Made by a program: the position numbers and the translations under genes. A stretch of 45,246 nt of DNA, from positions 1 to 45,246 of the forward strand of contig JALWHT010000130.1 in NCBI GenBank assembly GCA_026983515.1. The letters run 5' to 3'. The stretch's first letter is position 1; every line of letters starts with the position of its first letter. The stretch is from Sulfurovum sp. Its GTDB lineage: Bacteria; Campylobacterota; Campylobacteria; Campylobacterales; Sulfurovaceae. Under the pieces are notes generated by a model, which did no database searches, was not told the DNA's origin, and saw only the letters and a program-made list of their open reading frames with translations. Positions 1-45,246 of this stretch are shown piece by piece.

Positions 1-279
1 GCTCCCGGTGAAGCATGGATGCTCGGTGGCAGCTATCACTTCAGTGCTATCGGTATTGACGGACTCAATGCCGGTATTGCTTACGGCCACTTCGAAGCGA
101 ATAAAGCTTTTCTGTACGAATCACATGAGACGGATGCTGTCATAGAGTACACCTACAACGACCGCATTACCCTTACCGCCGCATTTGCAGATGTGGTATT
201 TGACTCCGGAAAAGATGACAAAGGCAACAAGCTTCAGGATTTCAAACAGTTCAGGCTGATGGTGAACTATAATTTATAA
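1..279 (+). CDS. Outer-membrane porin, C-terminal fragment (5' end off window)
   Basis: The reading frame is open from base 1 to the TAA at 277-279, so the gene begins upstream of the window; 92 residues are visible. They show alternating polar/hydrophobic beta-strand patterns, Gly/Tyr/Phe-rich turns and a terminal strand ending FRLMVNYNL, as expected for the last strands of a trimeric or OprD-like porin. The closing residue is Leu rather than the usual Phe. Porins of this kind in Campylobacterota carry small solutes across the outer membrane. The substrate cannot be told from this fragment. It is followed by a hairpin and then a convergent ArsR gene. Confidence 0.6.
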   Translation, partial: APGEAWMLGGSYHFSAIGIDGLNAGIAYGHFEANKAFLYESHETDAVIEYTYNDRITLTAAFADVVFDSGKDDKGNKLQDFKQFRLMVNYNL

Positions 280-291
280 GCTCCGGAAGTG

Positions 292-327
292 ACGGGAGAT
301 GTGCACACTTCCTGCACAAAATCCCGT
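292..327. terminator. Nested stem-loop between convergent porin and arsR genes
   Basis: Outer arms ACGGGA (292-297) and TCCCGT (322-327) enclose inner arms TGTGCA (300-305) and TGCACA (313-318). It lies between two convergent stop codons, so it could end transcription from both sides. There is no clean U-tract, so terminator activity is inferred from position and symmetry. Confidence 0.4.
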
Positions 328-339
328 TACCATTCTCCA

Positions 340-669
340 TCATCCATTATTATTCTTTCCCCTGTAACTGCTGCACACAACAAGTGGTGGGAGTTCATAC
401 AGCACTTTTTGAAGCGCAGCTTTCCAGCACAGCAATATTTCATTCTCTTTGTCATTCAGCCCATAGACCATCCACTTGCCGCTATGTTCGGCGGTAACAA
501 TACCTGCTTCACGCATCTGTTTGAGATGTCTGGAGACAAGCGGCTGGGAGAGAGAAAGGGTATCACAGATCTCACAAACACAGACATCCTCCTCTCGTTG
601 TAACAGTGCAGCTATTTTGACACGGTTAGGATCTGAGAAAATTTTTGCCAGTGTGACGATCTTTTCCAT
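340..669 (-). CDS. ArsR/SmtB-family metal-responsive repressor
   Basis: A 109-residue winged-helix protein. Residues 40-60 hold the recognition helix (SQPLVSRHLKQMREAGIV), and the preceding helix has Cys30, Cys32 and Cys35 (VCVCEIC), matching the ELCVCDL-type metal or metalloid sensor site of ArsR/CadC proteins. Such repressors leave DNA when the Cys cluster binds As(III), Sb(III), Cd, Zn or Cu. It is divergent from the permease at 746, with a perfect 7-2-7 palindrome between them, so it most likely represses that exporter and itself. A GGTGA-type ribosome site precedes the ATG. The metal cannot be assigned from sequence alone. Confidence 0.85.
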   Translation of the reverse strand: MEKIVTLAKIFSDPNRVKIAALLQREEDVCVCEICDTLSLSQPLVSRHLKQMREAGIVTAEHSGKWMVYGLNDKENEILLCWKAALQKVLYELPPLVVCSSYRGKNNNG

Positions 670-693
670 GTATTTTCACCATTTAAGTTTTGC

Positions 694-709
694 ATAACAA
701 TTTTGTTAT
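694..709. promoter_or_regulatory. Candidate ArsR operator palindrome
   Basis: ATAACAA and TTGTTAT are perfect inverted 7-mers separated by TT, in the 76-bp gap between divergent arsR and permease genes. ArsR/SmtB proteins typically bind imperfect AT-rich palindromes overlapping the promoter, and this is the only strong symmetry in the gap. Confidence 0.55.
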
Positions 710-745
710 ATGATTCTACCATAACCTATCTTGAAGGAGCCCATA

Positions 746-1945
746 ATGGAAGTAACACATTTTTTTGAAGCACTCTGGCAGCTTAGCATTGCCATGGCAC
801 CCTACATCCTGTTTGGGCTTGTCTTTGCGGGCATACTGCATGAAGTAGTACCCGATAGCATTGTAACCAAGCACCTTGGCAGCGATAATGTCAGCTCTGT
901 GGTCAAATCCACCCTCTTTGGCATTCCACTTCCTGTCTGCTCCTGCGGTGTCATCCCTCTGGCAACCTCCATTAAAAAATCGGGTGCAAGCAAAGGGGCT
1001 ACCCTCTCCTTTCTTATTTCTACCCCCATCACCGGTGTGGACTCCATCTTGGCAACCTACGGCATCTTTGGATGGATCTTTACCCTCTACCGCATCATCA
1101 CCTCCATGTTCATCGCCATCGCAGCGGGCATTTTGACCAATATTTTTGACAGAACAAAAGAAAATGAAGATAATGATAAAAAGAGCCCTGTAAGCAAACC
1201 GACTTTTGGTGCTGTAGGGGTACAGCACCCTACGCGAGAAACCGCACCATCCTTTCAAATGAAAGCATCACAGAGTTATGCAAACCATAATTCCTCATTC
1301 CTAATTCCTAACTCCACATTCGCTTCCGCACCGGAAGCGCCCTCCTGCTGTGACAGCGAAACTAAACAAAGCTTCTCGTTTGTTGCAGCGATGAAGTACG
1401 CCTTCATCACCCTGCTTGGGGACATCGCCAAACCGCTCTTCTGGGGACTGCTGCTGGGTGCACTCATTACCGTGGTGATCCCGGACAATCTCAGCGAATT
1501 GCTTAAAACGTACAACTGGCTGAGCTACCTCATCGTCATCACCATAGCCGTACCGATGTACGTCTGTGCCACGGCGTCACTACCCATAGCCGCGGGGTTG
1601 ATGCTCAGCGGCGTGAGTGCAGGGGCAGCATTTGTCTTTCTCTCGGCAGGACCTGCAACAAACACCGTCACCATCGGTGTCGTCAAAAAAATGCTCGGCA
1701 GCCGTTCACTGGCAATCTACCTTGGTACCATCGTGATCGGCAGTATCCTTTTTGGGCTTGGCCTTGATTTTGTTTTTGACGCTATCAACATTGACCCTGC
1801 ATCACTGGTACACATGGATGAGCACAGCGGTATCATCGCTACCCTGAGTGCTGTTTTGCTATGGGGAATGGTACTCTATTTTCTTGTAAAACCTTGGTTT
1901 ACGAAAAAATCCGAATGCAGCGGCGGCAGCAGTTGTGAAGGCTAA
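746..1945 (+). CDS. SO_0444-type Cu/Zn efflux permease (ArsP/DUF318 superfamily)
   Basis: A 399-residue polytopic membrane protein in two halves. The first half has TM segments around residues 10-33, 85-105 and 110-130 and the motif PVCSCGVIPLA (Cys65, Cys67). A long hydrophilic linker spans about 137-215, followed by a second set of helices with MYVCATASLPIAAG. The tail is Cys-rich (SECSGGSSCEG), as is the linker (SCCDSE). These paired Cys sites are typical of the SO_0444 Cu/Zn exporters within the ArsP permease superfamily. ATG 746 is preferred because AAGGAG lies at 734-739; an in-frame TTG at 731 precedes that site. Residues about 155-191 of the linker are encoded by two dispersed repeats (1208-1233 and 1261-1317), so this stretch is probably inserted. 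Likely controlled by the divergent ArsR. Confidence 0.8.
   Translation: MEVTHFFEALWQLSIAMAPYILFGLVFAGILHEVVPDSIVTKHLGSDNVSSVVKSTLFGIPLPVCSCGVIPLATSIKKSGASKGATLSFLISTPITGVDSILATYGIFGWIFTLYRIITSMFIAIAAGILTNIFDRTKENEDNDKKSPVSKPTFGAVGVQHPTRETAPSFQMKASQSYANHNSSFLIPNSTFASAPEAPSCCDSETKQSFSFVAAMKYAFITLLGDIAKPLFWGLLLGALITVVIPDNLSELLKTYNWLSYLIVITIAVPMYVCATASLPIAAGLMLSGVSAGAAFVFLSAGPATNTVTIGVVKKMLGSRSLAIYLGTIVIGSILFGLGLDFVFDAINIDPASLVHMDEHSGIIATLSAVLLWGMVLYFLVKPWFTKKSECSGGSSCEG
1208..1233 (-). repeat. GTAG-type REP hairpin, copy 1 (inside permease gene)
   Basis: Arms GGTGCTGTA (1208-1216) and TACAGCACC (1221-1229) pair perfectly over 9 bp around GGGG and are followed by CTAC (1230-1233), the reverse complement of the GTAG head seen in the other copies. 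Unlike them, it lies inside a coding sequence and is read as G-A-V-G-V-Q-H-P-T in the permease linker. Confidence 0.75.
1261..1317 (+). repeat. Hairpin + heptad repeat element, copy A (inside permease gene)
   Basis: An AAAGC...ATGC half-hairpin (1262-1280) and AAACCATA are followed by tandem 7-mers in register: ATTCCTC 1290-1296, ATTCCTA 1297-1303, ATTCCTA 1304-1310, ACTCCAC 1311-1317. The same layout recurs at 4421-4482, 26204-26254 and 36853-36964. Here it is translated as part of the permease linker. Confidence 0.6.
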
Positions 1946-1953
1946 AGATATGG

Positions 1954-2031
1954 ATGGCAGTCTTAAAAGACATTATCAGTTCTACGGCACTGACACTCCT
2001 GATACTGCCTGGGATTTACATGATGATATGA
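1954..2031 (+). pseudogene. Possible relic of an RND metal-exporter C-terminus
   Basis: A short open frame just after the permease gives MAVLKDIISSTALTLLILPG followed by IYMMI. The run IISSTALTLLILPGIY closely resembles the last transmembrane helix of CzcA/CusA-type RND exporters, where the family pattern is LISSTLLTLLVLPxLY. There is no ribosome site of note and a stop lies upstream in frame. It could be the leftover end of a deleted heavy-metal RND gene or, less likely, a real 25-residue membrane peptide. The similarity was judged by eye. Confidence 0.35.
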
Positions 2032-2058
2032 TGAAGAAAAAGTGATGCAGCATTCATT

Positions 2059-2079
2059 ATCCCGCATTAGTTGCGGGAT
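2059..2079. terminator. Hairpin between convergent genes
   Basis: ATCCCGCA (2059-2066) and TGCGGGAT (2072-2079) form a perfect 8-bp stem with a 5-nt loop, just before the 3' end of the minus-strand gene at 2093. No strong U-tract on either strand, so its role as a bidirectional terminator is inferred from position. Confidence 0.5.
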
Positions 2080-2092
2080 CTTGACAAAGTAA

Positions 2093-3226
2093 TCAATAAA
2101 GCTTATCGATAAACTGTTGTAGCTTCTCTTTTGCATTTTCAAGCAGCACTTTACTTTTTTGAGACAGTTTTCCCTCTTCGGACATAGAGGTGTTCATGAA
2201 CTGTTCAATATTTTCTATAAGCTTTTTAGTCTCATGCATTTCATTGAGTGATTTTGGGTGGTACTCGTTTTCATACTCTTTCACCCCTTCAATATGAAGG
2301 ATACGCTTGAGCTTCCCGTTCTGCTCACCCAGCACCACTTCATAGGTCTTGAGTACAGCAATCGCATCATTCATATGGGCATCGACACGATCCATCTCCT
2401 CTTTACAGTTTCCTTTATGCTTTGCATACTCCTGCGCCTCTTCAAGCTGCTGCTTTGCAAATGCCAGGTTACTGCTTGAGCGGGATGCCACACGAATACC
2501 GTAAATGATACCCATGACCAGCATCACAACAACAAAAACAAATGCGCCGCCAAGGAACAGATCCGGTTTATCACCAAAAAGTGTAGCATACCAGCCGACC
2601 ACCTTTGTCGCTGTCTCCTGAGTCGGTACCTTTGTGACATCAAGGGTTACCCCTGCCTTTTCCGTTGCAAGGTAGATCAACCCGGCAAAGGTCAGGAAGC
2701 CGGCAATCAGTGCAAGCAGAAAACTGGTAAACTTACCGCTGGAGATCTCTTTGACTTCAAAAGGCGGCAATTCTTCTTTGGGCTGAAAAGTCACAATCTC
2801 TTCTGACGGCTCTTCTTCCTCCTTGTAACCAAGTACTTTTAAAAGTGATTCACTCTCATCAAGCGCATGCTCTTTCAGTGAGAGCTTTGCCTCTTCATAG
2901 CGTTTGAGATCATCCTGTAACAGCAGTTTGCAGGCATCGAGCTGCTTCTCTGTATCATCGACAATATGACGTGTCTTTTCAATCAGCAGGAGAGCTGCTT
3001 CATGCTTTTTAAGGTTACCGATCTGTGCTTCTGCATCCGCATCAAGTAATGTATCCTCATCTCCTGTTTCTGAAATCTCTTCTTTAGCTGTTTCTGTTTT
3101 TTCTACTTCTGCTTCATTCTCTACAGGCTGTGCTTCTGAAGTTTCTGTCTCTTCAGCACTTTCAACAGCTTCTGACTGCTGGGTTTCATGCTCTGTTGAC
3201 GTACTTTTTTTCACATCTTCGCTCAT
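2093..3226 (-). CDS. Acidic coiled-coil membrane protein of unknown function
   Basis: 377 residues. The N-terminal ~75 are low-complexity and Glu/Thr-rich. Residues about 75-130 are a predicted coiled coil. Two hydrophobic segments follow, near residues 168-188 (FLLALIAGFLTFAGLIYLA) and 223-245 (LGGAFVFVVVMLVMGIIYGI). The C-terminal ~130 residues are again helical and charged. There is no signal peptide, so the likely topology is an inner-membrane hairpin with both ends in the cytoplasm. A strong AAGGAGAG site precedes the ATG. It is divergent from rseP and stands alone. I do not recognise the family. Confidence 0.75.
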   Translation of the reverse strand: MSEDVKKSTSTEHETQQSEAVESAEETETSEAQPVENEAEVEKTETAKEEISETGDEDTLLDADAEAQIGNLKKHEAALLLIEKTRHIVDDTEKQLDACKLLLQDDLKRYEEAKLSLKEHALDESESLLKVLGYKEEEEPSEEIVTFQPKEELPPFEVKEISSGKFTSFLLALIAGFLTFAGLIYLATEKAGVTLDVTKVPTQETATKVVGWYATLFGDKPDLFLGGAFVFVVVMLVMGIIYGIRVASRSSSNLAFAKQQLEEAQEYAKHKGNCKEEMDRVDAHMNDAIAVLKTYEVVLGEQNGKLKRILHIEGVKEYENEYHPKSLNEMHETKKLIENIEQFMNTSMSEEGKLSQKSKVLLENAKEKLQQFIDKLY

Positions 3227-3316
3227 TGTCTCTCCTTGTGTGTGACTATTATTTCTATTTTAGCAAAAAAAGCGGGTGATTGTTTAATCTATATCAATTT
3301 TTTTCAGGATATGCGA

Positions 3317-3322
3317 TATAAT
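3317..3322 (+). promoter_or_regulatory. Promoter -10 for rseP
   Basis: TATAAT at 3317-3322, preceded by a T-rich stretch and without an obvious TTGACA. It would start transcription near 3329, about 20 nt before the ATG at 3351. A strong -10 with weak -35 is usual for Campylobacterota sigma-70 promoters. Confidence 0.55.
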
Positions 3323-3350
3323 TTCCCCTATATTATCATTTAGGAACATT

Positions 3351-4403
3351 ATGGGTATTCTCGTTGCACTGCTGGTGCTCTCTTTTCTTATCTTTTTTCA
3401 TGAACTTGGCCACTTTACGGCTGCACGACTTTTTGGGGTACGCGTCGATGTCTTCAGCATCGGCTTTGGTAAACGCCTCTGGACCAAAAAGATCGGCCAG
3501 ACAGAATGGAGTCTCTCTGCCATCCCTCTTGGCGGTTATGTCAAAATGAAAGGGCAGGATGATACAGACCCTACGCTTAAAAGTTCAGACCCGGACAGCT
3601 ATAATGCTAAAAAACCGTGGCAGCGTATTATCATTCTGCTTGCAGGTCCTTTTGCCAACTTTTTGATGGCATTCCTGCTCTACCTTGCCATTGCCTATAT
3701 GGGGGTTCCAAAGCTGCTTCCCTATGTCGGTCAGGTCAGCAAAGATGCTCCCGCTTTTAAAGCCGGTTTGCAAAAAGGTGACAAGATCATACAGATCAAT
3801 GGACACAATATCCGGTTTTGGGAAGAGATCGGCAAAGCGATCAATGAAGATACCGGCAAGATCACTCTTGTGATCGAACGCAAACAGCATCTGAAAACCC
3901 TGGTACTCGAACCCAAGCGCATTGAAGACAAAAACATCTTTGGTGAACCCATGACACGACGGATCATCGGTATCTCCCCCATGAAAAAACAGACCACTGT
4001 CGTATATGGATTTTTAGATGGATTCAAATATGCATGGGATGAAACTGTCAAAGCCAGTACGCTCATTTTCAAGAGTGTCCAGAAACTGCTTACCGGAGCA
4101 GTAGGAGCTGACAAACTCGGCGGGATCATCACCATTGTCGATGTGACGGCACAGGCAACCCATGCTGGCATTCTCGCCCTCTTCTTCTTTACCGCCCTCA
4201 TCTCGGTCAACCTCGGAGTGCTCAACCTTCTGCCCATTCCTGCCCTTGACGGCGGACACATCATGTTTAACCTCTACGAAATACTGCGGGGCAAAGAGCC
4301 GAGTGAACATGTGATGTACTACATGACCGTGACCGGCTGGATGATTTTGGGAGGTTTGATGGTGCTCGGACTCTACAACGATATCAATCGGCTGATGGGG
4401 TGA
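3351..4403 (+). CDS. rseP: RseP/RIP metalloprotease (site-2 protease, M50)
   Basis: 350 residues, the short single-PDZ form common in Campylobacterota. The zinc motif HELGH lies at residues 17-21 in the first membrane helix. A second helix follows at about 100-120, then one PDZ domain (about 125-205, with AGLQKGDKIIQING), and the C-terminal motif NLLPIPALDGG (about 291-301) provides the third zinc ligand. Site-2 proteases cut membrane-embedded anti-sigma factors or signal-peptide remnants. No anti-sigma/sigma pair is adjacent, so the substrate is unknown. The gene ends in a hairpin/repeat region, so it is probably monocistronic. Confidence 0.92.
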   Translation: MGILVALLVLSFLIFFHELGHFTAARLFGVRVDVFSIGFGKRLWTKKIGQTEWSLSAIPLGGYVKMKGQDDTDPTLKSSDPDSYNAKKPWQRIIILLAGPFANFLMAFLLYLAIAYMGVPKLLPYVGQVSKDAPAFKAGLQKGDKIIQINGHNIRFWEEIGKAINEDTGKITLVIERKQHLKTLVLEPKRIEDKNIFGEPMTRRIIGISPMKKQTTVVYGFLDGFKYAWDETVKASTLIFKSVQKLLTGAVGADKLGGIITIVDVTAQATHAGILALFFFTALISVNLGVLNLLPIPALDGGHIMFNLYEILRGKEPSEHVMYYMTVTGWMILGGLMVLGLYNDINRLMG

Positions 4404-4420
4404 TTTTTCTTCGGAAAAAG

Positions 4421-4482
4421 TGAAGAATTAATAGTGAAGAGTGAAGAGTTTTGGTATGCTTTTCTTGATGAAAAGCTTTTTT
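4421..4482 (-). repeat. Hairpin + heptad repeat element, copy B
   Basis: Read on the minus strand: a 7-bp hairpin, then ATACCAAAA, then heptads. On the plus strand the heptads are TGAAGAA 4421-4427, TTAATAG 4428-4434, TGAAGAG 4435-4441 and TGAAGAG 4442-4448, then TTTTGGTATGC, then the hairpin at 4458-4476. The order matches copies A and C. A REP copy begins 5 nt further on. Confidence 0.6.
4458..4482 (+). terminator. Rho-independent terminator after rseP
   Basis: GCTTTTC (4458-4464) pairs with GAAAAGC (4470-4476) around a 5-nt loop, followed by six T (4477-4482). This is a good intrinsic terminator for rseP and also the hairpin part of repeat copy B. A smaller stem with a TTCG loop (4404-4419) sits directly after the stop codon. 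Confidence 0.65.
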
Positions 4483-4487
4483 AATAT

Positions 4488-4513
4488 GTAGGGTGTTGTG
4501 CCCTCACAACACC
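4488..4513 (+). repeat. GTAG-type REP hairpin, copy 2
   Basis: GTAG (4488-4491) is followed by GGTGTTGT (4492-4499), a 6-nt loop and ACAACACC (4506-4513), a perfect 8-bp stem. It ends 4 nt before the yggS ribosome site, so the hairpin would lie in the yggS leader if transcription starts upstream. Confidence 0.8.
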
Positions 4514-4530
4514 GACAAAGGAAGATAAAG

Positions 4531-5214
4531 ATGATACTTGACAAAGAAACACTCAGAGCGAACCTCGATAAAGTGATCTGGAACATTGAACAGGCACGTA
4601 TCAGTGTGAGTGAACACCACATTGTCAAACTGGTAACGGTTGCCAAATATACCGAAGTGGAGAATATTGCCACACTCTACGAACTCGGACAACGTGCCTT
4701 TGGGGAGAACCAGGTACAGCAGCTGCGTGACCGTATGGCACAGCTCGAAAACCTGCCGCTGGAATGGCATATGATAGGCCGGCTTCAAAAGAACAAGATC
4801 AACAACCTGATTGACCTACGCCCTGCTTTGATGCAGTCACTTGACAGTCTTGACCTCGCACTTGAAATGCAAAAAAAATTAGAAGCCAAAGAAGCCGGGA
4901 TGCACTGTCTGCTGCAGGTCAATTCTGCAAAAGAAGAGACAAAGGCCGGCGTCTCCCCTGAAACGGCAGTCGATACCTATCTCCAGATCAAAGAAACATG
5001 CCCCAATGTCACGCTCAAAGGGGTTATGACCATCGGTGCTCATACAGATGATACCAAAGCCATTCAGGCAAGCTTTGAGACAACACATACCATTTTTGAA
5101 ACACTTGAAAAAGAGGGGGCAACTATTTGCTCCATGGGTATGAGTGGAGATTACGAACTGGCAATCAAATGCGGATCGAATATGGTGAGAATAGGATCGG
5201 CATTATTCAGATAG
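4531..5214 (+). CDS. yggS: YggS/PLPBP pyridoxal-phosphate homeostasis protein
   Basis: 227 residues with the fold-type III PLP-binding pattern of the YggS/PROSC family: PLP lysine in VTVAKYT (Lys39), FGENQVQ, the WHMIGRLQKNK motif (GxLQxNK in the family) and the phosphate-binding end SMGMSGDYELAIKCGSNMVRIG. The family has no known enzymatic reaction. It holds and buffers PLP and affects amino-acid pools. ATG 4531 is chosen because AAAGGAAGA lies at 4517-4525. An upstream in-frame GTG at 4498 would run the coding region through the REP hairpin and has no ribosome site. It stands alone between repeat copy 2 and a strong terminator. Confidence 0.9.
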   Translation: MILDKETLRANLDKVIWNIEQARISVSEHHIVKLVTVAKYTEVENIATLYELGQRAFGENQVQQLRDRMAQLENLPLEWHMIGRLQKNKINNLIDLRPALMQSLDSLDLALEMQKKLEAKEAGMHCLLQVNSAKEETKAGVSPETAVDTYLQIKETCPNVTLKGVMTIGAHTDDTKAIQASFETTHTIFETLEKEGATICSMGMSGDYELAIKCGSNMVRIGSALFR

Positions 5215-5248
5215 TTACGCGTTAAGAGTATGGGAAATGTGTAGAGAA

Positions 5249-5277
5249 GTTTCATACGGCATTTTGCCGTATGAAAC
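5249..5277. terminator. Strong bidirectional hairpin
   Basis: A perfect 13-bp inverted repeat, GTTTCATACGGCA (5249-5261) and TGCCGTATGAAAC (5265-5277), with a 3-nt centre. It lies between the 3' ends of yggS (+) and the outer-membrane gene (-). On the minus strand it is followed by a T-rich run. Confidence 0.7.
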
Positions 5278-5282
5278 GGTGA

Positions 5283-5843
5283 TTAAAACTTGTAGTTTAC
5301 ACCGAATGTCCAGGCTTCATCATCAACCTTGAAACCATCTATTGTTTCAATACCGGTTGCCAGTGAAGTATAATCAACAAAAACAGCTATATTATCCATT
5401 ACATCATAGCTTGCACCAAGTCCCCATTGAAAATCGTTCCCTTTTGCAACATCACTGCTATTTGCTGCAAAGACCTTTGTATAACCGACACCTATCAGTG
5501 CATATACTTTCATTGCATCAAATACAGGGTATTGAGGCTTCAGGAATACACTTCCACCTGTTACATAATCAATATCATTTTTCCCTGACATAGTATCAGT
5601 AAAACGACCTTCAACTGCAAAGTAGTTATTGAATTCATATCCACCGATGAGTGTATAGTTTGTTAGTGTATCAGAACCATCATCCCATGATGCTTTATTT
5701 GAAGCAACACCAAGACCTGCGTAAAACCCGCCTACTGGGGTCGGATCAACTACCGGAGTTTCTACAGGAGCAATATCACCGCCCGCCATTGCTGTACCGG
5801 CAAGCATCATACTTGCTACTGTTGAAATCAATACTTTTTTCAT
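5283..5843 (-). CDS. Small outer-membrane beta-barrel protein (OMP_b-brl type)
   Basis: 186 residues. A signal peptide MKKVLISTVASMMLAGTAMA is followed by a short Pro/Val/Asp-rich linker (PVETPVVDPTPVG) and about 145 residues of amphipathic strands ending in FGVNYKF, with the terminal Phe used for barrel assembly. Size and Gly/Tyr spacing fit an eight-stranded OmpA/OmpX/OmpW-like barrel. There is no peptidoglycan-binding OmpA domain. The ribosome site is AAGGACA. A TATAAT -10 (forward 5875-5880) lies about 30 bases upstream of the ATG, so the gene appears to have its own promoter. Specific function unknown. Confidence 0.75.
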   Translation of the reverse strand: MKKVLISTVASMMLAGTAMAGGDIAPVETPVVDPTPVGGFYAGLGVASNKASWDDGSDTLTNYTLIGGYEFNNYFAVEGRFTDTMSGKNDIDYVTGGSVFLKPQYPVFDAMKVYALIGVGYTKVFAANSSDVAKGNDFQWGLGASYDVMDNIAVFVDYTSLATGIETIDGFKVDDEAWTFGVNYKF

Positions 5844-5874
5844 TCTTTTGTCCTTGTATTTTTTATTGGAATAT

Positions 5875-5880
5875 ATTATA
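5875..5880 (-). promoter_or_regulatory. Promoter -10 for the outer-membrane protein gene
   Basis: TATAAT on the minus strand, giving a predicted start near 5868 and a roughly 25-nt leader with AAGGACA. The region between here and the end of perR is AT-rich. Confidence 0.5.
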
Positions 5881-5925
5881 GTTATACTTTACTTAACATG
5901 GACTTTAAATATCGATTTAAATCAT

Positions 5926-6345
5926 TTAGGCAGTTTTGCTTTGGCAATGTTCACATATACCATACAAATTTACCTGTCGTTTGTGAAGCTTGAAATGCTC
6001 CTGACGGCTAAGCTGATGGAAAAGTGCATCGGTTTCATCAAAACACAGTTTATCCTCTACTTCACCGCATTCAGTACAAATCATATGAATATGATCCTCT
6101 TTTGCAAGTTCGTATTTTGATTTTTTTCCAACAATCGGCACTTCGACAAGTACCTCTTTTTCAACCATCAAGATAATATTCTTATAAATCGTAGCGAGAG
6201 AAAGAGAGGGATGTACTTTGACTACCTTTTCATATATGTCATCTACAGACATATGTCCGTGACGGTCAATTTCACCAAGGATATTCATCCGTTGAAACGT
6301 TGCTTTCAATCCATGCTCATTCAACAGTACTGCATAGTCGATCAT
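5926..6345 (-). CDS. perR: Fur-family peroxide/iron regulator (PerR-like)
   Basis: 139 residues. The N-terminal winged helix (about 1-78) contains LSLATIYKNIILMVEKEVLVEV, the family DNA-recognition helix. The C-terminal dimer domain has the structural zinc cysteines Cys90/Cys93 (CTEC) and Cys131/Cys134 (CEHC), and metal-site residues in DHIHMIC. Position directly downstream of ahpC, the main peroxide-detoxifying gene, favours PerR over Fur, but the two cannot be separated firmly by eye. An inverted repeat (6374-6407) overlaps its upstream region and may serve autoregulation. SD GAAGGATAG. A terminator separates it from ahpC, so it is expected to have its own promoter. Confidence 0.82.
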   Translation of the reverse strand: MIDYAVLLNEHGLKATFQRMNILGEIDRHGHMSVDDIYEKVVKVHPSLSLATIYKNIILMVEKEVLVEVPIVGKKSKYELAKEDHIHMICTECGEVEDKLCFDETDALFHQLSRQEHFKLHKRQVNLYGICEHCQSKTA

Positions 6346-6373
6346 ATCTATCCTTCAAGTCTTTTGACTTATA

Positions 6374-6407
6374 TCTAACCAAACATACTGCTGTATACTT
6401 GGTTAGA
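6374..6407. promoter_or_regulatory. Long inverted repeat upstream of perR
   Basis: TCTAACCAA (6374-6382) and TTGGTTAGA (6399-6407) are perfect 9-bp arms, with an inner ATAC-TGCT-GTAT mini-stem. It sits about 30-60 nt upstream of the perR start, where its promoter should be. It may be an operator or a cruciform; it does not match the AT-rich PerR/Fur box consensus. Confidence 0.45.
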
Positions 6408-6411
6408 CACA

Positions 6412-6439
6412 ATAAAAAAGGGGACAGACAGTCTGTCCC
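6412..6439 (-). terminator. Rho-independent terminator of ahpC
   Basis: A perfect palindrome GGGACAGAC/GTCTGTCCC (forward 6421-6439) lies just past the ahpC stop and is followed on the minus strand by CTTTTTTATT. This is a textbook intrinsic terminator. Confidence 0.88.
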
Positions 6440-6447
6440 TCTTTTAT

Positions 6448-7044
6448 TTAGAGCTCTTCTGCGTGTTTTGCAAGATACTCTGCAACACCGTCAGCATCAG
6501 GCTTCATTGCTTCGTCACCTTTTTGCCAACCGGCAGGACACACTTCACCATGCTCGTTGGTAAACTGCATTGCATCAATCATTCTGAGCATTTCATCTAC
6601 ATTTCTTCCCAGTGGAAGATCGTTGATCACTGCGTGTCTTACTGTACCGTCAGTATCTATAAGGAATGAACCTCTCAACGCAACGGCTTCATCCAGCAGT
6701 ACGTCAAAGTCTCTTGAAATCTGCTTTGTCAGGTCAGCCACAAGTGGGAAGTTGATACGCCCGATACCACCTTTTTCTACCGGAGTCTCTCTCCATGCAA
6801 AGTGTGAGAACTGACTGTCTACAGAAACACCGATAACATTTACACCTCTTTCCTGGAACTCATTGTATCTGTGAGAAAATGCAATGATCTCTGAAGGACA
6901 TACAAATGTAAAGTCAAGCGGGTAGAAGAAAACAACAGTTCCCTTTTCTCCAAAGTTCTGGTAGAGGTTGAAGTCTTCAACGATCTGTCCGTCAGCAAGT
7001 ACTGCTGTTGCTGTAAAATCAGGTGCTTTTTTGGTTACTAACAT
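6448..7044 (-). CDS. ahpC: Typical 2-Cys peroxiredoxin (AhpC/Tsa)
   Basis: 198 residues from the chosen ATG. The peroxidatic cysteine is in DFTFVCPSE (Cys49 in this numbering) and the resolving cysteine in GEVCPAGW (Cys169), so it is the dimeric 2-Cys type that reduces H2O2, organic peroxides and peroxynitrite. Length and motifs are normal. Two in-frame ATGs exist; the upstream one (7050) abuts the AAGGA, whereas 7044 has 6-nt spacing and gives the usual family start MLVTKKAPDF. A TTAATA/TATTAA palindrome over the promoter suggests control by the PerR-like protein encoded next. It ends at a strong terminator. Confidence 0.93.
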   Translation of the reverse strand: MLVTKKAPDFTATAVLADGQIVEDFNLYQNFGEKGTVVFFYPLDFTFVCPSEIIAFSHRYNEFQERGVNVIGVSVDSQFSHFAWRETPVEKGGIGRINFPLVADLTKQISRDFDVLLDEAVALRGSFLIDTDGTVRHAVINDLPLGRNVDEMLRMIDAMQFTNEHGEVCPAGWQKGDEAMKPDADGVAEYLAKHAEEL

Positions 7045-7089
7045 AGTCATTCCTTAATGATAATTTTTATTGTTTGTGTAGTTTAGCGT

Positions 7090-7111
7090 ATTATCTTTAA
7101 TACATTATTAA
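7090..7111 (-). promoter_or_regulatory. ahpC promoter with PerR/Fur-like box
   Basis: On the minus strand GATAAT (forward 7090-7095) is a plausible -10. Immediately upstream (7097-7111) is TTAATA-ATG-TATTAA, a palindrome close to the 7-1-7 form of PerR/Fur boxes. A repressor bound there would cover the -10/-35 spacer. Confidence 0.5.
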
Positions 7112-7124
7112 TTAAAGTTAAAAT

Positions 7125-7150
7125 CGGATAAAAAAACTCTTTTTTATCCG
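7125..7150 (-). terminator. Terminator overlapping the ubiD stop codon
   Basis: CGGATAAAAAA and TTTTTTATCCG form an 11-bp stem with a 4-nt loop. On the minus strand it starts within the last codons of ubiD (stop at 7146-7144) and is followed by ATTTTAACTTT. It separates ubiD from ahpC. Confidence 0.7.
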
Positions 7151-8988
7151 GTCTTTACTTGATTTCCAAATGGAAGCAGTCCAAATTTTCTAATAAATGT
7201 TTCGTCAATATTGATAATACCTTTCTCCCCTAATCGATCCAGTACTTCTTTCGTACAGAAAGTATCACCCGGCCACTCCCGCTCAAATCCGTCCAATCCA
7301 CCTTTGTTGGTCGCATCGACGGCGATAAAAGGCTCAAGATGGACATCACGCTGAGCATCGATGTTATTGACCACACGCCAGACAAGCATATAAGGATCAT
7401 CCAGGTCATTGTTGGCAGCATCGACAATGACAAGTACCTTGATATGTTCAGACAGATCTGCCAGTTTGGCAATGGTCTGCTGCTGTGATTCTCTCTTTTC
7501 TACAGCAATAACACAGACTGGATTTTTGGTATGCGTCATATACTGTTTGAGTGCTTTTATGTCAGCACTGCGTTCCTGACAAAGAGCCAGCAGTTCATCA
7601 TCATTTAGAAGTGATTCAGGACCTGCATCTACCTCCGTATCCATTGTCGCATCGATACCCAGCTTTCCTCCGACAAACTGCCTGCTTGAGGCATGGTCAA
7701 GATGGTCTACAATTCCCTGTGTAATAAGAATATTCTCTTTGGAAAGGCGGTTGAGCACGTATTCACTGAAGGCTTCATGTGCTTCAAGTTTGGGTGCATT
7801 TTCCCCCACAAAAACAGCATGTTTAACAAAGCTCATTTGCCCTACACCCCAAAAAGCGTGCATGAACTGCTGAGCATGTCCGGGGTAATGCACTTGCATC
7901 TTAGCCAAAATAAGGTTGTGAAAGACTCCATTTTCAGGCATATAGTAATCAATAAGGTCAGGTGCCATAGGCTTGAGCATCGGCAAAAAGACCCGCTCGG
8001 TCGCCCACCCCATATATTTGTCCTCCAGCGGCGGTTTACCTACCACTGTTGCTGCAAAGACAGGGTTTTTCTTCATGGTGATGGTCTCTACCTCCATCAC
8101 AGGGAAAGGCTCTTTGAGGGTGTAATAGCCGGTATGGTCGCCAAACGGCCCTTCTATCTCCATCTTTTCAGGATCGACAAAGCCCTCAATGACCACATCC
8201 ACATCACGTGGGATGTAGATGTCGTTGGTGACTGACTTGACCAGCTGCGCATTTTTGTTGCGCACAAAGCCATAGAGCAGCATCTCGAACATCCCGTGCG
8301 GCATCGGTGCCTGTCCACACCAGATGTAGAGCGGATCTCCTCCTATGGCGACAGAGACCGGCATCTTCCTGCCCGCTTTCTGGTACTGGTCGAAGAAGTG
8401 TGAGGCATCTTTGTGTATCTGCCAGTGCATCCCAAGACGGTGTTTGTCATACTGCTGCAGCCTGTACATCCCGAGGTTTTGCATCGTACCGTCAAGACTC
8501 TGCGTATAGACCTGCCCCATCGTAATGAACGGACCGCCATCCTCCTCCCAGGTTTTGAGGATCGGCAGCCTATCCAAATCGACCTCCGCTTTGGGAATCA
8601 CCACCTCCTGACACTCCCCTCTGAAGCCCAGACGTTTTGGAAATACATTTTTCAAAGAGAAGAGTTTGGGGATCATCGCCAGCTTGGCTTTGAGTGTCTT
8701 TGGCGGCTTGAGTTTGAGCAGTTCTTCTATTCCTTCTGCCACCTCGTCAGGGTGTTTACCAAATATTTTTTGCGTGATCTCTCTATTGGCAAAGATATTC
8801 ATGAGCACAGGCATATCGTACTCGATGCCTTTGGCTTTGTTGATCGGCTTGGTAAACAGAAGTGGTCTTGAGTCTTCTTTTTTGACCTCTATGTAGGCTA
8901 CATGAGGGATCTCAAGTTCCACATCGAGCGGTTCATCAATAATTTTCAGGTTGCCGTTCTCTTTGAGCCATGCAATGACATCTTCCAT
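7144..8988 (-). CDS. UbiD-family decarboxylase (probable menaquinone biosynthesis)
   Basis: 614 residues, close to the long UbiD form. Conserved blocks include QNLGMYRLQ near residues 170-180, EGPFGDHTGYY near 285-295 (the Glu and Asp of the active site) and YPGHAQQ. The family uses prenylated FMN made by a UbiX partner (not in this window) to decarboxylate aromatic or alpha,beta-unsaturated acids. In Campylobacterota, which make menaquinone by the futalosine route, the UbiD of this size is usually the last-stage menaquinone decarboxylase; that role is inference. A TATAAT -10 lies 30 bases upstream. Start ATG 8988 has a weak AAGGA-type site (AAGGATATACGA). Monocistronic, with its own terminator. 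Confidence 0.87.
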   Translation of the reverse strand: MEDVIAWLKENGNLKIIDEPLDVELEIPHVAYIEVKKEDSRPLLFTKPINKAKGIEYDMPVLMNIFANREITQKIFGKHPDEVAEGIEELLKLKPPKTLKAKLAMIPKLFSLKNVFPKRLGFRGECQEVVIPKAEVDLDRLPILKTWEEDGGPFITMGQVYTQSLDGTMQNLGMYRLQQYDKHRLGMHWQIHKDASHFFDQYQKAGRKMPVSVAIGGDPLYIWCGQAPMPHGMFEMLLYGFVRNKNAQLVKSVTNDIYIPRDVDVVIEGFVDPEKMEIEGPFGDHTGYYTLKEPFPVMEVETITMKKNPVFAATVVGKPPLEDKYMGWATERVFLPMLKPMAPDLIDYYMPENGVFHNLILAKMQVHYPGHAQQFMHAFWGVGQMSFVKHAVFVGENAPKLEAHEAFSEYVLNRLSKENILITQGIVDHLDHASSRQFVGGKLGIDATMDTEVDAGPESLLNDDELLALCQERSADIKALKQYMTHTKNPVCVIAVEKRESQQQTIAKLADLSEHIKVLVIVDAANNDLDDPYMLVWRVVNNIDAQRDVHLEPFIAVDATNKGGLDGFEREWPGDTFCTKEVLDRLGEKGIINIDETFIRKFGLLPFGNQVKTG

Positions 8989-9017
8989 TCGTATATCCTT
9001 ACTGATTGAATGGAGTG

Positions 9018-9023
9018 ATTATA
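9018..9023 (-). promoter_or_regulatory. Promoter -10 for ubiD
   Basis: GCTATAAT on the minus strand, with predicted start near 9011 and a short leader to the ATG at 8988. The rest of the 150-bp gap up to 9138 holds only a weak CCC-TTTT-GGG stem. Confidence 0.55.
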
Positions 9024-9138
9024 GCAAAAGGGGGCTGTTTGGATGGTATATTAAGATGGATAAATCGTGATGAAATAGAAAAAGAAAAGGGATATATACA
9101 CACGCTTCCCACCCAAAAGGGCAGGAAAACAAAATGGT

Positions 9139-9768
9139 TTACTGCGGCTTATGGCAGAACCACCAATCAAAACATTCGTAGTTTTCAAGACGCTCTTTGG
9201 CTGTTTTTTCATCAGTGGCAGGGGGAATAATGACGTGGTCGCCTACCAATTCGTTTTCCGGCCAGTTTGCAGGTGTTGCGACACCTTCATCACTCTTCTG
9301 CAACGCTTTGACCGCACGGACGATTTCGGAAATATTTCGGCCTATCTCCTGCGGATAGTAGAGCATCGTACGCACAATCCCTTCAGGATCAATGATGAAT
9401 ACAGCACGCACTGTGTTGGTTCCTTTTGCAGGATGCAGCATCCCCAACTGTTCAGCAATACGGTCATTACCCGCAATGATCGGGAAAGTGATCTCGACAT
9501 TGAGTTTCTCCTTGATCCACTCAACCCATTTAATATGGCTGAATACCTGATCAACCGACATACCTACCAACTGACATCCAAGCGCATCAAACTGCTCTTT
9601 ATGTTTTTGAAATGACACAAACTCGGTTGTACACACAGGTGTAAAATCCGCCGGGTGGGAAAACAGTACTGTCCAGTTTCCCTTCAGGTCTACAGGCAAA
9701 CTCATTGCTCCGTGTGTAGTTTGTACATCAATTTCAGGAAATTTTTCTCCAAGCATCGGTAATGACAT
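9139..9768 (-). CDS. Prx6-class peroxiredoxin of the archaeal type
   Basis: 209 residues. The peroxidatic cysteine is in [10 protein letters not shown] (Cys46). The C-terminal tail carries [11 protein letters not shown] with Cys199 and Cys205, the CxDWWxC signature of archaeal thioredoxin peroxidases such as those of Aeropyrum and Sulfolobus, where a tail cysteine resolves the disulfide. It reduces peroxides in the cytoplasm. SD AAAGGAG sits 7 nt before the ATG. It follows the hdeD-like gene by 17 nt on the same strand, so the two are probably one transcript. It is distinct from the 2-Cys AhpC 2 kb away, giving the cell two peroxide reductases here. Confidence 0.9.
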
Positions 9769-9785
9769 ATTCGACTCCTTTTATA

Positions 9786-10349
9786 TTATTGATTGTTCTC
9801 TTTGGTTATCTTTTTGGCACCGATACCGATACCAAGCAAGACGACACCGTCAAAGAAAAGACTAATCGCAGCGTAAAGCCCTACCCACAAAAATGAGCTG
9901 ATAGGCCATGTCACCAGTATAAGTATAGCCAAAACAAGTGAAAGCAGCGCATTGACGATTGACAGCCACCACCACTTATGGGGTCTATAGTCCATGGCAA
10001 AACCAAAACTTGAGAAAGCGTCAATCAAAAGATATGCTGCCAGCAAAATGGCTGCTGCTGCCACCCCTTCAATGGGAAAAATAAGAAAAAGCAACCCGGT
10101 CACAAGTGATAGTACCGGTTTAAGCCATGCACTGAATGATTTTCTGTACGTTTTGTAGGTCACATATCCCTGAATGAGCGCACTGGTAATAAAAAGCCAC
10201 CCTAGCAGGAATACGACTGTAAGGGACATCACCCCCGGTGCGAAAATACCGATACCGCCTACAATAAGCATTAAAATCCCTGAAATGATCGTCAAGGTAC
10301 TGAACTTTTTGAGTATCTCTTTATCAAAGAACATACTGAGTGTTGTCAT
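9786..10349 (-). CDS. HdeD-family membrane protein (DUF308)
   Basis: 187 residues with six hydrophobic segments arranged as three repeated pairs, typical of HdeD/DUF308: starting near residues 18, 45, 75, 98, 130 and 153. HdeD is linked to acid resistance in E. coli; its biochemical activity is not known. ATG 10349 is used because AAAGGAGT lies just before it; 14 extra codons upstream lack a ribosome site. A TATACT -10 candidate is at 10381-10386 (minus strand). Co-transcription with the peroxiredoxin suggests a shared stress role, which is inference. Confidence 0.8.
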   Translation of the reverse strand: MTTLSMFFDKEILKKFSTLTIISGILMLIVGGIGIFAPGVMSLTVVFLLGWLFITSALIQGYVTYKTYRKSFSAWLKPVLSLVTGLLFLIFPIEGVAAAAILLAAYLLIDAFSSFGFAMDYRPHKWWWLSIVNALLSLVLAILILVTWPISSFLWVGLYAAISLFFDGVVLLGIGIGAKKITKENNQ

Positions 10350-10407
10350 GATTGACTCCTTTATATTGTTTCTAAAAGGAAGTATAGACAAAAAGGGGAA
10401 ACGAAGG

Positions 10408-10425
10408 ATGCAACCGAAGTTGCAT
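10408..10425 (-). terminator. Terminator after hemC
   Basis: ATGCAAC and GTTGCAT form a 7-bp stem closed by a stable C(TTCG)G tetraloop on the minus strand, about 20 nt past the hemC stop, followed by a pyrimidine-rich stretch ending TTTTT. Confidence 0.65.
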
Positions 10426-10442
10426 TGAGAAGAAAAGAGAGG

Positions 10443-11402
10443 TTAAAGCCGTTCAGGCATTTCGTCTTTGAAAGCGATTTTTTCGGCATTTTCCAGAATG
10501 TCCAATGCACCGTGTTCAATCATTTTCTGTGCCAGCTGATCACCCAGAATATCTGCCTCATCTACCGGTGCGTCCATCTGCTCATGCAAAATATGTGTAC
10601 CGTCCGGATAACCGATCATCGCACGTACCGAAATATGCTGTGTCTTCTCATCCATCGTTGCATTGACCGCTACAGGCGCAGAACACCCCGCACCGATAAC
10701 CGAGATGAAGTCACGCTCTACTTTGGTACAGAGGAATGTCGGTACATGATTAAGACTCATGGCAATCTCTCTGACCCGATCATTGTTGGCAACAATCTCG
10801 ATGCCAAGTGCCGCCTGCCCCATGGGAGGAATGAAAAAGTCTAACTTCTCAACATAGGGAATATCTTTCAGAAGATCAAGACGCTTCAACCCGATGTAGG
10901 CCAGAATAATCGCATCGTACTGCCCTTCAGCCAGCTTTCTCAGGCGCGTATTGACATTGCCACGGAGGTCTTTGACTTTCAGGTCGGGACGCTTTTCAAG
11001 AAGCTGCATACGACGGCGAAGCGAAGTCGTACCCACTACAGCACCCTTGGGAAGATCATCAAGGCTTTTGTACGTGTGTGACAAAAAGACATCGCTTTGA
11101 TCCTGACGTTCGGTAATAGCACACAGTTCCAGCCCTTCGGGAATATAGGTAGGGACATCTTTCAATGAGTGTACAGCAAGGTCTGCATTGCCTGCAAGCA
11201 TCTCGTCTTCAAGCTCTTTGGTGAAGTGTCCTTTACCGCCTACAAGCGCCAACGGTTTGTCAAGGATCTTGTCACCCCGGGAAGTAATCTCGTTAAGCTC
11301 CACCGTTACATCAGGAAATGATGTTTCAATCCGCTCTTTAATATGATATGCCTGCCAGAGCGCCAACGCACTCGCCCGTGTCGCAATAACCACTTTTTCC
11401 AC
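10443..11402 (-). CDS. hemC: Hydroxymethylbilane synthase (porphobilinogen deaminase)
   Basis: 319 residues. It joins four porphobilinogens into hydroxymethylbilane in heme synthesis. Visible motifs: the N-terminal VVIATRASALALWQA, the substrate-binding AVHSLKDVPT and TTSLRRRMQL, LRGNVNTRLRKL, and the dipyrromethane-cofactor cysteine in GAGCSAPVAV (about residue 238). A GTG start at 11402 is chosen for its AAAGGA site 6 nt upstream and the normal family N-terminus; an 18-codon upstream extension is unlikely. It is the last gene of the minus-strand run that also holds hemA. Confidence 0.93.
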   Translation of the reverse strand: MEKVVIATRASALALWQAYHIKERIETSFPDVTVELNEITSRGDKILDKPLALVGGKGHFTKELEDEMLAGNADLAVHSLKDVPTYIPEGLELCAITERQDQSDVFLSHTYKSLDDLPKGAVVGTTSLRRRMQLLEKRPDLKVKDLRGNVNTRLRKLAEGQYDAIILAYIGLKRLDLLKDIPYVEKLDFFIPPMGQAALGIEIVANNDRVREIAMSLNHVPTFLCTKVERDFISVIGAGCSAPVAVNATMDEKTQHISVRAMIGYPDGTHILHEQMDAPVDEADILGDQLAQKMIEHGALDILENAEKIAFKDEMPERL

Positions 11403-11450
11403 GTGTATCCTTTTTATTATACATCTCATTGAAGCCAAAGAGAGACATGG

Positions 11451-11490
11451 TGTCATTTAAACTGTTTCGCAAGAGGCGTTTGAAATGACA
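11451..11490. repeat. Imperfect inverted repeat between the DsbC-like gene and hemC
   Basis: TGTCATTTAAAC (11451-11462) faces GTTTGAAATGACA (11478-11490): 12 of 13 positions pair with a single bulge, around a 15-nt loop. There is no U-tract, so it may be an RNA-processing or attenuation hairpin rather than a terminator. It fills much of the 125-bp gap upstream of hemC. Confidence 0.4.
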
Positions 11491-11527
11491 AGGCGTCAGC
11501 AAATCAGCTTTTCTTTTTTCGCTTCAC

Positions 11528-12361
11528 TTATTTTATGAGTTTCTCATATCCGTCTCTCATTTTATCCCACTTCCCGTCAATATAGACAGTCGGCGTACCA
11601 GTTACCATCATACGGCTGGCAGCCTTTTCGTCAGCTTTCATCGCATTTTTTACCGCTTTGTTATTGATCTTGGATGCAGGAATATCATAACCAATCTGTT
11701 TTTTGATCGCTTCAAGCACTTTAGTCTCGTTACGCTCTCCCGGATTGATCTTCAGGTTATACATTTTTTCAACCACATCTTTCCTGCCTTCTTGCTGTGC
11801 AACATGCATGACCCGCGTCAAAATACCCGAAACCGGGTGAATACGCAGCAACGGCAGATGATAGTAATACAGTCCTATCGTGTCGGGGTGTGCTTTGGCC
11901 GCTTTCATAATATCGGGAACAACATCCTGACAGAAAGGACACATCGGATCGGAAAAGATCACGATCTTGTGCTTGGCATTTTTGTTTCCAAACAGCAGGT
12001 GGGCATCGTCATACATCGCAGCCGGTACAGTTGGCTTTATTTCATTACGATAGCTGCGCCCTGTCTTCAGGTTGGCAAGATTTCCAGTGATAAGATTGCC
12101 TTTGACAAACATCACTTCAGGGGCATGAAGCTCTTTTTTATGATAAGTCAGATCCATTGTTGTCAACAAAACGGTCCAACCCGGAAGATCCTTATGGGTC
12201 GTTGCTTCAATTACAGTGACACCCTTGAGTGTTACCTGTGGATTTTTGATAATATTGCGCTTTGCATAATTTACCAGCAGCTTGTTATCCGGAATCTCAG
12301 TCGCGCTCAATGCGATGGTTGCTATCAGTGTGCTCGTCAACAATTTCGACATCAATGACAT
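11528..12361 (-). CDS. Periplasmic thioredoxin-fold protein (DsbC/DsbG-like)
   Basis: 277 residues from ATG 12361. A signal sequence ([17 protein letters not shown]) is followed by an N-terminal domain of about 110 residues and a thioredoxin-like domain with the redox motif DPMCPFC (Cys pair about 140/143) and the cis-Pro loop TGTPTVYIDGK. The layout fits periplasmic disulfide isomerases or reductases. Three nearby ATGs are possible (12364, 12361, 12352); 12361 has the best spacing from AAGGAG. Its first 65 nt overlap the 3' end of fxsA in another frame, an unusually long overlap in an otherwise tight operon. Substrate proteins unknown; a heme or cytochrome link is suggested only by the neighbouring hem genes. 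Confidence 0.8.
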   Translation of the reverse strand: MSLMSKLLTSTLIATIALSATEIPDNKLLVNYAKRNIIKNPQVTLKGVTVIEATTHKDLPGWTVLLTTMDLTYHKKELHAPEVMFVKGNLITGNLANLKTGRSYRNEIKPTVPAAMYDDAHLLFGNKNAKHKIVIFSDPMCPFCQDVVPDIMKAAKAHPDTIGLYYYHLPLLRIHPVSGILTRVMHVAQQEGRKDVVEKMYNLKINPGERNETKVLEAIKKQIGYDIPASKINNKAVKNAMKADEKAASRMMVTGTPTVYIDGKWDKMRDGYEKLIK

Positions 12362-12740
12362 CATCTTCTCCTTTGTGTGTATAAAATTCATTCATTCTGT
12401 TTTGTTCGGGTCTCATTTTAGCGATAAATTGTAAATACACTGTATAAAGCAGCGCCAAAACACCAAGAAAATCACTGAAAACACCGGGCAGAATAAGCAG
12501 TAACGCTCCCAGGAAATACGCAGTGTTGACATCCTGAAAACGCTGAAAATCAAGTTTTCCCTGTTGCAGTGACTGCATATTGCCTACGATCGTATTGGGG
12601 GCACGTTTGATGAGAGCAGTACCGAGCATCATGGTAGCAATCGTCCACACCGTTGCCCAAAATGCGCCAATGACTTCAAGCATTTTCAAAGAGAAATAGA
12701 TCTCCAAAAAGAGGTAGGGAAGCAGAATGAAGATCAGCAT
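12297..12740 (-). CDS. fxsA: FxsA-family membrane protein
   Basis: 147 residues: two N-terminal hydrophobic segments (about 2-20 and 25-45), a loop, then a third and fourth segment around 73-110 ([24 protein letters not shown], with the family LxxPGxxSD motif) and an acidic tail containing VIDVEIVDE, typical of FxsA. E. coli FxsA affects phage T7 exclusion by F plasmid; the cellular role is unknown. The ATG overlaps the proS stop by 7 nt and uses a GGAG inside proS, so it is translationally coupled. Its tail overlaps the DsbC-like start by 65 nt. Confidence 0.85.
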
Positions 12741-14440
12741 AACCTCTCCTGCACAAAAGAGACGATCTCTTCTGCAGAAACTTCCTCTTTGACCATCCCT
12801 TCACGTGTGACAAACTCCACCAGCCCGTCTGACAGCTTCTTTCCGATAATCACTGCATGGGGGATACCGATAAGTTCATAATCTTTCATTTTCGCACCAA
12901 AGCGGTCTTTCCTATCATCAAAAAGCACATCGATACCTGCGGATTGCAGTGCTATATACACTTCTTCCCCCAGTGCAAGCTGTGCTTTGTCTTTAATGTT
13001 GGAGACCATAATATAAAGATCAAACGGTGCAGACTCTTTCGTCCAGATACACCCTTTTTCATCGTGATGCTGCTCAATGATGGCGGCAAGCAGACGGCTG
13101 ACACCGATGCCGTAGGTTCCCATTACCATTGGTTTTGCTTTGCCGTTTTCATCAAGAAAAGTACAGCCAAGCGGCTCGGAATAGCGTGTGCCAAGTTGGA
13201 AAATATGCCCTGCTTCTATCCCTTTGGTGTAACGCAGTGTACCACCGCATTTTGCACAGGCATCGCCCTCCTGCACAGAAACAATATCTCGGTAGGCGAA
13301 ATCGCCTTCAATCGTATTGCCGGTTGTATGGTACCCTTTTTCATTTGCACCACAGATCATATTGGTAGCGCCTTTGAGTGTAGTATCCACAATGACACGC
13401 ACCTCTTTGGGAGTATCGAACGGTGCCATAAATCCGGGAACCAGTCCTGCTGCTTCAAGCTCTTCTTCACTCACTTCGACAAGTTCATTGGCATCGACCG
13501 CATTACAGGCTTTGACTTCCTGAAGCTCATCAGAACCCCTCAAAGCAAAAAGCACGATCTGACTTTTTCCTTCATCGTACAATGCACGCATTGCTACGGT
13601 TTTTACCAGATAAAAAGGATCTACATTGAAAAATAATGCAAGCTCTTCCATGGTTGAAGCATCAGGAGTATGCACCTTTTCGTTTTCAAGCTGCGGCGCC
13701 GGAGCATCACATTGCTTTTCCTGCCGTACTGCCGCTTCAATATTCGCACCGTAGTCACAGCCGTCACATACGACAATCGTATCTTCCCCGCTGTCAGCGA
13801 GTACCATGAACTCCTTGCTGCCGCTGCCGCCGATAGCACCGGAATCGGCCTCAACCACACGGAACTCAAGCCCCAAACGTGTAAAGATCTTCTTATAGGT
13901 CTCTTCCATCAGGTCGAATTCACGCTTCATATCCGCTTCATCCGTATGAAAGCTGTAACCGTCTTTCATCAGGAATTCACGTCCACGCATCAGTCCAAAA
14001 CGGGGTCTGATCTCATCACGGAACTTGAGGTTGATCTGATACAGGTTCAGCGGCAGCTGCTTATAACTCTTGACGCTCTGACGTACAAGGTTGACCATCA
14101 TCTCCTCGTGGGTAGGCCCGAGAACAAACTCATTATCTTTACGGTCTTTGAAACGCAGCAGTTCCTTACCGTACTTCTCGTAGCGCCCGCTCTCTTCCCA
14201 CAGCGATGCAGGGGTAACGAACGAGAGGCTCACCTCCTGACAGCCGGCATTGTCAAGTTCCTCTTTGACCACACTGCGTACACGGTCGAGTACTTTTTTG
14301 CCAAGAGGCAGAAAGTTGTAGAGTCCGCTGCCGCCTACAGACTGAATGAAACCGCCGCGAATAAGAAAAATATGGCTGGCAAGTGTCGCATCGTTAGGGG
14401 TTTCTTTGGTTGTCGGTACTAAAAGTCTGGAAAATCTCAC
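12734..14440 (-). CDS. proS: Prolyl-tRNA synthetase, bacterial type
   Basis: 568 residues. Class II motifs: motif 1 around [16 protein letters not shown], motif 2 [25 protein letters not shown], and motif 3 [20 protein letters not shown]. An inserted editing (INS/YbaK-like) domain of about 170 residues lies between motifs 2 and 3, marking the bacterial ProS. An anticodon-binding domain closes the protein. Start GTG 14440 overlaps the hemA stop (GTGA), with AAAGGA upstream. It charges tRNA-Pro and edits Ala-tRNA-Pro. It sits in the polyprenyl synthase-hemA-proS-fxsA-DsbC-like-hemC run. Confidence 0.95.
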
Positions 14441-15744
14441 GCGTTATATCCTTTGGTGTGGTGATCGTTTTTGTACTGTTTGAAATCAAGGTGTTCAGTA
14501 TCGATATTGAACATTTTCTTGACTGCTTCAATACAGTTGGCATTCTTCTTTTCGGTGGAAGATTTCCGAAGATTCATCGTCGGGTCATGCAGAAATCGGT
14601 TGAACATCTGCTCTGCCATCTTGCGCATATTCGCTTCATATTCGGCAGGTACAAATCCTTTTTTCATCGCACGCTGCAGCTCCTTTTCAATAGCGGCAGA
14701 GACATGCTCCCGCATCTGTTTGATGACCGGTTCAATAGAAAGCGCCCGCAGCCATGAGTAGAACTCTTCTGTGTAGCGCTCAACAATTTCAGCCGCACGG
14801 ATTGCCTGTTCCTGACGCATGGCATGGTTCTCATCGGAAATACTGCGCAGGTCGTCAATACGATAGAGTTGCAGTTTTGGCAGATCCATATCGGCAATAT
14901 CCCGAGGAATAGCCATATCGAACCAGTGGCGCGGCAATGTTTCATTTTCAATGAGTTCCTGCGTGATGACCGGCTCAGGCGATGCCGTTGCTGAAAAGAG
15001 CAGACGGTAGCGGTTGATGTACTTGGAAAGGTTCTCCATGGTATCAGCCTTGACATTCTCTCCAAGTGACTCGGCCACCTTCTCTACCTTTTCTTTGTCA
15101 CGTCCTATAAGTACGACATCACACCCTACCCGCAGGAGATGTTTTGCTGCCAACACACCCATCTCACCGGCACCGACGACAATGCCCTTCATTCCCTGAA
15201 TATTTTCTCCGAGGAGTTTATGCGCCTGTGCTACAGCAACAGAAGCAATGGAGACAGGGTTTTGGGAAATGTTTGTGGCATTACGCACTTCTGCCGCACA
15301 CTTGACAGCATACGATATGACACGGTTGAGTTTGCGCCCTGCCGTGCCGTTTTGGAATGAAAACTTGAAGGCATCTTTCACCTGTCCGGTAATCTGTGAT
15401 TCTCCGACAACCAGTGAATCGAGTGATGAAACCACCGTAAAGATATGCTTGACCGCATTTTCATCATCATAACGCTGTGCTGTATTCTTCAGTTCATAAA
15501 AGTTCAGGTCACTCTTCTGGCTCATCAATCCAAGTACCGCATGATAACTGGCAAAATTGTCACGGGTGGCAAGCACGATCTCTACACGGTTACAGGTAGA
15601 AACAATGAACGCTTCATGAATAAAATCAAAATGCGTCAACTGATCGAGAACCGTTTTCATCTCTTCATGGTTGGCAAATGCCAACTTCTCACGCATTATC
15701 TGATCACAGTTTTTATGGGAAAAACTTACTACCTGGTAGTACAT
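14437..15744 (-). CDS. hemA: Glutamyl-tRNA reductase
   Basis: 435 residues. First step of heme synthesis by the C5 route: reduces glutamyl-tRNA to glutamate-1-semialdehyde with NADPH. The catalytic cysteine is in [10 protein letters not shown] (Cys51), the [12 protein letters not shown] block is intact, and the NADPH-binding domain begins with [17 protein letters not shown]-terminal dimerisation helix follows. ATG 15744 shares one base with the upstream stop (TGATG) and has AGGGAG six bases upstream. The gene feeds the same pathway as hemC five genes on; hemL and other steps are elsewhere. Confidence 0.95.
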
Positions 15745-16640
15745 CAAAACTCCCTGTCTATCATTTCCATTGCAATCTCGGAGAGTGCATCCTCACCCTG
15801 TGCATTCATCAGTTCGACCGCTTCATCAATGAGCTCTCTGGCCTGTGCATAGCACTTCATCAATACCTGCCGCTCTTCCATCTGTGCCATGATCCAGTTT
15901 TGCTCTTCACGGCTCAGTACTTTGGCATGCAACGATTTAAGCTTCCCTCTGCCCGATTCGTCGAGTGCTTCATAAAGATAGATATAGGGCAGTGTCGTTT
16001 TGCCTTCGACAAAATCATGCAGAGCCGGCTTTCCAAGCGTAGCACTGTCGGCAGTAATGTCAAGCAGATCATCGATCATCTGAAATGCCAGTCCCAAATT
16101 GCGTCCATAGATCATGAACGGCGTTTTTGGCTTACCCGCCAGTACCGCCGCAGCGCCCGCTGCCGCTTCGATCAGCGATGCGGTTTTCTGATAAATCATA
16201 TCAAGGTAAAGGGCTTTGTCTGTGTTGAATGTTTTGGAGAGTGACACATCTTTAAGCTCTCCAAGGCTCAGCTGTGTAACGGCATTGGAGATGAGTTTGG
16301 CAACTTCCGCAGAGATATTGTTCAGTTCGAAAAAGCCTTTTGAGTAGAGAATATCTCCGAGCATGATGGCCGTTTTATTGCCATAAAGAGCATTCAGGGA
16401 AGGTTTGGCACGTCTGGTATCTGCATCATCGATCACATCGTCATGCAGCAAACTTGCAGCATGGATCATTTCAACCACGGCGGCTGTTTTGATTACGGGG
16501 AGTTTCTCTCCTGCAACTTTAAGAATAAGCTTGGCACGAAGCCGTTTGCCGTGAGGCAGCTTGGCATACAGTCTTTCCACCTCTTTGTCATTCAACTCTG
16601 CAACAAACTGTTCTATCTTTCTCTCAACGGCACTTAACAC
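15744..16640 (-). CDS. Polyprenyl diphosphate synthase, probably long-chain
   Basis: 298 residues. First Asp-rich motif LLHDDVIDD (Asp67-Asp72) and second motif MIDDLLD near residue 195 identify a trans-isoprenyl diphosphate synthase. The residues just before the first motif (Ala62, Ser63) are small, which in this family lets the chain grow long, so a hepta- or octaprenyl product for menaquinone is likelier than farnesyl diphosphate. GTG 16640 is preceded by AAAGGAG. A TATAAT -10 upstream makes this the first gene of the hem/proS operon. Confidence 0.9.
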   Translation of the reverse strand: MLSAVERKIEQFVAELNDKEVERLYAKLPHGKRLRAKLILKVAGEKLPVIKTAAVVEMIHAASLLHDDVIDDADTRRAKPSLNALYGNKTAIMLGDILYSKGFFELNNISAEVAKLISNAVTQLSLGELKDVSLSKTFNTDKALYLDMIYQKTASLIEAAAGAAAVLAGKPKTPFMIYGRNLGLAFQMIDDLLDITADSATLGKPALHDFVEGKTTLPYIYLYEALDESGRGKLKSLHAKVLSREEQNWIMAQMEERQVLMKCYAQARELIDEAVELMNAQGEDALSEIAMEMIDREF

Positions 16641-16668
16641 CCTGTCTCCTTTGCGTTAAAAGGTGATA

Positions 16669-16674
16669 ATTATA
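16669..16674 (-). promoter_or_regulatory. Promoter -10 of the polyprenyl synthase-hemA-proS operon
   Basis: GGCTATAATT on the minus strand; predicted start near 16661 leaves about 20 nt to the GTG at 16640. It lies within 10 bases of the stop codon of the upstream GGDEF/EAL gene, showing how tightly the two units are packed. Confidence 0.55.
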
Positions 16675-16680
16675 GCCAAA

Positions 16681-18570
16681 TTATTTTAATGAACCTTCGT
16701 AGTATTCAATCGGTTCAGGTTTTCCAAGGTAATACCCCTGTGCATATTCAAAGCCAATAGCTTTGATATGCCTGTATATACGCTCGTCGGAAACAAACTC
16801 TGCAACAAGTACATATCCGAAACTATCGGCAAGTACTTTAATGGAATGTAACAGTTTTTCCGTACGCTCAGGATTTTCCAGCAATTCCCGGATAAGACTG
16901 CCGTCTACCTTCAACACATCGATATCAAGATGCAGCACATGGTTATAATTGGCAAAGCCGCTCCCAAAATCATCAATAGCAATTTGAGACCCATATCTTT
17001 TCAACTGTTTAAAAATTCTCTGTACTCGTGTATAGTCTTTAATTTCATGCTCTTCCAAAATCTCAAAGCTAAGCCTGTGCGCAAAGCCGGCATGTTTTTT
17101 CAGTTCAGTCGTGATCATTGTCATCACTTCATCATTGTAAAGGTCATTCAGGTCAAGGTTAACAGATACATGTAGATTTGGATACGCCTGAAGGGTTTTA
17201 AAAACCCCTTTCAGCACCTGTTTGCTCAGTTTCAGATACTGGCTTGTCCCCTTGATAATATCCATAAACTGTCCCGGTGCGATCAAGACATCCGGATTTT
17301 CCGGATCAATTAGCCTGACAAGCGCCTCATAGCGAACTGTTTTTCCGGTTTTGGTATCAACCACAGGCTGATACAGGCACAACGGTTTTTCTGCCTCAAG
17401 CATGGTACGCACCTGATCAAGCGTAAAATAGCCGTTCTCTTCTTGATCAGCACCAATAAAACGCAGTCCGTTCTTTCCGAGATTTTTGATTTCCAGCATC
17501 CGTTCATCGAGCATTCTCTCAGCCTTTTGCAGTGAGTACATTCCGTTGGGCGTTTCCAATACACTCATGGATACCGTTAAGGTAAAGACTTCATCATCAA
17601 ACAGATATTTTTTTCGTTTCAGGACACAAAACAATGCTTTGGAAACTGTTTCAATATTCCCTTCTTTTGGGATGATCACCAAAAATTCTGTACCACCGCT
17701 TCTGACAAGTTTGGCACCCTTTGGCAGTTTTTCTTTAATAGTAGAAACAAACGATTTAAGTACACTGTCACCGGCGTCGTATCCAAAACGTGCATTGACC
17801 GATTTGAATTCATCAATATCAATCATGATAAAATCATACCTGTCAAGTCTATTGGATTCAAAAAAGGTATTAAGAAAATATTTGGAATACGCACCGGTCA
17901 GCGGGTCATGATAAAGCTGTTTTTGAAGACGGTTGTAACTGAGCATCAGGTATCCCATGAAAAGAATACTTAAAAGCAAAAAGCCCTGCATCATTTTGGC
18001 AATACGTATAAGCGGTGCATTGAAACTGCTTAAGCTCTGACTATAGGCTTTGGAGAGATCGATCACCATCAGCATCTGTGTGTCGCCTTGACTGCGTATC
18101 GGATAGAGCAGAGAAAGCCATATCTCTTCCATACTTTTCTTCTCTCTGATAATTTTCGGCTTTCCTGTACGATACACCTCATCAAAAGTAGGATTGTTTG
18201 GGAAGAACAGGGTGTTATAAGCTACCGGATCTTCCAAAGAGGCATCAAGCACGAAACGGTAGTGTTCCTGTTTATCTTTCGTCAACAGAAATATATATTG
18301 AAATTCTTTAGTAAGAAACGCATGCAGCACCCGGTTCAATTCTTCTCGTTTTTCGGAATCATTCTGTAATGTATCTAGTAATGTTTTCCCTTTCGGCTCC
18401 ATTTTCATATAACGTTCTATCTTTCCGGCAAATTCACGCGCTTTCTCTACTTCAAGTGCTTTAAGTTTTTGGGTATTTTTAGAAATAGTGTACTGTAGGT
18501 AAAAGACAAACAGCAGCATTGCTCCGATAATCACAAGAATATAAATACTGGTACGGTTGCTCTGTTTCAT
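16681..18570 (-). CDS. Membrane GGDEF/EAL c-di-GMP protein, probable phosphodiesterase
   Basis: 629 residues. TM helix about 8-28, a periplasmic sensor domain of about 160 residues, a second TM near 190-212, then GGDEF (about 215-375) and EAL (about 385-625) domains. The GGDEF active site is altered: SGGTEF replaces GGDEF, FKSVNA replaces FKxVND, and no RxxD inhibitory site is seen, so cyclase activity is unlikely. The EAL half keeps its key residues: EALVR, the Asn in VNLDLNDL, FEILEE, IDDFGSG, KVDG, AEFV and QGYYLGKP. It should therefore hydrolyse c-di-GMP, perhaps with the GGTEF domain as a GTP-sensing regulator. The ATG overlaps the preceding small periplasmic gene by 4 nt. Confidence 0.88.
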   Translation of the reverse strand: MKQSNRTSIYILVIIGAMLLFVFYLQYTISKNTQKLKALEVEKAREFAGKIERYMKMEPKGKTLLDTLQNDSEKREELNRVLHAFLTKEFQYIFLLTKDKQEHYRFVLDASLEDPVAYNTLFFPNNPTFDEVYRTGKPKIIREKKSMEEIWLSLLYPIRSQGDTQMLMVIDLSKAYSQSLSSFNAPLIRIAKMMQGFLLLSILFMGYLMLSYNRLQKQLYHDPLTGAYSKYFLNTFFESNRLDRYDFIMIDIDEFKSVNARFGYDAGDSVLKSFVSTIKEKLPKGAKLVRSGGTEFLVIIPKEGNIETVSKALFCVLKRKKYLFDDEVFTLTVSMSVLETPNGMYSLQKAERMLDERMLEIKNLGKNGLRFIGADQEENGYFTLDQVRTMLEAEKPLCLYQPVVDTKTGKTVRYEALVRLIDPENPDVLIAPGQFMDIIKGTSQYLKLSKQVLKGVFKTLQAYPNLHVSVNLDLNDLYNDEVMTMITTELKKHAGFAHRLSFEILEEHEIKDYTRVQRIFKQLKRYGSQIAIDDFGSGFANYNHVLHLDIDVLKVDGSLIRELLENPERTEKLLHSIKVLADSFGYVLVAEFVSDERIYRHIKAIGFEYAQGYYLGKPEPIEYYEGSLK

Positions 18571-19022
18571 AATGATGTTACCGCATAGTTTGAAAATGCA
18601 TCCGGAAGCCTGATATGATGTGCTTTCAGTCTCGGTAAGAGAAAGAGAAGCTGCGGACGTCCTTTTCGCCAGTAAAGTGCCCCCACAACATCCTTGTTTG
18701 CCTCAAGCAGGCTGTATGTTGTCGCAAAAAGGATTGCTGAAGCGTGAGGATGGGTCTGCTTCCAGCTTTGATATTGCCTTAATATGGATGGATCCGTTAC
18801 CAGCACAAAATCTGCTTCTCCAATATCCCTGGCAAATACAATATTTTCTGCCTTGGCAAAGATATCACGATAGACCGGATCGTCCACATAGACACGTACT
18901 GTCTGTTTTTGGGGGACAAGTATTGAAAAAAGTTTATTATATACTTTCAAAGTACTCTTAATATCCATGGCATACAGGAGCCCATATGCACTAAGAAACA
19001 AAAAGAGTATCAATCGTTTCAA
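18567..19022 (-). CDS. Small periplasmic protein, YfiR-like
   Basis: 151 residues. Signal peptide MKRLILFLFLSAYGLLYA, then a mature domain of about 130 residues. The latter half (AILFATTYSLL, then VGALYWRKGRPQLLFLLPRL, then KAHHIRLPDAFSNYA) follows the pattern of YfiR/DUF4154 proteins: a beta hairpin with G-x-I-x-F, a hydrophobic N-like strand and a closing helix. YfiR is the periplasmic inhibitor of the diguanylate cyclase YfiN. The match is by pattern only. The start is TTG 19022, which overlaps the receptor stop as TTGA with GGAG upstream; the next ATG would delete the signal peptide. The 3' end overlaps the GGDEF/EAL start by ATGA. Confidence 0.6.
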   Translation of the reverse strand: MKRLILFLFLSAYGLLYAMDIKSTLKVYNKLFSILVPQKQTVRVYVDDPVYRDIFAKAENIVFARDIGEADFVLVTDPSILRQYQSWKQTHPHASAILFATTYSLLEANKDVVGALYWRKGRPQLLFLLPRLKAHHIRLPDAFSNYAVTSL

Positions 19023-20929
19023 AACAGATACTCCAGTTCCATGCTGATCCGTCTGTCTATTGGGGAAACCTCCAGTGGAGGTAACAGTGTACCTGTGGCG
19101 GGGTCAACCCTGTACAGGTCTGTTTCTTTTGCCTTGTCAAGCAGGTTTTCACCCTTGAGTGTCAGTGTAAGGTTTTCATGGACGTTCCAGCTAATAGAAC
19201 TTGTCCAATCAAAATAGTTTTTGTCATCAATATTGTTCTGATGCCACACCACACCATTATAAAAATCAAATTGCCCATAGGTATTTGAGAACGTGAGATA
19301 TCCACTGTAATCCTCCAACCGATCCAAGGTAAAAATATCTTTGTAGTTGGCATAGTAGAGCTGCAGATCCATTCTGTTCTCAAGATCAAACCGGTAGTTA
19401 TACTGGAAAACGGTTGTAAAATATTTGGTATTGCCGTCACCGCCGTTCTGTATCAGTCCATCTTTGTCCTGTAGCAGGAAGAGCATCACATCTGCACTGT
19501 AGTGCTCCCCTTCAAATCCAAGCTCCTGCGTCACTCCCCATGTTTTTTGTACCGTATGAGGATCTTTATGTAGGCTAAATGTTGAAATATTCAGTGTGGT
19601 AGAGAAAGGATCCAATGCGAACATAGAACGGTAAAGATAAGCTTTGTAACGCCACTTTTCACCACTGTAAATGTAGCCCAGCCGTATTTGTAAAAGATCA
19701 TCATCGTTTACCCTTGGACTGTTACGGTGAATACGGCTGTATTCTATACCAACATTCAAAAGTTTATTTTTTGAAAGGTGGTATTGATCCTGAAAAAATA
19801 CGGACCATACATCCTCGCGATCAAATATCAGCGGTACGTTACCTACACGTTGTTCCTGAATATAATCAAGCTTTTTGACACGCCCTTTCATACCGGTTGC
19901 AATCCGATGCTTCCCGCATTGTTGAGTATAGGTTAATTCACCGCTATAGGTACTGTTTTTGCTTTTTCCATAAAAATTATTTCCAAACAGTGCTCCACTA
20001 TACAACAATGGGGTGTCATCAGACATTTGGACATCTACTTTCAACATATCATAGGCTAACTGCAACTGCCAGTGTGGCGTAAACATATAACGGTAATCCA
20101 AATGAACATTTTGATAATCAATTTCTGATACTTCAGGCGTTGCATCCATACTGAGGCCTGCAAACGCATCTGTGTTTTTTTGCATCAACTGAATATGAAA
20201 AACCTGCGTTTCGGTTTTGGCATATCCCATAAGTTGAAGACGCTCAAAATCACGTTTGAGCGGATTATCCGTACCATTATCGATACGTTCACGCTTCTCC
20301 TGCGTTCTGGAAACATTCAGCATGTAAGATACACCATTCTCTTTGCCGCCATAATTGACATCCTGTACATTGTATCCCCGGCTTCCCGCAAGAACATCAA
20401 GTGAAGTACCACTGTCCTGTTCAGGTTCTTTCGAGTAAATAAAGATGGTCATATATGCCGGCTCGACCGAAGTTTCAAGAGAGGGTGTCATATAGTAGAA
20501 CTCTATATGATCTGCAAAATTGATGTCCATGTCACCATACAGTACCATTCCGCTGCCAAGCCATCCCTGTGTGATTTCCACACCGTCAATAAACAGACGG
20601 ATAAAGTTGCTTCGGTAGGGTTCAAATGCGCCGGAAGTAAGAGGGTCAGGTAAACCAAAACGGTTTTCATGGTAATAGATGAATGGTGTCATTTTCAATA
20701 CATCTTTCAATGTTTTGGCATGCATCCGTTCGAGTCTGTCCCGAGTAAAAAGTATAAGATGCCCCTTGTTTTCGTCAATGGTTCTCTGGCTCAGGTCATT
20801 TTTATCTTTATACTCTTTCAGCAACGTATCCATAGATTCGCCATGAAGCATCTGTATACACAAAAACCCCACTGCAAGTATCCCCAGAAAAAACTGTTTA
20901 CCCTGCCGATTCTGCCGTATGTCACGCAT
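19019..20929 (-). CDS. TonB-dependent receptor-like outer-membrane protein
   Basis: 636 residues. A signal sequence (about 12-31) is followed by a plug domain (about 50-170) with TLKDVLKMTPFIYY and NFIRLFIDGVEI, the hallmarks of the TonB-receptor plug, and then a beta barrel ending in RRISMELEYLF with terminal Phe. The plug reads more like the short plugs of signalling or degenerate receptors; no clear TonB box is visible near the mature N-terminus. Substrate unknown. It is the first gene of a three-gene coupled set with a YfiR-like protein and a GGDEF/EAL protein, suggesting it senses rather than only imports. The ribosome site is AAGGGTAAGG. Confidence 0.8.
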   Translation of the reverse strand: MRDIRQNRQGKQFFLGILAVGFLCIQMLHGESMDTLLKEYKDKNDLSQRTIDENKGHLILFTRDRLERMHAKTLKDVLKMTPFIYYHENRFGLPDPLTSGAFEPYRSNFIRLFIDGVEITQGWLGSGMVLYGDMDINFADHIEFYYMTPSLETSVEPAYMTIFIYSKEPEQDSGTSLDVLAGSRGYNVQDVNYGGKENGVSYMLNVSRTQEKRERIDNGTDNPLKRDFERLQLMGYAKTETQVFHIQLMQKNTDAFAGLSMDATPEVSEIDYQNVHLDYRYMFTPHWQLQLAYDMLKVDVQMSDDTPLLYSGALFGNNFYGKSKNSTYSGELTYTQQCGKHRIATGMKGRVKKLDYIQEQRVGNVPLIFDREDVWSVFFQDQYHLSKNKLLNVGIEYSRIHRNSPRVNDDDLLQIRLGYIYSGEKWRYKAYLYRSMFALDPFSTTLNISTFSLHKDPHTVQKTWGVTQELGFEGEHYSADVMLFLLQDKDGLIQNGGDGNTKYFTTVFQYNYRFDLENRMDLQLYYANYKDIFTLDRLEDYSGYLTFSNTYGQFDFYNGVVWHQNNIDDKNYFDWTSSISWNVHENLTLTLKGENLLDKAKETDLYRVDPATGTLLPPLEVSPIDRRISMELEYLF

Positions 20930-20989
20930 CCTTACCCTTTACAGACACTCTAATAGCATATCTGTCATAATACTTTTATATTATTTCAA

Positions 20990-21001
20990 TTATAATTATA
21001 A
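20990..21001. promoter_or_regulatory. AT-rich palindrome in the receptor/acyltransferase divergent gap
   Basis: TTATAATTATAA is fully self-complementary and resembles the core of Fur/PerR boxes. It lies 61 bases upstream of the receptor gene, where a Fur site would be expected for an iron-uptake receptor. The whole 214-bp gap is very AT-rich, so chance is possible. TATATA at 21115-21120 may be the -10 for the plus-strand gene. Confidence 0.3.
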
Positions 21002-21143
21002 AGCAACAATAATAACAAAATAATACACTAATAGTCATAAATATCCCCATAATTTTGCACATCCAAAGTGACAAAATAACCCACCTGCTTCACGTGGATA
21101 CATAGGAGCATTTCTATATACCAAATACAGATTAGGAGTAATC

Positions 21144-21908
21144 ATGCTTGATCATAAAGCCTACACATTCATGACCCAAACCTACAAACTGGTACTGGCA
21201 ACCAGACCAGAACATATTGATGCAGTCAAAGCACTGCGAAAAGAAGTGCTGCTGGAGAAATACCGCAACTTCGGAAGCATTGAAGATGAGGAACATTTTG
21301 CCTGGGATGATAGTGATGCCCAGGCATTCATCTATCTGCTTCAACACAAAAAGAGTGGTCGGTACGTCGGTACTATCCGCGTCTTTTTTATTAACGATGC
21401 AACGCCGCTAAAAGAGATGCCCATGGAACACTACAGCCATGCACCACGCATTGCAAAACTGAAAACGGTACTGCCTGTATGTGAAATTTCACGATTTGCT
21501 CTCTCTGCCGATCTTCCCAAAGAACCAGAACACAGTGCCCAATGGGTCAGGATACATCTCTCTTTGCTGTTGATGATTGGTACCAGAATTACTGTACAGA
21601 TCTACCCTTTTAAAATGATCTTTGCCATTATGGAGTATTCTCTGGCGCGTCTGCTGCGATGGCAGCATGCCAATTTTGAACAGATTGGGAAAAGTGTAGA
21701 CTACTATGGTATGAGAACACCTTTTGCGATTGAACCGCACAAGCTGATTGAAGAGACAAAAGAGACGGAAGCATTAAGCTGTTATTACCTGAAACAGTTT
21801 TCACAACCGGGAGGAAGCCTTGACCAATTCCTTGCCCAGTGCCCCTACATTGATGCAGAGATGCTCAATCTTGATGCCTGCGTACCCGATAGATCACCGC
21901 GTACATAA
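21144..21908 (+). CDS. FeeM/LuxI-like N-acyltransferase (GNAT fold)
   Basis: 254 residues. Features of the autoinducer synthase/N-acyl amino acid synthase group: an N-terminal LATRPEHIDAVKALRKEVL helix-strand unit, a variable loop, YVGTIRVFF (central strand), and EISRFALS, equivalent to the E-x-SRF motif of LuxI/FeeM and exosortase-associated acyltransferases. It would transfer a fatty acyl group from ACP to an amine such as an amino acid or homoserine lactone. No LuxR-type regulator or exosortase gene is in the window. ATG 21144 has AGGAG 6 nt upstream. The last 44 nt overlap the convergent RND gene. Confidence 0.68.
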   Translation: MLDHKAYTFMTQTYKLVLATRPEHIDAVKALRKEVLLEKYRNFGSIEDEEHFAWDDSDAQAFIYLLQHKKSGRYVGTIRVFFINDATPLKEMPMEHYSHAPRIAKLKTVLPVCEISRFALSADLPKEPEHSAQWVRIHLSLLLMIGTRITVQIYPFKMIFAIMEYSLARLLRWQHANFEQIGKSVDYYGMRTPFAIEPHKLIEETKETEALSCYYLKQFSQPGGSLDQFLAQCPYIDAEMLNLDACVPDRSPRT

Positions 21909-24900
21909 GCGGTACATAGAAAAGATTCAGTACCGTTGCCCAGGCGATACCGAAACCGAGAGAAACCGCCATTGGCTGTAAAATGAGTGCCTGCCCGCTG
22001 GCAAAGAACATAAGAGAAGAGAGCCCCAGTACGGTTGTTACCGATGTAAGAATGATCGGCCTCAGACGCATACCCGCTTTGTGGGATATTTCTGCGTAAT
22101 CCTTACTGTCCTTGATAAAGTCCAGCATGATCAGTCCATCATTGACTACCACCCCTGCAAGCCCGATGATGCCCATAATACCAGGAAGCGTCATATGGAT
22201 GCCCATCAGTTTCGTACCTACCAGTGCCCCGAGTACCGACAGCGGAATAGTCGACAGAATGATCAGCGGCAGTATGGCCGAATTAAACATCCATACCAGC
22301 GTCAGGAAAATAAGAAAGACAGCGATTACAGCCGCTTCGGCCATCTCTTTTTTGATCTGACGATTCTCTTTCTCTTCCCCTTTGATAATAACCTTGACAC
22401 CAGATTTTTCAAGTGTGTCAAGCATCGGGCGTATATGATCCATTACTTCCGAAGGGGTAATATGGTGCTTGTCGACGCGGGCAAAGAGTGAACGTACCTT
22501 TTGTCCATCTTCTTTAAATATCTTGACAAAACGCTTTTGGTAGTAAAAGTCACAAATGTCTTTGAGCCTCACCATCTGCTGCCCGTCAGGTGTCGTGAGC
22601 CGAAAGTCTCCAAGCGCGCCCTGCTTTTTCTTGTAGGCATCTTCGATACGGATACGTATCAGTCCCTTGGCATTGAACATCTTGCCGTACTCCGCTTTCA
22701 AAAAGGCACCGCGGAGAACATTGACCACATAGCTCTCACTAAAGCCAAGCTGCTGCCCGTATTCGTTCACACGCAGCTTCAGCTCCCGCTCCCCCTCGTT
22801 GGCATTGTCGGAGATGTCTTCCACTCCTTTTATATGGGAAAGGGCCTTTTCGACACTGTGCAGGGCTGAGAGCATCTTCTTTTCATCATCCGCACTAAAA
22901 CCTATCTCAATATCATGACTGACAATACCTGCCTGCTGTACATAAATGTTAAACTCTTCATAGAGCGGCTTTTCATTGATTTTGATCTTCCGGAACTTGT
23001 CCATTACTTCTTTTTGTACCTCTTTGACGATCTCCTGGGCTTTACGGCGGCGTATCATGTCACTGTCATCATATTCAAGTGAAAAGATGGGGTTGATGTA
23101 GCGGTCAAAGAAGTTTTCAGGTGCTTTTTCATGCAGGTTGATGAAGATTTGAAAAAGGTTGTCCCCCACTTCAAAACTCGCATCTGGATTGAACTTGAAT
23201 CCAATAACTGATGTGACGGAATCAACATCCTCTTTCTTCAGACGTTTAAGCAACGCTTTTTCAATCTGTGTGACATATTTCTCTGTTTCATGCAGGTCAT
23301 GGTTGATGTCCACTTTGCCGTTCAGATAGATCTGCTGTGCATCAAATTCCGGAAAGAGTTGAAACTTCATGACCTTCATCATGCCTATCGTTGCCACCAC
23401 AATAAAGAGTACAAGGAGTATCAATGAACGCCACTTGTGTATCAACAGTTTTTCAAGAAAACGGCTATAGGCAGCCACAAAGCGCTTCCATCCGCCCTCA
23501 TGGTTTTGCATGGTTTTCGCATTGCCGATACTGAAAAACTCTTTTGCGTGTAACGGAAGAAAATAAAATGCCTCAAAGAGAGAAGAGAGCAGCAAAATAG
23601 AGATCATCACCGGCAACACCTGCATAAACATCCCCATCTTCCCGCTCATGATCAGCAACGGCAAAAATGCAAAGACGGTTGTGAGTGTCGCCGTCAATAC
23701 AGCGGGGAACATCTCTACCGCACCGTCAATAGCTGCCTCTTTGGGAGACTTGCCCATTTCCAGATGCCGGTAGATGTTCTCAGCCACAACAATAGCTTCA
23801 TCAACCAGCATCCCAAGGGCAATAAGCGCCCCCAGCATCGTAAGCATATTAAGGCTGTAACCGATGGCATCTGCCGCAATGAGCGTAATGAAAAAAGAGG
23901 TTGGAATACCAATGGCAACGACCCAGGCAATGCGTGCATTGACCGAAAGGAAGAGTGCAGCAAAGACAAGAATAAGTCCAAAAAGAATGTTCGAAGAGAC
24001 AAGATTCAGACGGTTTTTGACCCACACGGAAGTATCGGTATAGGCTTCAAATGTAATATCTTTATATTTTTTCGAATAAGCTTTAAGCACCTGCCGTACC
24101 TGCTTACTCAAAGCAATGGCATTGCCTTCTTTGGTTTTGTTGATATTTAAAGAGATATTAGGTTTGCCGTTGAAGTGGGAAATCTGTTTGGGATCGCCAA
24201 GACCGATGCGTACCGTGGCGATATCTTTGAGTCGGACATGTTTGCCGTTGATACCCAGCAAAATATCATCAATGGCTTTGGCTGACTTCTCTCCGTTGAT
24301 CGTAGAGATGTAAAGGTGATCGCCGGCGGCATCAATGGTACCAGCGGGAAAAATGGAAGCGATCTGACTGATTGCGTTATAAACTGCTGTTTTGGAGAGT
24401 CCGTAGGCATCAAGTTTCTTTTGGTCGAGGGTAACGAGTACCTCTTCATCCGCATCACCCCGTATGACAATGCCACTGAGATCTTTGATGAGCGCAAGCT
24501 CGCTTTTGAGCTTGTCCGCCACATCGAGCAGCCTCTCTTTGGGTACATCACCGGAGATGGCCACCAGCAGCAGCGGATAGTCATGCACCACTACTTTCGC
24601 AACAGGTTCATCCATATCTGAAGGCAGGTCACGTCTGGTGTTGGCAATAATGTCTTTGACATCGGAGAGTACCAGCTGCTTATCATTGCCCGGTTTGATA
24701 TCTGCCTCTATCGTAAACATACCGTTTTGAATGGTGGTATAGATCGTATCGATCTCGGAGAGACTTTTAAGTTCGTCCTCTATCTGTTCAACCACCATCT
24801 TGTCAAGCACATCTGCACTCGCACCCACATATCCGCCGGTAATGGATATTTCATCCAGTGTCGAAGCGGGAAAGATCTCTTTGGCAATATTCTGATAGGC

Positions 24901-24987
24901 AAACACTGCCATGATCAGCATAAAGACCATAAGAATATGATTGAGTATCGGACGTTCGACTGCGAACTTTACAAATCTCCGTATCAT
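21865..24987 (-). CDS. RND-family efflux transporter
   Basis: 1040 residues with the full AcrB-type layout: TM1 (about 13-32), a large periplasmic loop, a six-helix block with GALIALGMLVDEAIVVAEN near residue 385-400 (family proton-relay motif, here with one Asp and a Glu where AcrB has DD), a second periplasmic loop rich in Lys/Glu, and a second helix block ending near the C-terminus. The nearest families are the HAE and the lone RND permeases with PFxxLDxI-like starts (FPASTLDEISITGGYVGAS). No membrane-fusion or outer-membrane partner is adjacent. It starts 1 nt after the ftsL-like stop, so it is co-transcribed with rsmH and ftsL. Confidence 0.88.
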   Translation of the reverse strand: MIRRFVKFAVERPILNHILMVFMLIMAVFAYQNIAKEIFPASTLDEISITGGYVGASADVLDKMVVEQIEDELKSLSEIDTIYTTIQNGMFTIEADIKPGNDKQLVLSDVKDIIANTRRDLPSDMDEPVAKVVVHDYPLLLVAISGDVPKERLLDVADKLKSELALIKDLSGIVIRGDADEEVLVTLDQKKLDAYGLSKTAVYNAISQIASIFPAGTIDAAGDHLYISTINGEKSAKAIDDILLGINGKHVRLKDIATVRIGLGDPKQISHFNGKPNISLNINKTKEGNAIALSKQVRQVLKAYSKKYKDITFEAYTDTSVWVKNRLNLVSSNILFGLILVFAALFLSVNARIAWVVAIGIPTSFFITLIAADAIGYSLNMLTMLGALIALGMLVDEAIVVAENIYRHLEMGKSPKEAAIDGAVEMFPAVLTATLTTVFAFLPLLIMSGKMGMFMQVLPVMISILLLSSLFEAFYFLPLHAKEFFSIGNAKTMQNHEGGWKRFVAAYSRFLEKLLIHKWRSLILLVLFIVVATIGMMKVMKFQLFPEFDAQQIYLNGKVDINHDLHETEKYVTQIEKALLKRLKKEDVDSVTSVIGFKFNPDASFEVGDNLFQIFINLHEKAPENFFDRYINPIFSLEYDDSDMIRRRKAQEIVKEVQKEVMDKFRKIKINEKPLYEEFNIYVQQAGIVSHDIEIGFSADDEKKMLSALHSVEKALSHIKGVEDISDNANEGERELKLRVNEYGQQLGFSESYVVNVLRGAFLKAEYGKMFNAKGLIRIRIEDAYKKKQGALGDFRLTTPDGQQMVRLKDICDFYYQKRFVKIFKEDGQKVRSLFARVDKHHITPSEVMDHIRPMLDTLEKSGVKVIIKGEEKENRQIKKEMAEAAVIAVFLIFLTLVWMFNSAILPLIILSTIPLSVLGALVGTKLMGIHMTLPGIMGIIGLAGVVVNDGLIMLDFIKDSKDYAEISHKAGMRLRPIILTSVTTVLGLSSLMFFASGQALILQPMAVSLGFGIAWATVLNLFYVPLMYAVIYRVRRHQD

Positions 24988-24988
24988 A

Positions 24989-25261
24989 CTACTCTTCTTC
25001 TATGATAAAGATGGTGTCGGAAACACGGTTTTTAAACTTGAGCGCTTCAACATGCTGTTTGAGAATCTTGTTTTCCGCTTTCAGTGCCTCTGCCTGACGA
25101 TACAGTTTGTTCACTTTTTTGCTCTCATAATAGATCTGGTTGCTCAGATATATCTTGATCAGTGCTAAAATCAAAACGATCGCCATCCCCATCACAATAA
25201 CACTGAGCATTCCCATCGTAATGCCATTGGGGGCTTTTGGCTTCTTTTTGGAAGATGCCAT
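24989..25261 (-). CDS. FtsL-like division protein
   Basis: 90 residues: a short basic N-terminus (ASSKKKPKAP), one TM helix (about 17-40, MGMLSVIVMGMAIVLILALI) and a heptad-patterned coiled coil (about 50-85). This is the FtsL/FtsB bitopic layout, and its place directly after rsmH is the usual position of ftsL in the division cluster. FtsL bridges FtsQB and FtsWI at the septum. ATG 25261 lies 1 nt after the rsmH stop. The sequence itself diverges too much for a motif-based call. Confidence 0.7.
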   Translation of the reverse strand: MASSKKKPKAPNGITMGMLSVIVMGMAIVLILALIKIYLSNQIYYESKKVNKLYRQAEALKAENKILKQHVEALKFKNRVSDTIFIIEEE

Positions 25262-25262
25262 C

Positions 25263-26186
25263 TCAGCTTCCCTTTCCAAAACGAAAACTTCGAAGCTTTG
25301 CCGAACGGCTGCGCGGATTACGCTTCAGCTCTTCTCTGGAAGCGATGACCGGTTTGCGTGAAAGCGGTTTTCCAAGCGCATGGTCTCCCCCGCAGGTACA
25401 ACGCATCGCCTGCGGATCACAGATGCATCCGGTAGACCACTTTTTAAAACGTTTTTTCACAAGACGGTCTTCGAGAGAATGGAAGGTAATGAGTGACACC
25501 ACTTCTCCTTCAAAATGTCTTGCTTCAATAGCATCCAGTAGCCCTTCAATCTCTCCAAGTTCGTTATTGACTTCAATACGAATTGCCTGAAAAGGAAGGG
25601 TCGATGGGTGTATCTTTCCTCCTTTGGGCATCACTGTTGCGATGATTTTGCTTAACTCTTCAGCACTTTCAATAGGCTTTTTTGCACGTGCATCCACGAT
25701 TGCTGCTGTCAGCCTGCGGTAGGAACGTACCTCGCCATAAGCATCAAAAATATACTCAAGCTTCTCTTTAGGATATGTGTTGACCACCTCATAGGCACTC
25801 AAAGGGGCAGAAGCATCCATACGCATATCAAGCGTTTGGGCATCAAAGGCAAAACCACGCTCTTTTTTGTCAAGCTGCAGAGAAGAAACGCCAAAATCGG
25901 CCAGCAGCGCCGTTACAGGAGTTTCTTTCAGTGTAGGAAGTACCGTCGCGAAGGTGCCTTTGTAAAGTGTACTCCTGTCTGCAAAAGGTGCAAGCCGCTC
26001 TTTTGAAAAAGCCAATGCTTCTTCATCACGGTCAATACCAACATGCTTCAAATGCAAATAGCGCCCCAGCACCTCACTGCTGTGCCCGGCATACCCCAGC
26101 GTACAATCGACAAAATATCCCTCAGGCACATCTTTGAAGCTCTCCAAAACCTCATCAAGCAGTACCGGTATATGCGGACTCTCCAC
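25263..26186 (-). CDS. rsmH: 16S rRNA m4C1402 methyltransferase
   Basis: 307 residues. The N-terminal HIPVLLDEVLE is the family signature, followed by SAM motif I VDCTLGYAGHS (about 26-36), the conserved LADFGVSSLQLD and RGFAF, and the C-terminal SLITFHSLEDRLVKKRFK. RsmH N4-methylates C1402 of 16S rRNA. A GTG start at 26186 is preferred: GAAAGGGATG lies upstream and the product begins right before HIPVLLDEV; a 16-codon extension to an upstream ATG crosses the region next to a repeat. First gene of rsmH-ftsL-RND. Confidence 0.93.
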   Translation of the reverse strand: MESPHIPVLLDEVLESFKDVPEGYFVDCTLGYAGHSSEVLGRYLHLKHVGIDRDEEALAFSKERLAPFADRSTLYKGTFATVLPTLKETPVTALLADFGVSSLQLDKKERGFAFDAQTLDMRMDASAPLSAYEVVNTYPKEKLEYIFDAYGEVRSYRRLTAAIVDARAKKPIESAEELSKIIATVMPKGGKIHPSTLPFQAIRIEVNNELGEIEGLLDAIEARHFEGEVVSLITFHSLEDRLVKKRFKKWSTGCICDPQAMRCTCGGDHALGKPLSRKPVIASREELKRNPRSRSAKLRSFRFGKGS

Positions 26187-26203
26187 GTCATCCCTTTCGT
26201 AAT

Positions 26204-26254
26204 AAAAGCATTGTGGAACAATGCATACATGCACTATTCGCTATTCACTAATTT
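26204..26254 (+). repeat. Hairpin + heptad repeat element, copy D
   Basis: AAAAGCATTGT...ACAATGC (stem arms 26208-26214 and 26218-26224, 7 bp) is followed by ATACATG and the heptads CTATTCG 26234-26240, CTATTCA 26241-26247, CTAATTT 26248-26254. It fills the divergent gap between rsmH and the aldolase-like gene and abuts the promoter of the latter; a CACTAA/TTAGTG stem (26246-26260) overlaps both. Confidence 0.5.
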
Positions 26255-26258
26255 TTAG

Positions 26259-26267
26259 TGTTATAAT
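26259..26267 (+). promoter_or_regulatory. Extended -10 promoter for the aldolase-like gene
   Basis: TGTTATAAT is an extended -10 (TGn-TATAAT). It would start transcription near 26274, 26 nt before the ATG at 26300. A CACTAA/TTAGTG hairpin ends at its first bases. Confidence 0.65.
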
Positions 26268-26299
26268 AGCGAAATAATCCTAACAAAGGTTGCCCCGGT

Positions 26300-26872
26300 A
26301 TGGACAAGCATCTCATTGAAGATATACAGCGTATCTCTCACTCCCTGTTTGAAAAAAACTTCTTCGGCGTCTTTCACGGTTCCATCTCAGCCAGGGTCAC
26401 GGCCAACGGCTTTATCATCAACTCCAAAGACACCATACTCAATAAAGTGACAGAAGAATCCCTTGTCCGGCTCGACTGCCAAAAACGTGACTACCGATGG
26501 AGTCTTGCCAACAGTGACGTGCATATTCATGAACATATTTACGAAAGTATCCCCAATGCCAAATATGTCAGCTACACCATGCCGCCCTATGCTACCGCCT
26601 TCTCTCTTCGCCATGGAAAAGTCTCGCCGCAGGACTATTACGGCAAACAGATACTCGGTGAAGTCATTGTTTATGATCCTAAAAACTTTGATGACTGGAT
26701 TGAACGTGCCCCTTACGAAGTCTCACGCTTTTTTCTCAAAAATGATGCCCATCTTCTGCTGATCAAGGGATTTGGCCTGATCGCCTATGACAGGGACATC
26801 ACCGAAATGGCCAAAAAGATCGCCATACTGGAAAACTCATGCAGACTGATCGCATTAAGCAATAACCTTTAA
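26300..26872 (+). CDS. Class II aldolase/adducin-domain protein with altered metal site
   Basis: 190 residues spanning a single class II aldolase/adducin fold. Aligning the core by eye, the usual P-S-S-E-x-x-x-H segment reads ANSDVHIHEHIYES; the catalytic zinc-binding HTHP is replaced by YTMPP (VSYTMPPYATAFSL), and the third ligand normally in an NHG block becomes IKGFGLIA. Loss of these ligands suggests it is not a normal fuculose-phosphate-type aldolase; it may bind a ligand or act structurally. A clear extended -10 promoter lies just upstream, and the Sel1-repeat gene follows after 72 nt. Confidence 0.8.
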   Translation: MDKHLIEDIQRISHSLFEKNFFGVFHGSISARVTANGFIINSKDTILNKVTEESLVRLDCQKRDYRWSLANSDVHIHEHIYESIPNAKYVSYTMPPYATAFSLRHGKVSPQDYYGKQILGEVIVYDPKNFDDWIERAPYEVSRFFLKNDAHLLLIKGFGLIAYDRDITEMAKKIAILENSCRLIALSNNL

Positions 26873-26904
26873 AAAATTGTCAGGGGTGTAAAGCGAAATT
26901 TCGT

Positions 26905-26910
26905 TATACT
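26905..26910 (+). promoter_or_regulatory. Possible -10 for the Sel1-repeat gene
   Basis: TATACT, preceded by the self-complementary CGAAATTTCG (26894-26903). A TTGTCA at 26877-26882 is 22 bp away, too far for a normal -35. Read-through from the upstream gene is an alternative. Confidence 0.35.
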
Positions 26911-26944
26911 TTTTTCATCTACATACCTTCTTCAGGACAAGCCT

Positions 26945-28183
26945 ATGAACCAGACCCAGAAACGTTTAAATATTATCAAGCTTGCCATCTCCATTGGAGA
27001 TAATGAAACCATACAGCTTCAAATGCTCAAACTCGCTCCTCTGAAGACCGATAGAAAAATCCAGGAAATCCTGCATGGGCTGCAGGCAGAGAACTATGCC
27101 CAGACTCTCCCTTTGATCACAGAATATATCGAAACCCCTCCTGAAACTATTTTACAGCGTGCCATTCAAGATGAGATACAGACACCTGAAGAAGACGAAG
27201 CTATTATTGAAGAGTTCGATCTCTTTAGAATACCGGGAAAAGAGACACAGGAAGAGAATAATGAAATTGTTAACATTAAAGACTTCGACAATACAGATAT
27301 CTTTGATAAACCCCTCTCCGAAACACACAGAGAGGTCGATTACGATTCTCTGCTGAATCTCAAAAGCGATGATATTCTACAGGACAATATTGACATTCAA
27401 CAGACACGGCTTGCAGAAGAGGATGATGATTTTTTTGAAAACAGAAACGAAACAGAGAACTTCAACTACACAGAAATGATCGAAAAAGATGATTTTTTTC
27501 ATATTGAAGAGCGTGATGAAACAAAGAGAAACGAAAACATTGAGTGTGAGCTCTCTGATTTCGAAAATCCGACTGTACCAAAATCAGTAGTAACAGATCA
27601 CTCCGATACAAAAACAATCGTTACAGAAGAACCAGAGGAAGCGGTAACATATTATGCCCCTCTCCCCTATATTGACCAGAAATTCAAAAATATGCTTACA
27701 CAGTATCCACCACTTGAACTTCCGTCACGTTCCTATGAATCGGTACACACATGGCTGCAGAAGATCGCTGCGGAAGGCTACACGGAAGCGGAAATTGAAA
27801 CACTGATAGAAACGATCATGCAATACAGCAAAGAGGGAGAGAAAGCTGAAGCTGCACAATTGCTGCTTATTGCAGCTGCCACCCATTCGCCCTATGCCCA
27901 GTTCATACTCGCACGTGCTCTCTTTAAAGGAGATATTCTCGAACAGAATCTCCCCGAAGCATTTACCCTCATTAATCGCATGGCAATGGATGACGATTAC
28001 CCCGAAGCCATCTGTGACCTTGCACAGCTCTATGAGCATGGTATCGGGGTAGAAGCGGATGCAGAACGTGCCCAGACACTCTACAAAGAAGCGATGGAAC
28101 ACGGTATCAAACGTGCCAAACCACACTACGAACGTCTCAGCAAAGCCAATAAAGGATTCCTTGGAAAGCTGTTTAGAAAATAG
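26945..28183 (+). CDS. Acidic protein with C-terminal Sel1-like repeats
   Basis: 412 residues, no signal peptide. Residues 1-70 are helical (RLNIIKLAISIGDNETIQLQ). Residues about 75-235 are a strongly acidic, low-complexity stretch. The C-terminal third has tetratricopeptide-like Sel1 repeats, clearest in AEAAQLLLIAAATHSPYAQF and PEAICDLAQLYEHGIGVEAD, ending with a basic GKLFRK tail. Sel1 proteins act as scaffolds. Its place before ppiD/ftsA suggests, but does not prove, a cell-envelope link. Its last 11 nt overlap the convergent bioA gene. Confidence 0.75.
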   Translation: MNQTQKRLNIIKLAISIGDNETIQLQMLKLAPLKTDRKIQEILHGLQAENYAQTLPLITEYIETPPETILQRAIQDEIQTPEEDEAIIEEFDLFRIPGKETQEENNEIVNIKDFDNTDIFDKPLSETHREVDYDSLLNLKSDDILQDNIDIQQTRLAEEDDDFFENRNETENFNYTEMIEKDDFFHIEERDETKRNENIECELSDFENPTVPKSVVTDHSDTKTIVTEEPEEAVTYYAPLPYIDQKFKNMLTQYPPLELPSRSYESVHTWLQKIAAEGYTEAEIETLIETIMQYSKEGEKAEAAQLLLIAAATHSPYAQFILARALFKGDILEQNLPEAFTLINRMAMDDDYPEAICDLAQLYEHGIGVEADAERAQTLYKEAMEHGIKRAKPHYERLSKANKGFLGKLFRK

Positions 28184-29513
28184 CCTTTCGCTTCCCATTC
28201 CATTTTTTAATTTCTAATTTTTTAATGCCTTCATAGGCAACATCCATCATCGTGTTAATTTCTTCCTCGGTAATAACATAAGGGGGCATAAAGTAGACAA
28301 CTGATCCCAGCGGACGCAGCAGCACACCATGCTCAAGCCCATAACGGTATACGCTCAAACCGATACGCTCTTTAGGATCATATCCCTTCAGTTCCACAGC
28401 TGCTACCATACCCTGTTGACGCACAGACGCAACATTGTCAAGTCTCTTGAAACGCTCGAGTTTTTGTGCGATATAGCGAGACTTTTCCCTGTTTGCTTCA
28501 ATCACATTGTCCCTTTCAAAAAGCTCCAGTGTCGCCAGTGCCGCGCTGCAGGCAAGCGGGTTCCCTGTATAGCTGTGCGAATGTAAAAAAGCTTTATATT
28601 CGTTATAGTCACAGTAAAAAGCGCTGTAAACTTCATCGGTGGTCATCACGACTGAGAGCGGCAGGTAGCCGCCTGTCAAGCCTTTGGAGAGGGTCATGAA
28701 GTCAGGTGATATACCGGCATGTTCACAGGCGAACATTTCGCCGGTACGCCCAAACCCTGTCATGATCTCATCGGCAATAAGATGCACGTCATACTGTTGT
28801 GTCAAACGTCTCGCACCGACAAGATAGTCAGGGTGGTACATGTGCATGCTACCCGCCCCCTGGATCAGCGGTTCTATGATAAATGCCGCAATCTCACCGG
28901 CACGTGCCTCAAGCATTGCTTCAAGTGCTTTCAACGCCTCTTCGGCAGCTTTGGGAGTCTGATCTTTTGGAACAGGCACCTGCACATTCGCTATCAAAAG
29001 CGGTTCATAAGTCTCTTTGTAAAGCGCTACATCTCCCACGGAGAGCGCACCTATGGTCTCTCCGTGATAGGAGTTTGTCAACGAAAGAAAGAGTGATTTG
29101 TTTTTGCCGTTATTACGGTGATAGTGGTAGCTCATCTTCAGTGCAGCCTCGATCGCACTTGAGCCATTGTCAACATAGAAGACTTTTTGAAGTGTTTTCG
29201 GTGTCAATGCAACCAGTCTGTGTGCAAGTTCAATGGCAGGTTCATGGGTAAATCCTGCCAGCAACACATGTTCGAGTGTGTCAACCTGCTCCTTGATCCT
29301 GTTGTTGATATAGGGGTTTGCATGCCCGAAAAGGTTGACCCACCATGAGCTGATCGCATCTATATAGGCATTGCCTTCAAAATCATAGAGCCATACCCCT
29401 TTCCCCGATTTAACCGGAATAAGCGGCAGGCTTTCATGGTCTTTCATCTGGGTACAGGGATGCCAGATTACTTCAAGGTCTCTGTTCATCATTTTTATGT
29501 TACGGTTGTTCAC
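28173..29513 (-). CDS. bioA: Adenosylmethionine-8-amino-7-oxononanoate aminotransferase
   Basis: 446 residues. Class III PLP aminotransferase with the BioA start WHPCTQMKDHE, the substrate segment SSWWVNLFGHANP, GSSAIEAALKM, the Asp of LIADEIMTGFGRTG and the PLP lysine in TLSKGLTGGYLPLS. It makes 7,8-diaminopelargonate for biotin. A GTG start at 29513 is chosen: AAAGGA lies 9 nt upstream, and the 10 residues before RDLEVIWHP suit the family. ATGs at 29492/29489 lack a ribosome site. The C-terminal KKLEIKKWNGKRK coincides with a heptad repeat also found at the end of the glycosylase gene at 36941, and may be a repeat-derived tail. Divergent from the ppiD-like gene. Confidence 0.93.
   Translation of the reverse strand: MNNRNIKMMNRDLEVIWHPCTQMKDHESLPLIPVKSGKGVWLYDFEGNAYIDAISSWWVNLFGHANPYINNRIKEQVDTLEHVLLAGFTHEPAIELAHRLVALTPKTLQKVFYVDNGSSAIEAALKMSYHYHRNNGKNKSLFLSLTNSYHGETIGALSVGDVALYKETYEPLLIANVQVPVPKDQTPKAAEEALKALEAMLEARAGEIAAFIIEPLIQGAGSMHMYHPDYLVGARRLTQQYDVHLIADEIMTGFGRTGEMFACEHAGISPDFMTLSKGLTGGYLPLSVVMTTDEVYSAFYCDYNEYKAFLHSHSYTGNPLACSAALATLELFERDNVIEANREKSRYIAQKLERFKRLDNVASVRQQGMVAAVELKGYDPKERIGLSVYRYGLEHGVLLRPLGSVVYFMPPYVITEEEINTMMDVAYEGIKKLEIKKWNGKRKAIF
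28202..28230 (+). repeat. Heptad repeat fragment, copy E (inside bioA 3' end)
   Basis: ATTTCTA 28210-28216 and ATTTTTT 28217-28223, flanked by ATTTTTTA and AATGCC, closely match the distal part of copy C (36942-36964). On the minus strand it encodes the KKLEIKK part of the BioA tail. Confidence 0.4.
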
Positions 29514-29562
29514 TACGGAATATCCTTTTTTCAATTGGTATTAACCACAAGTTGACTAAAAT

Positions 29563-29568
29563 ATTATA
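29563..29568 (-). promoter_or_regulatory. Promoter -10 for bioA in a divergent gap
   Basis: TGTATAAT on the minus strand (TATAAT at forward 29563-29568) would start transcription near 29556, giving a 43-nt leader. The same AT-rich core could act as TATTATA on the plus strand for the ppiD-like gene. Confidence 0.45.
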
Positions 29569-29598
29569 CAAATTTTAGCATAGAAGGCAGATAAAAGA

Positions 29599-31074
29599 AT
29601 GATAAGTTGGATGCAAAAACATAACCGATATCTCGTATGGACCATCTGGATCGCAACCATCGCGTTCATTGGTGCCGGCTTTGTAGGCTGGGGAAGCTAT
29701 AACTTCGGCGGAAAAGCAGGGAATGTAGCAAAAGTCGGCGACATTGAAATCACACAGGCCAAACTTAATCAGGCCTATAGCGACCTGTATGCCCGTTACA
29801 ACGAAATGTTCAAGGGGCAGTTTGACGAGAAGAAGGCAAAAGAAATGGGACTGGTACAGCAAGCTTTTGCCACACTTGAAACGCAGGCGAGACTGCTCAA
29901 CTATGCCAAGGCACTGGGTGTCATTGTCTCTGACGATGAACTTGCCCACACACTGGAATCGATCAAGGCATTTCAAAAAGACGGCAAATTTGACCGTAGC
30001 ATTTACAACATGTTCCTCAAAAATCGCCGCATGAAAGCAAAAGATTTTGAAGCACGTTTGAGAGACGAGCTGACCATCAACAAGCTTCTGACACTCCTTA
30101 ACGTTGAAAGCCTTCCGCTTGAAGAAGAAACTATCGGCTCAGCACTGAATATCGCTGACAAGTTCAAATACGAAGTCTTGTCACTTGACGATGTCAATCC
30201 GACACTGGATGAAGAGAAACTGAAAGCATTTTGGGAAGCACACAAAACCGAATTCAAAACACCAAAAAAGTATAACCTCTCCCTGCTCTGGACCGACAGC
30301 AGCAACACCCCGGTAAACGAAAAAGAACTTAAAACATTTTTCGACACCAACAGCTTCAACTACATCGACCAAAGCGGTAAACAGCTGACCTTCGAAGAAG
30401 CAAAAGAAAAGGTGACCCAAGACCTCAAGATCAAAAAAACGAAAAAGACGGCACAGCGTGCCTACATTGCTTTCAAAAAAGGCAAACAAGATGCTGACGA
30501 AAGCGTGACACTGCCTCTGAACGACCCTACGCTCTCCAAAGATATCTGGAGTGAGATTCAGCAGCATGATGCAGGTACCATTCTCAAACCGAAAGTGGTC
30601 AACAGCAAATATGTCACGGTAAAGATTGAAAAAGTCATTGAACCAAAAGTCATGTCCTTTGAAGAAGCCAAGCCCCTTGTGACAAAACTTTATGAAGCCG
30701 ATGCCAAACAAAAAGCGCTGACAGCGCTGGCAGAGGAGAAACTGAAATCCATTGCCGATATGAATGCAACCGTTTCAGATTTTGTCACTTTGAGTGACGC
30801 TGACAACCTGAAAGGGTTAAATTCACAGGAAAGTTTACAATTTTTACAAAAACTCTTTACATCTTTAAAAGAAAAAGGTATTATTAGGTTATCAAATAAA
30901 ATTGTAGTCTACGACATTATGGCGCAAAAGCACCTCTCTCCTGATACAACCCTCACGGAACGTGTCAAGGAAACCGTCAATACAATCAAACCAAGGGTCT
31001 TCGAATCCAACCTTATTCAGGTTCTGGCCAAGAAGTATCCGACTGAAGTCTATGTGGGAGGACTCAAGAATTGA
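29599..31074 (+). CDS. PpiD/SurA-like membrane-anchored periplasmic chaperone
   Basis: 491 residues. A single N-terminal TM anchor (about 12-33, LVWTIWIATIAFIGAGFVGW) is followed by a SurA_N-type helical domain (KVGDIEITQAKLNQAYSDLY, to about 190) and a long C-terminal region. Only weak parvulin features are visible, so prolyl isomerase activity is doubtful. PpiD proteins help outer-membrane and periplasmic proteins fold as they leave the Sec translocon. The stop overlaps the TTG start of ftsA (TTGA), so the two are coupled. Confidence 0.82.
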   Translation: MISWMQKHNRYLVWTIWIATIAFIGAGFVGWGSYNFGGKAGNVAKVGDIEITQAKLNQAYSDLYARYNEMFKGQFDEKKAKEMGLVQQAFATLETQARLLNYAKALGVIVSDDELAHTLESIKAFQKDGKFDRSIYNMFLKNRRMKAKDFEARLRDELTINKLLTLLNVESLPLEEETIGSALNIADKFKYEVLSLDDVNPTLDEEKLKAFWEAHKTEFKTPKKYNLSLLWTDSSNTPVNEKELKTFFDTNSFNYIDQSGKQLTFEEAKEKVTQDLKIKKTKKTAQRAYIAFKKGKQDADESVTLPLNDPTLSKDIWSEIQQHDAGTILKPKVVNSKYVTVKIEKVIEPKVMSFEEAKPLVTKLYEADAKQKALTALAEEKLKSIADMNATVSDFVTLSDADNLKGLNSQESLQFLQKLFTSLKEKGIIRLSNKIVVYDIMAQKHLSPDTTLTERVKETVNTIKPRVFESNLIQVLAKKYPTEVYVGGLKN

Positions 31075-32450
31075 GTGATACAATTTTAACGATCGATATC
31101 GGTTCCACGAAGGTCTGTGCGATCATCGCTGAAATCGATAACGCCAAGGTTCAGATACTGGGCCACGGTATCACCAAGTCTCAGGGTATCAAAAAGGGTG
31201 CCATCACCAACATTGAACTGGCTTCCAAATCCATCAAGAAAGCGGTCAGTGACGCCAAACGCATTGCAGGCAGCAATATTACCTCTGCAACCGTTTCCAT
31301 CTCCAATGCCTATGCCAAGAGTCTCAACTCTACAGGGATTGTCAATATTCCCCATAAAGACATCTCCATCAAGGAGATCAACCGTGTCATGCAGACAGCA
31401 CTCTATAATGCCAACGTACCTAATGAATATGAAGTGATTCACGTACTTCCCTACAACTTCAGAGTAGACGACCAGGATTTCATTGAAGATCCGTTTGGTA
31501 TGAATGCCAGCCGTATGGAAGTCGATGTTAACATCATCATGACACAGAAATCCAATCTTTCCAATCTTAAAAAAGCGGTACGGTCTGCCGGTATTGAGAT
31601 TGACGGGATCGTCCTCAGCGGTTATGCATCGGCAATTGCTGTAATGGGTGACGATGAGAAAGAACTGGGTGTCGCAGTAATTGACCTCGGAGGACAGACC
31701 AGCAACCTTGTCATTCATGTAGGCAACTCCATCCGTTACAATGACTTCCTTGGTGTAGGTTCCAACCATATTACAAACGATCTCTCCATGGCCCTGCACA
31801 CACCATTACAGATTGCCGAAAGTGTCAAGATCCGTCACGGAAACCTGATCGAAACAAGCAATGAAGTGATCGAGCTGCCTATCATCGGTGATGAAGAGAA
31901 CCGAAACGGTGTCTCTTTGGAAATTGTCCACTCTGTCATTTTTGCCCGCGTCGAAGAGGCATTGATGATCCTTGCAAAATCACTGGACAAATCAGCACTC
32001 AAAGAACAGATCGGTGCAGGTATCATCCTGACAGGCGGCATGACCAAACTCAAAGGTATCCGTGAACTTGCACAGTCGATCTTCCCTGCCATGCCGGTAC
32101 GTATCGGTAGACCACAGGAGGTTGAGGGGATGTTTGAAGAGCTCAAGGATCCCGCATTCTCCACAGTTGTAGGTCTGCTGCTCTACAGGGCAGGAAAACA
32201 TACACAATATGAGATCAATTTCAATAATGAAATGCTCCACTCGAAAGCGGAACATACAGATGATCTTGAGGACATACGTCTGCAACAGCCAGAACAGCAT
32301 AAAGAAGAGTCGGCTCTCATACCGAAAGAGAAAGAGCAGAAAAATCAAGAAAAACCGGAAACAATCGTATTTGATGACCTGCCCGATCCCAATGCGGAAA
32401 AAAGTAGTGCTTTTAAAAAGATTGCCAACTGGGCCAAACAGTTATTTTAA
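31071..32450 (+). CDS. ftsA: Cell division protein FtsA
   Basis: 459 residues. Actin-like ATPase that tethers FtsZ to the membrane. Phosphate-1 motif LTIDIGSTKVCAII at the N-terminus, 1C domain (about 85-160), phosphate-2 motif VIDLGGQTSNLVIH, and adenosine motif IILTGGMTKLKGI. An acidic, Lys/Glu-rich linker (about 390-445) precedes a C-terminal amphipathic membrane helix FKKIANWAKQLF. It uses a TTG start within the upstream stop (TTGA) and a GGGAGG site 9 nt away. ftsZ follows after 26 nt. Confidence 0.95.
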   Translation: MSDTILTIDIGSTKVCAIIAEIDNAKVQILGHGITKSQGIKKGAITNIELASKSIKKAVSDAKRIAGSNITSATVSISNAYAKSLNSTGIVNIPHKDISIKEINRVMQTALYNANVPNEYEVIHVLPYNFRVDDQDFIEDPFGMNASRMEVDVNIIMTQKSNLSNLKKAVRSAGIEIDGIVLSGYASAIAVMGDDEKELGVAVIDLGGQTSNLVIHVGNSIRYNDFLGVGSNHITNDLSMALHTPLQIAESVKIRHGNLIETSNEVIELPIIGDEENRNGVSLEIVHSVIFARVEEALMILAKSLDKSALKEQIGAGIILTGGMTKLKGIRELAQSIFPAMPVRIGRPQEVEGMFEELKDPAFSTVVGLLLYRAGKHTQYEINFNNEMLHSKAEHTDDLEDIRLQQPEQHKEESALIPKEKEQKNQEKPETIVFDDLPDPNAEKSSAFKKIANWAKQLF

Positions 32451-32476
32451 AACACCACACTAAAAAAGAGGAAGAA

Positions 32477-33631
32477 ATGGAAGAATTCGAAATAGATATT
32501 GTAGAAACCAAGTGCCACACTAATGGCGCAAAGATCAAAGCAATCGGTGTAGGCGGCGGTGGCGGAAACATGATCAACCATATGATTCAGGAAGGCATCA
32601 ACAGTATAGACCTGATCGTTGCTAATACAGATGCGCAGGCACTGGAAACATCACTGGCACCATACAAAATGCAACTGGGCATTAACGCTACACGCGGTCT
32701 GGGTGCCGGTATGGTACCGGAAAAAGGACGTGAAGCGGCTCTGGAGAGCTTTGAAGACATCAAAGCGATGCTCGAAGGTTCAGACATTGTCTTTATCTCT
32801 GCCGGGCTTGGCGGCGGTACAGGTACCGGTGCGGCACCTATCATTGCACAGGCAGCCAAAGAGGTGGGTGCACTCACTGTTTCCATCGTTACGAGTCCAT
32901 TCAAGTTCGAAGGACGTAAACGTACAAAACTGGCCAAAGAGGGTCTTGAAGAGCTCAAGCGTGAGAGCGATTCTATCATTGTTGTACCTAACGAAAAACT
33001 TCTCTCTATCGTTGAGAAAAATCTCGGTATCAAAGAGAGTTTCCGTATGGTAGACGACATTTTGGCACAGGCTGTCGGAGGTATCTCAAAAGTGATCCTC
33101 TCTCACGGCGACAACGATATCAACCTTGACTTTGCCGATGTCAAGACCGTTATGAGTCACAGAGGTCTCGCACTGATGGGTACAGGCTACAGTGCCGGCA
33201 CCAACGCAGCATACGATGCAGCTAAAGCGGCCATTGAGTCACCACTGCTTGACAATATCTCTATTGACGGTGCGATGGGTGTACTGGTTCATTTCGATAT
33301 ACACCCAGACTATCCTATTATGGAGATCGGCGAAGCAATGAGCATTGTAGAAGAGAGTGCCGACGAGGATGCTTCTGTGATCTTCGGAACGACAACCAAC
33401 CCTGACATGGCGATCGATGAAGTAAGAATTACTATTATTGCAACTGGCTTTGAAGACAAGAATGCCATTCCTGAACCGACAACGATCAAAAAACAGGAAA
33501 CACTGCTTGGCAACGGCACCAATAGCATCAATACCATCAATACACTGGCAGGCCGCAAGGTTGTCGGTTATGATGGGGATCATGAAGACATTCTTGATGT
33601 ACCGACATTCCTCCGAAAACAGATGGACTAA
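32477..33631 (+). CDS. ftsZ: Cell division protein FtsZ
   Basis: 384 residues. Tubulin-like GTPase that forms the division ring. Visible are GVGGGGGNMINHM, the GTP signature GLGGGTGTGAAP (about 110-121), the T7-loop region ending with NLDFADVKTVM, and the C-terminal peptide DVPTFLRKQMD that binds FtsA. The linker between globular domain and peptide is short (about 40 residues). The ATG is preceded by GAGGAAGAA. It ends the ppiD-like/ftsA/ftsZ transcript with a hairpin about 25 nt downstream. Confidence 0.97.
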   Translation: MEEFEIDIVETKCHTNGAKIKAIGVGGGGGNMINHMIQEGINSIDLIVANTDAQALETSLAPYKMQLGINATRGLGAGMVPEKGREAALESFEDIKAMLEGSDIVFISAGLGGGTGTGAAPIIAQAAKEVGALTVSIVTSPFKFEGRKRTKLAKEGLEELKRESDSIIVVPNEKLLSIVEKNLGIKESFRMVDDILAQAVGGISKVILSHGDNDINLDFADVKTVMSHRGLALMGTGYSAGTNAAYDAAKAAIESPLLDNISIDGAMGVLVHFDIHPDYPIMEIGEAMSIVEESADEDASVIFGTTTNPDMAIDEVRITIIATGFEDKNAIPEPTTIKKQETLLGNGTNSINTINTLAGRKVVGYDGDHEDILDVPTFLRKQMD

Positions 33632-33656
33632 CACTCTTTTCTCCCCTTTTTTCAGT

Positions 33657-33676
33657 GCAGGAGTCTTCCCTCCTGC
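33657..33676 (+). terminator. Hairpin after ftsZ
   Basis: GCAGGAG (33657-33663) and CTCCTGC (33670-33676) form a 7-bp stem with a 6-nt loop. The downstream AAAATACTTT is a poor U-tract, so termination is likely but not certain. Confidence 0.45.
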
Positions 33677-33708
33677 AAAATACTTTCCCCTATTAACCTC
33701 TTTTTCGC

Positions 33709-33714
33709 TATGAT
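33709..33714 (+). promoter_or_regulatory. Promoter -10 for the lipoprotein gene
   Basis: TATGAT after a T-rich run; predicted start near 33721, with TAAGGA as ribosome site before the ATG at 33760. Confidence 0.4.
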
Positions 33715-33759
33715 ACTTTTATAACAATTCACTTATCATTTTCATAAGGAAAACAGACA

Positions 33760-34338
33760 ATGAAATACATTAAAACACTCTCTACCGTAGCACTGACAGG
33801 CATAGGCGCCCTGCTTGTAACAGGTTTGACCGGATGTGAACAAAAAACGTCACAGGAAGAACCTCAGGCCAAAGGTGCTTTTGTCGTTATCGAAGAGACA
33901 ACTCCCGGAAAATACAAGATCAAAGACGAATTCCCGTCCGATGAAACACGCATTATCCTCAAAAAACTTGACGGTACGGAAAAAGTACTGACCAAAGAAG
34001 AGATGGATGCTCTCGTTAAGCAGGAGGCTGCCAAAATAGACAACGGCACATCCCCTTTGATCCAACCGGATGCTCAGGCACAGATGCAGGGCGGTATGGG
34101 GCTTGGAGAAGCCATTCTTGCCTCTGCTGCGGGTGCCATTATCGGTTCTTGGATCGGCAGCAAACTCTTTGGCAACCAAAACTACCAAAACAACCGTAAA
34201 GCGGGCTACAAGTCACCCTCGACCTATCAGCGCAGTAAAAGCAGCTTCAGTAAAGCACGAAAAAGCACAAGCAAACGCAGCGGCTTTTTCGGCGGCAAAA
34301 AGAGCACTTCAAGAAGCGGCGGCTTCTTCGGCGGTTAA
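33760..34338 (+). CDS. UPF0323-type lipoprotein
   Basis: 192 residues. A lipoprotein signal with lipobox LTGC places the lipidated Cys at 26. The mature part has a Lys/Glu-rich segment, a Gly/Ala hydrophobic stretch (GEAILASAAGAIIGSWIGSKL, about 120-140) like a glycine-zipper, and a C-terminal Ser/Arg/Gly-rich tail with three GFFGG repeats. This matches the UPF0323 lipoproteins of Campylobacterota. The next gene, only 2 nt on, is a glutathionylspermidine-synthase-like protein; the pair recalls E. coli ygiB-ygiC, where an unrelated-looking Gly/Ser-rich lipoprotein precedes a GSP-synthase homologue. Function unknown. Confidence 0.82.
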   Translation: MKYIKTLSTVALTGIGALLVTGLTGCEQKTSQEEPQAKGAFVVIEETTPGKYKIKDEFPSDETRIILKKLDGTEKVLTKEEMDALVKQEAAKIDNGTSPLIQPDAQAQMQGGMGLGEAILASAAGAIIGSWIGSKLFGNQNYQNNRKAGYKSPSTYQRSKSSFSKARKSTSKRSGFFGGKKSTSRSGGFFGG

Positions 34339-34340
34339 AT

Positions 34341-35525
34341 ATGGTCAAACTTCTTCAAGTAACACCCCTGACCCCTGACTATCTTGAGTCGCTCGGCTTT
34401 GTTTGGCACACAGACAGCGACGAAACGCCGTATGTTTCAGACAAACTGGTACTTCTCACACCCAAAGAAGCCGAAGCCTACTATCATGCAGGCAATACGC
34501 TCTATGAAATGTTCATCGAAGCAGCACAGCATGTCATTGACAACAACCTCTTTCATGAAATAGGCATCCCTTTCAACCTTGTAGAGCTTATTACCGAAAG
34601 CTGGGAAAATGACATCCACTGGCACCTCTACGGCCGGTTTGACCTTGCAGGCGGTATTGACGGCAAACCCATCAAACTGCTCGAGTTCAATGCAGACACT
34701 CCCACGGCTCTCTTTGAAACGGCCATTGTCCAGTGGGCAATGCTCAAGCAAAACAATATGGAGGAGACCGCACAATTTAACGGTGTCTACGAAGCATTAT
34801 TGGATAATTTTAAACGTCTTGTGACCCTCAGTGAAGATGTTTCAGACTTTGAAACACGCTATGAAGGGTGGAAGTTTCTTTTCACGTCAATTCGCGGCAA
34901 CAGTGAAGAGGAAAATACCGTCAGACTGTTACAGCATATTGCCACCGAAGCCGGCTATAAGACAGAGTTTGCCTACATCGATGAAGTGGAATTTGATGAA
35001 AAAGAGGGTATTTTCTTCAAAGAACAGCAGTACGAACTCTGGTTTAAACTCATTCCATGGGAAGATATTGCCCTCGAAGAACCGGATTTGGCAATGATGC
35101 TGACTAACATTGTTAAAAACCAGAAAGCGATCATTTTCAACCCTGCCTACACCCTGCTCTTTCAAAGTAAGGGACTGCTGACGATCCTATGGAAACTCTA
35201 CCCCGATCACCCGCTGCTGCTTGAAACCTCATTTGAACCGCTTGGTACCGAACGTATGGTGCAAAAACCGGTCTTTGGGCGTGAAGGCGAGAGTGTCCGT
35301 ATTCTCGATGAACACGGCAGCTTTATTGAAGGAGAAAAAGAAGGTACCTATGACAGCCATAAAATGGTGTTTCAAGAGTATGTAGAACTTCCCTCTGACA
35401 TCGAAGGCAGCAGCTATCAAGCCGGCCTCTTCTATGCGTATGAGTCATGTGGTATCGGTTTCAGAAAAGGCGGTAAGATTCTTGACAACATGTCTAAGTT
35501 TGTTGGACATGTTGTCAAGCCATAA
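34341..35525 (+). CDS. Glutathionylspermidine-synthase-family ATP-grasp protein (YgiC-like)
   Basis: 394 residues, one ATP-grasp domain of the GSP_synth type without the amidase half of E. coli Gss. Motifs include GRFDLAGGIDGKPIKLLEFNADTPTALFE near residues 93-122 (ATP/Mg-binding), KFLFTSIRG, the LLETSFEP and KPVFGREGESVRI blocks, and GIGFRKGGKILDNMSKFVGHV at the end. It would ligate a carboxylate to an amine using ATP; true substrates of YgiC-like enzymes are not known. It is coupled to the lipoprotein gene. The last codons lie in a 14-bp inverted repeat (35481-35519). Confidence 0.87.
   Translation: MVKLLQVTPLTPDYLESLGFVWHTDSDETPYVSDKLVLLTPKEAEAYYHAGNTLYEMFIEAAQHVIDNNLFHEIGIPFNLVELITESWENDIHWHLYGRFDLAGGIDGKPIKLLEFNADTPTALFETAIVQWAMLKQNNMEETAQFNGVYEALLDNFKRLVTLSEDVSDFETRYEGWKFLFTSIRGNSEEENTVRLLQHIATEAGYKTEFAYIDEVEFDEKEGIFFKEQQYELWFKLIPWEDIALEEPDLAMMLTNIVKNQKAIIFNPAYTLLFQSKGLLTILWKLYPDHPLLLETSFEPLGTERMVQKPVFGREGESVRILDEHGSFIEGEKEGTYDSHKMVFQEYVELPSDIEGSSYQAGLFYAYESCGIGFRKGGKILDNMSKFVGHVVKP
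35481..35519. repeat. 14-bp inverted repeat over the 3' end of the YgiC-like gene
   Basis: CTTGACAACATGTC (35481-35494) and GACATGTTGTCAAG (35506-35519) are perfect complements around an 11-nt loop. The repeat encodes the last residues of the protein and ends 3 nt before the stop. A second, weaker stem (AAATAGA/TCTATTT, 35525-35543) follows. Together they may end transcription from both converging genes, though no U-tract follows. Confidence 0.6.
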
Positions 35526-35537
35526 AATAGAAAATCT

Positions 35538-35879
35538 CTATTTGGCACCAAATTCAGTAAGTGCCTCTTCGACAGGAATCATATACATCAATGCAGGACC
35601 TCCATGCATAAGCACAGCCTGCATTGCTGCTTCGATAATTTCATTTTTTGTTGCACCTTTTTCCAAGGCACCTTTTACATGAAGCGCTATACACCATTCA
35701 CATTGTGCTGCTACAGAAAGACCGATATTGACCAGTTCTTTGGATTTTCTATCCATCCCTCCTTCTTTTTCAACCGATTCCATAAAACTGTGAAATGCAC
35801 CTATCTGTTCAGGAGCTTCCTTTTGTAGTCGACCTACCAATCGTTTAATCTCTTCTAATTTATCGTTATATTTACCCAT
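35538..35879 (-). CDS. AhpD-like carboxymuconolactone decarboxylase-family protein
   Basis: 113 residues, all-helical CMD domain. The motif AQCEWCIALHVKGALEKGA holds Cys60, Cys63 and His67, the CxxC...H redox site of AhpD-type proteins. AhpD reduces AhpC or lipoylated partners in mycobacteria; many small CMD proteins have unknown thiol roles. SD AAGGATGAAAG precedes the ATG. It stands alone. Possible contribution to peroxide defence along with ahpC and prx6 is inference. Confidence 0.85.
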   Translation of the reverse strand: MGKYNDKLEEIKRLVGRLQKEAPEQIGAFHSFMESVEKEGGMDRKSKELVNIGLSVAAQCEWCIALHVKGALEKGATKNEIIEAAMQAVLMHGGPALMYMIPVEEALTEFGAK

Positions 35880-35976
35880 CTTTCATCCTTTTTATATGCT
35901 ATATTTTCATCATACCACTATCACAGATTTTTGTCAAATACAGCACGTAGTAAAATAGGTACAAGGTAAAAAAGCA

Positions 35977-36816
35977 TTATCCCTCTTCGCCCGGCTTCAT
36001 ACACCCGGAACAACGGTAAGAGACGATCTTCACTTGCGGCAGATCGATGCGTGCTGCGGTAAGGCTGCCGCCCCACAGACACCCTGTATCGAGTGCCAGT
36101 ACATTTTCATCTTCATAAAAACCCAGTGTTGACCAGTGACCAAAGATGATCTTCAATTCTATCTCTTTTCGGTTTTCACACTCAAACCACGGCTTCATTC
36201 CTTTGGCACGTACTTCAGGTGTGGGTGCCCCTTTCTGTTTGAAATCAAGCCTGTGATCTTTGTAGCAGTAACGCATGCGGGTAAAAGCACTGACAATATA
36301 ACGGTCAATATCTTCAGGGCCAGCATTGCGATCAAAGCGCTCCACACTTCCCTTAAACATCTTTTTCAACCACACAGCAGCATGCTCACTCTGCATCTGT
36401 TCTTCGATGCGGTGCGCATACTCTATTGCCATACCCAGGTCAAACTCCGGAGAAATACCGGCATGTGCCATACAATATCCCAGTTTAAAATCGGTATGCA
36501 GGAACTTCTGATGACGCAGCCAGTCTATCAACTCCGTTGCCTTTGATGATCTCAAAACAGGATCAATCGTCGGATTGGACTTTTTTATGCCGTAATAGGC
36601 CGCAATCAGTGCCAAATCATGGTTGCCAAGCACCATCCGTACCGAATCTCTGATGCTGTAGAGATACTCCAGTACCTCCAGCGATTTGTCACCCCGGTTG
36701 ACAAGATCTCCCGCCAGCCACAATGTATCGTAACGCGGATCAAACTGGATCTTTTGTAACAGCCCCTGCAAAGAATCATAACACCCCTGAATATCACCGA
36801 TAGCCCATACACTCAT
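35977..36816 (-). CDS. apaH: Symmetrical bis(5'-nucleosyl)-tetraphosphatase (ApaH-like)
   Basis: 279 residues. Calcineurin-like phosphoesterase with the ApaH order of metal motifs: AIGDIQGCYDSL (GDxxG), LAGDLVNRGDKS (GDxVxRG), VLGNHDLALI (GNHD), AHAGISP (HAG) and a C-terminal FGHW. It cleaves Ap4A to two ADP. The internal segment PGEEG at the end and the length are normal for the family. Upstream ribosome site is weak (GCAGGT). It lies downstream of a repeat-rich gap. Confidence 0.9.
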   Translation of the reverse strand: MSVWAIGDIQGCYDSLQGLLQKIQFDPRYDTLWLAGDLVNRGDKSLEVLEYLYSIRDSVRMVLGNHDLALIAAYYGIKKSNPTIDPVLRSSKATELIDWLRHQKFLHTDFKLGYCMAHAGISPEFDLGMAIEYAHRIEEQMQSEHAAVWLKKMFKGSVERFDRNAGPEDIDRYIVSAFTRMRYCYKDHRLDFKQKGAPTPEVRAKGMKPWFECENRKEIELKIIFGHWSTLGFYEDENVLALDTGCLWGGSLTAARIDLPQVKIVSYRCSGCMKPGEEG

Positions 36817-36852
36817 CTGTACTACCTGCGGTGGAGTGAATAGTTATTGCTT

Positions 36853-36964
36853 GCATTGCTTTGCAATGCTTTTATTGATAAAAGCTTTCTCAAAGAGAAA
36901 GTATACCAAAATTCCTCATTTCTCATTTCTCATTCCTGATTCATTTTCTAATTTCTAATTTTTC
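36853..36964 (+). repeat. Triple hairpin + heptad repeat element, copy C
   Basis: Three 7-bp hairpins follow one another: GCATTGC/GCAATGC (36853-36869), CTTTTAT/ATAAAAG (36869-36884) and CTTTCTC/GAGAAAG (36885-36901). TATACCAAA follows, then heptads ATTCCTC 36911-36917, ATTTCTC 36918-36924, ATTTCTC 36925-36931, ATTCCTG 36932-36938, a slipped unit, ATTTCTA 36951-36957 and ATTTTTC 36958-36964. Its 3' half overlaps the end of the glycosylase gene. This is the fullest copy of the family. Confidence 0.65.
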
Positions 36965-37432
36965 TGCATATATTTCCGCTTTCTCTTCAAACGTCATCGA
37001 CGCGTGTGCCGGAGAGGGTGACGGCAGGTAGACACGCTCTATGGCAAGATCACCAAAGTACTTTTCAAAAAGTGCTTGTGCCTTTTTACCTGTAAAGGCA
37101 AGTTTGGTGATGGAAGGATACTTCTCAAGCAGTGCGGGAATGTTGTTGACAGTAACATTGGTAAGTGATGTGTCAAGTGAATTGTCACGCGCACAAGCAG
37201 CAACCATATCCCATATGCCAATGTGATTCTCTTTCAGAAGCCAAATCTTCTGATCACGGTTATTCACAGGGTACCCTGTCAGCAATTCAAGAATCTTCCA
37301 AAACTGATTTCTTGAATGTCCGTAGTAAAAGGCATGATCAAACGATTTAATGCTTGGGAAAGAACCAAGTATCAGCGTATGGGTATCATTAAAAACAATA
37401 GGATCAAAAGGATGCTGTAACGTTTCATTCAT
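36941..37432 (-). CDS. DNA-deoxyinosine (hypoxanthine) glycosylase, UDG family 6
   Basis: 163 residues. Motif A LILGSFPSIKSFDHAFYYGH with the following RNQFW, and motif B LPSPSPAHA near residue 140, identify the HDG/family 6 branch of the uracil-DNA glycosylase superfamily. It removes hypoxanthine from deaminated adenine. ATG 37432 is used because GGAG lies 6 nt upstream. The last seven codons (EKLEIRK plus stop) are made from the heptad repeat at 36911-36964, so the native C-terminus may have been replaced by repeat-derived sequence. Confidence 0.85.
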   Translation of the reverse strand: MNETLQHPFDPIVFNDTHTLILGSFPSIKSFDHAFYYGHSRNQFWKILELLTGYPVNNRDQKIWLLKENHIGIWDMVAACARDNSLDTSLTNVTVNNIPALLEKYPSITKLAFTGKKAQALFEKYFGDLAIERVYLPSPSPAHASMTFEEKAEIYAEKLEIRK

Positions 37433-37452
37433 ATTATGCTCCATAAACATTT

Positions 37453-37478
37453 GGTGTTGTCAGGGGACAACACCCTAC
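37453..37478 (-). repeat. GTAG-type REP hairpin, copy 3
   Basis: GGTGTTGT (37453-37460), a CAGGGG loop, ACAACACC (37467-37474), then CTAC (37475-37478). Perfect 8-bp stem. It is followed 3 nt later by heptad copy F. Confidence 0.8.
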
Positions 37479-37481
37479 CTT

Positions 37482-37516
37482 AATCCTCATCCCTCAACGC
37501 TCAACGCTCATCACTT
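37482..37516 (+). repeat. Heptad repeat array, copy F
   Basis: Five 7-mers in register: AATCCTC, ATCCCTC, AACGCTC, AACGCTC, ATCACTT (37482-37516). It adjoins REP copy 3 and runs into the stop codon of the DUF4149 gene. The unit pattern A-N-N-C-C/G-T-C resembles copies A and C. Confidence 0.55.
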
Positions 37517-37990
37517 ACACGCCTTTTGCATGTTACGCACCATCAGCACTAGCAGTGCCAGTGAAAAGATCTTGAAGTTTATCTCACTGCCTTTATGGGT
37601 GGCAATAAATGCGGCAGACTGTGTCATTTTCTCCCCGGCAAGCTGCATATTCAGAATGTCCGGAAGATAATAGTGTCCGAACATCAAACCTGTGGCAACT
37701 ACAAAGAAGGTTGCTACCTGTGTGATGGTATCACGTTCGAATTTTTTGTATTTATAGCCTTCATAGAGTATGACAGCAAGCACCGTAAAATCTATCAGAT
37801 AGGAGAGCCTGACAAAGTTCTGTGTCATAATGAGCCCTTCTTGGAAATGGCTTAACACACCTGCACCAAGCCACTGCTGGGTATGGAACGTAACCGGTGC
37901 CACCACAATGCCGGCAAAAAGCCCTGCGCCAAGTGTAGCGCCAAGCAGTATCAGATACGCAATAGTTACTCGTCTAAAAACTGGTTTCAT
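37511..37990 (-). CDS. DUF4149-like four-helix membrane protein
   Basis: 159 residues with four TM helices (about 10-33, 62-83, 95-116 and 135-153). The second and third are separated by a Lys-rich loop (YEGYKYKKFERDT). Conserved-looking residues at helix ends include FHTQQWLGAG and GLMFGHYYL. This matches small DUF4149 membrane proteins of Campylobacterota; function unknown. ATG 37990 has AAAGGAAAAC upstream; the frame stays open further 5' only by running through REP copy 4. The stop codon is reached inside the heptad array F. Confidence 0.7.
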   Translation of the reverse strand: MKPVFRRVTIAYLILLGATLGAGLFAGIVVAPVTFHTQQWLGAGVLSHFQEGLIMTQNFVRLSYLIDFTVLAVILYEGYKYKKFERDTITQVATFFVVATGLMFGHYYLPDILNMQLAGEKMTQSAAFIATHKGSEINFKIFSLALLVLMVRNMQKACK

Positions 37991-38010
37991 ATTTGTTTTC
38001 CTTTTGTATT

Positions 38011-38060
38011 GTAGGGTGTTGTGCACCACAGGCACTTCCTTTGGTCTCCCGCACAACACC
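38011..38060 (+). repeat. GTAG-type REP hairpin, copy 4 (expanded loop)
   Basis: GTAG (38011-38014) then GGTGTTGTGC (38015-38024) and GCACAACACC (38051-38060): a perfect 10-bp stem but with a 26-nt interior instead of 4-6 nt. It lies in the leader of the DUF4149 gene. Confidence 0.7.
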
Positions 38061-38103
38061 ATTTTCATTAGATTTTAACACATCAATTATATATCGGATT
38101 ATT

Positions 38104-38129
38104 GGTGTTGTCCGGGGACAACACCCTAC
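38104..38129 (-). repeat. GTAG-type REP hairpin, copy 5 (supplies prmC stop)
   Basis: GGTGTTGT (38104-38111), a CCGGGG loop, ACAACACC (38118-38125) and CTAC (38126-38129). On the minus strand the TAG of its GTAG head is the stop codon of prmC. With copy 4 it forms an inverted pair spanning 38011-38129. Confidence 0.8.
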
Positions 38130-38974
38130 GAAAACTGTATGACAAAACCTCTGTCCAATCCTGCAAGATCCTTGTAAAATGCAATGGATTTTACCCCAAC
38201 TTCATTAACAAACGCTTGGATAGGATTCTTCTGGTCATATCCCATTTCACATGCCAGCCATTTGACACCGCGCGCTTTGACATCGAGGATGATCTGCCGA
38301 AGCAACTCATCCCCTTCCCTGCCGCCAAAAAGTGCCTCTTTTGGTTCATAGGCAGCCACATTCTTCTCAAGCACAAAATCTTCGGCAATATAAGGCGGAT
38401 TGGAAACAACCAGTTCGACACTTTCATTTACTTCATCAAGCAGGTTCGATTTGCAAAGCGTGATTTGAGCATTCAACCCAAATGCTTTAATATTCTCCCC
38501 TGCAATCCGTAGCGGTGCATCACAAATATCGGTTGCGACAACCTTCAGGTTGGGAAATTTACGTGCAAGGACAATACTGATCGCACCGCTTCCCACTCCT
38601 ATCTCTGCGATGGAAGTGATATTCTCCCTTTCAATAATATTAGCAACCTCATCGATGAGCAGTTCCGTCTCCGGACGCGGGATGAGTACACCCGGAGCCA
38701 CTTTCAGATAAATGTCATAAAAGCTCGCCTCACCTACAATGTACTCATATGGTTCATATGCCACACGCCGTTTGATGAGTGCTTTAAAGCCTTCAATATC
38801 TTTTACATATGCATCTGCATGCATCATCAGATAGATACGCTCTTTCTGAAGATGATATGCCAGCAGCAGCTCCGCTTCAAAGTGTGACCGTTCACAGCTC
38901 TCTTGCAACTGCTCACTTGCCCATTTCAGCGCCTCTTTAATCGTAGTGTCTTCGCTGCCTGACTTATCGGTCAC
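38126..38974 (-). CDS. prmC: Peptide chain release factor N5-glutamine methyltransferase
   Basis: 282 residues. A helical N-terminal domain (about 1-80) binds release factors. The Rossmann domain has SAM motif I EIGVGSGAISIVLA (about 124-137) and the catalytic NPPY in VVSNPPYIAEDF (about residue 192). It methylates the GGQ glutamine of RF1/RF2. Start GTG 38974 overlaps the M48 peptidase stop by 4 nt (GTGA). The stop codon is the TAG of REP copy 5, so the end of the protein (GFVIQFS) may be set by the repeat. Confidence 0.92.
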   Translation of the reverse strand: MTDKSGSEDTTIKEALKWASEQLQESCERSHFEAELLLAYHLQKERIYLMMHADAYVKDIEGFKALIKRRVAYEPYEYIVGEASFYDIYLKVAPGVLIPRPETELLIDEVANIIERENITSIAEIGVGSGAISIVLARKFPNLKVVATDICDAPLRIAGENIKAFGLNAQITLCKSNLLDEVNESVELVVSNPPYIAEDFVLEKNVAAYEPKEALFGGREGDELLRQIILDVKARGVKWLACEMGYDQKNPIQAFVNEVGVKSIAFYKDLAGLDRGFVIQFS

Positions 38975-40263
38975 TTCTGTTTGTCCTTGTCTACAAATGC
39001 AAAGATCCCATCATTAGGGAGCGTAGGTTCCTCCAGTTTTTTTTCTTCTCCAACGACTGTATTGCTCGCATCATAGCCCATCGCTTTTAGACGCTCGATG
39101 ACCGGAGGGTGGGTATGATAAAAAAAGATCACCAACGGATGGGATTTTGGGAAAGCTTTGTTTTCCGTCACCAGTTTAAGCAGTGCCGAGATAAGATTCT
39201 CTTTCCCGCCCATCTGGGAACCGAACTGGTCTGCGGCATACTCGTTGTGGCGGCTGACATAACTCATAAACGGCGTAAAGACAAAGCTTACCAGCGGCAG
39301 GAGCAGCATCAGCATCGCTATCTTCACCCCCGCATGCGGTATGACACCCATCTGGATAAAGAGTGAGTCAGGAAGATGTCCAAAGAGAAAGAAGACCACA
39401 AAAAGAAGACCGCCCATCAGCGCAATGTTCTTCCAGATATCCCCATGGCTGTAATGCCCCAGTTCATGTCCAAGCACGGCAAGCAGTTCATCTTTGTTCA
39501 GTTTCTCAAGCAGCGTATCGAAAAGTACCACTCGCTTGCTCTTGCCAAGCCCCCCAAAGTAAGCATTGAGACGGCTGTCACGTTTGCTGGCATCCATCAC
39601 GAAAATACCGTCACTTTTGAGGCCGACTTTCTGCATCATATCGGTAATAGCATCTTTAAGTTCCCCCTCCTCAAGCGGGTTGAACTTGTTGAAAATGGGA
39701 GCGATGAGTGTCGGATAGAGCACATTGACAAGCACTGCGACAGCAAAAAGCAGCACAAAGCCCCACAGCCACCACATTTCATAGTTGCTGATGATCCATG
39801 CAAGCAGGGCAAAAAGCACACCGCCGAGCACAAAGAACATCACAGCACTCTTGAGGGTATCAACAAGGAACATCTTTGGTGTCATTTGGTTAAAATGAAA
39901 TGCTTCATCTATTTTAAACTTTTGATACAGTTCAAACGGCAGTCCGACAATATAGTTGATAGTGACAAAACCGTAAAGGAATACTACCGCCTGAAGTACC
40001 GATCCTTCTACATGCACTACGGAAGAGAGCCATGCAAACCCTTTGAATACCCACCAGACGAACATCAGGTAGTCGACAAAGTGTTCCACAATCGCCAGCT
40101 TCTCCTTGGCCACCGCATAGTTTGCCGCAACCATATATTTGCCCGCAGGCATTAACACCGGCGCCTTGCGTTTCTCCTGGTTAATGTATCCTATCTGCAT
40201 TACGGAGATATAGATACGCATGAAGGTATAGAGCGAATAGAGCCCGATAATTAATTCCAGCAT
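38971..40263 (-). CDS. Ste24-type CAAX-prenyl protease-like M48 peptidase
   Basis: 430 residues. Seven or so TM segments, the zinc motif HELGH (about 265-269, within LAVLGHELGHYSHGD) and the third ligand region NEYAADQFG. The C-terminal catalytic block with SHPLVIFFYHTHPPVIERL is typical of Ste24/HtpX-like proteases. In bacteria they degrade or process membrane proteins; prenylated CaaX substrates are not expected. ATG 40263 has AAAGGA 5 nt upstream. prmC is coupled downstream. A REPIN-like pair lies upstream. Confidence 0.92.
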   Translation of the reverse strand: MLELIIGLYSLYTFMRIYISVMQIGYINQEKRKAPVLMPAGKYMVAANYAVAKEKLAIVEHFVDYLMFVWWVFKGFAWLSSVVHVEGSVLQAVVFLYGFVTINYIVGLPFELYQKFKIDEAFHFNQMTPKMFLVDTLKSAVMFFVLGGVLFALLAWIISNYEMWWLWGFVLLFAVAVLVNVLYPTLIAPIFNKFNPLEEGELKDAITDMMQKVGLKSDGIFVMDASKRDSRLNAYFGGLGKSKRVVLFDTLLEKLNKDELLAVLGHELGHYSHGDIWKNIALMGGLLFVVFFLFGHLPDSLFIQMGVIPHAGVKIAMLMLLLPLVSFVFTPFMSYVSRHNEYAADQFGSQMGGKENLISALLKLVTENKAFPKSHPLVIFFYHTHPPVIERLKAMGYDASNTVVGEEKKLEEPTLPNDGIFAFVDKDKQK

Positions 40264-40309
40264 TGAAATCCTTTGTATATATCATTGGAATAGATTATGA
40301 AACCTTTGT

Positions 40310-40402
40310 GTAGGGTGCGTACCCACGCACCTTCAAACCATTTTGCAAAAACACGATCTGTCATCAAAACATGTCTCAAAGGTGCGAAATATCGCACCCT
40401 AC
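40310..40402. repeat. REPIN-like inverted pair of REP hairpins (copies 6 and 7)
   Basis: Copy 6 is plus-oriented: GTAG 40310-40313, GGTGCGT 40314-40320, ACCC loop, ACGCACC 40325-40331. Copy 7 is minus-oriented: GGTGCGA 40381-40387, AATA loop, TCGCACC 40392-40398, CTAC 40399-40402. Ends GTAG...CTAC face outwards over 93 bp, as in REP doublets. It sits in a 267-bp gap between divergent genes. Confidence 0.8.
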
Positions 40403-40491
40403 ATATGTAGTCACAAAACCAAAGTTTTTCATTCCATATGTTTGTTTATATGAGAATATAGCAAGAGGGGCTTTAGCAAGCCTTAAAAGAG

Positions 40492-40497
40492 TATAAT
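40492..40497 (+). promoter_or_regulatory. Promoter -10 for the ABC-F gene
   Basis: GTATAATTT; predicted start near 40504, about 27 nt before the ATG at 40531. A small GGCTT/AAGCC stem lies just upstream (40469-40482). Confidence 0.6.
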
Positions 40498-40530
40498 TTC
40501 ATCAAAACATCCCTGAACAAAGGCAGACCC

Positions 40531-42486
40531 ATGGCACTCATTGACCTCTTCGATATCAAAAAGCAGTACGATGTCAAACTCCTGCTTGACGGGGTCGACT
40601 TCCACCTCAACGAAGGTGAACGGGTCGCTATTGTCGGCAAGAACGGCTGCGGCAAATCGACTCTCATGAAGATTGCACTTGGCGAAGAAGAACCTACTGA
40701 CGGCAAGCGTGTGATTGACCGCTCTATCCAGATAGAGATGCTCTCGCAACAGCCAACCTTTGATGCTTCCCTCAATGTCCGTGAAGCCATTGAAAACGAA
40801 CTGACAGAACTCAAAGCGGCAAAAGAACGCTACGACACCCTCACAGCACAGGTTGCCGAAGATTTTGAGAACAAGCATCTGCTCGCACAGCTTGAAGCGG
40901 TCACAGCATACCTTGACCACCATAATGCCTGGAGTCTCGATGACAAGATAGAGCGCGTTTTGCAGGAGTTTAAACTCAAGGAGTATGAGGAGAGGCTTGT
41001 CATCTCCCTTTCCGGGGGAGAACAGCGGCGTGTCGCACTGGCGTCACTCATCCTCAAAAAACCCGAAGTACTGCTGCTGGACGAGCCGACCAACCACCTC
41101 GATGTCTACATGGTGGAGTTTCTCGAAGAGATACTGCTCAAAGAGAAGTTCACCCTGCTGTTTATCTCGCACGACAGGCACTTCATTGACACCATAGCCA
41201 CCCGTGTCGTGGAAGTGGAGAACCACAAGCTGGTCTCCTACAAAGGGGGCTATCGAGACTACCTCGAACAGAAAGAAGCCCGAATGCAGGCACTTGCCAA
41301 ACAGCACGAAAACCTGCTTAAACTGCTCAAACATGAAGAGGAGTGGCTTGGAAAAAGCGTGCGTGCCCGTGAAAAACGCAACCAGGGTCGCAAGGCACGT
41401 GTCTTCAAGCTGAGGGATGAAGCCAAAAAGAACCCTACCCTCATCCGTAAGATGCAGCTTGAGTTGGAGCGCGAGAAGAAGCACTTCAACCGTGAAAAGA
41501 GTGTGGGCAAGAAGAAGATGCTCTTTGAAATAGAACACCTGTACTACTCCATTGCAGGCAAAAAACTCATTAAAGACTTCTCTACACGTATTCTCCAACG
41601 TGACAAGATCGCCATTGTCGGTGTCAACGGGGCAGGTAAATCAACCCTGCTTCGGCTGCTGCTTGGCAGGCTCAAACCCGACAGCGGCAGCATCAAAAAA
41701 GGGGACTTCTCCATCGGCTATTTCGACCAGCACCGGGAGATGCTCAATGATGAAGAGACACTCATCGGTACATTCTGTCCCAACGGTGGTGACCACATTC
41801 AGGTACGCAGCGGGAACATGCATGTCTATGCTTATCTCAAACAATTTCTCTTCCCTGAAGAGTTTTTGACCAAAAAGATAGGCCAGCTTAGCGGCGGAGA
41901 GAAAAACCGTGTCGCACTTGCCCTGCTCTTTACCAAAAATGTCGACTGCCTCATTCTCGATGAGCCTACCAACGACCTGGACATCCAGACCATTAACATC
42001 CTCGAAGAGCAGCTGCTCAACTTTCCCGGGGCAATTTTGTTTGTTTCACACGATCGCTATTTTGTAGACAAAATTGCCTCCAAACTCTTCATTTTTAAGG
42101 GAGATGGCCTCATCGAAGAGTCTTACCAAAGCTATTCGGAGTATCTTGAAATCGAAAAAGAGCTTAAAGAGATAGAGGCGTTGGCACATGAGATTGAAAG
42201 CAGTGCCGCCAAAGAGAATAAAACATCTACAACACAAGAGAAGAAAAAACCTACAAAGCTCAGTTACAAAGACCAGCGTGATCTGGATATGCTTCCTGAT
42301 GAAATAGAGGCACTTGAAGGCAAAATAGACGAACTTAATGCCTGTCTTGCCAACCCGGAGTGTTACGGACAAAAAGGGCTTACGGCACTGAGTGAAGAGC
42401 TGGCAGAACTTGAAAAAGCGTATGAAGCAAAAAGTGAACGGTATCTTGAGGTTTTGGAGATGTATGAGGAATTGCAGCATGCATAG
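40531..42486 (+). CDS. ABC-F family ATPase (Uup-like)
   Basis: 651 residues with two ABC domains and no TM segments. First domain: Walker A GKNGCGKST (about 36-44), signature SLSGGEQRRVALA, Walker B VLLLDEPTNHLD. Second: GVNGAGKST (about 363-371), LSGGEKNRVALA, CLILDEPTNDLD. A basic linker (AREKRNQGRKARVFKLRDEA) joins them. The C-terminal ~100 residues are a coiled coil (ALEGKIDELNACL), as in Uup, which acts on ribosomes and DNA branches. Antibiotic-resistance ABC-F proteins share this plan but this looks housekeeping. TATAAT -10 upstream. Repeats follow the stop. Confidence 0.93.
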   Translation: MALIDLFDIKKQYDVKLLLDGVDFHLNEGERVAIVGKNGCGKSTLMKIALGEEEPTDGKRVIDRSIQIEMLSQQPTFDASLNVREAIENELTELKAAKERYDTLTAQVAEDFENKHLLAQLEAVTAYLDHHNAWSLDDKIERVLQEFKLKEYEERLVISLSGGEQRRVALASLILKKPEVLLLDEPTNHLDVYMVEFLEEILLKEKFTLLFISHDRHFIDTIATRVVEVENHKLVSYKGGYRDYLEQKEARMQALAKQHENLLKLLKHEEEWLGKSVRAREKRNQGRKARVFKLRDEAKKNPTLIRKMQLELEREKKHFNREKSVGKKKMLFEIEHLYYSIAGKKLIKDFSTRILQRDKIAIVGVNGAGKSTLLRLLLGRLKPDSGSIKKGDFSIGYFDQHREMLNDEETLIGTFCPNGGDHIQVRSGNMHVYAYLKQFLFPEEFLTKKIGQLSGGEKNRVALALLFTKNVDCLILDEPTNDLDIQTINILEEQLLNFPGAILFVSHDRYFVDKIASKLFIFKGDGLIEESYQSYSEYLEIEKELKEIEALAHEIESSAAKENKTSTTQEKKKPTKLSYKDQRDLDMLPDEIEALEGKIDELNACLANPECYGQKGLTALSEELAELEKAYEAKSERYLEVLEMYEELQHA

Positions 42487-42526
42487 ACACATCATCTGAT
42501 TCTTGCAAAGAGATATCCCTGTGGTG

Positions 42527-42548
42527 GGTGCGTGGTTACACACCCTAC
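42527..42548 (-). repeat. GTAG-type REP hairpin, copy 8
   Basis: GGTGCGT (42527-42533), GGTT loop, ACACACC (42538-42544) and CTAC (42545-42548). Six of seven pairs hold, one C-A mismatch. It lies 40 nt past the ABC-F stop, next to a second repeat family. Confidence 0.65.
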
Positions 42549-42581
42549 GACCCAGCCTTGGGTGGTTTCTTCGAGACAACA

Positions 42582-42701
42582 CCTCCGGTTTCGAGCCTAT
42601 GAACGACACGCAGGTGTCGTCAAGGTTTGCCACCTTCGGCGGTGCTCCTCCGTCGCATATCGCCTCCGGTTTCGAGCCTATGAACGACACGCAGGTGTCG
42701 T
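42582..42701. repeat. 39-bp direct repeat with hairpins, two copies 81 bp apart
   Basis: Two identical 39-bp copies (42582-42620 and 42663-42701) start with CCTCCGGTTTCGAGC and each contain ACGACAC-GCAG-GTGTCGT, a perfect 7-bp stem. In the second copy the stem extends to 9 bp (GAACGACAC/GTGTCGTTC). Between them is AAGGT/ACCTT. The array ends 12 nt before the 3' end of the LysM-3D gene and, with REP copy 8, fills this 227-bp convergent gap. Confidence 0.8.
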
Positions 42702-42713
42702 TCATTACGGCTC

Positions 42714-43916
42714 TCACCAATAAATCACTACGCTTCTTCGGCCCCATCTTAGGGCTTTTCGGCGGTTGGTTCCCATGTAGATATCGATACGTTTTTTGAA
42801 GCGTTTATTCATTTTGTCCCGAACCCTGTAAATACCCGGAAGACCGCCGATGCGTACTCTGGTACCGTTTCGCATGCCATATCTGTAAAGCAGGTCACGG
42901 GAAACTGCGATCACTTTCATACCCGGACGCAGGCGGTTGTTCCATGCAGCAAGGAAAGGCGTACTGTCAGTCTGGTTTCCGTGAGAAGAGTATGCCGTAG
43001 CAGTCACACGAAGCTTGTGCTTTCCAAAGCCCCGAATAAAGCGACCTCTTTTCTTTTTGGCGAGTTTTTTCTTCGCCTCTGCCTTTTTCTTGGCTTTTTG
43101 TGCTGCAATAACATAAGGCAGCGGCAGCTTCAGCACCTTTCCTTTTCGCAGCTGTGCACTATTGTTTATCTTATTATATGTAGCCAGTTCCTTTGCATCA
43201 AGACCGAATTTTTTGGCAATGCCAAGCAGGCTATCGCCTTCTTTTACCCTGTAGGAGGCTGAAGCAATAGCATCGATCTTCTCCTGCTCCAATGGAAATT
43301 TCAACTTTTGGTCAATACGAAGCATATGCTTGTTTTTCAATCCGTTATATTTCATAATGTCAGCACTTTTGAGACCAAACATCAAGGCAATTTTTCCAAG
43401 GGTATCACCCTTTTGTATCTTGTACACACCCTCTTTTTTCACTGCTATAGAAGGCTGCTTGTTTTGTCCTGCTTTTGGAAGTCTCACTTCAATACTCTGG
43501 TTGCCTTCAACAACTTTGATAATAGGCTCATGCTCAATCCCTGCCTTAAATGGTGGCCGGTTTGCCTGTTTCTGTTCTTTCTTTTTAACGACAGGAATCA
43601 GCTCCGGAACAGAAACTTTTGTTCCAATAAAACGCTTGGGAGGCTGAAAGTTTTTAATATAACGGTTAAGCATCTCTTCTACAGAGATCACTTTAAGATG
43701 AAGGTTCTTGTGGGGAACAGGAAGCTCTTTTTGGATAATCAGCTTCTGTTTGTTGGGGGTGTATTTGATCTCTTTGGCTACAAGTAGACGGTTACTGTAG
43801 GGAGAACACTCTTTGATACCGGATACAATCACCCGGCAGTCAATTGGCGCAGCCTGGACACCGGCAGCCAAAACACATCCTGCCAGCAGTATCAGTCCAA
43901 GTGTCCGTTTTGTCAT
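42714..43916 (-). CDS. Secreted LysM and 3D-domain cell-wall protein
   Basis: 400 residues. Signal peptide about 1-22 (GLILLAGCVLAAGVQA; a LAGC lipobox is also possible). A Lys/Pro-rich linker follows, then two LysM domains (about 163-210, YKIQKGDTLGKIALMFGL; about 221-265, YRVKEGDSLLGIAKKFGL) that bind peptidoglycan, then a basic KAKKKAEAKKK linker, and a C-terminal 3D domain (VTATAYSSHGNQTDSTPFLA, to the end) with the family's Asp residues in RVRDKM and KRIDIYMG. 3D domains are found in MltA/YuiC/Rpf-like lytic enzymes, so it may cut peptidoglycan. It starts 14 nt after the thrC stop with a weak ribosome site, so likely co-transcribed. Confidence 0.85.
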   Translation of the reverse strand: MTKRTLGLILLAGCVLAAGVQAAPIDCRVIVSGIKECSPYSNRLLVAKEIKYTPNKQKLIIQKELPVPHKNLHLKVISVEEMLNRYIKNFQPPKRFIGTKVSVPELIPVVKKKEQKQANRPPFKAGIEHEPIIKVVEGNQSIEVRLPKAGQNKQPSIAVKKEGVYKIQKGDTLGKIALMFGLKSADIMKYNGLKNKHMLRIDQKLKFPLEQEKIDAIASASYRVKEGDSLLGIAKKFGLDAKELATYNKINNSAQLRKGKVLKLPLPYVIAAQKAKKKAEAKKKLAKKKRGRFIRGFGKHKLRVTATAYSSHGNQTDSTPFLAAWNNRLRPGMKVIAVSRDLLYRYGMRNGTRVRIGGLPGIYRVRDKMNKRFKKRIDIYMGTNRRKALRWGRRSVVIYW

Positions 43917-43930
43917 TTGTTTCGTTGAAC

Positions 43931-45246
43931 TTAAAGGAAGCTCAACATCTCCTCTTTGATCTTCTCTTTTTCTACAACAACGGTATGGACAATCGGTTTT
44001 TCAAAAAGACCGCGAATCATAGGGGGTACGGTTACATTCGCATGTGACGATACCCACTCAAGCGCTTCAATGTCACCTGATACAGGATGTCCAAGCGCCT
44101 TGGCAACCGTTGGAGAAAATTTTGTCCACTCGGCAGTCGAGTAGATGACTGTCGGCAGAGGCTTCTCTCTGAGGGTTTCATAGGCTTTGATACAGGTCGC
44201 CGTATGCGGATCCATCATGTACCCCTTTTTGACATAGCGGGCAATTTCGTTCTCACACTCTGCATCATCGGACCAGCTTGCAGCAAAATCTTCCTGTAGT
44301 GATGCCCGCTCCTCATCCGTCAGTACAAAACGGCCTTCATTGGCAAGGGCTTCCATCAGTGTTTTGGTACGCGCTGCACCAAATTTGTCATACATAATAC
44401 GCTCAATATTGGAACTTTTCAGAATATCCATCGCCGGCGATTCGGTAAGCACAAGCTCTCTGCCGTTAAGATCATATTCACCCTTTTCGATCCAGTCTGT
44501 CAGGATGTTGTTTTCATTGGAACTGATGAGTATCTTCTCAATAGGCAGCCCCGCTTTTTTGGCATAGTATCCGCCCAGTGCATTACCGAAGTTGCCGCTT
44601 GGAACGACAAGATAGATCTTCTCTCCCATTGCGATCTTGCCGCAGCGTATCATTTCAAGGTAGCTGTGGATATGGTAGATGATCTGGAAAATAATACGCC
44701 CGAAATTCACGGAGTTGGCTGCTGAGAGTTTGATGTTCTTTCTTTCAAGCTCCGCTTTGAAATCTTCGGAAGCCAACAGCGCTTTGAGCGTATTTTGCGT
44801 ATCGTCGAAGTTGCCTTTGACACCAATCACTTTAAGGTTTGGCGCATCTTCGGTGACCATTTGAAGACGCTGTACATCAGAAGTTCCTCCCTCCGGGTAG
44901 AGACAGGCGACTTTGACATTATCCTGGTTTTTAAAGGTCTCCAGTGTCGCGGGACCGGTATCACCGCTTGTCGCAGCCATAATAAGGTAGTTCTCACCAC
45001 GTGCCTGTGCCAGTTTGGCAAGAATGTAACCAAATGGCTGCAGCGCCATATCTTTAAATGCACGTGTCGGGCCATGGTAGAGTTCCGAAACACAGCAGTC
45101 ACTTTCAATGGCATTCAAAGGTACAGGATTTTGGGGATCATCGAAAGCATCGTAACGATTTAGCGCAGCTTCAATCACTTCCTGGTCAATATCAATCCCA
45201 AAGGCTGTCAAAAAATCCATTGCCAGCGTTTTATAATGGCTGTTTT
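43931..45246 (-). CDS. thrC: Threonine synthase, 5' end off window
   Basis: About 438 residues are visible; the frame remains open to the window edge, with NSHYKTLAMDFLTAF upstream of the first internal ATG at 45220, so the true start lies beyond base 45246. Fold-type II PLP enzyme: the PLP lysine is in GPTRAFKDMALQ, the phosphate-binding loop is VPSGNFGNALGGYYA, and AATSGDTGPATLE is the substrate loop. It turns O-phosphohomoserine into threonine. The C-terminal part FSPTVAKALGHPVSGDIEAL is typical of the long, E. coli-type ThrC. Confidence 0.95.
   Translation of the reverse strand, partial: NSHYKTLAMDFLTAFGIDIDQEVIEAALNRYDAFDDPQNPVPLNAIESDCCVSELYHGPTRAFKDMALQPFGYILAKLAQARGENYLIMAATSGDTGPATLETFKNQDNVKVACLYPEGGTSDVQRLQMVTEDAPNLKVIGVKGNFDDTQNTLKALLASEDFKAELERKNIKLSAANSVNFGRIIFQIIYHIHSYLEMIRCGKIAMGEKIYLVVPSGNFGNALGGYYAKKAGLPIEKILISSNENNILTDWIEKGEYDLNGRELVLTESPAMDILKSSNIERIMYDKFGAARTKTLMEALANEGRFVLTDEERASLQEDFAASWSDDAECENEIARYVKKGYMMDPHTATCIKAYETLREKPLPTVIYSTAEWTKFSPTVAKALGHPVSGDIEALEWVSSHANVTVPPMIRGLFEKPIVHTVVVEKEKIKEEMLSFL

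Follow-up and report, generated by a model that had tools for sequence, protein, structure and literature searches.

The locus described here raises the question of how a signal met at the outer membrane might reach a c-di-GMP enzyme in the inner membrane. To our knowledge, few cases are known in which a signal crosses two membranes to a c-di-GMP enzyme, and we know of none in which a TonB-type barrel takes part in such signalling. In the 45,246-nt stretch of Sulfurovum sp. DNA that was analysed (contig JALWHT010000130.1; the window), three genes on the minus strand form an operon. The first, TB (19019..20929), encodes a predicted outer-membrane protein of 636 aa with a signal peptide, a plug and a barrel of the TonB-receptor superfamily; the second, SM (18567..19022), starts with TTG and encodes a 151-aa protein that is predicted to be secreted; the third (16681..18570) encodes a 629-aa Cache-GGDEF-EAL membrane protein, a predicted c-di-GMP phosphodiesterase. 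The stop codon of TB and the TTG start of SM share 4 nt (TTGA, 19019..19022), indicating translational coupling, and the SM stop and the enzyme start share a further 4 nt (ATGA, 18567..18570). These reading frames and junctions agree with an earlier account made from the letters of the window (the sequence-only reading), which had proposed a relay of three coupled genes parallel to YfiB-YfiR-YfiN. Divergent from TB, across an AT-rich intergenic region (20930..21143), a FeeM/exosort_acyl-like acyltransferase gene of the N-acyl amino acid or autoinducer synthase superfamily is located on the plus strand (21144..21908).

Among 75 SM homologues placed on genome contigs, TB is found directly upstream in 72, and both partners are present on the same strand in 66 of the 75 loci, so the coupled genes are conserved as a trio in other genomes. 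The TTGA overlap recurs at 53 of 72 TB/SM junctions, and 48 of the 68 SM/enzyme junctions overlap by [AGT]TGA; because of these neighbourhood counts and recurring overlaps, the arrangement cannot be ascribed to chance. Of 299 genomes sampled in the order, 105, spread over 27 of 81 genera, have a member of the SM family; one trio (L158) belongs to the culturable Sulfurimonas indica NW8N. No constant neighbours of the trio were seen outside Sulfurovum, where the adjoining genes include those for precorrin-8X methylmutase, a lysine exporter and others. A mirror tree of the whole set gave r 0.82-0.86 for SM with its partners, but because species history confounds such a comparison, a within-genome paralogue test and a partial Mantel test were used in its place. 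In four of five pairs of paralogous trios inside one genome the members co-diverge (r 0.70-0.90); the fifth pair, consisting of two closely related copies, exhibited no co-divergence.

Pfam identified GGDEF (17470..17913, E 6e-19) and EAL (16717..17415, E 1.6e-48) domains in the third protein. The GGDEF motif reads SGGTEF (GGTEF at 17683-17697), and the EAL domain keeps its full catalytic set (Q, the E of EALVR, N, E/E, DD, K, E and Q); judged by these residues, the output of the window enzyme is very probably that of a phosphodiesterase only. The sequence-only reading had noted this combination; it stands for the window and for 18 of 18 members of the Sulfurovum-type clade (support 0.976), but outside that clade 47 of 49 trio enzymes carry GGEEF, so that loss of the GGDEF site marks the clade and not the trio system as a whole. 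The periplasmic part (residues ~28-185, 18016..18489) was modelled by AlphaFold2 with a pLDDT of 85 and matched the sensor domains of WalK, KinD, TlpQ and Tlp3 in Foldseek, suggesting a Cache-like sensor; the likeness to YfiN implied by the Yfi parallel was not borne out. At the corresponding place in homologous operons, this periplasmic domain is carried by histidine kinases (L138 and L166, for example) and by GGDEF-only as well as GGDEF-EAL proteins. Because a single periplasmic domain is thus joined to several outputs in one operon position, a modular outer-to-inner-membrane relay is favoured.

The trio is probably an outer-membrane-to-cytoplasm relay controlling c-di-GMP breakdown, for which the Sulfurovum ligand is perhaps supplied by the FeeM-like synthase. 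A ligand arriving from outside would bind TB and change its plug or its N-terminal segment; SM, by attaching to TB or by coming free of it, would pass this change through the periplasm and act on the Cache domain of the enzyme in the inner membrane. That protein would in turn switch its cytoplasmic EAL domain and alter c-di-GMP breakdown in one direction or the other. In the Sulfurovum-type clade, where the cyclase site appears dead, the output would be phosphodiesterase only, and elsewhere the same front end would drive a cyclase, a cyclase-phosphodiesterase or a histidine kinase. With the trio present in about a third of the sampled genomes of the order, such interchangeable outputs behind one front end would amount to many natural experiments.

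Besides the clade-wide GGDEF degradation, the sequence-only reading did not include the exchange of outputs for a cyclase or a kinase, nor the FeeM-like gene as a linked fourth member of the Sulfurovum module. The product of this gene matches TIGR03694 at 2.7e-24 (86 bits, under the cut-off of 112) and Pfam FeeM at 4e-5 (23.8, the cut-off of 27 not being reached), and by these scores it is a relative, not a certified member, of the FeeM/TIGR03694 synthases; the assignment rests on these two below-cut-off matches because a PDB sequence search with the FeeM-like profile returned nothing significant. Five residues (R32, D58, R79, E114 and R117, in the pattern R, D, R, E..R of the CEISR motif) are invariant in 14 FeeM-like sequences, and these we take to be catalytic-type residues by comparison with LuxI and FeeM. 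An exosortase link of the gene was considered and rejected, as exosortase-like genes, which occur in 41 of 78 Sulfurovum genomes, show no visible association with it, and the window genome was found to have none.

Whether this gene belongs to the relay or merely lies beside it bears on the nature of the ligand. If it were an unrelated neighbour, the trio would sense an environmental molecule everywhere, and this reading falls only a little short of an even chance. It is favoured by the wide occurrence of the trio without the gene, which is absent from trios outside Sulfurovum and from other trio types within Sulfurovum, and by one Sulfurovum-type locus (L105) that lacks it; block inheritance alone would also yield both the co-occurrence and the co-divergence of the gene with the trio. 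Against it, the gene is present in 27 of 78 Sulfurovum genomes, co-occurs with SM (Fisher p 3e-13) and in none of these 78 was seen apart from the trio; it adjoins TB wherever contigs allow, and its divergent place is kept while both outer flanks change. One genome has two copies of the trio (L097, L104), each accompanied by the gene, and where the trio has decayed (G022; L062) the gene is missing; its divergence also follows that of TB when ispA is allowed for (partial Mantel r 0.74, p 0.0001). A point on the other side is one genome (G004) in which no SM was found alongside the gene, though TB adjoins it. Under the relay reading, the Sulfurovum ligand may be the product of the divergent synthase, and the relay possibly senses a self-made acylated amino acid. 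A bolder version, which we regard as tentative and doubtful, is that the four Sulfurovum genes make up a complete self-signalling circuit, in which the FeeM-like synthase would make an acylated amino acid that is exported and recognised by a non-transporting TonB-type receptor, a YfiR-like messenger would switch the phosphodiesterase, and population or surface density would set c-di-GMP without a LuxR-type regulator. The physiological role of N-acyl amino acids has been described as unclear (PMC4897644); if the link is true, these compounds would gain a testable receptor and output, and vent and sediment Sulfurovum a quorum-sensing-like route.

The window SM has no family match in Pfam or NCBIfam and a PDB sequence search with it gave no match; PF13689 (DUF4154) was matched neither by SM, nor by any of 73 homologues, nor elsewhere in the window genome. 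In a profile comparison by hhalign, SM aligned with DUF4154 at 85% probability (E 6.5e-6) over 71 C-terminal columns only, unrelated control profiles giving 0.3% and 1.6%. The AlphaFold2 model (pLDDT 91, pTM 0.82) matched YfiR structures in Foldseek with probabilities of 0.80-0.99 and TM-scores of 0.54-0.61 (0.97-0.99 and 0.56-0.60 for YfiR 4zhu), values that are moderate and common to half-PBP folds. Profile and model together suggest that SM has a distant YfiR-like fold that is also half-PBP-like; the YfiR likeness proposed from the sequence is therefore upheld for the predicted fold, with TM-scores up to about 0.60, but not as DUF4154 membership by any Pfam test. The outcome named in advance as fatal to the proposal was a small protein folded unlike YfiR and genes that are not neighbours in relatives; what was found is a YfiR-like predicted fold and a conserved trio.

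In Foldseek, SM matches the substrate-binding protein 3lkv best (E 7e-4, vs 0.03 for YfiR), the top matches also including the substrate-binding proteins 6k1y and 3lft, and SM itself may bind a ligand on the strength of that model. It is accordingly conceivable, though unlikely, that SM is a reduced periplasmic ligand-binding protein, a PBP-type sensor rather than a YfiR-type repressor, with TB admitting a ligand that SM would bind and present to the Cache domain, as in LuxP-LuxQ and NspS-MbaA. The signature GALYWRKGR (residues 114-122, 18657..18683), in which W118 and R122 are invariant in an alignment predating the motif-based search, belongs to a conserved GAxxWxKGRP patch that could form a binding site, and the genome has two TonB genes. 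However, at ~130 residues mature SM amounts to a single lobe and lacks another with which to close a cleft, YfiR structures fit at least equally well (TM-score 0.60 vs 0.57), the profile similarity points to DUF4154, and TB is without the canonical TonB box that active import would call for.

That box was found in none of 62 aligned TB sequences inspected, whereas ALGTILVES stands at the corresponding place in the genome's canonical receptor. In TB the expected position is occupied by a conserved N-terminal segment, LLxxYxxxxDLSxxTKxExxG (residues 33-56, 20762..20833), with L37, T50 and G56 invariant and L36, L46 and S47 nearly so, which is a candidate SM contact site. The earlier description of the protein as TonB-receptor-like holds at the family level, at which the profile matches Cir and BtuB, Plug is detected in 24 of 30 members (best 9e-11) and the barrel domain in 6 of 30, but the window member alone matches Plug weakly (E 0.015, below cut-off); on the family profile, TB belongs to the TonB-receptor superfamily. 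That TB is an ordinary vitamin or siderophore transporter, with the c-di-GMP enzyme in its operon by happenstance, is very improbable: its plug-and-barrel superfamily and the presence of TonB in the genome would fit, but the operon holds no transport genes, the TonB box is missing, and a co-conserved SM with swapped signalling outputs would be unexpected for a transporter.

No description of the trio was found in openly licensed papers, an absence that is weak evidence. The closest parallel to the proposed relay is YfiBNR/TpbB of Pseudomonas aeruginosa, likewise an operon of an outer-membrane protein, a small periplasmic alpha-beta protein (a predicted fold for SM) and an inner-membrane GGDEF-type c-di-GMP enzyme. 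The receptor-for-lipoprotein exchange and the phosphodiesterase-type output noted in the sequence-only reading hold: the upstream gene encodes a TonB-receptor-like barrel instead of the OmpA-type lipoprotein YfiB, and the window enzyme has EAL with a dead GGDEF and no active cyclase site, the motif being intact in other trio-family members. SM also falls outside DUF4154, and the enzyme sensor is Cache-like. DUF4154 genes of other Campylobacterota loci (L078, L081, L088) similarly adjoin TonB receptors and kinases or cyclases, but their small protein belongs to PF13689, with no Pfam overlap with the SM family, and their receptors are ordinary TonB receptors. In NspS-MbaA and LuxP-LuxQ, a periplasmic protein likewise acts on a membrane protein, a c-di-GMP enzyme or a kinase, through its PAS/Cache-like sensor; in those pairs the periplasmic partner is a binding protein of two lobes, and they have no coupled gene for an outer-membrane receptor such as the trio has. 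Signalling through a TonB receptor, an anti-sigma factor and an ECF sigma factor shares the TonB-type outer sensor, with an N-terminal signalling domain on the receptor and a sigma factor as output, where the trio has a third protein and c-di-GMP. The FeeM-like gene belongs to the same synthase superfamily as FeeM and as Nas343 and Nas354, N-acyl amino acid synthases with a PilZ domain for which a c-di-GMP link has been noted (PMC4897644); in contrast to the latter two, it has no PilZ fusion and is linked to a membrane phosphodiesterase relay. Between the divergent TB and FeeM-like genes, a promoter-like match is located on the minus strand at 21018-20989, a consensus match only, in a scanned stretch containing 19 such sites vs 12.3 expected.

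The three open reading frames proposed as a signalling relay in the sequence-only reading lie at the positions claimed on the minus strand of the genome (Sulfurovum-type Campylobacterota, 1.85 Mb in 207 contigs). They encode a 636-aa outer-membrane protein (TB, 19019–20929), a 151-aa small protein (SM, 18567–19022) and a 629-aa membrane enzyme (16681–18570) in which a domain search confirmed GGDEF and EAL domains, and they are joined by 4-nt overlaps of TTGA and ATGA. A single-sequence search detected SM homologs in 37 of 100 relatives, and a profile search of 299 genomes from 81 genera of the order detected them in 105 genomes and 27 genera. From a scan of the collection for a conserved SM motif, 133 loci were confirmed and 80 kept; nearly all are from Campylobacterota, with a few labelled Aquificota or others. 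The suggested neighborhood recurs in these loci: among 75 readable SM genes, TB lies directly upstream in 72, a homologous signalling gene directly downstream in 68, and both flank SM in 66, with several of the remaining loci running off contig ends. The TB/SM junction is a TTGA overlap in 53/72 loci, and the SM/enzyme junction is an [AGT]TGA overlap in 48/68. Two loci, L050 and L121 (the latter labelled Hydrogenimonas), carry after SM a 153–160 aa ORF, judged by eye to be a HAD-like phosphatase, and no signalling enzyme.

By inspection, SM bears a Sec signal peptide; it matched no family in a Pfam search. A GAxxWxKGRP patch is strongly conserved, and W118 and R122 are invariant in an alignment predating the motif-based search. 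AlphaFold2 models SM with high confidence (pLDDT 91). Foldseek searches with this model ranked substrate-binding proteins first (3lkv, E = 7e-4, and a one-domain Rhodothermus protein), followed by YfiR (4zhu, probability 0.97–0.99, TM 0.56–0.60). The SM profile matched a Campylobacterota DUF4154 profile, which itself retrieves YfiR from the PDB, with 85% probability over the C-terminal half only; control comparisons with two unrelated profiles gave 0.3% and 1.6%. On the basis of the Foldseek and profile comparisons, and without a Pfam match, the earlier description of SM as YfiR-like is retained for its predicted fold but not as membership in DUF4154, with common descent unproven.

The Plug match of TB alone is weak (E = 0.015), but its assignment to the TonB-receptor superfamily is secure, as 24 of 30 homologs match Plug and a profile of the family also hits Cir and BtuB. 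In the alignment, a conserved LLxxYxxxxDLSxxTKxExxG segment occupies the mature N terminus, where a TonB box is expected, while the sole canonical receptor found in this genome, which encodes TonB twice, starts with a normal box (ALGTILVES). This replacement suggests that TB may serve in sensing rather than active import, and the segment is the natural candidate contact site for SM.

The third gene mostly encodes a GGDEF-EAL protein of 620–640 aa. Proteins with the same periplasmic domain are GGDEF-only, of 380–390 aa, in six loci (L142, L149, L153, L060, L066 and L068) and histidine kinases in three (L138, L157 and L166); kinases with a different N-terminal part occur in L112 and L054. The L112 trio comes from a genome labelled Helicobacter pylori PMSS1 MAG, a label that is probably wrong given its size of 2.7 Mb. 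The periplasmic domain is modelled as a Cache-like fold (pLDDT 85), its closest structural matches being the sensor domains of WalK, KinD, TlpQ and Tlp3. Outputs that change while the receptor, SM and periplasmic domain stay constant are what would be expected of a signal relay. In genomes with several trios, differences between SM paralogs are mirrored in TB and the sensor domain (r = 0.70–0.90 for four pairs out of five, the other being two close copies); species history does not account for this, since the comparison stays within one genome. The residues of the EAL domain are nearly always intact. All 18 full-length Sulfurovum-type enzymes, which form a single clade (support 0.976), have T, A, S or G as the third residue of the GGDEF motif, whereas 47 of 49 other trio enzymes have GGEEF. 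The proposal of a phosphodiesterase in place of a cyclase thus holds for this clade, where the state is probably derived, but not for the family as a whole.

Divergent from TB is a gene (21144–21908, plus strand) for a FeeM/exosort_acyl-like acyltransferase (TIGR03694, E = 2.7e-24; Pfam FeeM, 4e-5; both below curated cut-offs), whose invariant residues are similar to those in autoinducer synthases. Of 78 Sulfurovum genomes, 27 carry this gene, and 26 of these have SM (Fisher p = 3e-13); in the 27th, TB adjoins it. Seven genomes have SM without the FeeM-like gene: in two (taken from contig size to be those of L090 and L103) the trio is at a contig end, in four it is of another or distant type, and in one (G022, locus L062) it is decayed, SM being interrupted by stop codons and TB fragmented. 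The enzyme gene at L062 is still largely open. The exception to the linkage is L105, where a trio of the Sulfurovum type has a degraded GGDEF site but the genome lacks the FeeM-like gene anywhere. With ispA as the control gene, a partial Mantel test over 12 loci still ties the divergence of the FeeM-like gene to that of TB (r = 0.74, p = 0.0001). Block inheritance accounts for part of both linkage and co-divergence; retention of the block would be explained by a functional link. Both outer flanks vary around the gene and trio, with an RND pump among the neighbors found on the left and polyprenyl synthetase/hemA or YebC among those on the right, yet the gene and trio stay together; one genome has the gene beside both trio copies (L097, L104). 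An exosortase link was rejected, with no association across Sulfurovum genomes; short exosortase-like proteins (~165 aa), present in about half of them, are unrelated to the gene. An RND efflux permease gene (21865–24987), convergent with the FeeM-like gene and overlapping it by 44 nt, adjoins it in most, not all, Sulfurovum loci and is a possible exporter.

We infer that TB would bind a ligand, putatively the FeeM-like product, that SM would pass the signal on, and that the EAL domain would be brought under control, its sign being likewise inferred. The closest known system is YfiBNR; the parallel drawn with it holds in outline, but the trio differs in its outer-membrane partner, in SM lying outside the Pfam family of YfiR, and in the window in having no predicted cyclase output. 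Neither the SM trio nor a DUF4154/TonB-receptor arrangement was found described in the openly licensed literature searched. As DUF4154 genes accompany TonB receptors and kinases or cyclases in the same phylum, relays that pair a receptor with a YfiR-type protein may form a broader class. Genuine DUF4154 genes directly adjoin TonB receptors in eight Campylobacterota loci (L073, L074, L075, L078, L080, L081, L084 and L088). In L078, L081 and L088 a membrane signalling protein, of kinase type where read far enough, adjoins as well, a parallel receptor-YfiR-enzyme arrangement with a small-protein family different from SM. In L076 and L085, the DUF4154 domain is fused to a long coiled-coil protein (at least 640 aa), with a TonB receptor adjoining.
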